Assembly (NCBI RefSeq): GCF_001548375.1
Contig: NZ_AP017295.1
Coordinates: forward strand, 4,250,501 to 4,314,500
Reading direction: 5' to 3'
Source: Nostoc sp. NIES-3756
Lineage (GTDB): Bacteria; Cyanobacteriota; Cyanobacteriia; Cyanobacteriales; Nostocaceae
DNA: 64,000 bases
The stretch's first letter is position 1; every line of letters starts with the position of its first letter. A program made the translations under genes and the position numbers. Of this stretch, positions 1 to 64,000 are shown piece by piece. The notes under the pieces were generated by a model. It had not been told where the DNA came from and searched no databases. It worked only from the letters and a program-made list of their open reading frames with translations.

Positions 1-632
1 TGTAGTTCATCGGATTTACTTAAGATAAACAAACTTTCATCACCCCCACGGCCAATTCTCAAGGTTTCATCTAGGTAGGTAATATCAAGGGTGGCCACCC
101 TACCTTGAGAATTGTTAGCTGACACAACCTTAAATGGATTGAGTTGGGGGGTATAAATGCCAACAATCTTCTCAATAGACAGATAGCGTTTGTCAAAATA
201 GACATTGATGCGTTTGTTGGGTACAAGTGATGAATCTTCTAGTGCTGGTTCAAAGCTAGCTGTCACCTTGACAAATCCTGATAGCAGCCCCAGAGAATGC
301 TGGACATAAGCTAAGTTAAAGAATGATTTATTGCCAACATCGATAATTTGAAACACTTTACCTACCTTTAATCCCAATGGTAGGGAGTCTAAAGAACGGA
401 TTTCTCTAGCAGTGGAATATTGTAATTGCCAAGCTCCCTCTAGTAAAAAAGTAGCATACAACAGAGGATTAGGATTAGGATTGCAGCGTTCTAATTGGGT
501 TGTTAACTGTTCAATTTCTGCGGCTATAGTTTTGTCTAGCTTCACATTGGTAACAGCAGAGCCAGGATTCTTAGATTGTATCTCCCCAAGTTTTGCTTGT
601 AATTGTTCCTTTAACAAAAGTCGATTGTTCAA
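1..632 (-). CDS. PAP/fibrillin family protein (partial, cut by window edge)
   Basis: The minus strand is open from a TTG at 632-630 to the window edge, about 210 codons without a stop. A good AGGAGT Shine-Dalgarno precedes the TTG at normal spacing, which decided the start. The product shows features of the PAP/fibrillin (plastid lipid-associated protein) family: an early LEGAWQLQYST-like segment, a central LGLLSGFVKVTASFEP strand and the C-terminal signature DETLRIGRGGDESLFIL near residues 192-208. Family members bind lipids or quinones at plastoglobules and thylakoids, so the same lipid-associated role is inferred here. The true C-terminus lies outside the window, though the closing signature suggests only a few residues are missing. 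Confidence 0.8.
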   Translation of the reverse strand, partial: MNNRLLLKEQLQAKLGEIQSKNPGSAVTNVKLDKTIAAEIEQLTTQLERCNPNPNPLLYATFLLEGAWQLQYSTAREIRSLDSLPLGLKVGKVFQIIDVGNKSFFNLAYVQHSLGLLSGFVKVTASFEPALEDSSLVPNKRINVYFDKRYLSIEKIVGIYTPQLNPFKVVSANNSQGRVATLDITYLDETLRIGRGGDESLFILSKSDEL

Positions 633-745
633 GGGTTTAATACTCCTTCCTAGAGACCCGGATATTTAATTTTGCCAAAGTCTGAATCATGTAATTCGTA
701 ATTAGTCAGCATAAACCAATTACGAATTACTAATTACTAATTACA

Positions 746-1927
746 TCAAGAAGCTACAGGGGCAAACTCAGTTTTCACAGTTGCGTATGCCCAGTCCAAC
801 CAAGGAAGTAAAGCTTCAATATCTGAAGTTTCTACTGTAGCGCCTCCCCAAATCCGTAGTCCGGGGGGTGCTGCACGATAGGGTGCAATATCATAAGCTA
901 CTTGTTGTTTTTCCAGGAGTTTTGCTAGTTTCTTCGCAAATTTCCCTTGGTCTTCTGCACTTAGGCTAGAGAAAGCAGCATCGACAATTTTTAAGCAAAT
1001 TGAAGTACAAGAGCGAGTTTCTGGCTTTTCAGCTAGGAAACCTGCCCAGTTGCTTTGTTCCACCCATTTGGCGATCGCCGCTAAATTAGCCTCACTGCGA
1101 CTAATCAACCCAGCCAAACCGCCAATACTTTCAGCCCAAATCAACGCATCTAAGGCATCTTCTACACACAACATCGATGGTGTATTGATGGTATCACCCT
1201 TAAAAATACCTTCAATAAGTTTGCCTTTTTGGGAGAGGCGGAAAATCTTTGGTATAGGCCAAGCTGGCTGATAAGTTTCCAGTCTTTCCACCGCACGGGG
1301 TGAGAGGACAACCACACCATGCTGTGCTTCGCCACCTAATACTTTCTGCCAGGAGTAAGTCAGCACATCGATTTTTTCCCAAGGAATATCCATTGCAAAC
1401 ACCGCAGATGTAGCATCACAGATAGTTAAACCTTGGCGATCGTCTTTTATCCAGTCACCGTTGGGAACTCTGACACCCGAAGTTGTACCATTCCACAAAA
1501 ACACCACATCATGGTCGAAATCAACTTCATCTAAATTGGGTAAGCCGCCATAGGGTGCTTTCAACAAGCGCACATCGGGTAACTTTAATTCATCTACCAC
1601 ATCTTTGACCCATTCTTGACCGAAACTTTCCCAAGCCAAGATATCTAAAGGTCTTTGTCCCAGTAGTGACCATAAGGCCATTTCTACAGCACCAGTATCA
1701 GAAGCCGGCACAATACCTAAACGATAATCAGCCGGCAAACCCAGAATTTTTTTAGAACGTTCAATAACGTCCGCTAATCTAGCTTTACCATCTTCAGACC
1801 TGTGGGAACGACCCACACAGGCGTTTTCCAGACTAGACACAGACCAACCAGGGCGCTTTGCACAGGGGCCAGAGGAAAAATGCGGAATATGAGGCTTAGT
1901 TGTTGGAAGCGTAAGATGCTCTGACAT
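746..1927 (-). CDS. serC: phosphoserine aminotransferase (SerC, class V PLP aminotransferase)
   Basis: A 393-residue fold-type I PLP enzyme that converts 3-phosphohydroxypyruvate and glutamate to phosphoserine and 2-oxoglutarate in serine synthesis. The N-terminal [13 protein letters not shown] segment is typical of the shorter-known second SerC subfamily rather than the E. coli form. The cofactor lysine is K195 in [11 protein letters not shown], and ICDATSA (169-175) holds the Asp that contacts the pyridine nitrogen. The ATG at 1927 is the first in frame and matches the family N-terminus. It stands alone, followed downstream by heptamer repeats. A related class V aminotransferase activity cannot be excluded from sequence alone, but SerC is by far the best fit. 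Confidence 0.88.
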
Positions 1928-1972
1928 TGTTGCAGGAGGAAGCTTGTTGTAAGTAGTAATGTAGATACTACA

Positions 1973-2016
1973 TTAGTTAATAGTCACTAGTCATTAGTCA
2001 TTAGTCAACAGTCAAG
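1973..2016. repeat. short heptamer-type tandem repeat
   Basis: Copies of TAGTCAT/TAGTCAC/CAGTCAA type heptamers stand between serC and the phosphatase gene. The same heptamer family recurs at many junctions in this window (for example near 28216, 38724, 44490, 48120, 53450 and 60931). Such short tandemly repeated sequences are characteristic of Nostoc/Anabaena intergenic regions. No coding or regulatory role is visible. Confidence 0.6.
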
Positions 2017-2023
2017 CTAACTT

Positions 2024-2920
2024 TTAAGACCGTTTAATAATTCCTTTGTCAAAAATGCGATTATTAGTAGCGATCGCACTAACTTCTATCCTATCGGGGT
2101 AAACTTCATAAGTTGCGAAGCTTAAATCACTGGTGGAATACTCTGTCCATTGCGATCGCCCTACAGGACGATTACCCGCGCCAGCACCGCAAATTAAATA
2201 GGTTGTACCATCAATAGGGCGAGTACGTTCGTAACTGTGTTCGTGTCCATTGATATAAAGTTGGACTCCATATTTCTTAAACAGTGGCGTGAAGGTTTTC
2301 ACGAAAGCTTGATTAGTTCCGTACACACCCGATGAATAAATGGGGTGATGTCCAAATACTACCTTCCACGAAGCATTACTACTACTTAATTCTTTTTCTA
2401 ACCAAGGTAATTGATTTTGCCAATCAGCATTATTGTTAGTATCTAAAGCAAAAAATTGTATACCTTGGCGGCGAAATGTATAGTATCGCTTACCATTCAT
2501 ATTAAAACCAGGATAGCGGACTTGTGGATCACCGTTATCAGTGCGGATATCATGATTACCTAAACAAGCTTGAAATTTCACCTTTTGTTTGAGCAAATCT
2601 TGATAGGGACGCTCAAACACGGCATTTATTTTCTCAATCTCGCCGTTATTATAAATATTATCACCAGCTAAAACTACCAAATCATAGGGATTTTGCCTGT
2701 GATAATTTGTCATTGCCCTAGCTACAGCATACTGTCCTTTTGCCCCTGTTCCCGTATCAGCCACCGACACAAAGCGTAAGAGTAAATCCTTTTTGGGTGG
2801 TGCAGCTATAGCAACATCAGTACTTGAGTCATGTTGGTGAATAAATTTCCAGGTTAATAATCCAGCGCCAAAGGCACTGAAGCTACTTAAAAATAAAAAT
2901 TGACGACGATTCAGATTCAT
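2024..2920 (-). CDS. Tat-exported metallophosphatase (purple acid phosphatase-like)
   Basis: A 298-residue calcineurin-type phosphoesterase. The metal-binding motifs appear in order: VSVADTG (D55), GDNIYNNG (86-93), GNHD (121-124), GHHP (190-193) and GHEH (225-228). The last is followed by SYERTRP, as in purple acid phosphatases. The N-terminus LNRRQFLFLSSF is a clear twin-arginine motif followed by a hydrophobic stretch to about residue 24, so export of the folded enzyme to the periplasm is inferred. The substrate is unknown; phosphomonoesters are likely. It is monocistronic, with 254 bp of mostly AT-rich spacer to the divergent uppS. Confidence 0.85.
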   Translation of the reverse strand: MNLNRRQFLFLSSFSAFGAGLLTWKFIHQHDSSTDVAIAAPPKKDLLLRFVSVADTGTGAKGQYAVARAMTNYHRQNPYDLVVLAGDNIYNNGEIEKINAVFERPYQDLLKQKVKFQACLGNHDIRTDNGDPQVRYPGFNMNGKRYYTFRRQGIQFFALDTNNNADWQNQLPWLEKELSSSNASWKVVFGHHPIYSSGVYGTNQAFVKTFTPLFKKYGVQLYINGHEHSYERTRPIDGTTYLICGAGAGNRPVGRSQWTEYSTSDLSFATYEVYPDRIEVSAIATNNRIFDKGIIKRS

Positions 2921-3174
2921 AAATTCACCAAATTACTGAGTCTACAATTGCCGTTAAAACTGTTTGAGTAATCAACCTGTTTTAACATAGCATTGCCTGT
3001 ATGATGTAAATCCGACTTTTTCCCCGACTTGACCAATAAAACTACCGACTTCAGCCGACTGACAAAAGAAAATGCGATCGCTTAGGCTATTGAGCATAGA
3101 TAAAAGTATGGGTAGCATAAACGCTTTTCTAGTCTCTATTACTGCCAAATACAGCGTCGTATTCGTTAAATCTT

Positions 3175-3921
3175 ATGACTTCCTTACCCGCAGACCTCAA
3201 CCCCCAAAAAATTCCTCATCATATAGCCGTCATCATGGATGGTAACGGTAGATGGGCAACTAGCCGAGGACTACCACGCATAGCTGGACATCGCCAAGGT
3301 GCAAGCACCCTCAAAAAATTATTACGCTGTTGCAAAGATTGGGGAATCAAAGCTTTAACCGCCTACGCCTTCTCTACAGAAAATTGGCAACGCCCCATTG
3401 AAGAAGTAGATTTTCTCATGCACTTATTTGAGCGGTTACTACGCCGCGAGTTAGCTCAGATGCACCAAGAAGGAGTGAGAATTTCTTTTATTGGCGATTT
3501 GTCGGGTTTACCCCCATCTCTGCAAACAGAAATGGAACATTCAATGAAACAAACATTGAATAATCAAGCAATTCACTTTACTATTGCTGTAAACTACGGC
3601 AGCCGTCACGAAATTACAAAAGCCTGTCGTCAACTAGCTCAACTAGTGCAACAAGGTAAACTGGATGCAGCAACCATCAATGAAAGCCTTGTAGAAAAAT
3701 ATCTCCATACAGGAGAGACTCCAGCACCAGATTTACTGATTCGCACTAGCGGAGAAATGCGGTTAAGTAATTTTCTGTTGTGGCAAATGGCGTACACAGA
3801 GATGTACTTTACTGATATTCTCTGGCCTGATTTTGATACAGAAGCATTTCATCAAGCTTTGTTAAGTTATCAAAAACGCGATCGCCGTTTCGGTCAAGTG
3901 AAAACTTTCCTTTCAGCTTAA
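3175..3921 (+). CDS. uppS: isoprenyl transferase / undecaprenyl diphosphate synthase
   Basis: A 248-residue cis-prenyltransferase that builds the C55 lipid carrier used for peptidoglycan and glycan export. The signature [13 protein letters not shown] is at residues 16-28, with catalytic Asp22. [12 protein letters not shown] and the closing [20 protein letters not shown] block (about 190-209) bind diphosphate and Mg. The length is normal for the family. The ATG at 3175 gives a usual short N-terminal arm. The gene ends 10 bp before the decayed tail of the CRISPR array, so the array's old end abuts a housekeeping gene. Confidence 0.93.
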
Positions 3922-3931
3922 CAACCAATCC

Positions 3932-3968
3932 CCATTTCTTAATTACAGGGGAATTAGCCAGTTGGAAG
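3932..3968 (-). repeat. fossil CRISPR repeat at the array's distal end
   Basis: The 22 bases at 3947-3968 match the inner half of the array repeat with three differences (AGGGGAATTAG is intact, then CCAGTTGGAAG instead of TTAGTTGAAAG). The outer 15 bases are no longer recognisable. Its end is 71 bp from the end of the next degenerate repeat, which leaves a 34-bp spacer-sized interval at 3969-4002. This spacing argues for a decayed seventeenth repeat rather than chance. Confidence 0.6.
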
Positions 3969-4002
3969 CCTATCCCTTGTAATAAATCTGTAATTCTCAT
4001 GG

Positions 4003-5139
4003 CTAGTTTACCCCGTGAGGGGAATTAATCAAGTGAAAGCAGTACGGAAGCTTTTTATCCGAAAAAGGAGAGTATTGTTTCAGTCCCCGTGAGGGGAATT
4101 AGTTAGTTGAAAGTTGGCGAGTCGATACAGCCAAGGCCGCCCGGAGGTCTGAGTTTCAGTCCCCGTGAGGGGAATTAGTTAGTTGAAAGGCAATGTCAAG
4201 AAATTTAGGAGAAATCATGGGGCGGTTTCAGTCCCCGTGAGGGGAATTAGTTAGTTGAAAGCTTTCTCAAGCATAATATTTACTGTATTGATTCAGATGT
4301 TTCAGTCCCCGTGAGGGGAATTAGTTAGTTGAAAGTTCATTCTCTCGCCTTAGCATCTCGTTTTCAGGTTTCAGTCCCCGTGAGGGGAATTAGTTAGTTG
4401 AAAGCACCACCCTTGAGTAAATTAAATCCACCAGTCAGGCGTTTCAGTCCCCGTGAGGGGAATTAGTTAGTTGAAAGGCAGAAGGCAGAAGGTTATTGTT
4501 TAAGTTTGTTAATTGAGGAGTTTCAGTCCCCGTGAGGGGAATTAGTTAGTTGAAAGCTAAAATTAGATGTGGCCCTAACATAGCTGCGATCGGTTTCAGT
4601 CCCCGTGAGGGGAATTAGTTAGTTGAAAGATAGCCTCCCTGTAGGTAGGGGAGGCTATTTTATAATGTTTCAGTCCCCGTGAGGGGAATTAGTTAGTTGA
4701 AAGCTTGCAACCCCGTGTGGTGAAAACCGCCAACGTTCTGTTTCAGTCCCCGTGAGGGGAATTAGTTAGTTGAAAGACCTAAATTTTCTGGGTCATCTAA
4801 TGAAGTAATAAGTTTCAGTCCCCGTGAGGGGAATTAGTTAGTTGAAAGATTTGCCGACCATATACTACCACCTGTAGAAATCCGTTTCAGTCCCCGTGAG
4901 GGGAATTAGTTAGTTGAAAGTAAAGTTGGTTTTAAATTTATGTGTGTACTTGTTAACGTTTCAGTCCCCGTGAGGGGAATTAGTTAGTTGAAAGTCAATC
5001 GGCTTTGTGCATTGAGTCAAGAAATCAAGTTTCAGTCCCCGTGAGGGGAATTAGTTAGTTGAAAGTGATGTGCCATTAGTGCCTTGATGGTTGCTGATAT
5101 TCGTTTCAGTCCCCGTGAGGGGAATTAGTTAGTTGAAAG
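4003..5139 (-). CRISPR. type I-D CRISPR array, 15 perfect 37-bp repeats plus one degenerate terminal repeat
   Basis: Identical 37-bp repeats start at 4077, 4153, 4225, 4299, 4368, 4441, 4520, 4593, 4667, 4740, 4812, 4884, 4958, 5029 and 5103. A degenerate copy with several differences at both ends lies at 4003-4039. The 15 spacers are 32-42 bp. On the minus strand the repeat starts CTTTCAAC and ends GGGGACTGAAAC, with a CCCC/GGGG stem suited to Cas6 cutting. This would leave an 8-nt ACTGAAAC handle, as in cyanobacterial I-D arrays. The decayed repeat at the left and cas2 at the right place the leader at 5140-5348, so transcription and newest spacers run from the right. Spacer 4630-4666 is a hairpin; spacer 4478-4519 carries tandem GCAGAAG units. 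Confidence 0.97.
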
Positions 5140-5348
5140 TCCGCCATCTGAAACTTAGTCTATGAGCAGGTTATAAATCAATTTTTGACGGATCTATTTC
5201 TTCTGACTAAGAAATAAAGCTCAAACACTGCTCACTGAAACTGTTGAAACTCTGAAAATATTGAATTGTCAAGGTTCTGGCCATTTGACGAATCTACTGG
5301 GATTTTTGCCCCCGCTTCGATATGCCAAACATCAAACTTATGTATCAA
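5140..5348 (-). promoter_or_regulatory. CRISPR leader / array promoter region
   Basis: This 209-bp AT-rich non-coding stretch lies between the stop of cas2 and the first perfect repeat. No open frame of note occurs in it. Its position next to the adaptation genes and opposite the decayed repeat is what identifies it as leader. It should hold the array promoter and the sequences recognised by Cas1-Cas2 during spacer integration; these are inferred, not seen as defined motifs. Confidence 0.65.
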
Positions 5349-5642
5349 TCATATGACGATCGCCTGCTCTTGTCGAGGTGTTTCGGAACCGTAAGTAATT
5401 GTCCGTTTGACTGCACCACTATCAAGGACATATATTCGCACAGCATCCTCATGGGGCTTGATAAGTTTTTCTATTTTCGTTTGTAGTGTAGCAAATTGTA
5501 CAGATGTTAGGAAACATTCAAATACACTGTATTGCGTCCATTTACCATACCCGGACAACATTTTATGCAAACGAGTCCGGCGCTTATTCGCTGCCTTATT
5601 ATCTGGCAGGTCATAAATAATTAAGTAAAACAGTGTAGTCAT
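5349..5642 (-). CDS. cas2: CRISPR-associated endonuclease Cas2
   Basis: A 97-residue ferredoxin-fold protein and the structural partner of Cas1 in spacer integration. The first strand FYLIIYDLPDNKAANKRRTR carries the conserved Asp11. YGKWTQYSVFECFLT follows (about 32-46), and VRIYVLDSG (about 68-76) forms the later strand. The length is normal. It is the last gene of the cas series, separated from cas1 by 179 bp that hold an inserted hairpin repeat, so it may be less tightly cotranscribed. Its stop lies 209 bp from the array. Confidence 0.95.
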   Translation of the reverse strand: MTTLFYLIIYDLPDNKAANKRRTRLHKMLSGYGKWTQYSVFECFLTSVQFATLQTKIEKLIKPHEDAVRIYVLDSGAVKRTITYGSETPRQEQAIVI

Positions 5643-5680
5643 TGTCTATGTTACAGAGGCTTGTGGCTAGTAAGTTTAAT

Positions 5681-5800
5681 GACCTCTCCCCAACCCCTCT
5701 CCGACGCGGAGAGGGGCTTAATCATTCTTGAATACTAAGGAGAATTAAGGCTTTAAAAGCCTCTCTCCTTGTAGGGGAGAGGTTTGGAGAGGGGTTTTCC
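5681..5800. repeat. double-hairpin interspersed repeat between cas1 and cas2
   Basis: Two GC-rich hairpins, CCCCTCTCCG-ACG-CGGAGAGGGG and a CCTCTCTCC/GGGGAGAGG pair, flank about 55 bp of unrelated sequence. The same arrangement occurs in opposite orientation at 21977-22082, where the first hairpin and its flank CCTCTCCCCAACC are almost identical. A related version lies at 9083-9175. This looks like a MITE-like or REP-like family that has spread between genes. The hairpins could also act as processing or termination sites inside the cas transcript. Confidence 0.7.
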
Positions 5801-5821
5801 CGTCGTAAAGAAGCACAGAAG

Positions 5822-6799
5822 TTATCGCAAGACTAGAGGTTTATAGGGTATTCCTTCTTGTAAATGCCGACTTAGCAACCGGGCTTGCAATTCTATAGCG
5901 CGGCGATAAGTGCATCGGTACTCAAAAACAGGATGCTTAAAATCATCATTCATCTTGCGTTCAAATGCTTGCAAAAAAGATTTTTTCGCAGCTTCTTTTA
6001 ACCGATAAGCGCCTAAACTCTCAGTAAAATCCTGGGGTTGAATTTCCCGCTTGTGCAGGACTGTCAACACCACACTATCAGCTATCAAAGCCCGAAATTC
6101 CTCCATTAAATCGAGTACCATAGAAGGCTGACCATGATGAACTTCATGTAGGTAGCCAATATATGGATCTAACCCTGCAACATGAACCGCAGCCGTTACT
6201 TGGACGCGAAGTAACCCATAAGCAAAACTAAGAAGGGAATTAACAGGATCAGTGGGTGGACGACGATTTCTGCCCGTGAAAGTCCATTGTTTTCCTACCA
6301 TGCTTGGCCAGCAAGCGAAATATTCCCGTGCGGCTAGACCTTCAATACCCCTAACTTGGTCTATAGTCTTCTGAGATTTAACTAAGCTTTTACGTTCTTT
6401 AAGTGGATTATCGCGCTCATTATTGCGGTACAAAACTTGATATTGATTATGAATCTTTGCAGTAACGATCGCCTTCACTAATTCCAAACGCCGCACGGGG
6501 TCATTATATAATTGATACTGTGCTAATCTCAATTGACCATTACGCGAATAACCAGGAAGTGCAGAACCTAAATACTTACCAAAGTGAGAAAGGTAATGAA
6601 CGGGCATTCCTAATTCTAAGGCATAAACAAGGGCATCACCTGTAACTTGGGGATTCCCCATCAGAACTACTTGTTCTACAGTTTGTGCAGGAATACTTTG
6701 TTTTTTCCAAGAACCATCTTCTTGCTTTAAGGCAATATTAAAAGCTTCATAGTTCTTGCTTAAAACAGCATCAGCTTGGGTAACGTATAAGACTGACAT
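5822..6799 (-). CDS. cas1: CRISPR-associated endonuclease Cas1 (type I-D)
   Basis: A 325-residue integrase that inserts new spacers at the leader-proximal repeat with Cas2. It starts with the usual beta-rich domain (SVLYVTQADAVLSKNYEAF) and has an all-helical C-terminal domain. The conserved metal site is visible in LHEVHHGQPSMVLDLMEEFR (about 215-234), with the catalytic His and acidic residue, and in the upstream GLAAREYFACW segment holding Glu. Length and motifs are intact, so spacer acquisition should still be possible. It lies 91 bp downstream of cas4. Confidence 0.96.
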   Translation of the reverse strand: MSVLYVTQADAVLSKNYEAFNIALKQEDGSWKKQSIPAQTVEQVVLMGNPQVTGDALVYALELGMPVHYLSHFGKYLGSALPGYSRNGQLRLAQYQLYNDPVRRLELVKAIVTAKIHNQYQVLYRNNERDNPLKERKSLVKSQKTIDQVRGIEGLAAREYFACWPSMVGKQWTFTGRNRRPPTDPVNSLLSFAYGLLRVQVTAAVHVAGLDPYIGYLHEVHHGQPSMVLDLMEEFRALIADSVVLTVLHKREIQPQDFTESLGAYRLKEAAKKSFLQAFERKMNDDFKHPVFEYRCTYRRAIELQARLLSRHLQEGIPYKPLVLR

Positions 6800-6890
6800 T
6801 TTGTTTTATGGTTGTGTAGTATAGATAATTTCTCTCACGCACATATACAGAGAGTATGAGACAGAGTTTGATGATTTAGCAACGCCTAAT

Positions 6891-7493
6891 CTAATCGTTG
6901 TCGTTGTTGGTTAAATTGATTTTTGCGAGTTGTTGCACTTCAAAAGGTAGACAAATTTCTTTCAAACTACATGATTGACATTTTTTCTTGTTGTCAATTG
7001 GTGTAGGCATAGTTTTATATGCAGCTAGTTGAGCAAGTGCGATCGCCTGTTCAGTCATCTGTCGCAGTTGCGGTGTCAATGCTACCGTCTGTCTGCGGCG
7101 GTTGGCGTGGTAGAATATTTCACCATAGGAGATGCTGCGTCCAGTGCGTTCTTCTAAACACAAAGCTGCTGCACAAAGTTGAAAATGGTCGTTGAGATGC
7201 TGCGCCATTTTGCCTTTTTTGTATTCCACTGGCACAAGCTGACCATCACATTCTTCCACAGCATCAATAATACCAGCAACTTTTAGGCGATCGCTCCACA
7301 CCCATTGCTGTTGATGAACCAGTGTTTCCCCTTCTTGAAAAGTAGTTTCTTCATTCACATTACGGTGTATGTGCCGACCCAAAATAATGTGTTCATTATC
7401 TTCCATCTCACCCAAAACATATTCCAAATAAAATCTGCGTGGACAATATTCCCAAGCGTTCAGATACGCTAGGGGCAAATAATCTTCCGTCAT
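6891..7493 (-). CDS. cas4: CRISPR-associated exonuclease Cas4
   Basis: A 200-residue PD-(D/E)XK nuclease with an iron-sulfur cluster that trims prespacers and selects their PAM during adaptation. The cluster ligands are the N-terminal Cys of EYCPRRFYLEYV and three C-terminal Cys in CQSCSLKEIC. The nuclease core shows GIIDAVEE (metal-binding Asp) and LVPVEYKKGK (E-x-K). Good length. It sits between cas6 and cas1, the usual I-D position, with an inserted palindromic repeat in the 58-bp gap to cas6. Confidence 0.94.
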   Translation of the reverse strand: MTEDYLPLAYLNAWEYCPRRFYLEYVLGEMEDNEHIILGRHIHRNVNEETTFQEGETLVHQQQWVWSDRLKVAGIIDAVEECDGQLVPVEYKKGKMAQHLNDHFQLCAAALCLEERTGRSISYGEIFYHANRRRQTVALTPQLRQMTEQAIALAQLAAYKTMPTPIDNKKKCQSCSLKEICLPFEVQQLAKINLTNNDND

Positions 7494-7512
7494 AAACCCA
7501 AATTACGAATTA

Positions 7513-7536
7513 CGTTAGCGAAGCGGGGCGTAGCCC
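7513..7536. repeat. 24-bp palindromic interspersed element, copy 1
   Basis: The 24-bp core containing GCGAAGCGGGGCGTAGC is identical in three places: 7513-7536, 23058-23081 (reverse orientation) and 56241-56264. Each copy is embedded in runs of the motif ATTACGAATTACGA. The core contains imperfect self-complementary halves. The identical core plus shared flanks point to recent dispersal of a small element. Confidence 0.7.
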
Positions 7537-7551
7537 ATTACGAATTACGAA

Positions 7552-8358
7552 TTACGAATTACGAATTGATACCTGTCCCATCCCCATCGCTGTTTTACGT
7601 CCTACTCCAGCAAAGCAGGCAAAATTAGCTAATACTGTCGCTATTTTTGCTTGTTCACTATCCTTAAATCGATACCTTACCCAACCTTCAGCCCCAATTT
7701 CTCCAGCAACTTCTAGCTGTAAAGCGAAAGTTTTTAATTCATAGCCAGAAACAACAGCTTGCCACTCTACAGCCGGAAACCTTAATTCTTGAGGAGCAAA
7801 ATAATTCCATCGTCGTAACAAACTATTAAATACTAATTCTGGTAAAGGAAATGGCTGTACTTCTTGTTTTTGCTTAAAACTTGTAGGTGAGAGAAATTTG
7901 AGAGTGATTTCATCAAAAATTTTATCTACATTTGCCAGTTTGGCGTAATCTGAAATATCTACTAAAGGATGAGTATCTGGCAACGTATAAGTATTGCGAA
8001 TGACAAAAGGGCAATTTCCCAGATAGAGACGTTGATTATCCCAATTTTCTAACCCTTTCAACAGTAAATCAATCAAATTCCCATCTAACAAACAGATGCG
8101 AAAAACAAAATTATCTCCTAATTTTGTCTTGGGTTGGCGACGATATCCAATTAATCCCGAAAGAGTAAATGGTGAGATTTGGGTGCGGTGAATGATATCT
8201 GCTGTTTGGGGATCTGCCAAAGTCAGCCAGTCCATAAATTGAGAGTGAAGCGCCCTTCCCAAGCTGACAGGAATTGGTTGCTGTGAAGCTGCACCTAGCT
8301 CAATCACCACAGCATATAAGTTAGCAGATTTAGGCGGTGATAGTAGTGCCGCATCCAT
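7552..8358 (-). CDS. cas6: CRISPR-associated endoribonuclease Cas6
   Basis: A 268-residue RAMP-fold ribonuclease that cuts the array transcript inside each repeat to make crRNAs. The C-terminal glycine-rich loop CFAGVGRKTAMGMGQV (about 249-264) is the family hallmark. An internal LSGLIGYRR segment resembles the conserved central RAMP strand. The start codon overlaps the end of csc1 by 29 bp, which implies translational coupling and supports this ATG. Its partner hairpin is the CCCC/GGGG stem in the adjacent repeats. Confidence 0.9.
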   Translation of the reverse strand: MDAALLSPPKSANLYAVVIELGAASQQPIPVSLGRALHSQFMDWLTLADPQTADIIHRTQISPFTLSGLIGYRRQPKTKLGDNFVFRICLLDGNLIDLLLKGLENWDNQRLYLGNCPFVIRNTYTLPDTHPLVDISDYAKLANVDKIFDEITLKFLSPTSFKQKQEVQPFPLPELVFNSLLRRWNYFAPQELRFPAVEWQAVVSGYELKTFALQLEVAGEIGAEGWVRYRFKDSEQAKIATVLANFACFAGVGRKTAMGMGQVSIRNS

Positions 8359-9052
8359 AAGCTACTCCAACAGGTAAATAAGTTTTATTTGGTAGTTCCC
8401 AATAGTCTCCAGCCAGTTGCGCCTGACTGACTAAACTCACAGGTGGCATAACAATGCGGTTATATAACAATAGCCTGGATGATGTTGGTAAATCTAAGGG
8501 ATTTAAAGGATGCTTGCTGATATATTCTCCAGAACGCTGTTTTAAATCGGAAATTTCTGTGGCTTCAATTCGCACCTTAGCAGACCATTTTCCTAATCTA
8601 ATCCAATGGGGAATTTTGATAGTTTCACGGGCGAAAATATAAGTTTTATATTGACTACCCACTGCTAATTCTTTAGCGCGACCATAGTTAATAGGGTAAT
8701 TACGTTTTGCACCTTCACCACCAAATTGCACAGATTTACCATAATAGGCAACTTGTGCTGCTTTAAAGGTATTTACTTGATAAGACCAAACCACAGGTAG
8801 GGCAGGAAAAACATAGATTCCTGCATGGTTGAGGTGTAGCAGATTTTGCTCTTGAGTCTTATCTAAATAACTAGGCTTTTGAGCGATCGCACCCTTAAGT
8901 CGATAAGGTCTAGGAATATAAACTGCTTCAAATAAAGCATAGCTCAATGCCCAATTATGCAGATACTTTTCTGTTTCATATAAAATCCCCATTTCACGAG
9001 TCGCAAAAAATACATTATCGTGGAGGGTTAATTTGCATTCGTAAATGATCAT
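8330..9052 (-). CDS. csc1: Csc1 / Cas5d, type I-D Cascade subunit
   Basis: A 240-residue RAMP protein and the Cas5 of type I-D, which caps the 5' handle of the crRNA. The N-terminus IIYECKLTLHDNVFFATREM followed by GILYETEKYLHNWALSYAL is diagnostic for Csc1. The ATG at 9052 starts this conserved block with no residues to spare. The end overlaps cas6. The 170 bp upstream to csc2 hold hairpin repeats, so cotranscription with csc2 passes through structured sequence. Confidence 0.93.
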   Translation of the reverse strand: MIIYECKLTLHDNVFFATREMGILYETEKYLHNWALSYALFEAVYIPRPYRLKGAIAQKPSYLDKTQEQNLLHLNHAGIYVFPALPVVWSYQVNTFKAAQVAYYGKSVQFGGEGAKRNYPINYGRAKELAVGSQYKTYIFARETIKIPHWIRLGKWSAKVRIEATEISDLKQRSGEYISKHPLNPLDLPTSSRLLLYNRIVMPPVSLVSQAQLAGDYWELPNKTYLPVGVAYGCGTTITA

Positions 9053-9082
9053 GTTTGTGTTGACTGTTGACTGTTGTTAGTT

Positions 9083-9175
9083 AACCCCTCTCCAAACCTC
9101 TCTCCTTTTAGGAGAGAGGCTTTGATTTCTCCCCCTTCCCTGGTAGGGAAGGGGGCTGGGGGGTTAGGTTTCCCG
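9083..9175. repeat. hairpin repeat cluster between csc2 and csc1
   Basis: Two hairpins, CCTCTCTCCTTTTAGGAGAGAGG and a CCCCCTTCCC/GGGAAGGGGG pair, stand in the intergenic gap inside the cas operon. They belong to the same family as 5681-5800 and 21977-22082, sharing the CCCCTCTCCAAACCTCTCTCC flank. The open frame seen on the plus strand here is only repeat sequence. Confidence 0.65.
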
Positions 9176-9222
9176 TTAGCTTTTCTACACAACGAAAAAC
9201 GTCTGCCACACCCCTATACCCT

Positions 9223-10215
9223 TTATTTACCTTTGCCTTTTTTTCCGGCGATCGCACCGTAGGTTTCCGCGTAGATTTTGGTTTGCTGATACAGGTTTGT
9301 CAGTGTATCCCGCAAGCGAGTTTCATCTTGATAAATTGCTGCTACTTCTGTCAACAAACTATTTAATTGAGTCCCAGTAATTACTTGAGTTTTGCGGATT
9401 GGTTCTTGGTTGAGTAAATTAGTTACCACTTCTGTTGCTTTGTTGATTATGTCAGCAATTGGGGCATTGATATCTGGTTTTAAAGCATCATACAAAGCTT
9501 GGGTGAAATGGAGATTACTGAAGATTTCCCCATCACATACAGCAATACCAATAATATGATTTCCCATTGTGCCAGTACGTGATTCTTGTGCGCCATAACG
9601 ACGGGTTCGCATTAAGTTACCTAATACATACAAAAAGCCTTCATAAGTGGGATCGCGGAGAGTTTCTACTGTAGGGAATGTGATTTCTGGTAATACATGA
9701 TCCAACTCATTAATCGCACTCCGCATGACTCCTTGTTCGCTCATTGTTCCGCCTTCAAATGGTGCATTAAAGGTAAAACTGCGGTGTGATTGTTCGTAAG
9801 GACTGAGAGAAAAGGCTGAATCAGAGTAAACTTTAGAACGTTCCGAACCACTATCACCAATAGCAAAGCCATAAATAATACAGTCAGGACATTTTTTACA
9901 AGAATTTTCGCCGTTATATTCACAGAATTTATCTTTTTCTGTGGCATTGGCGCTAGTTAATTCTAAGGAACGTAATAATTCCCGACCACCTAAACGTTCT
10001 GGTGTAATTTGCTTACGTTTGAACATCACCAAGCGGCTGATAGCTTCTTTTGTATCTATTCCGGCTTGAGTACGTGCAGTATTGAGAACTCCATCTGTTT
10101 GAAATACTGGAAAAGATTGACTGTGACGCACCATTAAAAAGTGAACATATTTACCAGATGCTAAACGAGGGAAAGCAGAGGCAAATTCAGATTTAAGATT
10201 GTTAAGAATACTCAT
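9223..10215 (-). CDS. csc2: Csc2 / Cas7d, type I-D Cascade backbone subunit
   Basis: A 330-residue RAMP protein that polymerises along the crRNA spacer as the Cas7 backbone. LKSEFASAFPRLASGKYVHF at the N-terminus and FKRKQITPERLGGRELLR (about 66-83) are typical Csc2 blocks. Cysteines around CEYNGENSCKKCPDCIIYG (98-116) form a likely zinc site. GGTMSEQGVMRSAINELDHV follows. The ATG has a strong AAGGAGA Shine-Dalgarno 5 bp upstream, consistent with the high copy number needed for this subunit. It starts 10 bp after the cas10d stop. Confidence 0.94.
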   Translation of the reverse strand: MSILNNLKSEFASAFPRLASGKYVHFLMVRHSQSFPVFQTDGVLNTARTQAGIDTKEAISRLVMFKRKQITPERLGGRELLRSLELTSANATEKDKFCEYNGENSCKKCPDCIIYGFAIGDSGSERSKVYSDSAFSLSPYEQSHRSFTFNAPFEGGTMSEQGVMRSAINELDHVLPEITFPTVETLRDPTYEGFLYVLGNLMRTRRYGAQESRTGTMGNHIIGIAVCDGEIFSNLHFTQALYDALKPDINAPIADIINKATEVVTNLLNQEPIRKTQVITGTQLNSLLTEVAAIYQDETRLRDTLTNLYQQTKIYAETYGAIAGKKGKGK

Positions 10216-10225
10216 TTTTATCTCC

Positions 10226-10669
10226 TTATGATTGTGTTTTTTGGGTTTGTTTTTCTTGTAAAGCTAACCAACGATAAGCGAACTCAGCACCAGATTTAAT
10301 CCGGTTGCGGTTCTCTTGGAGTAAAGCGCGATCGCCTAGATAAAGTCCCATAAATAAGTCATCCACACAGGTGGTCATAAACTTATGAATTGCGGCTAAT
10401 TCCTGGGCTTTACGAGTAGAAATATCGACAGATTTATCCATTAAAAATGGTCGTTTATAAGCTTCTTGTCGTTCTATAGCATCGTTGAGTTGTCCCGCAG
10501 CTTGGAGGATAATGTCTTCTCGTTCTATCTGTTCGGGAACTGTCAATATTACTTCCAAAGCTTTGGAAAGTGGTAATAAAACTGCATGGCTAGATTCACC
10601 GACATTCACTTGATAAAATTGCCGATATTCCTCCACCAAACGGTTAATTAAATTTAATTTATCTGTCAT
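10226..10669 (-). CDS. cas11d: internal Cas11d small-subunit frame within cas10d (predicted)
   Basis: Inside the 3' end of cas10d, an in-frame ATG at 10669-10667 is preceded by AAAAGGAGA with 8 bp between GGAG and ATG. This is a better ribosome site than most real starts in the window. Translation would give a 147-residue, mainly helical protein beginning MTDKLNLINRLVEEYRQFYQ and ending with the Cas10d C-terminus. Independent translation of a Cas11d small subunit from the 3' part of cas10d is known for the Synechocystis type I-D system, so the same arrangement is inferred here. The site lies downstream of the premature TAG, so small-subunit synthesis would survive that lesion. Confidence 0.75.
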   Translation of the reverse strand: MTDKLNLINRLVEEYRQFYQVNVGESSHAVLLPLSKALEVILTVPEQIEREDIILQAAGQLNDAIERQEAYKRPFLMDKSVDISTRKAQELAAIHKFMTTCVDDLFMGLYLGDRALLQENRNRIKSGAEFAYRWLALQEKQTQKTQS

Positions 10670-11968
10670 CTCTTTATCTCCTTTTATCCAGATTTGGGCA
10701 TATTTCCAAATACGTTTGACATCTTCTTGAGTTGGTTCTCGTTTACTTTCGCGGAATCCTTCATTGGCGATCGCAAATACATTTAATACATCGGTAACTA
10801 AATCTCTGGCTGTACCATTCAAGGCTTGCCAACGTGCGTCCGGTGGGGAACTGCGATATTCTAAATGGATACTGTAAGTTGTCAGGAGTCGTTCTAATGC
10901 TGGTGATAACTCCTGTAATCTTAAGTTCGGACTTATACCTAACATTTGCCAAAATCCGGCGGGGCCATCTAGTTTAGACGACTCCACAAACTCTTGATCG
11001 CTGGCGTAAAGTGGGTCTGGGCTGCTAGTAGCAACGACTTTCACGCCCAGAAGTATAGGCAAAGCCAAGGCTAAAAAACTTGGTTCCACCCAAGCATCTG
11101 TAGTGGTTTTCCCCCTTGTAGTTGTATAAGTCATTGCCATAAATGGCAAGTCTGTGTGCGAGTAACTATCCCCATATCTGCCGGCTTCGGCTTCGTCCTC
11201 ATCTCGCCAAGGTAAAGTTTGCAGTCCGCTATACTGCATCCCCCCATCTAACCAATGTTTGCGGACTTCCCACAGGTTGACACGTTTGAGTTCCTTCACC
11301 AGTCGCCGCACGGCTACCGCAACTTGGGGTGAGTAGACGTAAGCCGGGAAAATGTATAAGAATACAGGCTGTTGTTCTTCTAGTTTTCCTGATGCACCAG
11401 TCCAGAAAGCTTGACGCATCAGCATTTCTAAAGACCATATTTTGGAAATACCGCGTTTGATACGTCCGCCTCCCAAGGCATTTTTGTTGCTGTATTGTTG
11501 CGGCTTGAACAGGACAACGGCATCTAGTTGATCCTCAGCATCAGGATCACCCGCACTTAAAGAACAAATGGGTTGATTATTGACTTTTGCCAAAGAATAT
11601 GTGTTAAGTTCATTCTCAAACTGGGTTGGTTGGTGAGTAGATGGGTAAACCTCCAAATATTGAGCTAAATAGTTGATAAAAGCTTCATGGGTAGGGCTGC
11701 TGGTTTCTTTGAGTAGGTGATTTTGTTCCGCCCAAGTAGCGAGGCGATCGCTTAATTCTCTTAAAAACTCTTCTACCTGTGTGTCAGATAAGGTTGCATG
11801 AGATGCTATGTAATGGGCTGCGGCTTGATACCAACCATAATTTACACCCCCAGATTGCACCTGTGTTTGTTCAGGAGTGATTTGATTCTGCAATTCCAAA
11901 GCTGACAGCATCCAAGGTATGTAGTCTTGACTACCTTCAAAAAATTCTCTCTGTGCCAAGATAATCAA
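10226..11968 (-). CDS. cas10d: Cas10d (Csc3), C-terminal 580 codons after an in-frame TAG
   Basis: This is the large-subunit body of type I-D Cascade: the degenerate palm-like part and the helical C-terminus that recognise the PAM and contact target DNA. The frame continues directly from the upstream HD half; only the TAG at 11971-11969 separates them. A TTG follows the stop immediately, but no Shine-Dalgarno precedes it. The next ATG (codon 20) lacks one too, so separate translation would need coupling or readthrough. No cyclase-type GGDD motif is seen, as expected for Cas10d. The joined length of 981 residues matches intact family members, which suggests a single recent nonsense change or natural readthrough. 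Confidence 0.88.
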   Translation of the reverse strand: MIILAQREFFEGSQDYIPWMLSALELQNQITPEQTQVQSGGVNYGWYQAAAHYIASHATLSDTQVEEFLRELSDRLATWAEQNHLLKETSSPTHEAFINYLAQYLEVYPSTHQPTQFENELNTYSLAKVNNQPICSLSAGDPDAEDQLDAVVLFKPQQYSNKNALGGGRIKRGISKIWSLEMLMRQAFWTGASGKLEEQQPVFLYIFPAYVYSPQVAVAVRRLVKELKRVNLWEVRKHWLDGGMQYSGLQTLPWRDEDEAEAGRYGDSYSHTDLPFMAMTYTTTRGKTTTDAWVEPSFLALALPILLGVKVVATSSPDPLYASDQEFVESSKLDGPAGFWQMLGISPNLRLQELSPALERLLTTYSIHLEYRSSPPDARWQALNGTARDLVTDVLNVFAIANEGFRESKREPTQEDVKRIWKYAQIWIKGDKEMTDKLNLINRLVEEYRQFYQVNVGESSHAVLLPLSKALEVILTVPEQIEREDIILQAAGQLNDAIERQEAYKRPFLMDKSVDISTRKAQELAAIHKFMTTCVDDLFMGLYLGDRALLQENRNRIKSGAEFAYRWLALQEKQTQKTQS

Positions 11969-11971
11969 CTA
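11969..11971 (-). other. in-frame amber codon splitting cas10d
   Basis: The reading frame around this site is ADRLA-TAG-LIILAQREFF. Frame is kept on both sides, so a single base change (for example CAG to TAG) explains the split. No indel, repeat or insertion is present at the site. Confidence 0.85.
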
Positions 11972-13171
11972 AGCTAATCTATCAGCGCGGATATCTGCAC
12001 CTTGTAATAAAAATGTTTTCTGTGCATCCGTTAGCTGTAACTTCTCTAAACGCTTGGGTGTGGCTGGAGATTTAATATTGGCGACTTTGATTTGTACCAC
12101 GCTGGGAAGTAGGCGAATCAAGTCAGCCGGGGTGAATAATTCTAATGTTTGGGGAGCGATTTTCATCCCCTTCCCATCGCGGACAAATCCCACATCACCG
12201 CTTTGGAAATATTGTACTAGTCCTGGTTTATCTCCATCCCCCCTAATCAAACTGTCCCAAACAGCCGTTTGGATATCTGCTAAGTCAGGGGTGACTAAAT
12301 TAGTGGGGGCGAGATATACTGCACCTTGAGCAAAATAAAGAATCGGTTCCCATGCAAGTTTACGGGCGAAACTGACGACGGCGTTATGAATTTGGTTGGT
12401 AACTAAACCGCGACAATCTCGCAAACGATGGTAAACCAATTTTTTGCGGATACTGAGTAAGTCTAGATGATCTCGCAAGCGATCGCCTTTTGTTGTTGTG
12501 ACAATCTCTGCGGGGTCGCCCATATGAACCGCCACATCTCCAAAGGCTAACAGGTGGCGGAGGATATCGTTTAAGCGACTCACATCTATAGTGAATTGGC
12601 GATTATCGTTTTCCCAGTTGGAAAGAATTGGGTTACTATCGACGTTGAATTGTGTATTTTGGGCTAAGTACGCAATTTCTAGTAAATAATCTCGCCATTC
12701 ATCCCAAAATAAAGTGAAGTCCAGTATTTCGCCCAATTCTTGGCATAAGTTGATAATTTCTTGAATTTCATGCGGTTTTGGTGGTGGTTGTTCTTCCCCT
12801 TTTCCCCGTACATATTTGTTGTAGTCGTGTAGGGTTAAGCCTAAACACAACAGGCGTTTTTCAACTTCTGGGAGTTGTAGGTGTTTGGGTAAATGGGTGC
12901 TGAGGTTCCATGCTGTTAATAGTCCGTTGAGGACGTGAACTAAGAGGCTTTGGTCTGGTTTCGCAGCATAGCGTTTAGCGTTTTGGTCAGCAAAGCGATC
13001 GCCTTGTTTAGTGAGTGTCTGATGATGGGTTTGTTCTGAACCTCCCATTGCGGTAATCAGTCCAAATTCTCTTTCCATTGCTGGTAGGGTTGTTTGGATG
13101 AAGGTCTGTAGGATGGGGTCGGTGTCGGATGGGAGGGTTTCTATGAGTAGGGTTTGTAGTAGTGTGGGCAT
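11969..13171 (-). CDS. cas10d: Cas10d (Csc3), N-terminal HD-nuclease half, ends at in-frame TAG
   Basis: The first 400 codons of the type I-D large subunit. The HD nuclease motif is LGLTLHDYNKYVRG, with His115-Asp116. LLVHVLNGL (His79) supplies an upstream ligand, and GDVAVHMGD a later one. In type I-D the nuclease HD domain belongs to Cas10d, not to the helicase Cas3d, and that division is visible here. The ATG at 13171 lies 10 bp after cas3d. If the TAG is obeyed, the HD part would be made as a free protein and interference would probably be weakened or lost. If read through, a normal 981-residue Cas10d results. Confidence 0.9.
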   Translation of the reverse strand: MPTLLQTLLIETLPSDTDPILQTFIQTTLPAMEREFGLITAMGGSEQTHHQTLTKQGDRFADQNAKRYAAKPDQSLLVHVLNGLLTAWNLSTHLPKHLQLPEVEKRLLCLGLTLHDYNKYVRGKGEEQPPPKPHEIQEIINLCQELGEILDFTLFWDEWRDYLLEIAYLAQNTQFNVDSNPILSNWENDNRQFTIDVSRLNDILRHLLAFGDVAVHMGDPAEIVTTTKGDRLRDHLDLLSIRKKLVYHRLRDCRGLVTNQIHNAVVSFARKLAWEPILYFAQGAVYLAPTNLVTPDLADIQTAVWDSLIRGDGDKPGLVQYFQSGDVGFVRDGKGMKIAPQTLELFTPADLIRLLPSVVQIKVANIKSPATPKRLEKLQLTDAQKTFLLQGADIRADRLA

Positions 13172-13181
13172 AGATGGGGGT

Positions 13182-15311
13182 TTAGAAGATGTAGGCTTGG
13201 GAGCGATCGCATTTGGGGATTCGCCATTTGAGGGCTTCTAGGAGGAGTGCATCTTGGTTGAAGGCGCAGGCGTAAGTTTGTTCGTCAGCGTCTCGTAGTC
13301 GGTAGAGTCCGAAGGTGGGGTTGAGGTGTAGGGCGCGGCTAACATCCCAGTGGCTATTGTCTGGAGTGCGGTTGACTTGGACTAGGAATGTGAGGAGTTT
13401 TTGTTTACGCAGACAGCGAGTTACTTCTGCTTGGGGGTGTCCGGCGATGCTGAGTTTGTCGATGAGGGAAAGGGTGCATTGCTTTCGTCGGAGTTCATCT
13501 GTACCGCGATCGCATTCCAAGGTTATCTGGAATCGTTCATCCGACCAGCGTTGAATTTTTAAGTAGACTTGAATATATTTTTCGGGAAATTCTGTAGGTG
13601 GGTGGTTGGCTTGTTGGGCTGCTTGCAGAAATTCTTCTCTGTTAATGATTTCGACTTCCGCATAGGGTAGCAGTCTGAGTAAATCGTAGGTGTAGAAGCG
13701 TCCTTCATCCCAGACGGCTGCTTGCAAATCGGAACCACCACGAAATCTTAAGAGTTCTTCTTGTACAGCTTCACCTACTTTGGTTGGCTCGTTTCCTAAC
13801 GTAAACCAATGTCCGCGTTTTTTATCTAATTGTTCACCATAAACCAGCCGCAAATCTTCGGACATACTAGCTTGTAGCTGCTGCATCACCCCTTCTTTTT
13901 TGGGACTCAAGCTAATTAACATTCCTTGGGCTTGGAGTGCGCCCCAATACTCACGGTATTTTTCAAACTCTTTGGGTGCATCGAAGGCTTCGGTAATGAT
14001 GTCGCGGAATTGTAGGCGATCGCATTCTTCAATTCCTGTTAACCTTTCTTTTAAACGTGCCATAATCCAAGGACTACGACTAGGTAACAAGACAAATGCT
14101 TGATAAGCCGAAAACCCAGCATGGCGACCGAGACGACCCAAGCGTTGGATAAAAGTAGCAGAATCACTCGCCTCAAAAATTAGCAGATGAATCTTAAAAT
14201 CCACACCCACATCAACCGCAGAAGTTCCTACCACCAGCACAGGTTGAGAAGCGGCTTCTAAATCTGCTTGAGTTACCGCCCTTTCTTGACGGTCAATTCT
14301 TCCGCTAACTTCCCTAACAATCACATCAGGAAGTAAACTTTGCAGTTGACGCACAGCACGACTCACCAGCGCCACAGAGTTGAGAATAATTAACCCTCGT
14401 CCTTTTCCCTCTGCTTGTAAAAGAGTGCGGATATTTTCGGCTTCTTTCGTCAGCCAAGTCAAAGAGTCAGTATCTTGGTCTAACTGCACAAATTCCAGGT
14501 TAACAGATTGGCATATTTGCCGAAACCCAGACTGAGGTTGACTAGTATCATTTCCTGAAACCTCCTTCACCTTAAAACCCGCCGTTCTGAGAATCTTCAT
14601 AAACTCAGGCTTGGGAGTAGCAGAAGTAAACAAAAACCGCAGAGGACGCTTTTTTGGGCGATTATGACGAATTAACAGCATACTGTTGAGAATTGCGGCT
14701 TCTTGATGCACACCAAAAATATGAAACTCATCAGCAATGTATAAATTAATGTTAATAGCCAAAGGAATCAGCAACTCCGTTCGACCATAGGCGGGGTTGA
14801 AATAGCGTAGATGTGTGATTAAATGGAAAATGTCGGGATTAGTCAAGATAACGTATTTCTGCTTAAATGTCAGCAGTAATTCCTTGAATTTATTACCCTT
14901 CTGGGCTAACTCTACTCGCCGCGCTAACTCTGCCCCGTAGAGAGTATCAATCAAAGTGAGTCCTTCTGGATTAAAATATTCGTGGTAGCGAAAAACTTGC
15001 TTTTGTTGGTCTGTCACCAATTCAATAGTTGGGTACAGTCCCAGCACACGCAACCAAGGATTGAGTAATGCAGCCAGATAAGCTGCTAAAGATTTACCAT
15101 CACCTGTAGCTGAAGTATTGAATATGACTTCACATTCTCCATCGAGAATTGCTGCATAAGTTTCTGCTTGATGAGAAGATAGAGGACAGTTAGAGCCTTC
15201 CCCAAAGTCCGGCGCTTGCTTTTTTACTTGGCAAACCTGCGTACAACCAAGAGGACAAGCCCCAACTCCCGGATTTAGTTGGGAATACAGGGGTAGTAAT
15301 TTGATTTTCAC
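13182..15311 (-). CDS. cas3d: Cas3d, type I-D helicase (Cas3 prime without HD domain)
   Basis: A 709-residue SF2 helicase that unwinds target DNA after Cascade binding. Walker A is TSATGDGKS (66-74), motif II DEFH (194-197), motif III TSATPKP (229-235), then GTSAVDVGVDF (362-372) and motif VI QRLGRLGRH (389-397). No HD nuclease domain is fused, as expected for I-D. The first 45 residues hold four cysteines (C19, C23, C27, C42) in a zinc-finger-like spacing. The GTG at 15311 is the only start that keeps this N-terminus. It heads the cas operon, and its start is about 50 bp from the divergent WYL regulator. Confidence 0.92.
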   Translation of the reverse strand: MKIKLLPLYSQLNPGVGACPLGCTQVCQVKKQAPDFGEGSNCPLSSHQAETYAAILDGECEVIFNTSATGDGKSLAAYLAALLNPWLRVLGLYPTIELVTDQQKQVFRYHEYFNPEGLTLIDTLYGAELARRVELAQKGNKFKELLLTFKQKYVILTNPDIFHLITHLRYFNPAYGRTELLIPLAININLYIADEFHIFGVHQEAAILNSMLLIRHNRPKKRPLRFLFTSATPKPEFMKILRTAGFKVKEVSGNDTSQPQSGFRQICQSVNLEFVQLDQDTDSLTWLTKEAENIRTLLQAEGKGRGLIILNSVALVSRAVRQLQSLLPDVIVREVSGRIDRQERAVTQADLEAASQPVLVVGTSAVDVGVDFKIHLLIFEASDSATFIQRLGRLGRHAGFSAYQAFVLLPSRSPWIMARLKERLTGIEECDRLQFRDIITEAFDAPKEFEKYREYWGALQAQGMLISLSPKKEGVMQQLQASMSEDLRLVYGEQLDKKRGHWFTLGNEPTKVGEAVQEELLRFRGGSDLQAAVWDEGRFYTYDLLRLLPYAEVEIINREEFLQAAQQANHPPTEFPEKYIQVYLKIQRWSDERFQITLECDRGTDELRRKQCTLSLIDKLSIAGHPQAEVTRCLRKQKLLTFLVQVNRTPDNSHWDVSRALHLNPTFGLYRLRDADEQTYACAFNQDALLLEALKWRIPKCDRSQAYIF

Positions 15312-15362
15312 GTTAAGCTTGTGGTCTTAGTTTTCACAAGTTTAATACATAGAAAAATAGAG

Positions 15363-16307
15363 ATGGTATCAAAAAATGATGTTAACTCTAATCAATTGGG
15401 GTTTTCATTAGAAATACTGAAACTACTGGCACAAAAACTACACAAGAAAGCAGAATTGAGCATTGCATTAGGCGATCGCGGTTTCGAGTCGGGAGACTTA
15501 TCCCAGAAAATCGTGCGTACAATAGGTAAACTAAGGGACTGCGGTTTTGAAATCAACAGCGCACCTAATCGTCCTTATGAGTTGGTAGAATCAGCCTTTC
15601 CCGTCATCCTGTCAGCAGAACAACGACAAGCTTTAGCAATGGCGGCTGATTTACTTGCAGATATGGGTTTCTCTGCACAAGCCAGCCAAATTTATCGCAT
15701 TGGCAACTTCAGCAATATTACTTCCAATCTCGCCGCAGACTTTCATCCCCCTGCTGACTATAGTGAAGATAATTTAGATGAGATTTTGCGTCAGATACAA
15801 CAACGCCTACAACAAAAACGCCGTTTCGTAATTTGGTATCGTAACGCTAAGGGCGATGAAAGACACTGGGATCTAGATAAATCAGAATTAAGATTACATA
15901 ATGGGACATTGTATTTATTTGCCTTAGTTCCCGATTGGTATAGCTGGAATATTCCCACTAAACCCAATGTTGAACAAAACTCAGCTTTTAGAGTAGATCG
16001 AATCACCCGAATTGGTGCAGCTTCTCATACACCTTGGACTTATACTAAATTCCCCACTATAGATATAACTTACCGATTGACAGGCGCTTTAGCCACATAC
16101 AAACCCCGCCGTCCTCATGAGCAAATCATTTCCTCATCAGACAACACAGACTATATTGATATTGTGACCGAAGAAGACTGTTTATTTTGGTTTCATCAAA
16201 GAGTATTACAATACGGTGCAAGTGCGACTGTTTTAAATCCCCCTTGGATTGCCCAAAAAGTTAAAGATACTCTTAAAAAAGCTTATGAGAACTACTCGGT
16301 TGAATGA
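15363..16307 (+). CDS. WYL-domain transcriptional regulator divergent from the cas operon
   Basis: A DNA-binding regulator of about 314 residues. The N-terminal part (about 1-90) looks like a winged helix. LSAEQRQALAMAADLLADMG leads into the WYL domain, whose core is RRFVIWYRNAKGDERHWDLD, ALVPDWYSW and FRVDRITRIG (about 150-225). In Synechocystis a WYL protein (Sll7009) in the same divergent position represses the type I-D system, so that role is inferred here. I chose the ATG at 15363; a GTG at 15321 would add 14 residues and collide with cas3d. The shared intergenic space is about 50 bp and must hold both promoters. Confidence 0.85.
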   Translation: MVSKNDVNSNQLGFSLEILKLLAQKLHKKAELSIALGDRGFESGDLSQKIVRTIGKLRDCGFEINSAPNRPYELVESAFPVILSAEQRQALAMAADLLADMGFSAQASQIYRIGNFSNITSNLAADFHPPADYSEDNLDEILRQIQQRLQQKRRFVIWYRNAKGDERHWDLDKSELRLHNGTLYLFALVPDWYSWNIPTKPNVEQNSAFRVDRITRIGAASHTPWTYTKFPTIDITYRLTGALATYKPRRPHEQIISSSDNTDYIDIVTEEDCLFWFHQRVLQYGASATVLNPPWIAQKVKDTLKKAYENYSVE

Positions 16308-16377
16308 AATAAGTCAATATTTATAAATCAACACTTTGTCTATATATCTATTTTGTAACAGACAAATTTTTAATATC

Positions 16378-17373
16378 ATGGGCGCAACTTTAAATAATAT
16401 CTCTAGTGAATTAAAGCAAATTACCGCCGATCTACATCAGGTAAATCCTTGGACTGGACTACTACGCTTCAGTGTAATTGGTGCAATATTCCTCAGTTTG
16501 GTGACGTTGGCTTGGTCAGTACAAAATAATCTCCTATTTGTAATTACAACAATCCTAGCTGGTATATTTTATGCTTTCTTGCTTGTTTGTACCCATGATA
16601 TGGTTCATCAAACTTTGACTGGCTGGAGATGGTTTGATACTGTAATACCTAGATTAGTGAGTTGGCCAATGCTCTGGCCTTATAGCATCTATGCAGAACT
16701 GCACAGTTTGCATCACGGATGGAATGGTATTGACTTAAGAGATCCAGAAAGAGTGCAGTGGACTTGGCAAGAGTATCAACAAGCACACACGCTTTTGCAA
16801 TGGTATGTGCGTCATCAATGGGTGTGTGATATTTTCATTCTCGGCGGAATTGGATTAATTATCAAAACTTTTATCATGGGTGTGCGATTCCAAAAGTTAG
16901 TATCGCGGATGCGGCGACAACTGCTGCTAGATGTTACTGGGATACTACTAGTGCATGGTATTCTGTTGGCGATCGCAATTTCCCAAGGTCAACTTCTGCG
17001 CTACTTATTATTTTGGCTGATTCTTGAACGGGTAATTGGGGTAATAGTCCAGACGCGAGATCATTTAGAACATTACGGACTTTGGGGTAAGTGTACCAAT
17101 CATCAACTAACACAACTATATGCTTGTCGTAATCTGAAAACTAGCCCCTTAGTTGGCTGGTTAATGGGTGGTTTAGACTATCATGCTGTGCATCATGCTT
17201 TTCCAGGGATTCCTTTTAACCAGCTTCCAGAAGCATTTGCACTCATTCAAGGAGTATTACAAAAATATAATCTTCCCGCTATGCAATTAGACTCAGGCTA
17301 TATCAAGTCAACTTATCGCTTGAGTAATCATCCTTCCTTAATTGGCGAAGCTAATAAGATAATTCCTCTTTGA
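16378..17373 (+). CDS. fatty acid desaturase family protein
   Basis: A membrane di-iron desaturase or hydroxylase of about 331 residues. Three histidine clusters are visible: THDMVHQ (about 77-83), HSLHHGW (about 109-115) and HAVHHAFPG (about 271-279). Two hydrophobic hairpins occur, including GAIFLSLVTLAWSV near residue 40 and GILLVHGILLAIAI near 190. The ATG at 16378 fits the family start better than an upstream GTG/TTG option at 16336. The substrate is uncertain (acyl lipid or carotenoid); it is not a clear CrtR. It is the last gene on this side of the CRISPR locus and converges on truB. Confidence 0.75.
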   Translation: MGATLNNISSELKQITADLHQVNPWTGLLRFSVIGAIFLSLVTLAWSVQNNLLFVITTILAGIFYAFLLVCTHDMVHQTLTGWRWFDTVIPRLVSWPMLWPYSIYAELHSLHHGWNGIDLRDPERVQWTWQEYQQAHTLLQWYVRHQWVCDIFILGGIGLIIKTFIMGVRFQKLVSRMRRQLLLDVTGILLVHGILLAIAISQGQLLRYLLFWLILERVIGVIVQTRDHLEHYGLWGKCTNHQLTQLYACRNLKTSPLVGWLMGGLDYHAVHHAFPGIPFNQLPEAFALIQGVLQKYNLPAMQLDSGYIKSTYRLSNHPSLIGEANKIIPL

Positions 17374-17381
17374 CTGTTGAG

Positions 17382-17437
17382 AGTTTACCCTTCTCCTACG
17401 GAGACGCTAAGGCGAACGACTTCGCTCAGGGTAAACT
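17382..17437. terminator. inverted repeat between convergent desaturase and truB genes
   Basis: AGTTTACCCT (17382-17391) and AGGGTAAACT (17428-17437) are perfect 10-bp inverted arms around a GC-rich loop and are followed on the plus strand by GTTTT. The position between convergent stops supports a shared terminator. The loop contains GGCGAACGACTTCGCT, itself partly self-complementary. Confidence 0.55.
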
Positions 17438-17440
17438 GTT

Positions 17441-18319
17441 TTAAGAAATTGGTTCAAACACCATTTGTGGAATTAATACACCCTCTTGTAATTCACCAAT
17501 ACCCAAAAATTGAGTTTCTTGTTGATACACTCGCACTTTACTAATAATTTCTAAACCTAAATCAATGCGCTGTCCCTGACACCATTTTTTTGCAGATATA
17601 TCTGGTAAAGTAACTGACGGTAAATGTTGCAAAGCAGCATCGGCGGGGGTTGGTTGAAATTCACCCGCTTGTAGTTGGGCTTCCAAGTCTGCCAAGGTGA
17701 GACTGTCTGTTAAATTAAAGCCACTACTATGAGTGCGTCTCAAAGCGGCGAGAGTTCCACCTGTATTGAGAACTGCACCTAAATCACGAGCGATCGCTCT
17801 TATATATGTACCACCACCACAGGCGATCGCTACATCCAATTCAGGAAAATCCCCCTCTCGCCAAGCCAAAACTTCTACACTAAATATCTCTACAGTCCGC
17901 GATGGTACTTCTATAGTCTCACCCCTACGTGCCAAATCATACAAACGTTTACCATCTACTTGTATAGCACTGTAAATGGGTGGTATTTGTTCAATTTTAC
18001 CCGTAAATTTAGATAGTGCCTCTGTCACCTCAGCCAAACTGAGTCCGCCACAAGCTTCAGAAGTAATCACCTCACCTTGTAAATCATCTGTTGTAGTCTG
18101 CACACCAAAGCGAATAGTAGCCTGATAAGCTTTGTCTGTGGGGAGATACTGCAATAATCGTGTAGCTTTACCAATAGCAATAGGTAACACCCCTGTAGCG
18201 GCTGGATCTAATGTTCCGGCGTGTCCCACCCGTTTGAGGCGTAGCAGTTTTCTCAACCTTGCTACACAGTCATGGGAAGTCCAACCAAATGGCTTGTCTA
18301 AATTAATAAATCCTTGCAT
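17441..18319 (-). CDS. truB: tRNA pseudouridine(55) synthase TruB
   Basis: A 292-residue enzyme that isomerises U55 in the T-loop of tRNAs. [15 protein letters not shown] opens the protein. The catalytic motif [18 protein letters not shown] (about 30-47) contains the active Asp. [15 protein letters not shown] (here [10 protein letters not shown]) and [14 protein letters not shown] complete the family. The C-terminal part after about 220 resembles the PUA-like extension. I place the start at the ATG 18319, matching the usual [10 protein letters not shown] beginning, rather than the TTG at 18325. Confidence 0.94.
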
Positions 18320-18429
18320 AATCAAATCAAAATTAAAAAATTACTCCCTCATCCCCCTCATCTTCTCCCACTCCCCACTCCCTACTCCCCTTTCAAGTTA
18401 GACTAAAAAAAATTATTGAGGAAGCTTGA

Positions 18430-18801
18430 ATGGCAAAGCCAAACGGGGTCAAAAGTGAAACTGTACAGGAATCAAATACAGAGTTAGATATTGAAAATTT
18501 ACCTGAAGCAGTGGAGGACACCCAAGATATTGATAATATCTTAAACTCGCTAAAAGCATTACTAAGTACCGTAGAAAAGCTGCAAAAAATCCGTCAAGAA
18601 GTAGGGGATATTAAGCCTTTAATCGGACGGATGCTTGATGGCGAACTGGTTACGGGTGAAGAACTTGAGCAACTTAAGACTGGTGTCAATGGTCTATCTC
18701 GCTTGGTTCGTGCTTATAGTGACCACCAAGCAGCATTAACTAAAGCACAACCAGCTAGACAATTACTAGATCAAGTTTTGAAAGAGCGCAAAGCAGATTG
18801 A
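18430..18801 (+). CDS. conserved hypothetical protein, 123 aa
   Basis: A small acidic protein (IENLPEAVEDTQDIDNILNS) with a helical, likely coiled-coil middle (ALLSTVEKLQKIRQEVGDIK) and a charged C-terminus. No signal peptide, membrane segment or catalytic motif is seen. A GAGGAAG ribosome site stands upstream of the ATG. The coding quality is good, and I recognise the general type as a cyanobacterial hypothetical protein without known function. It lies between truB (divergent) and the peroxiredoxin fusion, with a hairpin downstream. Confidence 0.7.
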   Translation: MAKPNGVKSETVQESNTELDIENLPEAVEDTQDIDNILNSLKALLSTVEKLQKIRQEVGDIKPLIGRMLDGELVTGEELEQLKTGVNGLSRLVRAYSDHQAALTKAQPARQLLDQVLKERKAD

Positions 18802-18891
18802 ACTTGTGTACGAGTTATAGTGCATGAGCGATTCAACCCAGATTATACAACTTCATCAAGTCTGGGCAATATAATTCAGTTATTTGTATAG

Positions 18892-18914
18892 GCGCACAAA
18901 TGTGCGCTTATATT
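18892..18914 (+). terminator. probable terminator after the 123-aa hypothetical gene
   Basis: GCGCAC-AAAT-GTGCGC forms a six-pair GC hairpin (18892-18907) followed by TTATATT. The T run is interrupted, so the call is moderate. Confidence 0.45.
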
Positions 18915-19006
18915 CACTTTATCTATTGACAAATAAAGTCATAATGACTACGCTTAAGATAAGAGACGAGCAAAAGTAAAATTTCGTCAGCTAGGGGTTG
19001 AATATT

Positions 19007-19762
19007 ATGTTTTCCAATCGAGAAGGCCAAAGAGTTCCTCAAGTCACCTTTCGGACTCGTCAAGATAATCAATGGGTGAACGTCACCACCAATGATTTAT
19101 TTGCAGGTAAAACAGTCGTAGTCTTTTCTTTACCTGGTGCATTCACCCCAACTTGTTCATCGACTCACCTACCCGGTTACAACGAGTTGGCTAAAGTTTT
19201 TAAAGAGAACGGTGTGGATGATATTGTTTGTATTTCTGTGAATGATGCTTTTGTGATGAACGAATGGGCAAAAACCCAAGAAGCAGACAACATCACCTTG
19301 ATTCCTGATGGTAATGGCGAATTTACCGAAGGTATGGGAATGTTAGTAGATAAGGCAGACTTGGGTTTTGGGAAACGCTCATGGCGTTATTCCATGCTGG
19401 TGAAAGATGGTGTAGTTGAAAAGATGTTCATTGAGCCGGATGTACCCGGTGATCCTTTTGAGGTATCTGATGCTCAAACCATGCTCAATTACATTAACCC
19501 CCAAGCAGCGAAGCCAAAATTAGTTTCCCTGTTTACTAAAGTTGGGTGTCCTTTCTGCGCTCGTGCTAAAGCTGCGTTACAAGAGCATGGGATAGATTAC
19601 GAAGAAATTACCTTGGGTAATGGTATTACTACCCGCTCCCTACGCGCCGTTACAGGAGCAACCACAGTTCCGCAAGTATTTATCGATGGTGCATTAATTG
19701 GCGGTTCAGAAGCTTTATTAGAATATTTGAGTAAAGTATCACAGGAAAAAGTAGTGGTTTAA
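19007..19762 (+). CDS. peroxiredoxin-glutaredoxin fusion protein
   Basis: A two-domain antioxidant enzyme. Residues about 1-160 are a Prx5-type peroxiredoxin with the peroxidatic Cys in [16 protein letters not shown]. Residues about 170-250 are a glutaredoxin with the active site [14 protein letters not shown] and the GSH-binding [10 protein letters not shown] and [10 protein letters not shown] segments. The fusion allows glutathione to reduce the peroxidase directly. The ATG at 19007, with AGGGG 10 bp upstream, is preferred over a TTG at 18998. The gene is monocistronic, with heptamer-type CAGTTAT repeats just downstream. Confidence 0.93.
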
Positions 19763-19838
19763 AATCAGTTATCAGTTATCAGTGAGCAAGTATTCATTAC
19801 TGATAACTGTTAAACGCCAAAACACTTGATTTTTCAAT

Positions 19839-20219
19839 TTACTGATTGCGCCAACGACGGGCAAATTCATTGAGTGTGGCGACGGGAATTTGATTTTGCA
19901 ACCATTCCAAAGCGGCTTTCTGATGAGGGAAGGAGTCTGGGTCGTAGTTGAGGGCGACATCTACTAGACGAATAGGTGTAGGAACCTTTCGTAAAGCGGC
20001 CCAAGTTTTCGTTCCTACAATTCCGTCAGCAGTTAAGCCGTTGCTGCGTTGAAATATAATAACTGCGTTTTTGGTGGTAGCGCCAAAGATGCCATCCACT
20101 ACTACATTTGCACCCTTAGCGTTGAGTAATTTTTGCAATTCAGTTACGGCCGCACCAGAGTCACCTTGACGTAGTATGGGGTCTGTAACTTTAGGTGCTT
20201 GAGGATTAGCATTAGTCAT
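19839..20219 (-). CDS. peptidoglycan-binding domain protein
   Basis: A small protein of about 126 residues. The N-terminal half is one PG_binding_1 repeat: ILRQGDSGAAVTELQKLLNA, VDGIFGATTKNAV and FQRSNGLTADGIVGTKTWAAL. The C-terminal half (IRLVDVALNYDPDSFPHQKAALEWLQ) is not recognised. No signal peptide is evident, so its cell-wall access is unclear. The ATG at 20219 is preferred to the upstream TTG/GTG options at 20261 because the domain begins shortly after it. Confidence 0.82.
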   Translation of the reverse strand: MTNANPQAPKVTDPILRQGDSGAAVTELQKLLNAKGANVVVDGIFGATTKNAVIIFQRSNGLTADGIVGTKTWAALRKVPTPIRLVDVALNYDPDSFPHQKAALEWLQNQIPVATLNEFARRWRNQ

Positions 20220-20340
20220 GGAAGGATTCCCCTGTATTTGGTGATTTATTACATGAGACAACTACATAGGTAATCAGGTAATTTACGGAATCAAGCGTAA
20301 ATTACCTCTTTATATTCATCTTTGATCTTAGTTTCATGAG

Positions 20341-20805
20341 TTAAGAAAGCTTTCCATCTTCATACGTAAATTCTCTAGTTACGCCATCAGGACTAGGCTT
20401 TGTTAAAAAACCTGGTTCATCAGGATAAGTACCTACATCATTAGGGGTGCGATCGCCCACTTCTAAATAAATACCTACGACTGAAGACCGATTGACTAAA
20501 TGATGCCCATTCGCTTCGCCTGCGGGAAATCCAGCCGCCATTCCTGCTGTAAGAATCTGTTCTCCCTCATCTGTAATCAAAGTCAATTCACCTTCTAATA
20601 CATAGATGAACTCATCTTGATGAGAGTGCCAGTGTCTTAAAGCAGAATAGCTCCCTGGCTCTAATTTCACTAAATTGACTCCAAAATTCTTCAATCCGGC
20701 AAAGTTGCCTAACCTTTGCCGCGATCGCCCTGCAACCATCGATTTAAAAGGTTCAGGGTAATTTGTTCCTGTTTGAATTGGTACGTCTTTAGGGTCGATA
20801 ATCAT
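20341..20805 (-). CDS. cupin domain protein
   Basis: A 154-residue single-domain cupin. The metal-binding motif 1 is visible as RHWHSHQDEFIYVLEGE (about 57-73), and motif 2 as PAGEANGHHLVN. It resembles small cupins annotated as transcriptional-regulator-like or as sugar/mannose isomerase-like proteins, but no partner domain is present and the substrate cannot be named. It has a normal ATG at 20805 and stands alone, 283 bp from the divergent CmcJ-like gene. Confidence 0.85.
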   Translation of the reverse strand: MIIDPKDVPIQTGTNYPEPFKSMVAGRSRQRLGNFAGLKNFGVNLVKLEPGSYSALRHWHSHQDEFIYVLEGELTLITDEGEQILTAGMAAGFPAGEANGHHLVNRSSVVGIYLEVGDRTPNDVGTYPDEPGFLTKPSPDGVTREFTYEDGKLS

Positions 20806-21088
20806 GAACTTTGTCAGAAATTAGGATCAAAATTTTAATAAGTAATTAGTCAGCCTAATATTTAGATAACTAAAAAATTAGACAACGTATATTTTATTTA
20901 CAAACACCTTGTATTTTAACAGTGTGTCAGGCATACTTATACTCTAATCACCTGTAAATCGGTCGATAATTAGTATTTAATGACTGTCGTAGTTAGCATG
21001 GTTACGTATAGATGACATTTGTAGGTAATTTGTTCTTCCGTAACTGCTAGTTCAACAGCAAACTATCAAATCCAAAATGGTATGAACT

Positions 21089-21955
21089 ATGAGCTTAAAC
21101 AGCCAAGTTATCGATAGACCGACCTCTAAGGATTTGCCATATGTAGAGGCCAACCTCACTTACCTAGTTCCGATGACAGAAAAACCTGTTAACTATACTT
21201 ACGAACCACCAGCAGGTATTCGTCGTACTAATGGGACTTATGAAACCCACAAACTACCCATTTATAATGCTCGTTCTATCTCAGAAAATATCACATTAGA
21301 TAAAGAAGGCTTCGCATTTAGTGAGCATAATACAAACGTCCGTAATTTTTACGACGAAGATGAGATATTGCAAGTTTATTATCCAGAAGCAGAGCAATTA
21401 TTAAAACAATTGACTGGTGCTACTAGGGTTGTGATATTCGACCATACCTTGCGTAACGCTGAACTGATGAAGCAAGGTAACAACAATATTAAGGAACCAG
21501 CCAAGCGCGTACACAATGACTTTACTGCTAAATCTGGCTATACTCGCGCCCGTCGGGAGTTAGCAGCCAGGAGTATAGATGATAGTGAGATTGAGTCATT
21601 ATTGCAACAAAGATTTGCCATCATCAACGTATGGCGAGGAATTGCTGACACAATTCAAGAGTCACCATTGGCTCTATGTGATGCAGGCAGCATAGCACCA
21701 CAAGACCTTGTAGCCGGCGATTTAGTTTACCGCGATCGCACCGGTGAAACCTACGCAGTTACATACAATCGGGATCATCAATGGTATTATTTCCCACAAA
21801 TGCACAGAAACGAAGCAATATTTATTAAGTGTTTCGACTCCGCAGAGGACGGAACTGCACGTTTTGCAGCTCATACAGGGTTTGATGATCCAACTAGTCC
21901 TATAGATGCGCCACCTAGAGAAAGTATCGAGTTGCGGACATTTGTTTTTTATTAG
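21089..21955 (+). CDS. CmcJ/NvfI family putative oxygenase
   Basis: A 288-residue protein of the CmcJ/AsaB-like family (non-heme iron oxygenase-like enzymes of secondary metabolism). Recognisable family segments are RVHNDFTAKSGYTRARR (about 140-156), FAIINVWRG (about 172-180), YYFPQMHRNEAIFIKCFDS and the closing AHTGFDDPTSPIDAPPRESIELR. HND and the later His of AHTGF are candidate metal ligands. No biosynthetic cluster surrounds it, so its substrate is unknown. A weak ribosome site precedes the ATG at 21089. Confidence 0.78.
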   Translation: MSLNSQVIDRPTSKDLPYVEANLTYLVPMTEKPVNYTYEPPAGIRRTNGTYETHKLPIYNARSISENITLDKEGFAFSEHNTNVRNFYDEDEILQVYYPEAEQLLKQLTGATRVVIFDHTLRNAELMKQGNNNIKEPAKRVHNDFTAKSGYTRARRELAARSIDDSEIESLLQQRFAIINVWRGIADTIQESPLALCDAGSIAPQDLVAGDLVYRDRTGETYAVTYNRDHQWYYFPQMHRNEAIFIKCFDSAEDGTARFAAHTGFDDPTSPIDAPPRESIELRTFVFY

Positions 21956-21976
21956 ATTGAGTTCGACAGATTTAAA

Positions 21977-22082
21977 AAACCCCTCTCTTTGCAGGAGAGA
22001 GGTTTTAAAAATTTGATTTCTTCGTTTTTTACCAAGGCTGTTAAAGCCCCTCTCCGTGTCGGAGAGGGGTTGGGGAGAGGTT
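21977..22082. repeat. double-hairpin interspersed repeat, second full copy
   Basis: This is the reverse-oriented relative of 5681-5800: a CCTCTCT/AGAGAGG hairpin, a 50-bp variable middle, and CCCCTCTCCG-TGT-CGGAGAGGGG with the flank GGTTGGGGAGAGG. It lies between the convergent CmcJ-like and EamA genes and could also serve there as a terminator. Confidence 0.7.
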
Positions 22083-22112
22083 CATCTAAGTCCTCATAGT
22101 TCTCAGCCTTTT

Positions 22113-23033
22113 TTATGAGCTTTTCTTGAGAGCGATCGCTAACGAACCACTCACCACTAAACAAGCTCCTAAAATTCCTATAGTTGTGATAGTCTCTTGG
22201 GGAATTAAATTAGGTGCAATTAGTGAAGTTACCTCAACTGCAATTAAAGTCAAAATTGGAGCTAGAGTAATTACTGCACTCACCCGTGAAGCTTCCCAAT
22301 GTTCCAAAGATTCAGCAAAAGCACCATAGGCAAATACTGTATTTAATGCACAAAAAAGCAATGTTATTAAATGAAGATTGCTGAGTCGCATAATGGCATC
22401 AAAATTGGCAAAGGGAGTAAATAATACAGCACATCCCCCATAAATCACTAACATAATATGGGCAGAAGATAATGATTGTAATAATTGCTTTTGAGCTAAA
22501 GCATAGATAGCCCAAACTATGGCTCCTAAGACAACTAAAGCACTACCAAAAATATATGTACCATGAGAAGATGTAATGATATTAGTGAGTTGAGAACGAA
22601 AAAATAAAATGTAACCCAGCGTTAATATACTAATACCAAGCCATTGAACAAGATTGTATTTTTCTTTAAAAATAATTAAACCGCCAAAACCTAATAAAAG
22701 GGTAGCTAATTGGATAATTACTTCTGCGTTAGCAGGTGATGTTAGAGCTAAACCCTGCATAAATAAGAAATAATTTGCCGCTAACATGAGTGTAGCGATC
22801 GCTAATAACTTCCAAGAACTAGTTTGTAATTGTTTTACCTTTGGTAAATTACCTCGCATTCCTAAATATCCAGCCAGCAAGGTAAACGATATCAAAAAGC
22901 GAAACCAAATAACTGTATAAACATCCAACGCTTGCAGTATTACTTTCAACGCTAACGGTAAAAGTCCCCACAAAAAAACAGTCAACAAAGATAGCGCCAG
23001 CCCTAAACGCCAGCGACCAGAACTGTGGTGCAT
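22113..23033 (-). CDS. EamA/DMT family transporter
   Basis: A 306-residue membrane protein with about ten hydrophobic helices arranged as two EamA halves, typical of drug/metabolite exporters. The first half starts LALSLLTVFLWGLLPLALK and contains TSPANAEVIIQLATLLLGFGG. The second half begins near ALVVLGAIVWAIYALAQK. The substrate cannot be predicted. The start at 23033 gives a short cytoplasmic N-terminus. Its upstream region holds a palindromic 24-bp repeat copy (23058-23081). Confidence 0.88.
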   Translation of the reverse strand: MHHSSGRWRLGLALSLLTVFLWGLLPLALKVILQALDVYTVIWFRFLISFTLLAGYLGMRGNLPKVKQLQTSSWKLLAIATLMLAANYFLFMQGLALTSPANAEVIIQLATLLLGFGGLIIFKEKYNLVQWLGISILTLGYILFFRSQLTNIITSSHGTYIFGSALVVLGAIVWAIYALAQKQLLQSLSSAHIMLVIYGGCAVLFTPFANFDAIMRLSNLHLITLLFCALNTVFAYGAFAESLEHWEASRVSAVITLAPILTLIAVEVTSLIAPNLIPQETITTIGILGACLVVSGSLAIALKKSS

Positions 23034-23057
23034 AATAAATAATTCGTAGTTCGTAAT

Positions 23058-23081
23058 GGGCTACGCCCCGCTTCGCTAACG
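23058..23081. repeat. 24-bp palindromic interspersed element, copy 2
   Basis: Identical, in reverse orientation, to the 24-bp core at 7513-7536 and 56241-56264, with TTCGTAATT-type flanks on both sides. Confidence 0.7.
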
Positions 23082-23151
23082 TAGTTCGTAATTAGAAAGT
23101 TTAGTCAAGTAACGGGGTAAAGAAGCAGAACTTACACCCCTAAACCTCTAA

Positions 23152-24339
23152 TTAAAAGAAATCAATCATCCAAGGGGATTCACTAGTAAAAATTTGCGTG
23201 GCTTTTAAGAGTGCTGTTTCTGTTGCTTGGAGTTTGCCCATTAGCTGCAACTGGCGGGGTGTAAATAAGCCAGTGTACAAAGGTGCTAATCCTCTGATAT
23301 CTAACTGTAATTCTCCTTTGCCACCCTTAGTTACTTCCCCCTTACCATTGGCAACAGATAAGGTAAATTTACCGTGGTTGGCAATTAACAAGTCATCTTG
23401 AACTTCTAAATGTAATTCGGCTTCTACTCCGGGTGGATAACCCCGCGCCTCTAGTGCTTTGCACACATCAACAATTCGTAACATCCAACGGTCTTGATTC
23501 CTGATGCTGGCTGTTTTTTCTGGTAGCATCAATGTCAAAGCATCGATGACAGAACTTTTCCACATTACTTTGTCAATCATCGAACGATGATTAGTAATAA
23601 ATGTCCAAAAAGTTTGTACAGCAGCATTTGAGAGGGTAGCCCAATCTCTAATTCTGAGAACTGAACCGTCCTTAGTCCGCTCCTGATTAAAGATAATGTA
23701 ACCTTGGGGTTGGTCTTGATCTCCAATTAAGTAACCATAGACAGTTTCTGAATCAGATGCACGAATTAATCCTTCCCAAATAGCAGAATGTCTATCTAAG
23801 TATCCATGAGTGAATTTTGCTTGTTTTTGATATAACTCATGAAAGATAGCATAATTTTCGAGAATTACAGGTTCTATTGATAAAGATGGTTGTCGAATCT
23901 GAATACTATCGCCGGGAATTTCCCATACGCAAGAACTACCAGCTTGTTCATACCCTGCTTTTCTGTAGAGGCGTTGCGTAGCTGGGTACAGAACCGAAAT
24001 AGGAATTTCTCTATTTGAGAGTTCATGGAGAGTATTTTGGATGAGAGCGATCGCAGTTCCCTCTCCGCGATATTCTGGAGCAATACCCACAGCCGCAATT
24101 CCCGCCATCGGTACAGACTGACTACCCCACCACTGACCCATCGGGATAATTGCTAGTCCACCTGCAACTTTTTGTTCACGGTAAATAACGCGAAAGTTTT
24201 CTAAACCAATCCGTTTAACATAAGTTTCACTGTCACCAGAGGACATCAGAAAACATTGCTCAAGGATATACCCCAGTTGTTGAATATCCTCTTGAGTAGC
24301 CTTGGTGTATTGAAATCGAGGTGTCATTGGTTCCACCAT
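23152..24339 (-). CDS. GNAT N-acetyltransferase, Eis-like
   Basis: A protein of about 395 residues with the Eis-type layout. An N-terminal GNAT domain carries the acetyl-CoA loop VGIAPEYRGEGTAIALI (about 85-101). A second GNAT-like part begins near residue 170, and a C-terminal SCP2-like sterol carrier domain (about 290-390) has GVEAELHLEVQDDLL. Eis enzymes acetylate amines such as aminoglycosides or peptides; the natural substrate here is unknown. The frame can start at a GTG (24348) or at ATG 24339 or 24327; I chose 24339. Confidence 0.85.
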   Translation of the reverse strand: MVEPMTPRFQYTKATQEDIQQLGYILEQCFLMSSGDSETYVKRIGLENFRVIYREQKVAGGLAIIPMGQWWGSQSVPMAGIAAVGIAPEYRGEGTAIALIQNTLHELSNREIPISVLYPATQRLYRKAGYEQAGSSCVWEIPGDSIQIRQPSLSIEPVILENYAIFHELYQKQAKFTHGYLDRHSAIWEGLIRASDSETVYGYLIGDQDQPQGYIIFNQERTKDGSVLRIRDWATLSNAAVQTFWTFITNHRSMIDKVMWKSSVIDALTLMLPEKTASIRNQDRWMLRIVDVCKALEARGYPPGVEAELHLEVQDDLLIANHGKFTLSVANGKGEVTKGGKGELQLDIRGLAPLYTGLFTPRQLQLMGKLQATETALLKATQIFTSESPWMIDFF

Positions 24340-24535
24340 CAGTAGCACGAGTTACAATCATACTACAATCAGTTTGACTTACCCGCTTCCTCCGGTAGAA
24401 TCACCCGATTGGGGGAAATATAGGGAAATAATTCGTAATTCGTAATTTGTAGTTCGTAATTAATCAATACCGGAAACACCTTGATAGCTGTTGTTTATAA
24501 AAATCAATAGACGAAAATTTAAGGAAATTTCAACG

Positions 24536-24973
24536 ATGAAGTATAAGCATTTAATTATTATTGGGTGCATTGCTGTTTTAACTATTGGTTGTACAAATCA
24601 AAATCAGACTACTACTCAAACATCAACCACCACAACTGTAACTAGTACTGATTTTAAGCAAGGTACATTCCAATCTGCCGCACATCCAACAAAAGGACAG
24701 GTTACTTTGGTACAGGAAGCAGGAAAAAACTACCTGGAGTTTAATCAAGATTTTAAAACTGATCTAGGGCCAGATTTGCAAGTAATTTTGACCCGTTCTG
24801 AAAAACCAACATCAGGTATCAAAAACGGCAGTTATATCAGAATTGCCCGTTTACAGAAAATATCTGGTAGTCAACGTTATGCTTTACCAGATAATGTTAA
24901 CTTGCAAGAATTTAAGTCTGTAGCTATATGGTGTCGTTTATTTAATGCTACTTTCGGATATGCCGTTTTATAA
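24536..24973 (+). CDS. DM13-domain lipoprotein
   Basis: A secreted lipoprotein of about 145 residues. The signal peptide KYKHLIIIGCIAVLTIGC ends in a lipobox with the lipidated Cys at about 18. A Thr/Gln-rich linker follows. The rest (TDFKQGTFQSAAHPTKGQVTL to SVAIWCRLFNATFGYAVL) is a DM13 domain, found in redox or electron-transfer-related extracellular proteins; the conserved Cys in IWCRLF is present. I chose ATG 24536 (AAGGAA upstream), because the frame's earlier start at 24491 would bury the signal peptide. Confidence 0.85.
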   Translation: MKYKHLIIIGCIAVLTIGCTNQNQTTTQTSTTTTVTSTDFKQGTFQSAAHPTKGQVTLVQEAGKNYLEFNQDFKTDLGPDLQVILTRSEKPTSGIKNGSYIRIARLQKISGSQRYALPDNVNLQEFKSVAIWCRLFNATFGYAVL

Positions 24974-25180
24974 AGTAACTGGATTTTGGTATTCGGTTTT
25001 AACGCTTGCCAGCAAAGTTAAGAGAATTAGGTATCAATCCAGACGAATTATAGTTGTTCATAATTATTTGAGTACTAGCTAGGCGATCGCAATTTGACCG
25101 CCTATAGTGCTAAAAACAGATCCCATCCTACCAAATCATCATAAATTACGAATTACGAATTAATTCTGGTTGCCATCTCC

Positions 25181-25209
25181 AAAAAAAAGCGATGGTGTAT
25201 GACCATCGC
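25181..25209 (-). terminator. intrinsic terminator of rca
   Basis: On the minus strand GCGATGGT-CATAC-ACCATCGC forms an 8-bp perfect hairpin followed by eight T residues, 10 bp after the rca stop. A textbook Rho-independent terminator. Confidence 0.9.
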
Positions 25210-25218
25210 CTTTACCCG

Positions 25219-26466
25219 TTAATTTCTGCCGTCCGGTCGTTGAATTATCGTCTCTATAACGCGCCGTTTGGCTTTGGGATCAATTCCTACTAAACGCACG
25301 TATTCACCACTGTAATCAACTAAGCAAGCCTCCAGTGTTGAGATAGCATCTGACTCAGCATCAATGTGGAGAGTACCGCAACTTTGCCAAGAACCTGTGC
25401 GGAAGCGGCGTTCATCTACGTGTTCAAAGGTGATTTTGTGACCTTGAGCTAAGATTTGCCGAATCTGTTCTTGGGTTTCCAACGTTAAATGAGTTTTAGA
25501 ACCATCGCGCTTGTGATTTCCGTTAGTTAATGGCTGACTAACTGGTCTTTCAGGCGCAGGGGGTGTAGGTTGATTACTTCTTCCTCGATTCAAACGATTG
25601 TATTCATCCACCAACTGAGAATTTTCCACCCGTTGTTGTTCAGCCAAGACAAGTTTACCAGACTCAATTAAATGAGCTAGGCTAAAATCTGGCTTTTTAA
25701 ACTCTGGTGGCCCTTCTACGCTATTTACCACACGCAAAGATATCCGCTCAAACCCGACTTTATGGATAAAGTCGCGGATTTGTTCGTCGTAAATGCGCGA
25801 TCGCAAAGCGCTAAAAAAGTCAATTGATTGATTGGGGAAAGTATCAACTAATTGCTCAATTTCCCGTGGTGAAAGTCCATCGTCAGCGAAGATTCCCCCA
25901 ACAATTCCTACCCTATCATCGCGGTTGGGTTCCCAATAAAATTTCTCCATCCGTCCATCTCGAATTAACGGTGCGTAGAGAGTGGAAAAATCATTACCAG
26001 TAACGATAATTGGCACACGCCGGATCGGGTTGGAATCATAACTACCCGGTAACTGCACATCGGTAGGATTATCAGCAATATTCATCAGTGTGGCATTTAC
26101 CAACTGAGTATTTACAGTATATTGAGTTCCCTCATCAAAGCGCCCTGCACCCGCGTCTAAATCGTTAATCATCAGTACACACATTTTGCCACGCACTTTG
26201 ATCAGTTCTGCCGTTTCCCGATAGCGCAGCCGAATCAACCGTGCTGGATCTCCCGCATCGGGACTTTCCAATTCACCGCCAGAGATGAGTGTAACTTCAA
26301 TGCCCATCTTTTCAAAAGCTAACTCACATTGAAAGGTTTTTCCTTCACCTTTACGTCCATGAATCCCTAAAATTAGAGGAACTCGCACACCAGGAATATT
26401 TAAAAAGTTTTTGGTGATGTGAACAGCTAGTTTATCCAAAAAGCGAGGAGCAATATAGTAACCCAT
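25219..26466 (-). CDS. rca: Rubisco activase-like AAA+ protein with RbcS-like C-terminal domain
   Basis: A 415-residue AAA+ remodelling enzyme. The P-loop is ILGIHGRKGEGKTFQ (about 32-46), Walker B is CVLMINDLDAG (about 95-105) and sensor 1 is PIIVTGNDFSTLY. After a Gln/Pro-rich linker (about 290-325), the C-terminal 90 residues resemble the small Rubisco subunit (SSUL): LTLETQEQIRQILAQG, FEHVDERRFRTGSWQSCG. In heterocystous cyanobacteria such tails anchor the activase to Rubisco and carboxysomes, and the core releases inhibitory sugar phosphates. Single gene, own terminator downstream and 373 bp upstream before a divergent regulator. Confidence 0.93.
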   Translation of the reverse strand: MGYYIAPRFLDKLAVHITKNFLNIPGVRVPLILGIHGRKGEGKTFQCELAFEKMGIEVTLISGGELESPDAGDPARLIRLRYRETAELIKVRGKMCVLMINDLDAGAGRFDEGTQYTVNTQLVNATLMNIADNPTDVQLPGSYDSNPIRRVPIIVTGNDFSTLYAPLIRDGRMEKFYWEPNRDDRVGIVGGIFADDGLSPREIEQLVDTFPNQSIDFFSALRSRIYDEQIRDFIHKVGFERISLRVVNSVEGPPEFKKPDFSLAHLIESGKLVLAEQQRVENSQLVDEYNRLNRGRSNQPTPPAPERPVSQPLTNGNHKRDGSKTHLTLETQEQIRQILAQGHKITFEHVDERRFRTGSWQSCGTLHIDAESDAISTLEACLVDYSGEYVRLVGIDPKAKRRVIETIIQRPDGRN

Positions 26467-26839
26467 AAAATTCTTAGTTTATGACTGGTGATGCTTCAAT
26501 AAATAATGCTAAGTTTTTTTGGTGTCTATTGGTTACTTATCTTTTGATAGATATCCCAAGTCATAGTACAAAGGCTGTGTTTAAATAGGTAGCAAAAGCG
26601 AACACAGGAGTTAACTTGAGAAGCGAACTGAAAATGCTTTTTTTGTAAGTAAATACAATTAAAATTAAGTTACTATTAATACTGTTAACTTATAATTGAC
26701 AAAATTATCTTTCCTTCATGAGAGAAAAAAATATTGTCAATTGTATTACAGCTAACACTTGAAATCCCTACAAACAAAAGAATCTTCTAGAATTAAGAAG
26801 GATGATAAGTACATATACCAAGAGAGGAAAGGATAACTC
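26467..26839. promoter_or_regulatory. divergent promoter region between rca and the small LuxR gene
   Basis: A 373-bp AT-rich gap with no open frame of note. It must hold the promoters of both divergent genes. TTGACA at about 26696 could be a -35 element for the rightward gene, though no matching -10 is certain. GAGGAAAGGA just before 26840 is a ribosome site. Confidence 0.4.
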
Positions 26840-27103
26840 ATGGCTGGTGGCGAGTCTCAGACCCCTGTTAGTCTGTCAGACAGAGAACTGCAAATTATCG
26901 ACTTAGTGGCCGCTGGCTTAACTAACCAAGAGATTGCAGCAAAACTGGAAATTAGCAAACGTACAGTTGATAACCACATCAGCAACATTCTCGACAAAAC
27001 GCGAACGGAAAACCGAGTAGCGCTTGTGAGATGGGCTTTACAGTGGGGTAAAGTCTGCTTAAATGACGTTAACTGTTGTCCTCTACCGAACCAGAACGAT
27101 TAA
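26840..27103 (+). CDS. small LuxR/GerE-type HTH protein
   Basis: An 87-residue protein that is almost entirely one GerE helix-turn-helix: LSDRELQIIDLVAAGLTNQE, then IAAKLEISKRTVDNHISNIL (about 39-58) and RVALVRWAL. No receiver or ligand domain is attached. The C-terminal tail has two Cys (VCLNDVNCCPLP), which could sense redox or metal, but that is speculative. The strong GAGGAAAGGA ribosome site supports the ATG. It is divergent from rca, so control of rca is possible but unproven. Confidence 0.85.
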   Translation: MAGGESQTPVSLSDRELQIIDLVAAGLTNQEIAAKLEISKRTVDNHISNILDKTRTENRVALVRWALQWGKVCLNDVNCCPLPNQND

Positions 27104-27556
27104 CAAAGTCAATGGCGCGTGGCAAACGCCATTGAGTGCATCTAGCACCGCGATTTGATGTTATCTGGGATTACAGAGCATTTTGACGGTTTACTAATTG
27201 TTTTCTCCTCACGCATCTTTTTTGTGAACCTCTAGCGCAAATCTGGCAAACGTCAAAATCAAGCAGCACACAATAATTGGCTGTTAGTTATCATGTGCAG
27301 CGATTTTTCCCCGTTGCTCAATGGGGTGTAGGGGTATAGGAGTATGAGGGTATAAGGATAAATCTTTAAAAGCCTTATCCTCACGCCCTTAACCCATTTA
27401 CCCCCTTACACCCCCTTCTCAAGTAACGGGTCGCTTTAACCTATGTCAATAAAGCTTGAAAAAATCATCAACAAAAATTAGCAACAATCCTAAGTCTCAA
27501 GCGTTACATTTGAAAGAAATCTATATTGCTCCATCAGTTTGAGGAGCAGTGTTCTT
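27104..27556. other. intergenic region with a long imperfect inverted repeat
   Basis: Besides the hairpin at 27108, this 450-bp gap holds a large inverted repeat at 27323-27415. GGGGTGTAGGGG on the left mirrors CCCCTTACACCCC on the right, and TAAGGATAA mirrors TTATCCTCA nearer the centre. Related GTGTAAGGGTATAG / CCCCTACACCCC sequence occurs at 50608-50655. No gene is supported here. Confidence 0.5.
27108..27134. other. 9-bp perfect hairpin downstream of the LuxR gene
   Basis: TCAATGGCG (27108-27116) pairs perfectly with CGCCATTGA (27126-27134) around a 9-nt loop, directly after the LuxR stop. No T run follows, so it may stabilise the 3' end or act as a weak terminator. Confidence 0.5.
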
Positions 27557-28216
27557 ATGGATACTTCTGCTTCTGTTCAAGGTAGCTCCTTTCCCTTTGA
27601 TTTTCTCAATTTCGACTTAGCACCAACCCAACCAACACAGGATGCTGATTTACTTAAACAGCTATCCTTTGTACCAGGGTTGAAAGAAATTCTCATGTTA
27701 CGGCAAGTTCACGCTCTTGAACACGCCACAGTTTGGGTTTTGAGCGAAACTCGCAACGCTCAAACGCCTATAAGTAGACCGAGTGCTGTTCAGATAGATA
27801 ACGAACTATTGGGTGGTTTGTCTACAGACCAAGGTTTCTACCTTTACGGCGAAGTGAATATTAGCAATTTGCGGCGTGCAGTCACCCTTGCTTTGCACCG
27901 CCTAACAAATGGTGAATGGGATTTAGCTGTGCATCCCCGTTGCGGTACGAACTTATCAGTGGCTATGCTGCTAACGGCTGGGTTAGTGGTGGGGGTAAAT
28001 TTGATATTACCATTCCGCCCCATTGAACAATTGATTGGCTTAGGTTTAGCAGCTACCACCGCCTCAGAACTTGCGCCCGATTTAGGTTTAATTGCACAAC
28101 GATACATCACCACCGCCATTCCCTTTAACTTGGCAGTAGAAAACATTACTCTTTGCCGTGATACTTGGGGTCGCCAAGCTCATTTTGTTAAGGTAAATTG
28201 GCGGGATAGTCATTAG
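27557..28216 (+). CDS. DUF6391-type membrane-associated protein
   Basis: A protein of about 219 residues found widely in cyanobacteria (DUF6391-like). A central block LRQVHALEHATVWVL contains His-Glu-His, reminiscent of a metal site. A C-terminal hydrophobic pair follows: SVAMLLTAGLVVGVNLILPF and QLIGLGLAATTASEL. Function is unknown. The ATG at 27557 has GAGGAG 10 bp upstream, so the upstream TTG at 27539 is not needed. It is followed by heptamer repeats and a glycosyltransferase on the same strand. Confidence 0.72.
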   Translation: MDTSASVQGSSFPFDFLNFDLAPTQPTQDADLLKQLSFVPGLKEILMLRQVHALEHATVWVLSETRNAQTPISRPSAVQIDNELLGGLSTDQGFYLYGEVNISNLRRAVTLALHRLTNGEWDLAVHPRCGTNLSVAMLLTAGLVVGVNLILPFRPIEQLIGLGLAATTASELAPDLGLIAQRYITTAIPFNLAVENITLCRDTWGRQAHFVKVNWRDSH

Positions 28217-28265
28217 TCATTGGTCATTAGTCCATAGTCAACAGTCAACAGTCTCTCATTTTGCG

Positions 28266-29267
28266 ATGCGAAAACTTTACTTCTTACTCCCAGGAACTGA
28301 TGGCAAATTTGCTTGTGGTGGTCTTTGGGCAGAGTTGAAAACATTTAAGTTAGCTCAACAGGTTTGTCAGGCTGATGTGGTAACATACCGTCAAAGAGAG
28401 ACAGGTAAGTTATTCCTTGATGACTTATTGAAAGAACAAGATTTAGATGATGTGATTTTTGTTATAAGTTGGGGATTTGACATCGCTAAATTAGCTGCCA
28501 AACTTAAGTCATATAATGTGGTTTATCATGCCCACAGTGCGGGTTATAAATTTAATTTACCTGCCAGCATTCCTATAATTGCAGTCAGTCGTAATACTTT
28601 GGGATATTGGGGACAGAAATCACCTAATGCTTTAATTTTTTATCTACCAAACGAAATTAGTTATGAATTTAAAAATTTACATTTAGAACGGGATATTGAT
28701 GTTTTAGTTCAAGCACGGAAATCTTCGGAATATTTATTAAAACAACTAATTCCCGCTTTACAGCAAAAATGTAAAGTTCAAGTAGTAACTTCTTATGTTG
28801 AAGATTTACCTGGGCTATTTAACCGCGCTAAAGTTTATCTTTATGATTCTGCTGAATACTGGGCGCAACAGAGTGTAAGTGAAGGATTTGGTTTACAACC
28901 GATGGAAGCTCTTGCTTGTGGCTGTCAGGTTTTTTCTAGCGTTAATGGTGGTTTGTCAGATTATTTAGACCCTGGATTTAATTGTTATAAAATTGCTGCT
29001 TACTCTCAAGAATATGATGTACAGCGTATTCTGAAGGTGATAGATGCTTCTATATCACCAACTTTATCAGAAGATTTATTTGCTGAGCATCGGGTTGAAA
29101 ATATTATTCAGCGCTTACAAGTGATTGTAGAAGAATTAAACGAGTTTTTTGACCATAAAAAACAGCAAGCAAGCAATATTCCCACTTTGACAAGAGGGCG
29201 TTTAGCAAAGCTTTTTATCAAAAGAATATATGGGAAGTTTCAGAAGAAATATTTCCAAGGTTTGTAG
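28266..29267 (+). CDS. glycosyltransferase-like protein
   Basis: A 333-residue protein with a GT-B type fold. The late segment SVSEGFGLQPMEALACGCQVFSS (about 213-235) is the E-x7-E type nucleotide-sugar loop of family 4-like glycosyltransferases. The N-terminal half is poorly conserved but alternates strands and helices normally (LYFLLPGTDGKFACGGLWAE). Donor and acceptor sugars are unknown. No neighbours for glycan assembly are present. The stop overlaps the palindromic terminator-like repeat at 29261-29292. Confidence 0.75.
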   Translation: MRKLYFLLPGTDGKFACGGLWAELKTFKLAQQVCQADVVTYRQRETGKLFLDDLLKEQDLDDVIFVISWGFDIAKLAAKLKSYNVVYHAHSAGYKFNLPASIPIIAVSRNTLGYWGQKSPNALIFYLPNEISYEFKNLHLERDIDVLVQARKSSEYLLKQLIPALQQKCKVQVVTSYVEDLPGLFNRAKVYLYDSAEYWAQQSVSEGFGLQPMEALACGCQVFSSVNGGLSDYLDPGFNCYKIAAYSQEYDVQRILKVIDASISPTLSEDLFAEHRVENIIQRLQVIVEELNEFFDHKKQQASNIPTLTRGRLAKLFIKRIYGKFQKKYFQGL

Positions 29268-29292
29268 TAAAGACTTAAGTCCTTACTACAAA
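29261..29292. terminator. 32-bp palindrome, bidirectional terminator or repeat
   Basis: TTTGTAGTAA and TTACTACAAA flank GACTTAAGTC with a single mismatch pair, giving an almost perfect 32-bp palindrome between convergent genes. A shorter relative (GTAGTAAGGACTTTAGTCC) stands at 52879-52900, so this is also a dispersed sequence type. Confidence 0.55.
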
Positions 29293-29302
29293 CTGATAAC
29301 GA

Positions 29303-29926
29303 CTACCAATTAGTTACAGCTTGAGCGATCGCATCTTTAGCACCTGCTAGAGATTTTTCCCGCGCATCATCACCCATATTTAGGTTCTCAGCATGGATAA
29401 ATGTCACATCCGTTAAACCAATGAAACCCAAAATAGCACGGAGATAAGGTTCTTGATAATCATAGGCTCCTGAAGGTGTTCCGGCTGGGAAACTCCCACC
29501 ACGGGATGTAATGATTAAGACTTTTTTGCTGTTATCAACTAAACCTTGATAGCCATTTGCACCAACGGTAAAAGTTCTTCCGACACGCACTATTTGATCG
29601 ATATAAGCTTTAAAAGTTGAAGGTATATTTAAGTTATACATCGGCACGCCAAAAACGAGGCGATCGGCGGCGAGAAGTTCATCAATTAATGTATCAGACA
29701 CTTTGATTGCTTGTTGCAATTCAGGTGTGTGTGTATCGGGTGATGAAAAAGCCCCAGCAATCCACGGTTCATCTACATGAGGAACAGGGTTACGTCCTAA
29801 ATCACGGTAAGTTACGGTATCACCAGGATGGGTATCTTTCCAAGATGTGACGAACTCATAAGAAAGCGCACGAGATATAGAGCGATCGCCACGAGGGCTA
29901 GAATCAATATGGAGGATATTTGCCAT
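29303..29926 (-). CDS. azoR: FMN-dependent NADH-azoreductase (AzoR)
   Basis: A 207-residue flavodoxin-like quinone/azo reductase. FMN contacts are visible in HIDSSPRGDRSISRALSYEF, PMYNLNIPSTFKAYIDQIVR and TSRGGSFPAGT. It reduces quinones and azo compounds with NADH, usually against thiol or electrophile stress. An HxlR-type regulator starts 136 bp away on the opposite strand, a common pairing for quinone-responsive azoreductases. Confidence 0.92.
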   Translation of the reverse strand: MANILHIDSSPRGDRSISRALSYEFVTSWKDTHPGDTVTYRDLGRNPVPHVDEPWIAGAFSSPDTHTPELQQAIKVSDTLIDELLAADRLVFGVPMYNLNIPSTFKAYIDQIVRVGRTFTVGANGYQGLVDNSKKVLIITSRGGSFPAGTPSGAYDYQEPYLRAILGFIGLTDVTFIHAENLNMGDDAREKSLAGAKDAIAQAVTNW

Positions 29927-30062
29927 AAATAAATTATTTACCGCTATTTAGGTAACGAAATGAGGGTCAATTTGAAAATTACTTGCTGAATTGACTTTAA
30001 ACTAAGTAAAGTTGAGATGAAAAGTACGCACTTAAAAGTAAGCTAGTTACTAAGAAGAAACT

Positions 30063-30428
30063 ATGAAAGCTGAAGCAGAAAAAGATGAAAGGCTGACTTG
30101 TGAAGTGGAAACTACTTTAAAAGTAATTGGCGGACGCTGGAAAGTGCTGATTATTAGAGAATTATTGTCTGGTATAAAACGGTTTGGGGAATTGCAGCGA
30201 GCCTTACCCGGAATTACACAAAAAATGCTGACTCAACAACTACGAGAAATGGAAGAAGACGGGATTATACACCGACAAGTATATGCACAAATCCCCCCAA
30301 AGGTAGAATATTCTTTAACACCTTTGGGGGTAAGTTTACAACCTATTCTTCATGCCATGCACGAATGGGCGGTTAAGCATTATTATCAAACAAATATTAA
30401 CCAAAAAAGTCAGGTTGAACCTATTTAG
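30063..30428 (+). CDS. HxlR-family transcriptional regulator
   Basis: A 121-residue winged helix protein. [20 protein letters not shown] near residue 11 begins with the conserved Cys. The recognition region is [20 protein letters not shown] (about 41-60), followed by [15 protein letters not shown]. HxlR proteins sense quinones, aldehydes or oxidants through that N-terminal Cys. Divergent from azoR, which it probably controls. Its stop overlaps the convergent 130-aa gene by 4 bp. Confidence 0.9.
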
Positions 30429-30817
30429 TTAGTTTGTAAATATTCGATTGCTGCTTCTAATTTAGAAGAGTAACTTTCAGCAAATCTTTCAAACCAAAGC
30501 CCTTCAGGAGAAAAGGGATCTAATTTTTCTAACCAATCTTTTGCTTGCTGTTTTAAAGCGTCTTTTTGTTTGGCTTTAATTTGCTCTTGTTGCAGTCTTG
30601 CTTGTTCTAGTTGTTGCTGTTTTCTCAATTCAAGCTCTGCATCTTGAGCAGCAATGTCAGCCTGAACTTCTGACAATAAATTATCTATTAAAGATAATGA
30701 CTTGGGTTCAGGTGGGCTAAGTGATTGGAAAATATTTGGTTTTTGGATTTGCTGTTGTGTTTGTTCGTTCTCAGATTCAGCTTTGATTTGAGATAACAGC
30801 TTGTCTAGAGCGTCCAT
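30425..30817 (-). CDS. hypothetical coiled-coil protein linked to VWA genes
   Basis: A 130-residue protein. A short conserved-looking N-terminus ([16 protein letters not shown]) is partly echoed at residues 41-50 ([12 protein letters not shown]), and a Gln/Lys/Glu-rich helix, likely coiled coil, spans about 55-92. The C-terminus [20 protein letters not shown] looks like a small structured patch. No enzyme motif. It begins 2 bp after the stop of the upstream VWA gene, so the two are surely cotranscribed and probably coupled. Function not recognised; an adaptor for the VWA proteins is a guess. Confidence 0.7.
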
Positions 30818-30819
30818 AG

Positions 30820-31425
30820 CTAATCATTAATGGCATTAAGTAGCACTTCTGAAAGACTTAAATCTTCCATATCTTCCATTGTAATAGTGTCACAGATATC
30901 AAATTTAGCACCTGCGCCTTGCAAATCATCGTCTAAAGCTTTGAGGAAGCGGGTAGCTTGAGCATCTGTACCGACTTGAATGAAAGAAATGGCTAATTCT
31001 TCATCTCTATCTAGGCGGCGGGAAACTTCGATGATGAGTCTCATGACAGCTTTGCGATCGTCTGGCTCACCATCAGTAACTACTAGAATTGTCTCACCAC
31101 TGGGCTTAGTTTGACCAGCAGCTTTGCGTTGAAAATAATCATCTGTTGCGTGTTTTAACACAGATGCTAAATCAGTAGTTCCAGAGGGATCATTTTCCTG
31201 AAAAATCTGAGTAACTTTAGCTGATGTGACATTTTCATAGCGTTTGAATCTGCCAGAAAAGACATATACAGTAATGCCATCTGGGTCAAATTGTTCGCAC
31301 TTACTAGCTAAAGCTAAGGTAGATTCTTGTGCAGTTACCCATCTATTTCTACCCCCTTTTTGGTCAGGGGTAGCCATACTGCCACTTTTATCAATGATGA
31401 GAGTATAATCACGATTTTCTAGCAT
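30820..31425 (-). CDS. VWA-domain protein, tandem copy 2
   Basis: A 201-residue single von Willebrand factor A domain without a signal peptide, so cytoplasmic. The MIDAS is intact: DKSGSMA (12-18), the Thr in PSGTTDLAS and DGEPDDRK. It has the same length as and is closely similar throughout to the neighbour at 31493-32098, clearly a tandem duplication. Such stand-alone VWA proteins mediate metal-dependent protein contacts, often with AAA+ or stress proteins; no such partner lies here. It is coupled to the 130-aa gene downstream. Confidence 0.88.
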   Translation of the reverse strand: MLENRDYTLIIDKSGSMATPDQKGGRNRWVTAQESTLALASKCEQFDPDGITVYVFSGRFKRYENVTSAKVTQIFQENDPSGTTDLASVLKHATDDYFQRKAAGQTKPSGETILVVTDGEPDDRKAVMRLIIEVSRRLDRDEELAISFIQVGTDAQATRFLKALDDDLQGAGAKFDICDTITMEDMEDLSLSEVLLNAIND

Positions 31426-31492
31426 AATCTTGTAATGACCAATAACTAATGACCGTTCGGCTGACGCTCACGGCGAAGCCAATGACTAATGA

Positions 31493-32098
31493 CTAATCAC
31501 TAATTGCATTCATTAACACATCTGCAAGGCTCATTTCTTCTAAATCGTCTAGGGTGACGGTATCGCAGATATCGAATTTAGCACCAACGCTTTGTAACTG
31601 GTCGTCTAACGCTTTGAGAAACTTAGTCGCTTGAGCATCTGAACCTACTTGAATAATGGAAATAGCCAACTCTTCGTCGCGTTCCATTTGGCGAGTTGCA
31701 TGAATGATAGTTTCAAATACCGCTTTGCGATCGTCCGGTTCACCATCGGTAATGACTAAAATTGTCTCACCATTAGGTTTAGTCTTACCCGCAGCTTTGC
31801 GTTGAAAGTAATTATTCAAAGCATCTTGCAATACACCTGCTAAGTTCGTTGTTCCAGCCGGGTCATTTTCTAAAAATATTTGGGCAACTTTGGCTGAGGT
31901 AACATCTTCATAACGTTTAAATCTGCCAGAAAATAAATATACAGTAATCCCATCTGGATCAAACTGTTCGGCTTTTCTCGCTAGCGCCAAAGTTGACTCT
32001 TGGGCTATTTCCCATCTGCTTCTACCACCAACTTGATCTGGTGTAGACATACTACCGCTTTTGTCGATGATTAGGGTGTAGTCGCGATCGCTCATCAT
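31493..32098 (-). CDS. VWA-domain protein, tandem copy 1
   Basis: A 201-residue VWA domain and paralogue of 30820-31425. MIDAS residues are DKSGSMS (13-19), the Thr of PAGTTNLAG and DGEPDDRK. The C-terminus FDICDTVTLDDLEEMSLADV is matched almost position by position in the copy. It heads the apparent three-gene unit; the 67-bp gap to the second copy holds heptamer repeats and GGCTGACGCTCACGGCGAAGCC, another repeat-like GC patch. Confidence 0.88.
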   Translation of the reverse strand: MMSDRDYTLIIDKSGSMSTPDQVGGRSRWEIAQESTLALARKAEQFDPDGITVYLFSGRFKRYEDVTSAKVAQIFLENDPAGTTNLAGVLQDALNNYFQRKAAGKTKPNGETILVITDGEPDDRKAVFETIIHATRQMERDEELAISIIQVGSDAQATKFLKALDDQLQSVGAKFDICDTVTLDDLEEMSLADVLMNAISD

Positions 32099-32313
32099 AA
32101 TTTTCCTTAAATCACTATCCTGTGGTTCTAGTCTAGTTCACAGGTCTCATGTCTACGCAAAGTTTTTAAGCTTTTGTATCAATCTTGCTATTCAGGTATT
32201 TTTAGACAACAGGACTGTAATGTTGATAGAAGTATGAAGATGTTCTTCATACACTGAAGCTTGCGCTTGAGCGATGGGATAAAATTGTAAAGAAATGTTA
32301 ATAGTTCACTCCT

Positions 32314-33303
32314 ATGAATTGGTTTTTGTCCGTGCTAGGACTTTTAATTGCACTACTGATACTCCTACTAGCGCTATATCTAATAACTGCTAGGCGTTAT
32401 CAATCATCTAAGTCCGTAGCCAATTCCTATGACCAGTGGACTGAAGACGGTATTTTAGAGTTCTATTGGGGTGAACATATCCACTTAGGTCATTATGGTT
32501 CACCACCGCAAAAAAAGGATTTCCTCGCAGCTAAATCGTATTTTGTGCATGAAATGGTGCGTTGGGGCGGCTTAGATAAATTACCTCCCGGAACCACCGT
32601 CTTAGATGTTGGCTGTGGAATTGGCGGTAGTAGTCGTATATTGGCAAGGGATTATGGGTTTGCCGTTACAGGTATTACCATCAGCCCTCAGCAAGTCCAA
32701 CGCGCCCAGCAGTTAACGCCTGATGGAATAAACGCGCAGTTTCTTGTAGATGATGCAATGGCGCTGTCTTTTCCTGATGCTAGTTTTGATGTAGTTTGGT
32801 CAATAGAAGCTGGCCCACATATGCCAGATAAAGCCATCTTTGCCAAAGAGTTGATGCGGGTGCTAAAACCCGGTGGAATCATGGTTTTAGCTGATTGGAA
32901 CCAAAGAGACGATCGCCAAAAACCGCTCAATTTTTGGGAAAAACCTGTAATGCAGCAATTACTAGACCAGTGGTCTCATCCGGCTTTTTCCAGTATTGAA
33001 GGATTTTCCGAGCTTTTGGTAGAAACTGGCTTAGTAGAAGGGGAAGTAATAACAGCAGACTGGACGCAACAAACCCTGCCATCTTGGCTAGATTCCATCT
33101 GGCAAGGAATAGTTAGACCAAAGGGATTAGTAAGTTTTGGTATAGCTGGTTTCATTAAATCTTTGCGAGAAGTTCCCACCTTGCTACTGATGAGGTTGGC
33201 ATTTGGTAAAGGATTGTGCAGATTCGGGATGTTCCGCGCTATTAGAAATAACTCCCAGCCGCAATCAACACAAGAAGCTACTCTTAACACGGCTCAAGTT
33301 TAA
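32314..33303 (+). CDS. MPBQ/MSBQ methyltransferase (Sll0418-like)
   Basis: A 329-residue SAM-dependent methyltransferase with an N-terminal membrane anchor (LSVLGLLIALLILLLALYL). The SAM site is TVLDVGCGIGGSSRILA (about 92-108), followed by VTGITISPQQVQRA. YDQWTEDGILEFYWGEHIHL and SIEAGPHMPDK strongly resemble Synechocystis Sll0418, the 2-methyl-6-phytylbenzoquinol methyltransferase of vitamin E and plastoquinone synthesis. It would therefore act at the membrane on prenylquinols. A terminator hairpin follows at 33372. No other tocopherol genes are near. Confidence 0.88.
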   Translation: MNWFLSVLGLLIALLILLLALYLITARRYQSSKSVANSYDQWTEDGILEFYWGEHIHLGHYGSPPQKKDFLAAKSYFVHEMVRWGGLDKLPPGTTVLDVGCGIGGSSRILARDYGFAVTGITISPQQVQRAQQLTPDGINAQFLVDDAMALSFPDASFDVVWSIEAGPHMPDKAIFAKELMRVLKPGGIMVLADWNQRDDRQKPLNFWEKPVMQQLLDQWSHPAFSSIEGFSELLVETGLVEGEVITADWTQQTLPSWLDSIWQGIVRPKGLVSFGIAGFIKSLREVPTLLLMRLAFGKGLCRFGMFRAIRNNSQPQSTQEATLNTAQV

Positions 33304-33371
33304 TCAGGCTGGCATTTTAAGCGATGGCGCAGAGCGCCCAGCCTAGCTGATCGCAAAATTAAACTGCTTTC

Positions 33372-33403
33372 AGGAGACATCATAGCCATGTCTCCTATTT
33401 GTT
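33372..33403 (+). terminator. terminator after the MPBQ methyltransferase gene
   Basis: AGGAGACAT (33372-33380) and ATGTCTCCT (33388-33396) form a 9-bp perfect stem with a 7-nt loop, followed by ATTTGTT. It lies 69 bp after the stop. Confidence 0.7.
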
Positions 33404-33579
33404 AGGTGATTTTCCTTGTCTGCTGAACAGTGCAATTATTTTATGTTAGTGGGGCGATCGCTAACAATAAATGTAATTCTATTTACTACAGCAATACCTA
33501 TTATTACGGATGAAGTTGGATATACAATATGGACAATTCATCCTTTCATAATGCAATACTCATTATTTACTAGTTAATT

Positions 33580-34542
33580 ATGTCTAATGGTGAAATTACT
33601 CAATTAGAATCAGCAAATCCTCAAGCTGCTAAACATCAAAAGCCTCATCAGATTCTTTCTCCCCAGGATATAAAAGTATTAAACAATCGTTCCAACGCCA
33701 AAGGGCTAGTTCAACTAACTCTCCATCTAACAATCATGGCGTGCAGTGGCTATCTGTGGGGGACAAACTGGGGTAATTGGGCGTTAGCGATTCCATCTTT
33801 GGTGGTTTATGGCTTTAGTATTGCTTCTATGTTTGCACCCATGCACGAATGCGTACATAGAACTGCCTTTGCTGCTCATCCTTTAAATAATGCTGTTGCT
33901 TGGTTTGCAGGTTTATTGTCTTTTTACAATAGCGCCTTCTTCCGTCACTATCACAAATGGCATCACCTATATACTCGTGTTCCTGATAAAGACCCAGAGT
34001 TAACCGACCCCATACCCAACAATTTTGCCAAATACTTATTAATCATTAGCGGTTTACCCTGGTGGTTAGGAAAAATTTCTGGACATTTTCAGATTGCATT
34101 CGGTCAAATAGAAAACTTTCCCTTCATCCCAGAATCAGCACATACTCAAGTTATTCGCTCCACTCGGCTGCAATTAGCAGTTTATGCAGGTATGATTGCT
34201 GTCTCAATTATATTAAGTCAGCCTTTATTTATTATTTATTGGCTACTGCCATTGATGATTGGTCAGCCAATACTGCGTTTTATTCTGTTAGCAGAACATA
34301 GAGGTTGCACTCTTGATGCAAATCTGCTGACAAATACGCGCACAACAATAACTCTCTGGCCTGTGCGCTTTTTTATGTGGAATATGTCTTTCCATGCAGA
34401 GCATCATTTATATCCATCAATTCCTTTCTACGCGCTGGGTGATGCTCACAAGCTGTTGAGTCAGCACTTTGCTCACATTGAGCCAGGGTATATAAAAGTC
34501 AACAGCGATATTGTGATTAAATCAGGGCAATCAGCAATATGA
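33580..34542 (+). CDS. fatty acid desaturase family protein
   Basis: A membrane di-iron enzyme of 320 residues with the histidine boxes HECVHRTAF (about 91-99), HYHKWHH (about 126-132) and HAEHHLYPSIPF (about 270-281). Hydrophobic segments (LVQLTLHLTIMACSGYLW; YAGMIAVSIILSQPLFIIYW) frame them. Box spacing is that of COG3239-type desaturases/hydroxylases; the regiospecificity and substrate cannot be told. It is not a close copy of the desaturase at 16378. Monocistronic. Confidence 0.82.
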   Translation: MSNGEITQLESANPQAAKHQKPHQILSPQDIKVLNNRSNAKGLVQLTLHLTIMACSGYLWGTNWGNWALAIPSLVVYGFSIASMFAPMHECVHRTAFAAHPLNNAVAWFAGLLSFYNSAFFRHYHKWHHLYTRVPDKDPELTDPIPNNFAKYLLIISGLPWWLGKISGHFQIAFGQIENFPFIPESAHTQVIRSTRLQLAVYAGMIAVSIILSQPLFIIYWLLPLMIGQPILRFILLAEHRGCTLDANLLTNTRTTITLWPVRFFMWNMSFHAEHHLYPSIPFYALGDAHKLLSQHFAHIEPGYIKVNSDIVIKSGQSAI

Positions 34543-34719
34543 CGAAATCTTCGTAGGCTAAAATCTAATGAAATTAGGACTGTTAGCCTTGGCGTTGGTC
34601 GTTGTTGGTGGGAATTTTTGGCTTAGGTTTTCTGGCTAAAGTAACTAACTGTATAGGCTGTTACCTAGAGAGAGTTTGGCTATTACTCAGATTTTGGTAG
34701 TTAGGGAAAGGATTTGGTT

Positions 34720-37700
34720 ATGGTAAAAGATGAAGCTTACCGGAAAGCAGAAAAGCGCATTGAAAAGGCACGGCGAGAGGGAGCAGTGAAACTCAGTCTC
34801 CGCAATATGAAACTTACGGAAGTGCCAGAGGCGATCGCATCGCTGACCCAGTTACAAAATCTTGACCTTGCTAGAAACCAACTAATAGAACTACCAGAGG
34901 CGATCACATCCCTGACTCAGTTACAAAGCCTTGACCTCTTTGAAAACCAATTAACGCAACTGCCAGACGCGATCGCATCCCTAACTCAGTTGAAATCACT
35001 TGAACTATCGTACAACCAATTGACCCAACTGCCAGATGCGATTGTATCCCTGACTCAGTTACGAATACTTAGTCTCGCCCGCAACCAACTGACAATATTG
35101 CCTGAAACATTTTGCGGACTTTCACAGTTACGGAATCTAAATTTATTTAGCAACCAATTTAACTCAATTCCTTCTTGGATCAATCAACTTAGCTCTCTAG
35201 AAGTTCTTGGTATTGGAAATAACTATATTAGAGATTTACCAGATTCGATTGAGTGTTGTACAAGTTTGCAACAACTGAATTTAGGCGACGAAGCAGGCGG
35301 TAATCCTTTAGTTGAAATTCCCGCACCCATCCGTGGTCTTAAAAGCCTCAAAAGCTTATTAGCCTATTACTGCGAGTTAGAATTGTTACCCGACTGGTTA
35401 AATGAATTAACTTTGCTCGAGTATATAGATTTACGTAATAACCACTTATCTGATTTACCAGAATCCTTGGGAAAGATTACTGGCTTAAAAGAATTAAACC
35501 TTAGAGCCAACCCTTTGCAAAAAGTTCCCATATGTATCCGAAACCTCAAACTGCTGGAAACTTTGGGTATGGAAAATTGTGAGTTGGAATCTTTACCTGA
35601 ATGGATTAACGAACTTCCTTCACTAGAAAATTTATATTTAGCCAACAACAACTTATCTAACTTACCATCATCATTAGGAAAACTTCCTTTATTAGAACAG
35701 CTTGAACTCGAAGGCAATCCACTCAACCCTGACCTTGCTGCTGCCTACGAAGAAGGCACAGAAGCCGTCTTGAAATATTTACAGGCAAAAGCAGAAGATG
35801 AAATGACGTTGTATGAGGCCAAGCTAATTTTGATTGGTGAGGGTGAAGTAGGCAAAAGTTGCCTGCTGGGAGCATTGCGGGGTGATGAATGGGTAGATGG
35901 TCGCCCTACCACTCACGGAATCGAGATTAAGCCTGTAATTGTCACCGATCCTGACAGTGGCACAGAAATCACCTTAAATGGTTGGGATTTTGGCGGTCAA
36001 CGGGTTTACCGACCGACACATCAGTTGTTTTTCAGTGCGCCAGCAGTGTATCTAGTAGTGTGGAAGCCACGGGAAGGCCCCCAGCAGGGCTTTGTCAAAG
36101 AGTGGATTACGCTAATCAAAAATCGAGAACCGGATGCAAAGGTCTTAGTTGTGGCAACACACGGCGGCCCCGGACAGCGACAACCAGACATAGACAAACA
36201 AGAAATTCTGGCTCAATTCGGCAAAGAAACGGTAATCGATTTCTTGCATGTAGACAGCAAACCCCAGGACAACACAACAGATTGTACTGGGTTAGCAGAA
36301 TTAAAAAATGTGATCGCTCGTGTCGCCGCATCTCTTCCTGAAATGGGGCGTTCCGTTCCCGCAAAGTGGCAACAGGTAAGAGAAACCTTGCAGACCAGCG
36401 ATAAACCCTATCTGCCCTACAAAGATGTTATTGCCATCTGCGCCGAACATGGCGTTGATGAAAAGCAGGCAGAACTTTTTCTTCGCATCTCTCATACACT
36501 AGGGCATTTCATTCATTATCATTACGACCCCACACTACGCGATATCGTCATTCTCAAACCCGACTGGCTAGCAAAAGCGATTAGCTTCGTCCTAGATGAT
36601 GAAACGACACGCAAACGCAACGGTTTAGTAGAATTTGAACATCTCAGCGAGTTGTGGAGTAATCCCCCGTTTGCAGGTGAGGAAGGCTACCCAAAACAAT
36701 TGCATCCTATTTTTCTGCGGTTGATGGAACGCTTTGACCTGTCCTACAAAGTTGTGTTAAATCCGGCAGAACCTAGCACTACCAGCCTAATTGCTCAACT
36801 AGTACCCGACCAACGCCCTGAACTCCCCAACTGGGGAGAGCAACCAGAACCCGGAGACAGACAACAGGTGCAAATCTGCCGCATTGTGGACAGTCGGGGA
36901 CAGTTTGCAGTGGCAGAAGGCTTGTTTTATCAGTTGATTGTTCGGTTACACAAATACTCATTGGGGCGAAAGAATTACGCAGACAGCATTCACTGGCAAC
37001 GGGGCTTGATGCTTGACAATGACTACAACGGTCGGGCATTGCTGGAGTATGTTGGCACTGATGTAAAAATTACAGTACGGGCAGCTTATCCTGAGCGATT
37101 CTTGTCTTATCTCACCGAGGAGATTAAATGGTTAGTAGAAAATTTCTGGGAAGGGTTGCGTTGTAATGTGATGGTTCCCTGCATAGCAACTTGTGGCATG
37201 AATACGCCTGGACATGGACTGTTTGAGGTACAAAAACTAATTGACAGCAAAAAGAAAAACCGTGATGATTACCCGTGTCCGGTTTCAGGTTGTGGTGAAT
37301 GGCAAAACATAGATCAATTACTGAATAACGCACCAACATCTCAACCCCCATCCCAAGCAATTGGCATTGAGCATTTCCGAGGCATTGTGAAAGAGGAATT
37401 AAAAGTCATCCGCCAAGATTTGGTTATTTTGGATCGTCGAGATGAAGAACGCTTTCAGAAATTGTCTCAGGAACAGCGCACCATTTTAAGCCAAGTTGAT
37501 CAGGAGTTTGCCGCACTGATGCAAATGCTCACCGATGAAGCCAAAGATGGGCCGCGCCTGTTCAGCTTTAAGCCTGTTGACCCGAAATTTTTTGACCGTC
37601 CCAAATGGATAAGTGCTAAGTTTCAACTCACCCTCTGGTGCGAACACGCTCGTCAGCCACTTCCAGCATTAAATCCCCACGACCAGAAAAAGGGAGTCTA

Positions 37701-38091
37701 TGAAATAGTCTTACCCCGTGAGTGGTTTACCAAAGCCATCCCCTTTCTCAAACTGTTGACGGGAACCCTGAGTCTAGTCTTACCCGTTGCAGGTTCTGCA
37801 ACCAAGTTGATGCTTGATGACACCACCTACAAAGGCATTGAAGAACAACTCGACCTCGGACAGAAAGCGATCGAGTCTACCTTGAAGGGAGGCGATATGG
37901 CTTTGGCTGGTGACTCCAAGAGCGATTCTCGATTTTTGGAAGGCGACGCAATTCGCGCCCAAGGTTCGATTTTACGAGAATTACACGCTCTTTTGAAAGA
38001 GAAAGACCCTAGTTTTGGTGGACTGGTGCGGGTGCAGAACAAACGCCGGGAATTTCTCTGGGTTCATCCTCAGTTTGTGGATGAGTATTAA
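34720..38091 (+). CDS. Roco protein: leucine-rich repeats, Roc GTPase, COR and C-terminal region
   Basis: A 1123-residue multidomain protein. Residues about 15-345 hold a dozen or so leucine-rich repeats of the LTQLQNLDLARNQL / LPEAI type, the first few nearly identical to each other. The Roc G-domain starts near 365: G1 GEGEVGKSC, G3 DFGGQR and a VVATHGG segment at G4. A COR domain follows (about 540-790, with LPYKDVIAICAEHGVDEKQA). The last 250 residues include a predicted coiled coil and a hydrophobic patch LKLLTGTLSLVLPVAGSA. Bacterial Roco proteins are GTP-dependent dimers of unknown role. ATG 34720 follows AAAGGA. Confidence 0.92.
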   Translation: MVKDEAYRKAEKRIEKARREGAVKLSLRNMKLTEVPEAIASLTQLQNLDLARNQLIELPEAITSLTQLQSLDLFENQLTQLPDAIASLTQLKSLELSYNQLTQLPDAIVSLTQLRILSLARNQLTILPETFCGLSQLRNLNLFSNQFNSIPSWINQLSSLEVLGIGNNYIRDLPDSIECCTSLQQLNLGDEAGGNPLVEIPAPIRGLKSLKSLLAYYCELELLPDWLNELTLLEYIDLRNNHLSDLPESLGKITGLKELNLRANPLQKVPICIRNLKLLETLGMENCELESLPEWINELPSLENLYLANNNLSNLPSSLGKLPLLEQLELEGNPLNPDLAAAYEEGTEAVLKYLQAKAEDEMTLYEAKLILIGEGEVGKSCLLGALRGDEWVDGRPTTHGIEIKPVIVTDPDSGTEITLNGWDFGGQRVYRPTHQLFFSAPAVYLVVWKPREGPQQGFVKEWITLIKNREPDAKVLVVATHGGPGQRQPDIDKQEILAQFGKETVIDFLHVDSKPQDNTTDCTGLAELKNVIARVAASLPEMGRSVPAKWQQVRETLQTSDKPYLPYKDVIAICAEHGVDEKQAELFLRISHTLGHFIHYHYDPTLRDIVILKPDWLAKAISFVLDDETTRKRNGLVEFEHLSELWSNPPFAGEEGYPKQLHPIFLRLMERFDLSYKVVLNPAEPSTTSLIAQLVPDQRPELPNWGEQPEPGDRQQVQICRIVDSRGQFAVAEGLFYQLIVRLHKYSLGRKNYADSIHWQRGLMLDNDYNGRALLEYVGTDVKITVRAAYPERFLSYLTEEIKWLVENFWEGLRCNVMVPCIATCGMNTPGHGLFEVQKLIDSKKKNRDDYPCPVSGCGEWQNIDQLLNNAPTSQPPSQAIGIEHFRGIVKEELKVIRQDLVILDRRDEERFQKLSQEQRTILSQVDQEFAALMQMLTDEAKDGPRLFSFKPVDPKFFDRPKWISAKFQLTLWCEHARQPLPALNPHDQKKGVYEIVLPREWFTKAIPFLKLLTGTLSLVLPVAGSATKLMLDDTTYKGIEEQLDLGQKAIESTLKGGDMALAGDSKSDSRFLEGDAIRAQGSILRELHALLKEKDPSFGGLVRVQNKRREFLWVHPQFVDEY

Positions 38092-38174
38092 CCTACTGCA
38101 AGGCTTGTACAGAGGTTAGTTATACTGCGTTTAAGATGGGAAAAGATAGGCTTCATTGGGAGGAAGCGATCGCC

Positions 38175-38723
38175 ATGAGTGTGATTGTAGCTAAGTGGAC
38201 GATTGACGAATATCACCGGATGATTGAGGCTGGCATTTTGTGCGATCGCCAGGTTGAATTGCTTCAAGGAGAAATCGTAGAAATGTCACCGGAAGGAGAA
38301 CCACACGCTTACTGTAGTCATGAAGCCGCACAGTATCTAACGGATTTATTAGGTCAACGTGCCACAATACGTCAAGCCAAGCCTATCACCCTACCCAACG
38401 ACTCAGAACCCGAACCAGATATTGCCATTGTCCAACGTTTAGGACGCGAATACCGAGAGCATCATCCATATCCAGAAAATATTTTTTGGGTGATTGAGTA
38501 TGCTAACTCCAGCTTAGAGAAAGATTTAGAGACGAAAAGCAAAATTTACGCCCAAGCAGGTATTTTAGAGTATTGGGTTGTAAATCTCAAAAAGCTCAAC
38601 TTAGTTGTGTTCCGAGACATTTTAGATGGAGATTACACCACAAAACAGACTTTAACTACTGGCAACATTCAACCACTTGCATTTCCAGATATTTTTGTGT
38701 CAGTAGAAAGAATTATTAATTAG
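38175..38723 (+). CDS. Uma2 family (DUF820) putative endonuclease
   Basis: A protein of about 182 residues with the PD-(D/E)XK-like Uma2 fold, greatly amplified in cyanobacteria. Signature segments are GILCDRQVELLQGEIVEMSP, SEPEPDIAIVQR (metal-binding acidic residues), IFWVIEYANSSLEKD and KIYAQAGILEYWVVN. Biological function remains unclear in the whole family. The ATG at 38175 has GGGAGGAAG upstream and removes a 13-residue unconserved extension. It follows the Roco gene by 83 bp on the same strand. Confidence 0.88.
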   Translation: MSVIVAKWTIDEYHRMIEAGILCDRQVELLQGEIVEMSPEGEPHAYCSHEAAQYLTDLLGQRATIRQAKPITLPNDSEPEPDIAIVQRLGREYREHHPYPENIFWVIEYANSSLEKDLETKSKIYAQAGILEYWVVNLKKLNLVVFRDILDGDYTTKQTLTTGNIQPLAFPDIFVSVERIIN

Positions 38724-38919
38724 TCATTAGTCCATAGTCCATAGTCAACAGTTCTTTCTTCCTCATCTCCCTCATCTCCCCCACTCCCCACTCCTCACTC
38801 CCCCAAAATCCCAAATTCCCCCCTCAGTGATGTGGGTAGACTCCATCCTCGTTATAGATTAGTAATGTATCTATAACACCGGACTACGGGCTTAGTCTTT
38901 CACAGTGAAGGGTTTGGAA

Positions 38920-40398
38920 ATGTTTGCTCTGTCAGAGACTTCTATACTGGGAATAATTTTACTTGTAGCTTTCACCATTTTGGGTTGGGGCTTTTATCGC
39001 GCCAGACCTTTTGGTAAACTGGGAATCCTAGCTTGGTTGCAGTCGGTGGTTTTGATGGCTCCCTGGCTGTTGTTTTTTGGTTTGTTCGCTGCCGGGATTT
39101 ATATCAACATTGTTGGGATATTGTTCTTGGTTGTAGGTTCTGCTGGATTGTACATCTACTTGGGTAGACAGTTACGTGCGGCTGGACAAGATGCTATCCT
39201 CAAGCAACGGGCAACAGAAAGGTTAGCGGCTGAATCTGCACCACCCCCAGAAAACACACCCCAGCCAGTAGGGGTAGTTGTGGAAATAATGCCAATCCCT
39301 GAAGAAGACTTAAATGTGATTAAAAGCATTTTTGGGATTGATACATTTTTTGCCACAGAAACGATCGCCTACCAAGAAGGTGCTATCTTCAAAGGTAATC
39401 TGCGTGGCGAACCACAAGCGGTTCACAGCCGTTTGAGTAAGAGTTTGCAAGATAAGTTAGGTGAGAAATATCGCCTATTTCTGGTAGAAGACACAGACAC
39501 TAAACCTGTCGTCATTGTCCTACCAAGCACTAATGATCCGCGTCCCACAACTTTAGCTCAGAAAGCCTTTGCCGCTATCCTGGGTATAGCAACTATCGGC
39601 ACTAGCTTAGAAACTGCGGGACTACTCCTGAATTTTGATTTATTTAGTAGTCCAGAACGTTTGCCAACCGCTTTACCCATAGGCTTAGGCATATTTGCAA
39701 CTTTAGTGGCTCACGAAATTGGGCATTGGTTTATTGCCCGTCGTCATCAAGTCCGCCTTAGCTGGCCTTTCTTATTACCAGCTGTGCAGATTGGTTCTTT
39801 TGGCGCAATTACCCGCTTTGAGTCACTTTTACCCAATCGCTCAGTATTGTTCGATATTGCCGTAGCAGGGCCAATAGCTGGGGGTATCGTTTCTTTACTG
39901 ATGCTAATTGCTGGCTTGCTACTATCTCACCCAGGCAGTTTATTTCAGTTACCCAATCAGTTTTTCCAAGGATCAATTTTGGTGGGTAGCTTGGCGCGGG
40001 TTGTTCTTGGTTCAGCCTTGCAATCTCCTTTAGTTAATGTCCACCCCTTAGTCATCATTGGTTGGCTAGGTTTGGTAATCACAGCTTTAAACTTAATGCC
40101 TGCTGGTTCTTTAGATGGTGGGCGGATTGTTCAGGCAATCTACGGACGCAAAACCGCAGGACGAGCAACCTTTGCTACCTTAATTGTTCTAGCTTTGGTG
40201 TCTTTGGGTAATAATTTGGCGATGTATTGGGCGATTGTAATTTTGTTCTTACAACGAGATTTAGAACGCCCCAGCTTGAATGAAATCAGCGAACCAGATG
40301 ATGCTAGAGCTGCTTTGGGTTTATTGGTTTTATTCTTGATGATCACTATCCTTTTACCCCTGACTCCCGGCTTGGCTGGACGGTTGGGTATTGGTTAG
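38920..40398 (+). CDS. site-2 protease family membrane metalloprotease (EGY-like)
   Basis: A 492-residue polytopic membrane protein. The zinc motif ATLVAHEIGHWFIARRH (HExxH, about 259-275) and the distal NLMPAGSLDGGRI (about 389-401) with the third ligand define an S2P-type intramembrane protease. The N-terminus has two to three helices and a soluble region (about 100-190) with FGIDTFFATETI, as in plant EGY1 and its cyanobacterial relatives. Thylakoid or plasma membrane signalling or quality control is inferred. ATG 38920 is preferred to the GTG at 38905. Confidence 0.9.
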   Translation: MFALSETSILGIILLVAFTILGWGFYRARPFGKLGILAWLQSVVLMAPWLLFFGLFAAGIYINIVGILFLVVGSAGLYIYLGRQLRAAGQDAILKQRATERLAAESAPPPENTPQPVGVVVEIMPIPEEDLNVIKSIFGIDTFFATETIAYQEGAIFKGNLRGEPQAVHSRLSKSLQDKLGEKYRLFLVEDTDTKPVVIVLPSTNDPRPTTLAQKAFAAILGIATIGTSLETAGLLLNFDLFSSPERLPTALPIGLGIFATLVAHEIGHWFIARRHQVRLSWPFLLPAVQIGSFGAITRFESLLPNRSVLFDIAVAGPIAGGIVSLLMLIAGLLLSHPGSLFQLPNQFFQGSILVGSLARVVLGSALQSPLVNVHPLVIIGWLGLVITALNLMPAGSLDGGRIVQAIYGRKTAGRATFATLIVLALVSLGNNLAMYWAIVILFLQRDLERPSLNEISEPDDARAALGLLVLFLMITILLPLTPGLAGRLGIG

Positions 40399-40402
40399 TT
40401 AA

Positions 40403-40437
40403 CAGTTATCAGTTATCAGTTATCAGTTATCAGTTAT
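40403..40437. repeat. five tandem CAGTTAT heptamers
   Basis: Five exact, head-to-tail copies of CAGTTAT follow the protease stop, then the inverted sequence ACTGATAACTG. This is the heptamer repeat type seen throughout the window. Confidence 0.8.
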
Positions 40438-40466
40438 CAATTTTTGGACTGATAACTGTTGACTGA

Positions 40467-40755
40467 TTAAAGTGCTTCTAACCAAGTTCTTAAATCAGCT
40501 AAATTCGTAAAATCTAATATCGCTTCGCTCAAATCTTCTTGTGGTGCTTGCGCTTCATCTATTTATTGTAGTTAATACCATCAATGCTAACCATAGAGGT
40601 AATTGGCGAATATCTCCCAAATCGTCTAAATACACTCGATGAACTTGGTCACTATTCAGTAATGCACGATAAGGATGAATATCACTCGGCGCATGAAAGA
40701 ATTTGACTATTTTTTGTTGATTATAAATAGCGATCGCCGCAAAACTTGAAACTAT
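40467..40755 (-). pseudogene. decayed Rpn/PD-(D/E)XK transposase-nuclease-like gene fragment
   Basis: On the minus strand a 60-codon open stretch encodes HPYRALLNSDQVHRVYLDDL and DIRQLPLWLALMVLTTINR, then a stop. Shifted by one base, DLSEAILDFTNLADLRTWL runs to a normal stop. Both pieces resemble the middle and the C-terminal tail of cyanobacterial Rpn-family (DUF4351-tailed) proteins. The junction has lost most of the region between them and the frame is broken, so this is a remnant without the nuclease core. Confidence 0.6.
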
Positions 40756-40776
40756 TCTGTGGCGAATCGCTTTTAT

Positions 40777-42021
40777 TTAAGGTTTCCAACCTGTGATCAG
40801 GTTTGGGTATTTAGCTGGTTGGGAAAATATTTGCCGGAAGGCGGCTTGACGTTGTGATGATTTTTCTTGGCTGAGGTTCCAGAGGGTTTCGTAGAAGAAG
40901 AAAGAAACACCAGCAAAGTTGCGATCGCGGACTTTTTGCACTTGAGTTTGAATCTGCTGCATGGATATAGAGCGGTTTTTCAACCCAGACAAAATACCAA
41001 TACTTACAGGAATGTGTGCTTTAGCTGCTTTGACTTCTGGATATTCCAATTCTTGGACAAAGACGTTTAAATCGTCGCGGTAAATTTGCAATACCAATTC
41101 TTCAATCAGTCCCATCCTTTCCCATTTTTGCCAGTCTGCAAGAAAGTATTCGTAGGAGAAACGTTGAGGATTAGGTGCAACGGAAACTAAGCAATCTCTT
41201 TTCGTAGCTTTAATAGCTTTAAATACCCTTTGCATGAAGTTGGTGATTTTACTGGCTCGCCAACGCACCCATTCGGGATCGCGGGGGTTTTTCGATGGCG
41301 TTTGACCACGATGTTCTTTTTTGTATAAAGCTACGGTGTAGGCATCATAGCCCAGTTCTGAAGGTAAGCCGAAATGATCATCAAATTGGATGCCATCGAT
41401 GTCATAGTTTCGCACAATCTCCACTATTAAATCTTGGATGAATTGTTGCACCTCTGGGCGGAAGGGGTTTAACCATACCCGATCATGTATACCTTCCTTG
41501 ACTATGCGGCTACCGTTGCTGCGACTGGTGAGCCATTGGGGACGATTTTTAGCCAAAAGAGAATCGGCGGGAGCCATGAAGCCAAATTCAAACCAAGGAA
41601 TCACCGTTAATCCTTGTTTATGTCCCTCCGTGACGATTTCTTTGAGCATATCTCGCCCTTGTAATCCTGGGGTGGGGTCGAGAGCGCGTCCAATCACTTT
41701 GGCGGCGACTTTGCTAGGGTAAAGTGTATATCCCCAATTCCACACAGCCGGGTAGACGGTATTAAAGTTGAGTTCATCTAGGCGTTGTAAAGATTTCTTG
41801 AGGCGATCGCCTTCAAACAATACATCGCTATCAATATTTGTTAACCATACTCCTCTTAACTCAGATGGTGTATTGGAACTGATTTGAGCGTTTAATGGCA
41901 AAGATAACATTACTGTAGCCACACAACTCAAAACCAGCATTACAGCCAAGAACACCCGCTTTCTAATCAAAAAAATCTTGGGAATTAAAGATTCACCACA
42001 CCACTTTACAAAAACCTGCAT
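40777..42021 (-). CDS. GH10-like (GHL10/DUF187) family glycoside hydrolase
   Basis: A secreted protein of about 414 residues. A hydrophobic signal segment VFLAVMLVLSCVATVMLSL is followed by LNAQ. The TIM-barrel domain opens with ELRGVWLTNIDSDVLF, then LNFNTVYPAVWNWGYTLYPS, GLTVIPWFEFGFMAP and YDIDGIQFDDHFGLPSELGY, the last with likely catalytic acids. Related proteins act on cell-wall glycans or exopolysaccharide, but the specificity is unknown. I set the start at ATG 42021; an upstream start at 42087 adds 22 unlikely residues. Confidence 0.87.
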   Translation of the reverse strand: MQVFVKWCGESLIPKIFLIRKRVFLAVMLVLSCVATVMLSLPLNAQISSNTPSELRGVWLTNIDSDVLFEGDRLKKSLQRLDELNFNTVYPAVWNWGYTLYPSKVAAKVIGRALDPTPGLQGRDMLKEIVTEGHKQGLTVIPWFEFGFMAPADSLLAKNRPQWLTSRSNGSRIVKEGIHDRVWLNPFRPEVQQFIQDLIVEIVRNYDIDGIQFDDHFGLPSELGYDAYTVALYKKEHRGQTPSKNPRDPEWVRWRASKITNFMQRVFKAIKATKRDCLVSVAPNPQRFSYEYFLADWQKWERMGLIEELVLQIYRDDLNVFVQELEYPEVKAAKAHIPVSIGILSGLKNRSISMQQIQTQVQKVRDRNFAGVSFFFYETLWNLSQEKSSQRQAAFRQIFSQPAKYPNLITGWKP

Positions 42022-42359
42022 AAATTGTTCCAGAAATCCGCAAAGAAAACATGAAGCATGACTGTAATAGTTAAGCAGAAGTTGCACCCTTTTGTTAGGC
42101 TTGAGTGGTTGTAGCGCTTCACTCCACTTGCCATAACCGCAAAAGGCAATTTAGTTTCCATTCGCAAATTTTAAAACTTAACTAGGAAATTTATATCTAT
42201 TGGATAATTGTAAATTTTTCATTTATATTGCGATAATAGTGTATCTTTATAATTATTCTCAGTAATAATAACTAAGACTACTTTTAATATAATTAAAGAT
42301 ATATTAAGTAACTTAGACACGATGTTAAGCAACTTTAATAACCACAAACAGGGTTAACA

Positions 42360-42857
42360 ATGAACAGCTTAAATAACCCGCAAGACCTACTAACAGACAT
42401 TAAAGTAGCCACTAAGAGATTAGAAAGGGCGATAATAGTATCTGGCGGTGAGTTTTCACTGATATTAGCTTGTTCAAACTCTGTTAAGAAGCAGCAGCAA
42501 ATACTCAGTTACTTAACAGCATCTTCATTAATCAATATTCAAGAAATTACCCTCTCACCAACAGACGAGACATTATACACAACTGTTAAAAGTGTCTTGG
42601 GAACGGCTCAACCCGAAGCATTGATGATTCTGGGTTTAGAATCTGTAGAGGCAATTAACCAACTCATTCTCAGTACCAATATGATGCGGGATGAGTTTCG
42701 CAAAAGTTTCCATTTTCCTGTAGTGTTGTGGCTCAATGATGAAATCCTGCAAAAATTAATCTGGTTAGCACCGGATTTAAAAAATTGGGCCGCTAATACA
42801 ATTCGATTTGATGTTGCGCAAAAACAGTTAATTGAAACTACAGCCCTGAGTGCGTAA
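42360..42857 (+). CDS. hypothetical protein resembling the N-terminal domain of large cyanobacterial TPR/NTPase proteins
   Basis: A 165-residue soluble protein. LVDIKVATKRLERAI-like helices open it. FRKSFHFPVVLWLNDEILQK and LIWLAPDLKNWAA, near residues 118-150, resemble the start region of long cyanobacterial tetratricopeptide or NTPase proteins, where it precedes the repeats. Here it stops at a normal TAA with no repeats after it, so it is either a solo domain or a gene cut short by deletion. The 336 bp upstream are AT-rich and empty. Confidence 0.65.
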   Translation: MNSLNNPQDLLTDIKVATKRLERAIIVSGGEFSLILACSNSVKKQQQILSYLTASSLINIQEITLSPTDETLYTTVKSVLGTAQPEALMILGLESVEAINQLILSTNMMRDEFRKSFHFPVVLWLNDEILQKLIWLAPDLKNWAANTIRFDVAQKQLIETTALSA

Positions 42858-43040
42858 TCCAGTCGTTGATAAGTAGCAATTGTCAAACTAGAGGGGGGCT
42901 GGCTCACTTGTTCCCCACTATTCTCCTAGCTGTGTCCATCTGGGGGTAGAAAAAATCACGACAAGTTTAAGGTTACATCTTCCTCTATCCCTTAGACTAG
43001 GGGCAGCAACCTTGTTCAGACTGGTCGAGGAAGGTGAAAA

Positions 43041-44441
43041 GTGACAGATGTGAACAATTTAAACACCACTATTGGAGATGTTTCTCGTAGAGAATTGCGT
43101 GATTTAGTGCGAACTCAACTGCGAATTTTGCTGGATGCAGGCGATTTACAGGGAGCAAAAGCCATTCTTGTACCTGTACAGCCTGCGGATATTGCCGAAG
43201 CAATTGAAGGTTTGCCAGAGACTATGCACGCTTTGGCTTTTCGCCTACTTTCTAAGGATGAGGCGATTGAGGTTTATGAGTATCTCGACTACAGCGTTCA
43301 AGAAAGATTAATTGCCGAACTGAAAAGTCAAGAAGTCCGCGATATCGTTGATCAAATGTCTTCTGATGACCGGGCTAGGTTATTTGATGAGTTACCAGCC
43401 AAGGTTGTCAATCATCTATTAGAACAACTCAGCCCAACAGAACGTCAAGCTACAGCTTTAATGTTGGGTTACGAAGCCGATACGGCTGGGCGCATTATGA
43501 CTCTAGAGTTCATTGCCCTGAAAGACAGCATGACGGTAGGGCAAGCCCTAGAGCGTATTCGGAGCCTAGCTAATGCCAGTGAGATGATTTACTATCTTTA
43601 CGTTACTGATCAGGCACGACGCTTAATGGGAATTGTCTCGCTGCGTGAGTTGGTGACATCCCAGCCAGAACAAACAATTGGCGAGGTGATGACTCGTGAT
43701 GTAATTTTTGTCAATACTGATACCCACCAAGAAGAAGTAGCCAAGTTGATTCAACGGTATGATTTTTTAGCTGTTCCTGTTGTGGATAGGCAACAGCTTT
43801 TAGTGGGGATAGTCACGGTTGATGATGTGATTGATATTCTGCAAGAGGAAACCACTAAAGATATCTATGCTTTAGGTGGTGGTGTGCAGTCCAGTGGTGA
43901 CAATTACTTCCAAATGAATTTACTGGAAGTTGCCCGTAAGCGAGTTTTGTGGTTATTTGTACTATTAATCACGAATACCGTCACTGGCACAATTATTAAG
44001 TCTCAGGAGGACATATTAACTCAAGTAGTAACGCTGACAGCATTTATTCCCCTGTTGACTGGGACTGGCGGTAATGTGGGGGCGCAGTCTTCCACAGTAG
44101 TGATTCGCGGGATGAATACAGAAGAAATACGATCGCTCGGCCCGTTGCAAGTGATAGGCAGGGAAGCGATCGCTGGTGCGTTGTTAGGGGGTATGTTAGG
44201 TACTATTGCTACTATCTGGGCTTATTTTCTCCAGGGTCGATTTGAAGTAGCGATCGCAGTTGGTGTTAGTCTCATAGCCATCTCGATTTTAGCTTCTGTT
44301 TCCGGTTCAGCACTGCCATTTTTATTTCGCTTTTTGCGTTTAGATCCGGCTTTAATGTCAGCCCCATTTATCACTACAGCAGTTGACGTACTCGGAGTTC
44401 TAATTTACTTCAACTTGGCACGGATAATTTTAAGGTTGTGA
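43041..44441 (+). CDS. mgtE: magnesium transporter MgtE
   Basis: A 466-residue Mg channel. An N-terminal helical domain (ELRDLVRTQLRILLDAGDLQ to about 130) is followed by two CBS domains (about 135-265: AGRIMTLEFIALKDSMTVG, IGEVMTRDVIFVNTD). Five transmembrane helices begin near 290, with the pore motif FIPLLTGTGGNVGAQSSTV. The N and CBS domains sense Mg and gate the pore. It starts at GTG 43041 with a GAGGAAGGTG upstream. Monocistronic, followed by heptamer repeats. Confidence 0.95.
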   Translation: MTDVNNLNTTIGDVSRRELRDLVRTQLRILLDAGDLQGAKAILVPVQPADIAEAIEGLPETMHALAFRLLSKDEAIEVYEYLDYSVQERLIAELKSQEVRDIVDQMSSDDRARLFDELPAKVVNHLLEQLSPTERQATALMLGYEADTAGRIMTLEFIALKDSMTVGQALERIRSLANASEMIYYLYVTDQARRLMGIVSLRELVTSQPEQTIGEVMTRDVIFVNTDTHQEEVAKLIQRYDFLAVPVVDRQQLLVGIVTVDDVIDILQEETTKDIYALGGGVQSSGDNYFQMNLLEVARKRVLWLFVLLITNTVTGTIIKSQEDILTQVVTLTAFIPLLTGTGGNVGAQSSTVVIRGMNTEEIRSLGPLQVIGREAIAGALLGGMLGTIATIWAYFLQGRFEVAIAVGVSLIAISILASVSGSALPFLFRFLRLDPALMSAPFITTAVDVLGVLIYFNLARIILRL

Positions 44442-44526
44442 ACTGTTAATATCGCAGAAGCCAGAAGATAATAACTGTTGACTGTTGACTATGGACTAAT
44501 GACTAATGACTAATGACCAATGACAT

Positions 44527-44784
44527 TTACAATTCTGTAGCCGTATCAGGAGCGACAATTTCACCAGTTCCTAATTCGAGTATCATGTCTTGGTCTGTGA
44601 TTAATTCGTTCAATTCTTTAACCTGCAAATTCATTTCCTCACACGCTTTTCTCAGTTCTCGTGCGAATTTATTTAAGTCCTCGCCATACCCACATTGATA
44701 AGCCGCAGTTTCTATTCCCTGTTTGGCATTTGCCCTCGCACAATCTACTAACTCTGTGCCGTGTAATGGTTTTAGGGATGCCAT
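44527..44784 (-). CDS. conserved hypothetical protein, 85 aa
   Basis: An 85-residue soluble protein: GTELVDCARANAKQGIETAAYQ at the front and a charged helix EDLNKFARELRKACEEMNLQ in the middle, likely coiled coil. It ends in an acidic tail. No function recognised. The ATG at 44784 has a purine-rich upstream stretch (AAGAAAAAAAAC). Good coding composition suggests a real gene. It stands alone between mgtE (convergent) and the dehydrogenase. Confidence 0.65.
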   Translation of the reverse strand: MASLKPLHGTELVDCARANAKQGIETAAYQCGYGEDLNKFARELRKACEEMNLQVKELNELITDQDMILELGTGEIVAPDTATEL

Positions 44785-44947
44785 AAGCCGTTTTTTTTCT
44801 TAAATGTTCCTTATTATATATAGCAATTGTTCAGTATTAAATCATCTCTCTGTTGGCAGACAAAAAAGGGGAGTAGGAGTGGGTAATTTGTTTTTACTAT
44901 TACCCATTACCCATTACCAACCTAGTTCAAAACCTTCCCCTAACTCT

Positions 44948-45805
44948 TTAACCGTTAACTACTTCACCACCATTAGGATGTAAAACTTGACCGGACATAT
45001 AAGAAGAGTCATCAGAAGCTAAAAACACATAGCTTGGCGCAACTTCTTCTGGTTGTCCTGCGCGTTGCATTGGTACTTGTTTACCAAAGCTTTCTACTTT
45101 TTCCTCTGGGAATGTAGAGGGAATTAAAGGTGTCCAAATGGGGCCGGGTGCAACAGCATTAACTCTTATGCCCTGGCTAACTAAATTTTGTGACAAGGAA
45201 CGGGTAAAAGCAACAATTGCTCCTTTTGTTGCAGAGTAATCGAGCAATTGAGGACTGCCTTTATAAGCTGTAACTGATGTGGTATTGATAATTGCACTAC
45301 CTTGTTTCAGGTGCTTAAGTGCAGCTTTGGTTAAGTAGAACATGGAAAAAATGTTAGTCTGGAATGTCCGTTCTAACTGTTCAGCCGTAATATCTTCGAT
45401 GCTTTTTTGGGGATGTTGTTCAGCTGCATTATTAATGAGAATATCTAGTTTACCGAACTCATCTACTGTTTGTTGGATAGCACGCTGACAAAAACTTTCA
45501 TCAGTAATATCTCCGGCGATCGCTACTGCACGCCGTCCATATTCTTCCACTGAATTTTTGGTTTCTTCTGCGTCGCTGTGTTCGCTGAGATAAACAAACG
45601 CTACATCTGCACCTTCTTTCGCAAATGCGATCGCCACAGCACGACCAATTCCACTATCACCACCCGTAATCAAGGCAACTTTATCTTTTAACTTACCACT
45701 ACCCTGATATTTCTCATCATCTGCTTTGGGTCTTGGCTGCATTTTGGATTCTGTTCCAGGTGGCTGCTGTTGCTGTGGTGGTTGTAATGTTTGATTTTCT
45801 GGCAT
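44948..45805 (-). CDS. short-chain dehydrogenase/reductase (YdaD/GSP39-like)
   Basis: An NAD(P)-dependent SDR of about 285 residues with a Pro/Gln-rich N-terminal arm (NQTLQPPQQQQPPG), as in the general stress protein 39 group. The cofactor motif is ALITGGDSGIGRAVAIAF, followed by NNAAEQHP. The catalytic Ser-Tyr-Lys appears in INTTSVTAYKGSPQLLDYSA and SATKGAI. The substrate is unknown. I start at ATG 45805, preceded by AAGAGAAAG, since the frame's first 25 residues to 45880 run through AT-rich spacer. Confidence 0.9.
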   Translation of the reverse strand: MPENQTLQPPQQQQPPGTESKMQPRPKADDEKYQGSGKLKDKVALITGGDSGIGRAVAIAFAKEGADVAFVYLSEHSDAEETKNSVEEYGRRAVAIAGDITDESFCQRAIQQTVDEFGKLDILINNAAEQHPQKSIEDITAEQLERTFQTNIFSMFYLTKAALKHLKQGSAIINTTSVTAYKGSPQLLDYSATKGAIVAFTRSLSQNLVSQGIRVNAVAPGPIWTPLIPSTFPEEKVESFGKQVPMQRAGQPEEVAPSYVFLASDDSSYMSGQVLHPNGGEVVNG

Positions 45806-46319
45806 GTCTTTCTCTTGGTAAGATTTCAGCAATTTATTCTCAGAGATTAAAAAATTAATTGCCTTTTTTAATCCCCACAATTAAACCTTGGATCGACAAC
45901 TCAACCCAAGGTTTAATTGTGCTTTTGCTCTCACTTGCAACTTGCAAGTTTACGCATTTTTACCCCGGATGCTAGCCAAACATATTAATGGCTGGCTAAT
46001 ATACATAACTAACAATATTGCTCCTCACACCCAACACACAAGGATTAATTCGACTACGGAAAACAAGTACAAAACTCTCTTTCGATGCAGGATTGCTCCT
46101 ATTCATCTGCCTTAAAATTAACTATTATGTAATTATTATTTATCGGTCTTTAGGTGGAAACCAAACTTATTTATTATCAATCCACGGGGAGAAAAAATTA
46201 GCAAGCAGGAGGTACAAGCATTTAGGCATAATTTGTATTTATAAAACCTATAGATTTTCTCCTGGTTTCAACTTCAGGTGGCATTGCCCAACTTACAGCA
46301 CTAATAACCAACTAATATT
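45806..46319. other. intergenic region with a perfect 16-bp inverted repeat
   Basis: No convincing gene is present. At 45876-45891 and 45906-45921 stand perfect inverted arms (CACAATTAAACCTTGG and its complement) separated by 14 nt. They lie 71 bp before the dehydrogenase start and about 400 bp before the methyltransferase. The structure is not followed by a T run. It could be an operator-type palindrome or the ends of a very small element. Confidence 0.6.
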
Positions 46320-46982
46320 ATGACAACTCGGACTCTGGGCATCCCAGCAAACTTATATGACTATTTGCTATCTATTTCTTTACGGGAACCAGAAATATTA
46401 ACCCAATTACGCAACCAAACAGCCCAGCATCCTGTGGGAAGAATGCAGATAGCGCCAGAACAAGGACAATTTATGGCGTTGCTAGTGCAGTTAATTGGGG
46501 CAAAAAAAACTTTAGAAGTGGGAGTATTTACAGGCTACAGTGCGTTGATCGTTGCACTAGCTTTACCTCCTGAGGGGAAGGTAGTAGCTTGTGATATTAG
46601 TGCAGAGTTTACCGCCATCGCCCAACGTTATTGGCAACAAGCCAAGGTAGCCCATAAAATCGACCTCCACCTCGCCCCAGCTTTGGAAACGTTAGATAAA
46701 TTACTTGCAGCAGGCGAAGCCGAAACTTTTGACTTTGCCTTTATTGATGCTGATAAAAGCAACTATGATAATTATTATGAGCGATCGCTCCAATTAATCC
46801 GTCCAGGCGGTCTAATTGCTATTGATAATGTTCTTTGGTCTGGTAGAGTCGCAGACCCCCAAGTGCAAGATAATCGTACTAAAAAAATCCGCGCCTTTAA
46901 CGAAAAGTTACTACAAGACCAGCGCATCAGTTTAAGTCTCGTCCCTATCGGCGATGGCTTAACTTTAGCTAGAAAGAATTGA
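46320..46982 (+). CDS. class I SAM-dependent O-methyltransferase (CCoAOMT-like)
   Basis: A 220-residue cation-dependent O-methyltransferase of the caffeoyl-CoA OMT type. The SAM site is KKTLEVGVFTGYSALIVALA (about 61-80). FDFAFIDADKSNYDNYYE (about 139-156) holds the metal-binding Asp residues, and RPGGLIAIDNVLWSGRV completes the site. These enzymes methylate catechol-type hydroxyls. The natural substrate in cyanobacteria is uncertain, with mycosporine or flavonoid-like compounds as options. Not in an operon. Confidence 0.92.
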   Translation: MTTRTLGIPANLYDYLLSISLREPEILTQLRNQTAQHPVGRMQIAPEQGQFMALLVQLIGAKKTLEVGVFTGYSALIVALALPPEGKVVACDISAEFTAIAQRYWQQAKVAHKIDLHLAPALETLDKLLAAGEAETFDFAFIDADKSNYDNYYERSLQLIRPGGLIAIDNVLWSGRVADPQVQDNRTKKIRAFNEKLLQDQRISLSLVPIGDGLTLARKN

Positions 46983-47090
46983 AAACTAACTTTTAATTCC
47001 TAGTAATGTAGCTTTTTGAATAAACTACCCACACTGATCCTTATGGTTTCAGTGCAAGTTGCCTTGCGAAAACTGGTGAAATATTATAAT

Positions 47091-47103
47091 AATGATTATC
47101 ATT
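47091..47103 (+). promoter_or_regulatory. Zur/Fur-type operator upstream of hemB
   Basis: AATGATTATCATT is a near-perfect 6-1-6 palindrome ending 13 bp before the hemB ATG, embedded in TAATAATGATTATCATTTTA. It fits the shared Zur/Fur box type of cyanobacteria. A similar sequence stands before the CobW gene at 50726. Which regulator binds cannot be told from sequence. Confidence 0.65.
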
Positions 47104-47107
47104 TTAA

Positions 47108-48109
<1,002 letters not shown>

Positions 48110-48155
48110 GTGGGGAACTGTTAACGGTTGACTGTTGACCAATGACCAATGACCA

Positions 48156-48864
48156 ATGACTAAAAAAATTGACCTAGCTATTGTTGGTGCAGGGCCTCAT
48201 GCTCTGACTTTAACTACCCATTTACTGCAAAAACGGCAGTCTATCAAGGGTAGATTTTCAGTATATGACCCCAGTGGTATGTGGATGAGTCGCTGGAAGC
48301 AGCAATTTACAGCTTTGGAAATTCCTTATTTACGTTCCCCCGCAGTCCATCATCCAGACCCCAACCCCTTTGCTTTACGGAAATTTACAGAATCTCGTCC
48401 CCATGAGTTATTTCCCCCCTACGATTTACCGGGGACGCAACTATTTGATGATTTTTGTCAGGATGTAATAAAAGTCCGCCAGTTGCAAGACCAAGTTATT
48501 CCTTTAGCAGTCAAGAGTATTCAACCCTTACCTGATCATCTGCATCCTCAATTCCGCCTCGGTTTGCAAGATGGACAAGAGGTAGTTGCACGGCGGATAG
48601 TGTTGGCTACTGGTAGCGCTCAACGTCAAACACCTAATTGGGTAAATCAAATTCAAACACCGTACCCACAAGATAGACTTTGCCACTCTCAAACAATAGA
48701 TTTACGCAAATTGCTATTAGCGGGTAAGAAAGTGTTAATTGTTGGTGGCGGGTTGACGAGTGGACATTTAGCGGTGGGTGCTATTTCTCGCGGTGCGAAG
48801 GTGCATTTACTAATTCGGCGACAGCTAGCAGAAAAGTTATTTGATGCAGAACCGGGTTGGTTAG
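48156..48864 (+). pseudogene. FAD/NAD(P)-binding oxidoreductase, 5' part, interrupted by an IS element
   Basis: The first 236 codons of a lysine/ornithine monooxygenase-like FAD protein: DLAIVGAGPHALTLTTHLLQ at the start, GMWMSRWKQQFTALEIPYLR, and a second nucleotide site KVLIVGGGLTSGHLAVGAIS near residue 193. At 48865 an insertion sequence begins, and the open frame runs 22 more codons into it (to 48932) before stopping. The 3' part resumes at 50048. Joining the halves with one copy of the target duplication restores a continuous 410-residue frame. Confidence 0.85.
48855..48864 (+). repeat. 10-bp target site duplication, left copy
   Basis: GGTTGGTTAG stands directly before the left IS end and again at 50038-50047 directly after the right end. 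The 10-bp length fits ISAs1-type insertion. Confidence 0.85.
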
Positions 48865-48938
48865 TAGGGCTAATTCATTGTAAAGAGAGAAAAATTAAAC
48901 TAGAAATAACTTCTACCCTAAGTATATTTTGATGTCAA

Positions 48939-49493
48939 ATGAGTAGTTTGATAGCGGCATTACAAGGCATAGAAGACTATCGCGCTCCTCGTGGAAAACG
49001 TTATCCATTATGGGTGATGCTATTATTAGTGATTTTAGGAACGTTGAGTGAGTGCTATGGATATGCTGCACTAGAAGACTTTTGTGTGCGACATTATGCA
49101 GCATTGTCCGAAAAGTTAGGGATAACATACAAACGTTTACCGAGTGACTCAACATTTCGGCGACTGTTTGAGCAATTAGATTTTGAAAAACTTACAGACT
49201 GCTTTGTGACGTGGGCAAAAGCTGGGACTCACCTCGGTCCAGGTTCTTGGTTAGCAGTGGATGGAAAAAGCATCAAAAGTACAGTTAAAGCATACAATCA
49301 GTCCTACCAAAACTTTGTCAACGTCGTCTCAGTGTATAGCCATCAGCAAGGAGTGGTCGTTGCCCTCAAGCAATTCCAGAACCATGAACAAAGTGAAATC
49401 AAAGTTTTAGAAAAACTATTAGAAACTTTGAATTTCACTGGTGTAGTGTTTACATGTGATGCTTTGCATTGTCAAAAAAAACTGTGCAGTTAA
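48939..49493 (+). CDS. ISAs1-family transposase, N-terminal frame
   Basis: A 184-codon frame: IAALQGIEDYRAPRGKRYPL, the DDE_Tnp_ISAs1 N-terminal domain, LPSDSTFRRLFEQLDFEK and the first catalytic Asp in WLAVDGKSIKS (about 105-115). The second catalytic Asp is in FTCDALHCQKK at the very end. After CAA AAA AAA the zero frame stops five codons later (KLCS). The catalytic Glu lies in the next frame, so this product alone would be inactive. Confidence 0.88.
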   Translation: MSSLIAALQGIEDYRAPRGKRYPLWVMLLLVILGTLSECYGYAALEDFCVRHYAALSEKLGITYKRLPSDSTFRRLFEQLDFEKLTDCFVTWAKAGTHLGPGSWLAVDGKSIKSTVKAYNQSYQNFVNVVSVYSHQQGVVVALKQFQNHEQSEIKVLEKLLETLNFTGVVFTCDALHCQKKLCS

Positions 49494-50032
49494 TTGTTAA
49501 CAGTGGTAATGATTACTTAGTAGGCATCAAGGGTAATCAACCCAAACTCTTGAGTTATGCACAAACACTGGCAAAACAACTTCTCCCAAATACTATTGAC
49601 ATTCAAATCGAACGCACACGTGGACGTGTTGTTCAACGTACTGTCAAAGTTTATGAACTCATAGATGGTATTGACCCCAGTTGGGAAAAGGCGCAAAGTT
49701 TGATTGTTGTTGAGCGTCAGGGTATTAGAGATGGGCAATCTTTTGAAACAATTAGTTACTATCTTAGTAGTCTCAAAACATCTGCTATCCATTTTGCTCA
49801 AGCTATTCGTGGACACCGGGACATTGAAAACGGATTGCATTGGGTCAAAGATGTTGTGTTTGGGGAAGACACTGCACCTTTTTGTGCCTATAATGCTGCT
49901 ACTAACTGGTCTATTATTCGTACTTTTGTGATTAATCTACTCCGTGCAAAGGGTTATCGCTCATTGACCAAAGCACAGAGATTTCTATGTCATGATCTGG
50001 AACAGCTTTTTTCTCTTTTCACAATGAATTAG
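49469..50032 (+). CDS. ISAs1-family transposase, C-terminal frame (-1)
   Basis: The -1 frame continues the transposase: KKTVQLIVNSGNDYLVGIKG, NQPKLLSY and the catalytic Glu in HRDIENGLHWVKDVVFGED (about 122-140). It ends inside the right inverted repeat. The two frames overlap at an eight-A run (49474-49481); A AAA AAA is a classic slippery heptamer. Either programmed slippage produces the joined 364-residue enzyme, or one A has been lost and the copy is dead. The TTG shown as start is not expected to be used. Confidence 0.85.
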   Translation: MSKKTVQLIVNSGNDYLVGIKGNQPKLLSYAQTLAKQLLPNTIDIQIERTRGRVVQRTVKVYELIDGIDPSWEKAQSLIVVERQGIRDGQSFETISYYLSSLKTSAIHFAQAIRGHRDIENGLHWVKDVVFGEDTAPFCAYNAATNWSIIRTFVINLLRAKGYRSLTKAQRFLCHDLEQLFSLFTMN

Positions 50033-50037
50033 CCCTA

Positions 50038-50047
50038 GGTTGGTTAG
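50038..50047 (+). repeat. 10-bp target site duplication, right copy
   Basis: GGTTGGTTAG, identical to 48855-48864 and immediately outside the right end of the IS. Confidence 0.85.
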
Positions 50048-50571
50048 GGCCAAAGTACCTCAAGGATTTTTTTGCTCAATCAGATTGGCAACAACGTTTT
50101 ACCATGATTCAGCAGGCTAGAAATGGTGGGTCGATGACTCCGGCGATCGCCACCCAATTAAGGCGACAAGCACGCCATGGTAACATCAGGATTGACGAAA
50201 ATTGCCAAGTCATCAAAGCCCAGTGGTTGGGTGAGAATTGGCTTGTAGAATGTAGCGATGGTAGCCAGCATGAGTGTGATTATATCTGGCTCTCGACTGG
50301 TACTAAATTTGATGTCACCACTGAACCCTTATTAAAAGATATTCTAGAGGCGTACCCTACCCCCATCATTCAAGGTTTGCCAGTCTTAGATACTTGTCTG
50401 CGTTGGCCTGGGTGTGAATTGTTCATTATGGGTGGTTTAGCCGCCTTGCAAGTAGGGCCGACAGCCAGAAATTTATCAGGTGCAAGGATGGCTTGTGAGA
50501 AAATTGTCCCCGCCATTGTCAAACCGAGTGTAGCCTTTTCCCCCAGCATTATGGGAGTGCAAGCAAGTTAA
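50048..50571 (+). pseudogene. FAD/NAD(P)-binding oxidoreductase, 3' part after the IS
   Basis: The remaining 174 codons of the interrupted oxidoreductase: GPKYLKDFFAQSDWQQRFTM, an internal ATG at 50104, DYIWLSTGTKFD and the C-terminal FAD contact LFIMGGLAALQVGPTARNLS. Its frame fits exactly the 5' part if the IS plus one target copy is removed. On its own it lacks both Rossmann motifs and should be inactive. Confidence 0.85.
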
Positions 50572-50725
50572 ACTTTCAAGGCTGGTAAACCAAGGCTGTC
50601 TTTTAAGTCTGGGTGTAAGGGTATAGAGCTTTTAAACCCCTACACCCCTTCACCCTTAGTTTTTCGTGGCATAAGTCTTACCCATCACAAAGTATCTTGC
50701 CAAAGCAGAGTGTTTTTAGCTAATA

Positions 50726-50742
50726 TGATAACGATTCTCATT
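50726..50742 (+). promoter_or_regulatory. Zur/Fur-type operator upstream of the CobW-like GTPase
   Basis: TGATAACGATTCTCATT shares the TGATAAxGATTxTCATT plan of the hemB box (47091) and of known cyanobacterial Zur/Fur sites. It lies 59 bp before the chosen ATG, consistent with overlapping the promoter. Confidence 0.65.
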
Positions 50743-50801
50743 CCCTTCTCGGTTTGAGAGATGAATATATTTACACCTATTCAGCAAAGGAATTGATTGA
50801 G

Positions 50802-51842
50802 ATGAATACTATCGCTGCACCAGATAACGAGATAATCACTGAAGTTCCTAAACGAGGAATGCCTGTGACTATTATCACAGGATTTCTGGGCAGTGGTAAA
50901 ACTACACTACTTAACCAAATTCTCAAAAATAAGCAAGATTTAAAAGTAGCTGTTTTAGTAAATGAATTTGGTGATATTAATATTGATAGCCAACTGTTAG
51001 TTTCCGTAGACCAAGATATGCTCGAACTGAGCAATGGCTGTATATGCTGTACTATTAATGATGGTCTAGTGGATGCTGTTTATCGAGTTTTAGAAAGAGA
51101 AGAACGTATTGACTATTTGGTAATTGAAACTACTGGTGTAGCAGATCCATTGCCGATTATTTTGACTTTCTTGGGTACAGAACTACGAGATTTAACCAAC
51201 CTTGACTCAATTATTACTTTGGTAGATGCTGAAGCTTTTACCCCTAACCATTTTGAGAGTGAAGCAGCATTAAAACAAATTATCTATAGTGATATTATTC
51301 TCCTCAATAAAACAGACATTGCTCCTCCAGAAAAAATCAAAGATATAGAAGAATATATTGCTAGTGTAAAAGAGGGGGTGAGAATTTTACGCACTCAATA
51401 TGGTCAGGTGGCACTACCATTAATTTTAGGTTTAGGGTTAACTCCAACAGATGAATATATTGCTGAGGATGTAGATAATCACCACGTAGATGAACACCAT
51501 CATCACCACCACGACCACGAGCATGAACATCATCATGAGCATCACTCGCATCATTTAGAAAATGATGGATTTATATCAGTTTCTTTCCAGTCTGATAGAC
51601 CCTTTGATGTTCATAAATTTGAAACTTTTCTCACGGAAGAAATGCCAAATAATGTTTTCCGGGCGAAGGGTATTTTATGGTTTAGTGATAGTGATTTACG
51701 TCATATTTTCCAATTAAGTGGGTCTCGCTATCACTTATATGCTGATGAATGGCGTACTCTCCCTAAAAATCAAGTAGTTTTTATTGGGAGAAAATTAAAT
51801 ACGCAACAAATATATACACAAATTAACAATTGTTTGGTCTGA
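50802..51842 (+). CDS. CobW/COG0523 G3E GTPase, putative zinc chaperone
   Basis: A 346-residue GTPase. G1 is GFLGSGKT (27-34), the metal motif is NGCICC (79-83: C80, C82, C83) and the NKTD-type base motif is LLNKTDI. Between G-domain and CobW C-terminal domain is a run of histidines (about 228-258, largely H with D/E) typical of zinc-handling members. The C-terminal domain holds GILWFSDSDLRH. With the operator upstream and hemB and folE beside it, a role in supplying zinc to enzymes during scarcity is likely. ATG 50802 is preceded by AAAGGAATTGATTGAG. Confidence 0.92.
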   Translation: MNTIAAPDNEIITEVPKRGMPVTIITGFLGSGKTTLLNQILKNKQDLKVAVLVNEFGDINIDSQLLVSVDQDMLELSNGCICCTINDGLVDAVYRVLEREERIDYLVIETTGVADPLPIILTFLGTELRDLTNLDSIITLVDAEAFTPNHFESEAALKQIIYSDIILLNKTDIAPPEKIKDIEEYIASVKEGVRILRTQYGQVALPLILGLGLTPTDEYIAEDVDNHHVDEHHHHHHDHEHEHHHEHHSHHLENDGFISVSFQSDRPFDVHKFETFLTEEMPNNVFRAKGILWFSDSDLRHIFQLSGSRYHLYADEWRTLPKNQVVFIGRKLNTQQIYTQINNCLV

Positions 51843-52101
51843 TTAATTAGAGTTAAACAATTAACCAATTTAGTTAATAGGCATCAAACAATAATCCAGC
51901 TATTTGGAGATAAATTTCAGATGTATCTGTTTGTTGGCATCTGACAGATAAATGTACCGATTTAAGATATGTGTAAATTTATTATATTTGTTAATTTAGA
52001 AGCAATTATTAGCAAATATTAAAGCTCCATTTTTTAATAGTGATTTAGATATTTTTTGAACTATTAACTAATTCATAATCCCTACCAATTAAACAAACGA
52101 A

Positions 52102-52755
52102 ATGACTTTATCGACTCGTCCCGATAATAATTCTGCTGCTCAGATGATTTCGTCTTTATCTACTCAGCAACTACCAACTATCACAGAAGCAGAAATGGTG
52201 CAGGCTGTGCGAACATTGCTAATTGGACTAGGAGAAAATCCTGATCGAGAAGGGTTAAAAGATACTCCTAAGAGAGTTGTCAAAGCTCTGCAATTTCTCA
52301 CCAAAGGATATCATGAATCTTTAGATGAACTGCTGAACGGAGCAGTTTTTACAGAAGATGCTAATGAAATGGTATTAGTTCGGGACATCGATCTTTTTAG
52401 TTCTTGTGAGCATCATATTTTACCGATTATCGGCCGCGCTCATGTTGCCTATATTCCTAATGGTAAGGTGATAGGGTTATCGAAAATAGCTCGCATTTGT
52501 GAAATGTACGCTCGGCGTTTACAAGTGCAAGAACGTCTTACACTCCAAATTGCTGATGCGTTGCAAGGTTTGCTCAAACCCCAAGGGGTTGCAGTTGTCA
52601 TAGAAGCAACTCATATGTGTATGGTGATGCGAGGTGTGCAGAAACCCGGATCTTGGACTGTTACCAGTGCAATGCGTGGTGTGTTTGCCCAAGATGCGCG
52701 GACTCGTGAGGAGTTTATGAATTTGGTACGACACAACGCTCATTTTCACTCTTAA
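52102..52755 (+). CDS. folE: GTP cyclohydrolase I (FolE)
   Basis: A 217-residue enzyme that opens GTP to dihydroneopterin triphosphate for folate and pterins. All three zinc ligands are present: C102 and H105 in SSCEHH, C173 in [26 protein letters not shown] and the AMRGVF end are typical. It is therefore the ordinary zinc enzyme (type IA), and a good candidate client for the neighbouring CobW-type GTPase. No clear operator stands before it; a 259-bp AT-rich gap separates it from cobW. A good terminator follows. Confidence 0.94.
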
Positions 52756-52784
52756 GTTTCGGCTGAAGTAGACGTTGATTTGTT

Positions 52785-52823
52785 ATGTAGAGACAGGACA
52801 TTTCTTGTCTCTACATTATTTAT
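52785..52823 (+). terminator. intrinsic terminator after folE
   Basis: ATGTAGAGACA (52785-52795) and TGTCTCTACAT (52806-52816) form an 11-bp perfect stem followed by TATTTATT, 29 bp after the folE stop. Confidence 0.75.
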
Positions 52824-52929
52824 TAGCAAATGGTCAAAAGGAATGCGCGGACAAGGATTTGGTCGTCGTTAACAATTGATTTTGTAGTAAGGACTTTAGT
52901 CCTTTTTTGAGGACTTGTAACTATTACCC

Positions 52930-52962
52930 AAAAACAATAAAGGGTGAGCAACTTGCCCACCC
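52930..52962 (-). terminator. intrinsic terminator of the atp genes
   Basis: On the minus strand GGGTGGGC-AAGTT-GCTCACCC forms a GC-rich 8-bp stem (one G-T pair), followed by TTTATTGTTTTT. It lies 24 bp after the epsilon stop. Confidence 0.8.
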
Positions 52963-52985
52963 TGCAAAACTTGGTACGTATGATT

Positions 52986-53399
52986 CTATACCAAACCACC
53001 AGCTGCTTGAAAACGAGCGCGAGCGCGTTTAAAGGCTTGATTGGCTTGGATTTGGGCTTGACGATCGCCTGCGGGTACTTGATTCAGCTTTGTTTGCGCT
53101 TGGCTGTAAGCAGTACGTGCTTCTTCTAGATTGATCGCATCGCCGCGTTCTGCACCATTTACGAGGATGGTGACTTCATTTTCCTCAACTTCGGCAAAAC
53201 CACCTAATAGGGCGATCGCTTGCCAGTTTTGGCTCTTGCTGGCGCGTACTCGTAGTACACCTGTATCCAGCGCAGTTAACAGTGGAGCGTGTCCACTCAG
53301 GATACCTAGCTGACCGGTAGTGCTGGGTAAAACCACTTCATCAGCTTCCGCATCCCACACTGTTTTATCTGGGGAAATTACACGGACAGTTAGGGTCAT
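52986..53399 (-). CDS. atpE: ATP synthase epsilon subunit
   Basis: A 137-residue epsilon subunit of F1 (named atpE in cyanobacteria, AtpC elsewhere), part of the central stalk and regulator of ATP hydrolysis. The N-terminal beta sandwich starts [20 protein letters not shown] and contains [20 protein letters not shown]. The C-terminal helices hold [23 protein letters not shown] 53399 gives the usual MTLTVRV start; the frame's upstream extension runs through repeats. It lies 89 bp after atpB, with heptamers between. Confidence 0.95.
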
Positions 53400-53488
53400 A
53401 AGTTGTAAATTGTCAAGAGTCAACAGTCCATAGTCCATAGTCATTAGTCATGTAGCTGTGGACTAATGACTAATGACTAGTGACTAAT

Positions 53489-54964
<1,476 letters not shown>

Positions 54965-55145
54965 TCAGATAAGGTCGTAGAAGACATAAGATTATGCAAT
55001 GTCATCTTTAACTGTAGCACCGGAGGGGGACAGAGTTCCGTTAGTAATTCCTTAAAAAAGTTGTTTGAGGACTTGATTCCCACCAGCTTGAGTCAATGAC
55101 CAACTGTTTATCATAAGTTGATTGTGAGGCGATCGCGCCAACTAA

Positions 55146-56114
55146 TTAATTGTAAGAATGAAATTCTTGATGTACAGACAATAAGGTACATTCCCAAACT
55201 AGGCGCGGTTGGGCGTAGACAAGGAGATATTTACGGGCTTTTTCTAACTGACTAATTACCCTTGGTTGATACTGCTTTTTCCAGTAAGATTGCTGCAAAT
55301 AATCGACTAACCATAATTGCGCTTCTGTATCTAAATCTTTATCGATTTGTTTGGCTAATTCCAAAGCATGACGTTGAGATTTAGGTGCTGTGCTTAAGTC
55401 TTGTAGTAATTCTGGGGGGATGGCTTGTAATTGTTCGTAAGAAGCGATCGCACTCCCCGGACTGCCAGCTGCTAAACTCAACACTGCTGGATGCTGCAAA
55501 ATTTCTTGATTCCCTGTTTGGGTTAATACCTGATTTAAAAACGTTGTCTCTAGACGATGAAAAGGTATACGTTGACAACGGGACACCAAAGTCGGCAATA
55601 CAGACTCAGGGGAAGGCGCAATCAAAATTATCGTGGCTTTTCCCGGTTCTTCTAAAGTCTTCAGCAAAGCATTCGCGGCTGGTTCCGCCATTGTTTGCGC
55701 TTCCTCCAGCACCACCACATTTCTTGGTGCTTCCAAAGGAGGACGGCTGAGAAATTCAGTGATTTCTCGAATTTGTTCTAAGCGAATTAAAGGCGGTGCT
55801 TTGCGCTTAACATTTTTCTCGGCGGCTTGAGCGGCTGTGAGTCTTTGCCCTTGGTATTGGTAAGTAGGCTGTACCCACAACAAATCAGGATGATTACCTT
55901 GACGTAAACGCTGTTGTAAAGATGAAATCAGTCGCATCTCTACAATACTAGAAAATAACAACTCTACAAAACACCGCGCCGCTAAACTCCGTCCTACACC
56001 ATCCGCCCCCACAAATAAATAAGCCGGGGCGACTCGGTTTTGTTTAACAGCTTGAGTTAGTAATTCTACTGCTTGCTGTTGTCCTACCAGTGGTGCAAAA
56101 GGGTCGTGAGCCAT
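55146..56114 (-). CDS. holB: DNA polymerase III delta prime subunit
   Basis: A 322-residue clamp-loader AAA+ protein. VGQQQAVELLTQAVKQNRVA opens it. The P-loop is degenerate, GADGVGRS with Arg for Lys, as expected for the non-ATPase delta prime. VVVLEEAQTMAEPAANALLK and TLVSRCQRIPFH (SRC motif) supply the arginine-finger side of the ring. The usual four-Cys zinc module seems absent, replaced by an IVEMRLISS stretch. tmk lies upstream but another gene separates them. Confidence 0.9.
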   Translation of the reverse strand: MAHDPFAPLVGQQQAVELLTQAVKQNRVAPAYLFVGADGVGRSLAARCFVELLFSSIVEMRLISSLQQRLRQGNHPDLLWVQPTYQYQGQRLTAAQAAEKNVKRKAPPLIRLEQIREITEFLSRPPLEAPRNVVVLEEAQTMAEPAANALLKTLEEPGKATIILIAPSPESVLPTLVSRCQRIPFHRLETTFLNQVLTQTGNQEILQHPAVLSLAAGSPGSAIASYEQLQAIPPELLQDLSTAPKSQRHALELAKQIDKDLDTEAQLWLVDYLQQSYWKKQYQPRVISQLEKARKYLLVYAQPRLVWECTLLSVHQEFHSYN

Positions 56115-56240
56115 TATCTAATTGTAATCGTCTTTGTTAAGAGTTGACGGTTGACAGTTAACTGTCAACAAAGATGTATAAATTAGATGATTTATTAAAT
56201 AAATAAAATCATCTAACCTGTAATTACGAATTACGAATTA

Positions 56241-56264
56241 CGTTAGCGAAGCGGGGCGTAGCCC
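56241..56264. repeat. 24-bp palindromic interspersed element, copy 3
   Basis: Identical to the cores at 7513-7536 (same orientation) and 23058-23081, and bordered by ATTACGAATTACGA repeats on both sides. It lies just after the SnoaL-like gene's stop. Confidence 0.7.
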
Positions 56265-56272
56265 ATTACGAA

Positions 56273-56944
56273 TTACGAATTATTTTGTCCATGAAAAGGA
56301 CAACCTGTGGCTAATTTATTCAAAAAAGAACCACTATCAAAAAAGTGTTCTAATGACAGAATTTTTAAATCATCATTAACACGAGCAATACTCACACCTA
56401 CAATTTCTACAGTCTCCCCTGTTGGTGCGTGTTCATTGTAGGGGCCGCTAAAAGTTCCCCAGTGCCGCCACTTAAATGTCACGTTTGGCGGCCCTGCTAA
56501 GACTTCTATCAGTTCCCATAAGAAGCCGTTAGGAAAGGCATTATGAAACAGATGTGCTGATGACTCAAAATCTTCCTCTGAAGCTTTATATTGTTCTGAG
56601 TCACCAAGAAATAAATTGTAAGTTCCTGCATCCGCCACATCCTGAGCAGTATAAGCAGTACCACCGTTAGTAGTCATCCGGAATTTATCTGCTACTATCG
56701 ATACCCATTGCTGAGGATTGGTTTTGAAAGAGGCTTCCATTTCAAAAGCTCTGACTAAGTTCTGCACTATAGCTTCTAAAGAACCTTCAAGGTGATTATA
56801 TTTACTTTCTTGCTTAAGATATTGATTTGTGCGTGAATAATCTGGTGGTTCTTGATATCGCCATTCAACATTAGGATCGTGGGCAATGACAGTATCTCTA
56901 TCTTGTATCCAAACAGGTTGGTTGGTAGATGATTCTGAACTCAT
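56273..56944 (-). CDS. SnoaL-like protein resembling plant pathogen-related proteins
   Basis: A protein of about 223 residues. The N-terminal arm (WIQDRDTVIAHDPNVEWRY, PPDYSRTNQYLKQES) resembles plant pathogen-related proteins, and the C-terminal part (VSIVADKFRMTTNGG; VTFKWRHWGTFSGPY; VEIVGVSIARVNDDLKI) is a SnoaL/NTF2-type cone fold. No catalytic role can be claimed. ATG 56944 is preferred; 24 extra codons to 57016 look non-coding. The gene sits between holB and tmk, which are often neighbours. Confidence 0.78.
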   Translation of the reverse strand: MSSESSTNQPVWIQDRDTVIAHDPNVEWRYQEPPDYSRTNQYLKQESKYNHLEGSLEAIVQNLVRAFEMEASFKTNPQQWVSIVADKFRMTTNGGTAYTAQDVADAGTYNLFLGDSEQYKASEEDFESSAHLFHNAFPNGFLWELIEVLAGPPNVTFKWRHWGTFSGPYNEHAPTGETVEIVGVSIARVNDDLKILSLEHFFDSGSFLNKLATGCPFHGQNNS

Positions 56945-57306
56945 AATTAGCAAATTCCTATTAGCTTGTTTGCCATGATTAATTGTGAAACTTAGACAAA
57001 TTTGAAATTGCTTCAATGCTGAATTAAACTACAGCAGAATTAGCAATAAAAAACTGTTGCAGCTTTTATTTTTAAGGTACTTAAACCTTAAACTTTAATA
57101 ATTATAAGTTTGTAATCCAATATTGTTGGATTGTGATGTTTGTCACAATCTTTACTAATTGTTTATGCCCAGAATAGAAAATACCATATATTGAAATTAA
57201 TATCAAATAGATTTTGGTTGATCATAAAAATTTCCCAGTACATAAACTTACTGGGACTAGATATAAATAATTTCACTATATTTGATATCAGAAAATAATC
57301 AGATGA
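56945..57306. other. AT-rich intergenic region between tmk and the SnoaL-like gene
   Basis: A 362-bp gap without a supported gene. TGTTGGATTGTGATGTTTGTCACAATC contains the inverted pair GATTGTGA / TCACAATC (57130-57151), a possible operator for the SnoaL-like gene. Nothing else stands out. Confidence 0.4.
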
Positions 57307-57942
57307 CTAAGGCAACTTCTTGAGATGTATGCTTAAAATCTCTTGGATGTTTTTATGTACACTTTCCTTACTCAAACTACCGTCAATCCTGATGATGCGT
57401 GAAGAAGAAGATTTGGCTAAATCTGCATAACCTTGTTGTACACGACGATGGAAAGCCATAGTTTCCTGTTCTATCCGGTCTAATCCTACATTTTCCCCAC
57501 GTTTGCGGGCTAGTCCAACTTCGACATCCACATCTAGCCAGATGGTGATGTCGCTGGATAACCCACCCGTGGCGATGTTGTTAAGTTGATGAATTAAGTT
57601 CATTTCTAAACCGCGACCATAACCTTGGTAGGCAATGGTAGAGTCAATATAGCGATCGCATAAAACATATTTACCCTGTGCCAACTGCGGTTTCAGTTCC
57701 TGGGCTACATGTTGCGATCGATCAGCAGCGTACAATAATAACTCTGTCACCTCAGAAATGGGTTTATCCTCTGATTTCTGTAACAACAACCGCCGCAAAT
57801 CTATACCTAACTCTGTTCCCCCTGGTTCACGGGTAAGAAATACAGAACTCCCCAAACTCTGCAACCACTCTGCACAAAGCTGCATTTGGCTAGTTTTGCC
57901 ACAACCTTCTACCCCTTCAAATACGATGAATTTGCCACCCAT
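57307..57942 (-). CDS. tmk: thymidylate kinase
   Basis: A 211-residue kinase that makes dTDP from dTMP. P-loop FEGVEGCGKTSQ (about 8-19), FLTREPGGTELG, the DRY motif CDRYIDSTIAYQGYGRGL and DVDVEVGLARKRG are intact. Length is normal and the ATG at 57942 fits. Single gene on the minus strand. Confidence 0.95.
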   Translation of the reverse strand: MGGKFIVFEGVEGCGKTSQMQLCAEWLQSLGSSVFLTREPGGTELGIDLRRLLLQKSEDKPISEVTELLLYAADRSQHVAQELKPQLAQGKYVLCDRYIDSTIAYQGYGRGLEMNLIHQLNNIATGGLSSDITIWLDVDVEVGLARKRGENVGLDRIEQETMAFHRRVQQGYADLAKSSSSRIIRIDGSLSKESVHKNIQEILSIHLKKLP

Positions 57943-58204
57943 GCTGTTTTTCTGTTCGCCGACGTTTTAATACGCTACCAGCAAAACGCCCAACGATAGG
58001 AATAGTTTTTTTAAATTACAATTCCTCTACACAAAATGGTATTGGTGAGTTAGCAACAGCAAATTAATGAAGATGTCGAGTTTGTGGAAAAATCGAGCGT
58101 GAACTTAGGTGTATTATTTCATCCATAATACTGTATTGATGATCAGGTTGGTACTAGGAATTGTCTCGGATTTTTTTTACACTCACAGTCCGCTCGAAAA
58201 AAGT

Positions 58205-59539
58205 TCATGTTGCTGTATCGCTGTTCAAGTTAGCAGTTTTTACCTCTACAAAAGCTTCTCGACCTGTAATTAATCTAGAACGACGATTCCGAGTAATATA
58301 ATTCCACCCCCACTGAAATACAACTAATATTTTAGTGTCAAACTCGATTAAGAAGTAGATGTGAACTAAGAGCCAAAATATCCAACCAAGGAAACCTTGA
58401 AGTTTGATAAAACCTAAATCTACAACAGCTAAATTTTGCCCAATCATAGCCAGATTACCTACATCGTTATAATGAAATTCTGGCAATGTACGACCTTTCA
58501 ACCGTCGTTTAATAAGTTTAGCTACATACTCTCCTTGTTGTTTGGCTACGGGTGCGACACCAGGTAAAGGTTTACCATTTTGATGAGAAAAGTTACCTAA
58601 ATCTCCCACTACAAAAATGTTTTTATAACCCCTGATAGTCAAGTCGGGTTCCACTATCACACGCCCGGCGTGATCACATTCTACATCTGTACGTTCAGCT
58701 AAAATTTGCCCCATTGGAGACCCTTTTACACCTGCGGCCCACAAGATTGTTTTTGAGGTAATTTGTTTAATTTCTCCGTCTTGCTTGAAGGTAACAGTGT
58801 CATTTTCAATATTTGTTACCCTGGTGTTAGTGTGGATAATTACACCTAAACTTTGCAAAGATTCTTGTGCTACTTGCGATAACTCTGGCGCGATATGTGG
58901 GAGGATGCGATCGCCTCCTTGTAATAGTAAAATCTTGGTTTCTGAGGTGTCAATGTTGCGGAAATCTTCTTTGAGAGTTTTGTATGCTAACTCGGCGATC
59001 GCACCTGCTAATTCTACACCTGTTGGGCCTGCTCCTACAATTACAAAAGTTAACAAAGTATGGCGTGTTTCGGGGTCAGTTGCTTTTTCTGCTGCTTCAA
59101 ATGCCGAAAATATGCGGCGACGTATTTCTATGGCATCTTCAACAGTTTTCAAACCAGGAGCAATGTCTTTCCAGTTATCTTTACCAAAATAGGAATGATT
59201 AGCGCCTGTGGCAACAACTAATGTATCATAATGTACTACTTGATCATCTAAAATAACTTTTTGCCCTTTTGGATCAATATCCTTTACTTCTCCCAATAAG
59301 ACTTGTGTATTCTTGCTTTTCCTGAGTACAGATCGCAATGGAGAGGAAATATCAGCAGGTGATAATGTACCTGTTGCTACTTGATATAAAAGCGGCTGAA
59401 ATAAGTGAAAGTTACGTTTATCGATAAGAGTAATATTTACATTTGCTGTGTCTAGAGTCTTTGCTGTGTATAGTCCACCAAATCCACCACCAACTATGAC
59501 AACCTGATGCGGTGCATTATTCTCAACTGAAACTTCCAT
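58205..59539 (-). CDS. ndh: type II NADH dehydrogenase (NDH-2)
   Basis: A 444-residue membrane-bound flavoprotein that passes electrons from NAD(P)H to quinone without proton pumping. The FAD motif is VVIVGGGFGGLYTAKTL (about 13-29), the NAD motif FVIVGAGPTGVELAGAIAEL (about 164-183), and the second FAD contact KNIFVVGDLGNF. The C-terminal LQGFLGWIFWLLVHIYFLIEF is a membrane-binding helix. In cyanobacteria such enzymes may serve redox sensing as well as respiration. Monocistronic. Confidence 0.92.
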   Translation of the reverse strand: MEVSVENNAPHQVVIVGGGFGGLYTAKTLDTANVNITLIDKRNFHLFQPLLYQVATGTLSPADISSPLRSVLRKSKNTQVLLGEVKDIDPKGQKVILDDQVVHYDTLVVATGANHSYFGKDNWKDIAPGLKTVEDAIEIRRRIFSAFEAAEKATDPETRHTLLTFVIVGAGPTGVELAGAIAELAYKTLKEDFRNIDTSETKILLLQGGDRILPHIAPELSQVAQESLQSLGVIIHTNTRVTNIENDTVTFKQDGEIKQITSKTILWAAGVKGSPMGQILAERTDVECDHAGRVIVEPDLTIRGYKNIFVVGDLGNFSHQNGKPLPGVAPVAKQQGEYVAKLIKRRLKGRTLPEFHYNDVGNLAMIGQNLAVVDLGFIKLQGFLGWIFWLLVHIYFLIEFDTKILVVFQWGWNYITRNRRSRLITGREAFVEVKTANLNSDTAT

Positions 59540-60063
59540 GAAACATATGTCCTTGTGTTAAGAGCGCTGTTACTTTTCTTAACAAAGATGTACCAGAATT
59601 ATGATAAGTTTGCCGTTTAACAAGAACAATTTAAAAAATGCTAAAAGTAGCCAAAGTTATTGCTAAATATATGATTAACAGTGGACAGTTTATTCTACAG
59701 AAATAGCTACATAGATTAGGGCATAAATAAATAATCAAATGCTTCTATGTACTCTGTAAATAAACTAATAAACTATCACCTATAAGAATTGCATAAACCC
59801 CTGAATAACCACTTTTAGCAAAGAAACTAGAATCATACAACTTGCCTGTAAATTGTACGTAACCATCTGCTTGAGTAAAACTTGCAAGTAGTGTTGAAAA
59901 TTCTACAATCTATAGAATTGCGATCGCTATCGATTTTAATCTAGTCAGCAACTAAACATTCAACCCTATGAAATGATACATTAAGGCAAAAGAGAGACAA
60001 GTCACTACTACATAGCTTGTTTGCCTTTAATTTGTTGGTTTTGGTGCATTCCCTGTAAGCTTC
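59540..60063. other. AT-rich intergenic region with a short remnant-like frame
   Basis: This 524-bp gap separates the divergent ndh and the 283-aa gene. On the minus strand about 55 codons are open (59745-59911), reading ADGYVQFTGKLYDSSFFAKS, but with no ATG and no ribosome site. It may be the end of a decayed gene. One HIP1 site lies near 59922. The rest shows nothing further. Confidence 0.4.
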
Positions 60064-60915
60064 ATGTCACAAGACAATCGTCCCGAACAACCCAATCAAC
60101 CCCGTCAAAGGGTAGTCCAGCCTGTTTGGAAAGCTGGAATTATCCGTGTGCTACGAGGGACGATAGGTGTTTTAGAAACCACAGTAGAGAAGTTGGAGAC
60201 AGCACCACCTCCTGGTGCAGAAGGAACTCCCAGCTTTTTACAGCAATTGGAAACAAGATGGAGTAGGTTTTTACTGAAAACCCGTGCATTTATTCCATCT
60301 AATTTATCAAACAAGTTATCAGATACAGCCTTAACCGGGATTATTGCTGGTATCGCCGTGGTTTTATTGTGGACAACTACCAATATCTTCACCAACAAAC
60401 CTACCGAAGTTGCCACCCTTCCCCCAGTAGAGGAAGTTCCCACACCCACACCAACAATTAGCACTCCACCAGAAACAAGCACACCAGAACCATTACCAGC
60501 AGAGGAAATCACCCCAGAACCAGAAGCACCTACTCCGTCTCCAGAACCAGAAGCACAAACCCCACCACCAGAACCAGAACCAACACCAACGGCAACACCA
60601 ACGCCAGTTATACAATTAACCCCAGAACAAGTCTTGATTGCAGCCATTGAAAATCAAGTGGCAGAAATTAGCGATCGCATCGCCCCCAGCATCGTAAAAT
60701 CAATTCAAGCTAACTTCCGCACCAGTAGCTTAACTGTAAAAATCAACGATGACTGGTATACACTCAAAGAATCAGAGCAAAATCAAATAGCATCCCAAAT
60801 ACTACAACGTTCTCAAGAATTAGATTTTGCCCATTTAGAAATCCTCGATTCTCAAGATAAATTAATAGCACGCAACCCAGTCATTGGCAACGAAATGATA
60901 ATCTTTCAAAGGTGA
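60064..60915 (+). CDS. hypothetical single-pass membrane protein with proline-rich linker
   Basis: A 283-residue protein. A cytoplasmic N-terminus (about 1-95) is followed by a membrane helix LTGIIAGIAVVLLWTTTNIF, then a Pro/Glu/Thr-rich spacer (about 115-185, repeats of the PEPEA/TPTPT type) and a C-terminal domain of about 95 residues beginning LTPEQVLIAAIENQVAEISD. That domain contains SLTVKINDDWYTLKESEQNQ. Layout suggests a periplasmic domain held away from the membrane. Conserved in cyanobacteria as far as I recall; function unknown. Confidence 0.75.
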   Translation: MSQDNRPEQPNQPRQRVVQPVWKAGIIRVLRGTIGVLETTVEKLETAPPPGAEGTPSFLQQLETRWSRFLLKTRAFIPSNLSNKLSDTALTGIIAGIAVVLLWTTTNIFTNKPTEVATLPPVEEVPTPTPTISTPPETSTPEPLPAEEITPEPEAPTPSPEPEAQTPPPEPEPTPTATPTPVIQLTPEQVLIAAIENQVAEISDRIAPSIVKSIQANFRTSSLTVKINDDWYTLKESEQNQIASQILQRSQELDFAHLEILDSQDKLIARNPVIGNEMIIFQR

Positions 60916-60930
60916 GTCATTAGTCATTAG

Positions 60931-60993
60931 TCAACAGTCAACAGTCAACAGTCAACAGTCAACAGTCAACAGTCAACAGTCAACAGTCAACAG
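60931..60993. repeat. nine tandem TCAACAG heptamers
   Basis: Nine exact copies of TCAACAG run head to tail, followed from 61011 by a polypyrimidine stretch of CTCCCCA / CTCATCTC units up to about 61125. This is the longest heptamer array in the window and would be expected to vary in copy number between strains. Confidence 0.9.
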
Positions 60994-61121
60994 TTATTAA
61001 TTATTCTCCTCTACTCCCCACTCTCCCCCCTCTCCCTCATCTCCCCCACTCCCCACTCTCCCCACTCTCCCCACTCTCCCCACTCTCCCCCCTCTCCCTC
61101 ATCTCCCCCACTCCCCACTCC

Positions 61122-63143
61122 TTACTCCCTAATTACTTGATGAGGTATCCACACGGTAAAAATTGAACCAATCCCTACAGTTGATTCAACTTCAATACGT
61201 CCTCGATGTAGTTCTACCAATTGTTTAGTTAACGCTAAACCTAACCCTGTCCCTTCGTAGCGGCGGCGATAGGGTGTATCGAGTTGTTGAAATTTTTCAA
61301 ATAATAGAGGTAATTGTTCTTCAGGAATACCTATACCTGTATCTTCTACTTGAAAGATAGCGGTGTCATCTTCTACCCAAATCCGCAAGGTAACGTTACC
61401 ATCTTCTGGTGTAAATTTAATGGCATTAGTTAATAAATTCCAGAGAATTTGTTCTATTCTGGTAACATCGGCGGTGAAGCGATCGCGTCTTGGATCTATT
61501 TGTAAATCTAGTTTCAGATTTACTTGTTGAGATATAGCTTTATCTAGCAAAGAATTTATCGTATTTTCTGCTATCTGAGCTAAAGAAAATTCTCCAATAT
61601 TTAAAACAGCTTTTCCTGCCTCTATTTGAGATAAATCGAGGATATCGTTAATCATATCTAACAAATGTTCACCACTGTCGTGGATTGTTTGTAGATAATC
61701 TCTTTGTCGTTGACTTAACTCACCTATAGGCCAACGTAATAAAGTAGAAGACATCCCAATTACATAAGTTAAAGGTGTGAGTAATTCGTGACTAATAGTA
61801 GCTAAAAATTCACTTCTGAGACGACTGGCTGCTTCCGCCGCTAAAAGGGCATCGCGTAAAGCCATTGTCCGTTCAATTACGCGCTGTTCTAAAGTTTGTT
61901 TTTCTTGAGTGAGCGTTCGCGCAGCGTCTCGCAAAGATCGCATTAATTCTGCCTGATGAATGGCGATCGCTAATTGTTCGGCAACTGAAATTAATAAGTT
62001 TTTGTCACTTTCAGACCATTGGCGAGTACTATAACATTGATGGGCAATTAATAGACCCCAAAGTTTATCTTCAAAAATAATCGGTGCTACCAACTTCGCC
62101 CTAACTTGGCTTTCCCTGAGGAAATTTAACAAACATTCTTCTAAAGCGTAAGCTTTTTCCACATCATCTATAACTAAAGTAAAACCTTGACGGTACTTTT
62201 CCCAACATGAAGAACTACGCCCAAAGCAAGTTTGTTCTTGATAATGTAATACTGATGGGACTGCCTCTGTAGCCAGAGCTTCATAAACTATGCAACCCTC
62301 ATATTTTTGCCAGTCTTGAGTTTGAGGTGGCGTAGAGTTTTGGTTTTTGACTTTAGCACCTTCAAATTTATATATTACCAGCCTGTCTAATTCCAAAAAC
62401 TCCCGGACTTGAGCGATCGCTGTTGCCATAATTACAGGCAAATCTAAGCTTTTGCGAATTTGCGTATTTACTTGATTTAACAGTCGCTCTTGAGAAATTT
62501 GTTTTTTCAAAGCATCTTCGACCGCTTGACAAGCATACACTTCTTGTTGATTATTTACACTGGGGGAGGCTGTCACTTCCTCGCTTTGTTTAGGTAAGAG
62601 ATGTTCTAATAACAACAAAGTAAATTGGCTTTGGAGTGTAGCATCATTAGGTTTAAGAATTTGGCGATAGCGTTCAAGATGCTGGTGAGTGTAGGAATCA
62701 TGCCTAAACAAGTCTCGCAACTTCGACACAAAGGAGGCGATCGCCTCTGAATTAAATGTCAAACTGGCATTAACTTGTGTGAGTGCGGTGTTGAGCCAGG
62801 GTGGAGTGTTGATGGATGAGTAAACTTCTTCCTCTTGATTTGCTCTTATGCCCGTGACATTTGGATTCGTAGAGGGAGGCATAGCCACAACCCAAGTTTG
62901 GGATTCGACTTCCGTTTGCTCCCAGTTACCCAGCAAAAGCGCACTAAATCGCTCAGAAACCAGCAAGGTAAACCTCTGACTTTGCCATTCTTTTGGGGCG
63001 CGCACCCGTGACAACAAAGCTTCTGTCAGCAACAAAGTGGTAGTTTCCACCGATTGAGCCATCTGTTGCAATAATTCTCCAAGTTGATTGAATACAACCA
63101 AAGGCAAATTTCGAGAAAAGCTCAAATCAGGAGAACTCAGCAT
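61122..63143 (-). CDS. DICT-GAF sensor histidine kinase
   Basis: A 673-residue hybrid-free kinase. The N-terminal part (about 1-150) resembles a DICT sensory domain (SRNLPLVVFNQLGELLQQMA; FTLLVSERFSALLLGNW). A phytochrome-type GAF (about 215-400) with LELDRLVIYKF and KLWGLLIAHQC lacks the usual Cys-His chromophore pair, so light sensing is doubtful. A coiled coil leads to HisKA with the phospho-His in LATISHELLTPL (about 448-459). The ATPase core has LWNLLTNAIKFTPEDG, VEDTGIGIPEE and GTGLGLALTKQL. No response regulator is adjacent. Confidence 0.92.
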   Translation of the reverse strand: MLSSPDLSFSRNLPLVVFNQLGELLQQMAQSVETTTLLLTEALLSRVRAPKEWQSQRFTLLVSERFSALLLGNWEQTEVESQTWVVAMPPSTNPNVTGIRANQEEEVYSSINTPPWLNTALTQVNASLTFNSEAIASFVSKLRDLFRHDSYTHQHLERYRQILKPNDATLQSQFTLLLLEHLLPKQSEEVTASPSVNNQQEVYACQAVEDALKKQISQERLLNQVNTQIRKSLDLPVIMATAIAQVREFLELDRLVIYKFEGAKVKNQNSTPPQTQDWQKYEGCIVYEALATEAVPSVLHYQEQTCFGRSSSCWEKYRQGFTLVIDDVEKAYALEECLLNFLRESQVRAKLVAPIIFEDKLWGLLIAHQCYSTRQWSESDKNLLISVAEQLAIAIHQAELMRSLRDAARTLTQEKQTLEQRVIERTMALRDALLAAEAASRLRSEFLATISHELLTPLTYVIGMSSTLLRWPIGELSQRQRDYLQTIHDSGEHLLDMINDILDLSQIEAGKAVLNIGEFSLAQIAENTINSLLDKAISQQVNLKLDLQIDPRRDRFTADVTRIEQILWNLLTNAIKFTPEDGNVTLRIWVEDDTAIFQVEDTGIGIPEEQLPLLFEKFQQLDTPYRRRYEGTGLGLALTKQLVELHRGRIEVESTVGIGSIFTVWIPHQVIRE

Positions 63144-63227
63144 TTTTAATAGTCTAGTAAGAGGGGCTGGGCTGACAAATTATTTGATTATCTTCTAACC
63201 AACAGTTTAAAGCGGTAATAAAGGATT

Positions 63228-64000
63228 ATGCATCGTATAAGTACCACATCGGTAGGATGGAATCAGTCAGAAGGTATTATTTTCCTAGAACAAACCCCAG
63301 CTCCGGTTGTGTTGATTACGGCTGCTGATACCGATATTCAAACCTTGGCAGCTGCAATCCCCAAATTACCTACTAAATTTCCTGCAATCAGAGTAGCTAA
63401 CTTGTTGCTATTACAACAACAAATAAGCATAGATACTTATGGTGAACAAGTTTTAGAACATGCTCAAGTAATCATTTTGCGTCTATTAGGAGGGCGTTCC
63501 TATTGGGCATATGGTTTAGAAGTTGTGCAAGAAATCGTGCAACGTAACAATATAACCTTAATTGTAATGCCAGGAGACGATGCACTCGATCCTGACTTGA
63601 TCTCCCAGTCTACCTTGCCTATAGCTACTGTTAACCAAATTTGGCAGTATTTTAACGAAGGTGGCGTAGAAAACTTTGTGAACGCCCTGCAATTTATTTC
63701 CGACATATCTTTAGTAACTACATATAATCCGCCAGCACCACAGAGAGTTCCTCGCGTTGGTATCTATGGAGAGTGGGGAGTGGAAAGAGATGGGGGAGTA
63801 GGGGAAGTAGAGGGAGATGGGGAAGAATTACTACTTACCTCATCTCCCTCATCCCCCTCATCTCCCTCGTCCCCACTCCCCAAAGTAGGCATCCTTTTCT
63901 ACCGCGCTCACTACTTGGCAGGAAATACTAAAGTAATTGAGGCATTGTGTACGGCTTTGTGGCAGAAAAATTTACACCCTGTACCAGTTTTTATTTCTTC
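63228..64000 (+). CDS. cobN: cobaltochelatase subunit CobN (partial, runs off the window)
   Basis: An open frame from ATG 63228 to the window end, 257 codons. It reads FLEQTPAPVVLITAADTDIQ, IILRLLGGRSYWAYGLEVVQ, NNITLIVMPGDDALDPDL and KVGILFYRAHYLAGNTKVIE, the N-terminal region of CobN, which inserts cobalt into the corrin ring with ATP. AAGGA stands unusually close (2 bp) to the ATG. About 37 codons (63771-63881) encode a Gly/Glu then Ser-Pro low-complexity loop derived from the intergenic CTCCCTCATCC repeat type. Confidence 0.88.
   Translation, partial: MHRISTTSVGWNQSEGIIFLEQTPAPVVLITAADTDIQTLAAAIPKLPTKFPAIRVANLLLLQQQISIDTYGEQVLEHAQVIILRLLGGRSYWAYGLEVVQEIVQRNNITLIVMPGDDALDPDLISQSTLPIATVNQIWQYFNEGGVENFVNALQFISDISLVTTYNPPAPQRVPRVGIYGEWGVERDGGVGEVEGDGEELLLTSSPSSPSSPSSPLPKVGILFYRAHYLAGNTKVIEALCTALWQKNLHPVPVFIS

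What the first reader, a model, noticed from the sequence alone, without database searches (positions are those of the whole stretch)
11969..11971. In-frame amber codon splits a full-length cas10d into HD and Cascade halves
The sequence shows one 982-codon frame (10226-13171) broken only by TAG at 11971-11969. Flanks are in the same frame, there is no indel, and no ribosome site precedes the downstream TTG. Every other cas gene looks intact. Either a single recent nonsense change has disabled interference while leaving adaptation and crRNA processing intact, or the stop is read through, or HD nuclease and Cascade body work as separate proteins. The last option would be a new I-D architecture.
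Basis: partly seen in the sequence, partly recalled or inferred. Interest (0 to 1): 0.8.

Follow-up and report, generated by a model that had tools for sequence, protein, structure and literature searches.

The report
Nonsense-broken CRISPR type I-D cas10d
A cyanobacterium's type I-D CRISPR system looks disarmed by one stop mutation in its large-subunit gene, an ordinary gene inactivation rather than a new two-part protein design.

Summary
In detail: one TAG (11971-11969, minus strand) is the only break in a 982-codon cas10d frame; the other cas genes are full length. Relatives carry glutamate there: 25 of 25 named loci, 6 of 6 fetched unnamed operons (the sets overlap). Among 386 cyanobacterial genomes, 58 with a match, no other Cas10d is divided here. 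The stop is not at the HD/body border but mid-helix, inside the PAM-recognition domain, between lysine finger and glycine loop. Neither half shows a significant loss of constraint. The internal Cas11d start downstream keeps the strongest ribosome site of the C half. Best reading: a recent strain-specific nonsense mutation disabling type I-D DNA interference, with Cas11d, crRNA processing and adaptation genes still encoded. Cas10d decay also occurs elsewhere. Readthrough is not excluded: a tRNA array here holds a tRNA-like element with a CUA anticodon, but it lies in a larger conserved RNA with a variable anticodon, and 2.06 Mb shows no clear excess of amber-broken genes. A base-call error cannot be excluded. 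Ordinary; low interest.

The parts
11969..11971 (-). in-frame amber stop TAG, codon 401 of cas10d
   Evidence: a Glu codon in relatives
11969..13171 (-). cas10d 5' part, 400 aa: HD site (H79, H115, D116, D212) and the first part of the PAM-recognition domain (K334)
   Evidence: residues named in PMC9123187 and PMC10212523 passages
10226..11968 (-). cas10d 3' part, 580-aa frame: rest of the PAM-recognition domain (G441), remaining body, Cas11d region
10226..10669 (-). predicted internal gene for Cas11d, ATG at 10669 (codon 835), strongest Shine-Dalgarno among in-frame starts of the C half (-8.9)
9223..10215 (-). csc2 (cas7d)
8330..9052 (-). csc1 (cas5d)
7552..8358 (-). cas6
6891..7493 (-). cas4
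5822..6799 (-). cas1, the only cas1 match found in this genome
5349..5642 (-). cas2
13182..15311 (-). cas3' helicase of type I-D
4003..5139 (-). CRISPR array: 15 identical 37-nt repeats (4077-5139) and a degenerate distal repeat (4003-4039), 15 spacers

Best explanation
A single, probably recent, strain-specific nonsense mutation has truncated the only Cas10d found in this Nostocaceae genome at residue 401, inside the PAM-recognition domain. Translation makes a 400-residue fragment that keeps the HD site but has only part of the PAM reader and none of the C-terminal body. No full-length large subunit is made, so type I-D interference against double-stranded DNA is most likely off. The separately initiated small subunit Cas11d, Cas7d, Cas5d, Cas6, Cas3' and the Cas1-Cas2-Cas4 adaptation genes are still encoded, so spacer storage and crRNA processing may persist. 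Shown here: the stop, its absence from the relatives examined, the conserved residue, the domain position, intact neighbours, no significant loss of constraint. Inferred: loss of function, recency, continued Cas11d translation, absence of any other C-terminal product.
For: Glu codon in 25 of 25 named loci and 6 of 6 fetched unnamed operons (the sets overlap); E401 invariant in a 19-row alignment that includes the window read as Glu. Only this genome among 58 matching of 386 has the C half in a frame of its own, apart from a decayed remnant and contig ends. Stop inside the PAM-recognition domain and mid-helix. No frameshift or second stop. dN/dS of the two halves 0.11-0.14, branch-unique changes not significantly different from the other cas genes. 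Cas10d decay elsewhere: G026 remnant with 6 stops, Nostoc sp. S4 deletion. Internal Cas11d start kept. One Cas10d and one cas1 match in the genome.
Against: No read data, so an assembly error is possible. No second strain of the species could be examined, so strain-specificity within the species is untested. The constraint test has little power for a recent event, and the halves' ratios are slightly above the 0.05-0.10 of intact pairs. No self-targeting spacer was found that would show interference to be off (only part of the genome for most spacers). A CUA-anticodon element exists in the genome.
Confidence: 0.83

Rival explanations
1. Base-call error in the deposited genome; the gene is intact in the organism.
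For: One substitution, no other damage, no significant loss of constraint. No reads were available.
Against: The assembly is 99.99% complete in 3 contigs. The site differs by a substitution, not by an indel in a homopolymer. That substitution errors are the rarer kind in finished assemblies is general knowledge, not tested here.
Confidence: 0.1
2. Split Cas10d: the two halves are made as separate proteins, by reinitiation or an internal start, and reassemble in the complex.
For: A TTG follows the TAG directly. Several cas starts of this operon, cas10d's own included, also lack a Shine-Dalgarno. Both halves keep constraint. Separately encoded HD nucleases exist in other CRISPR types (for I-A, PMC10212523 passage).
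Against: The break is in the PAM-recognition domain and mid-helix, not after the HD domain. No relative examined shares it. No ribosome site at the TTG, and the next ATG, at codon 421, has almost none (-0.5).
Confidence: 0.03
3. Amber readthrough: full-length Cas10d is made by suppression at UAG, perhaps by the CUA element of the tRNA array when the array is derepressed.
For: A tRNA-like element with anticodon CUA lies in a tRNA cluster (Rfam 51 bits), with a TGTAGTAT motif upstream. In Anabaena PCC 7120 the comparable trn operon is repressed by TrcR, and deletion of trcR raised readthrough of UAG and the other stops (PMC10272220). At the loosest threshold TAG makes 4 of 9 interrupted frames against 31% stop use.
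Against: The element is part of a longer conserved RNA; the array copies of the 18 aligned have CTA (5), CTT (7) or CTC (1) at the anticodon (my reading of the loop). At the middle threshold TAA:TAG:TGA is 3:2:1, close to stop use of 55:31:14%. TAG ends 242 of 783 long frames, so strong suppression would extend many proteins. In the paper, trcR deletion also raised other misreading and derepressed other genes; the effect was not traced to trn.
Confidence: 0.03

Closest known systems
Type I-D CRISPR-Cas of Synechocystis PCC 6803 (PDB 7SBA, 7SBB)
   Same: Whole-length Cas10d homology, same HD and PAM-reading residues, internal Cas11d start
   Different: There Cas10d is one intact protein; here its frame is cut at the residue equivalent to E393
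Decayed cas10d genes in other cyanobacteria (G026 remnant; Nostoc sp. S4)
   Same: Damaged type I-D large-subunit gene
   Different: Several stops or a large deletion with a frame change; here a single stop
Separately encoded HD nucleases of other CRISPR types (for example I-A)
   Same: HD nuclease as its own polypeptide
   Different: There the parting is at the HD border (general knowledge; split cas3 genes in I-A named in PMC10212523); here the cut is inside the PAM-recognition domain

Membership tests
Type I-D CRISPR-Cas | cas10d/csc3, csc2, csc1 and a separate cas3' helicase | tested here: met
   All above NCBIfam cut-offs, cas10d in two parts
Type I-D CRISPR-Cas | HD site H81, H115, D116, D210 of Synechocystis Cas10d | tested here: met
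   Window H79, H115, D116, D212 by alignment, all invariant in A3
Type I-D CRISPR-Cas | Cas11d from an internal start in cas10d | tested here: inconclusive
   ATG 10669 aligns with Cas11d residue 1 and has the strongest site; translation not observed
Type I-D CRISPR-Cas | Working DNA interference | not testable with these tools
   Needs an assay; predicted lost
Nonsense-inactivated gene | Stop inside a conserved region, absent from relatives | tested here: met
Nonsense-inactivated gene | Relaxed selection after the stop | tested here: inconclusive
   No significant relaxation (Fisher p 0.46 and 0.14 against all other cas genes; 0.33 and 0.097 against cas4, csc1, csc2 and cas3); little power for a recent stop
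Natural split Cas10d | Split conserved in relatives | tested here: not met
Natural split Cas10d | Break at a domain border | tested here: not met
   Between K334 and G441, helix 394-410
Natural split Cas10d | Start signal for the second part | tested here: inconclusive
   None at the TTG (+0.4), but cas10d's own ATG has none either (+2.4)
Amber suppression | A decoding CUA tRNA | tested here: inconclusive
   CUA tRNA-like element found but embedded in a larger conserved RNA
Amber suppression | Excess of TAG-interrupted genes | tested here: not met
   3:2:1 at the middle threshold, 4:4:1 at the loosest, 2:1:0 at the strictest (TAA:TAG:TGA), against stop use 55:31:14%; small numbers, 2.06 Mb only

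The most novel reading that the evidence does not exclude
CRISPR interference in this strain is under translational-stress control: cas10d carries an amber codon that is suppressed only when the normally silent tRNA array, which here holds a CUA-anticodon element, is derepressed. Full-length Cas10d would then be made only under stress on translation, such as phage attack.
Probability: 0.02. Interest if true: 0.85.

Novelty: new member of a known kind. Interest (0 to 1): 0.14.

Why it matters
If the simple reading holds, this is one more case of a cyanobacterium losing CRISPR interference by point mutation while keeping the locus, and a warning not to annotate the halves as separate HD and Cascade proteins. 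The strain would be a natural Cas10d-null that may still make Cas11d, useful for asking whether adaptation and crRNA processing go on without the large subunit. The CUA element in the tRNA array deserves one reporter test in its own right.

Tried and rejected
Split architecture: the C half was searched in 386 genomes of the phylum and short frames were looked for. A 587-aa frame seen earlier in G049 runs to a contig end. The fragments in G037 (frames of 850 and 120 aa) also lie at contig ends, judged from their coordinates.

A second intact Cas10d in the genome: none found. Many relatives carry a longer Cas10d (about 30% identical, mostly about 1100 aa); this genome shows no match to it. A cas10d match on PLSDB plasmids at megablast level: none.

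Self-targeting as a sign of lost interference: two of the 15 spacers were searched in the whole genome with up to 3 mismatches and matched only themselves. The 15 spacers and the 17 of a second array, against 2.14 Mb held locally, gave only short partial matches outside the arrays, best 16 to 19 bases. So 13 of 15 spacers were tested on about a third of the genome only.

Spacer targets: the contiguous array found nothing in phages (weak for short spacers). In plasmids one spacer, next to the degenerate repeat, matches five cyanobacterial plasmids at 88-92% (three annotated as a type IV secretion DNA-binding protein, two hypothetical). The flanks in the two that I read do not show a GTN PAM next to the match, so I draw nothing from it.

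Y RNA idea for the CUA element: a weak YrlA hit (27 bits, cut-off 69) lies in another cluster with related elements (L117), but the CUA element itself gave no YrlA hit and the genome has no TROVE match. The name is not adopted.

Dropped or failed: one search read three relatives in the wrong orientation (L004, L006, L008); those rows were dropped and one search replaces it. One search failed on a program option and on parsing; both were redone. Searches were waits for the fold.

Full report
Observation. The minus-strand frame 13171-10226 is one 982-codon cas10d interrupted only by TAG at 11971-11969, codon 401. The two ORFs match successive parts of the same Cas10d/Csc3 model. The operon, cas3'-cas10d-csc2-csc1-cas6-cas4-cas1-cas2, followed by a CRISPR array of 15 identical 37-nt repeats and one degenerate distal repeat, is otherwise complete. 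In 2.06 Mb of this genome (2.0 Mb of chromosome plus the window), 6 in-frame stops at the middle threshold had coding signal on both sides and no ATG within 12 codons; this is the only one with more than 158 open codons on both sides.

Relatives. Codon 401 is a glutamate codon in 25 of 25 loci found in the named genome collection, with no in-frame stop in the aligned pieces. Three of these are partial (L148, L163, L168, near contig ends) and one (L166, Nostoc sp. S4) has a deletion and a frame change further on. The six unnamed relatives whose operons I fetched have GAG or GAA there. The sets overlap: equal contig lengths suggest that G012 is Nostoc sp. CMAA1605, G004 Anabaena azotica FACHB-119 and G024 Cyanomargarita calcarea. 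Compared with GAG, as in the two nearest relatives, TAG is one base change. The neighbouring base (third position of codon 400) also differs from the two nearest relatives but agrees with three of the four more distant ones. No other strain of the same species was available to me.

Is it a split system? A profile of the C half was run over 386 genomes of the phylum; 58 matched at E<=1e-20. Apart from this genome, the one-piece full-length matches of this Cas10d clade (13 genomes) lie in frames of 955-1048 aa; this genome has 580. Shorter frames elsewhere are contig ends (G037; G049, checked) or a decayed remnant with six stops (G026). The solved Synechocystis Cas10d (7SBA) aligns over its whole length. 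By that alignment residue 401 equals E393. The papers place K326 (lysine finger) and G433 (glycine loop) in the PAM-recognition domain and H81, H115, D116 and D210 in the HD site (passages of PMC9123187 and PMC10212523). These map to window K334, G441, H79, H115, D116 and D212 (my count along the alignment). The stop therefore parts two PAM-reading elements; it does not part the HD nuclease from the body. The AlphaFold model of the read-through protein (mean pLDDT 72.5, pTM 0.52) has a helix at 394-410 with block pLDDT 91; Foldseek's top hit is 7SBA chain I (TM 0.59 by query length).

What can still be made. The TTG after the stop has no Shine-Dalgarno (+0.4 kcal/mol), but cas10d's own ATG has none either (+2.4), so this is weak evidence. 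The ATG at 10669 (codon 835) has the strongest site in the C half (-8.9) and aligns with residue 1 of Cas11d in 7SBA. Cas11d is known to be translated from an internal start in type I-D (PMC10212523 passages). It can still be made here unless polarity prevents it (inference).

Age. Nei-Gojobori dN/dS of this genome against the two nearest relatives is 0.14 for the N half and 0.11 for the C half. Intact pairs give 0.09-0.10 for both halves (two pairs of distant relatives) and 0.09 (N) and 0.05 (C) for the close pair G010-G012, so the halves here are slightly higher. Branch-unique changes do not differ significantly from the other cas genes (Fisher p 0.46 for C, 0.14 for N; against cas4, csc1, csc2 and cas3 alone 0.33 and 0.097). 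This fits a recent stop but has little power, because the branch is long (dS about 0.55 or more). A base-call error fits equally.

Consequences. One Cas10d and one cas1 were found in a 99.99%-complete genome. A second Cas6, fused to an HTH domain, lies near C1:1938656. A second array of 18 repeats near C1:4.428 Mb has no recognised defence gene among the five neighbouring ORFs that I scanned, of 12 of at least 150 aa. A search for the type III Cas10 palm gave one match just below the cut-off (25.4 against 27 bits). If the stop is real, type I-D interference is probably gone from this strain; Cas7d-Cas5d-Cas6-Cas11d subcomplexes and adaptation could persist (inference). No self-targeting spacer was found: two spacers genome-wide, the rest in 2.14 Mb only.

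Readthrough. I looked for an amber suppressor because that would change the verdict. RF00005 gives 63 matches (150 of 452 first-look candidates scored). ARAGORN on the 50 loci that hold them finds one tRNA with anticodon CUA, in a cluster at C1:2279042-2281017. The cluster resembles the cryptic trn operon of Anabaena PCC 7120, which TrcR represses; deleting trcR raised readthrough of UAG, UAA and UGA reporters together with other misreading, and the effect was not traced to trn (PMC10272220, passages and parts 3 and 4 of 8). The earlier paper on that operon was not held and is known to me by recall only. A TGTAGTAT motif is present upstream. Against suppression: the element lies within a longer RNA whose flanks are nearly invariant in 18 aligned copies, while the anticodon of the 13 array copies is CTA (5), CTT (7) or CTC (1) (my reading of the loop). 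TAG ends 242 of 783 long frames in 2.0 Mb. Interrupted frames without a nearby ATG show TAA:TAG:TGA of 2:1:0, 3:2:1 and 4:4:1 at three thresholds, cas10d included, against stop use of 55:31:14%. The numbers are small, and TAG is somewhat raised only at the loosest threshold. I rate suppression at about 3%.

Literature. Searches for Cas10d and type I-D, for interrupted or inactivated systems and for tRNA arrays with amber anticodons in cyanobacteria showed, in the listings that I saw, no paper describing this gene or a natural split Cas10d. The library holds open-licence papers only and the listings were capped, so this is a limited statement.

Verdict. An ordinary, probably recent nonsense inactivation of a CRISPR gene in one genome; the split-protein reading should be dropped unless sister strains share the stop.

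Noticed in passing
L098:9455-9584 (G000:C1 about 2.2795 Mb): tRNA-like element with anticodon CUA, inside a longer stem with nearly invariant flanks, in a tRNA array. Copies in relatives have CTA, CTT or CTC; related elements with the same flanks occur elsewhere in this genome.
   Followed up: partly
L098:9284-10750: Several tRNA-like units of the array seem to carry a similar insert of about 28 bases in the T arm, and one degenerate unit (about 9285-9383) may have a second CUA loop; seen by eye, not called by ARAGORN or Rfam.
   Followed up: no
L117 (G000:C1:5645400-5647500): A cluster of tRNA-like elements sharing the flanks of the CUA element, with a weak Rfam YrlA hit (27 bits, cut-off 69); the genome has no TROVE match.
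   Followed up: partly
L206:9742-11033 (G000:C1 about 4.428 Mb): A second CRISPR array of 18 repeats with a closely similar repeat and no recognised cas gene among the five neighbouring ORFs scanned.
   Followed up: partly
L306:18179-19294 (G000:C1 about 1.938 Mb): A Cas6 with a C-terminal HTH domain away from the type I-D operon.
   Followed up: partly
window 15321-16307: A WYL-domain gene divergent from cas3', the likely regulator of the operon.
   Followed up: no
L011-L031 and further rows: A longer Cas10d (about 30% identical, mostly about 1100 aa) is present in many relatives, often in the same genus, but gave no match in this genome.
   Followed up: partly
L033:9523-10518 (csc2 of G012): csc2 of G012 differs from G010 far more (dS 0.40) than the neighbouring cas genes do (dS 0.07-0.16), which suggests local recombination.
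   Followed up: no
window 4040-4076: The spacer next to the degenerate repeat matches conjugative or other cyanobacterial plasmids at 88-92%, three times within a type IV secretion DNA-binding gene.
   Followed up: partly
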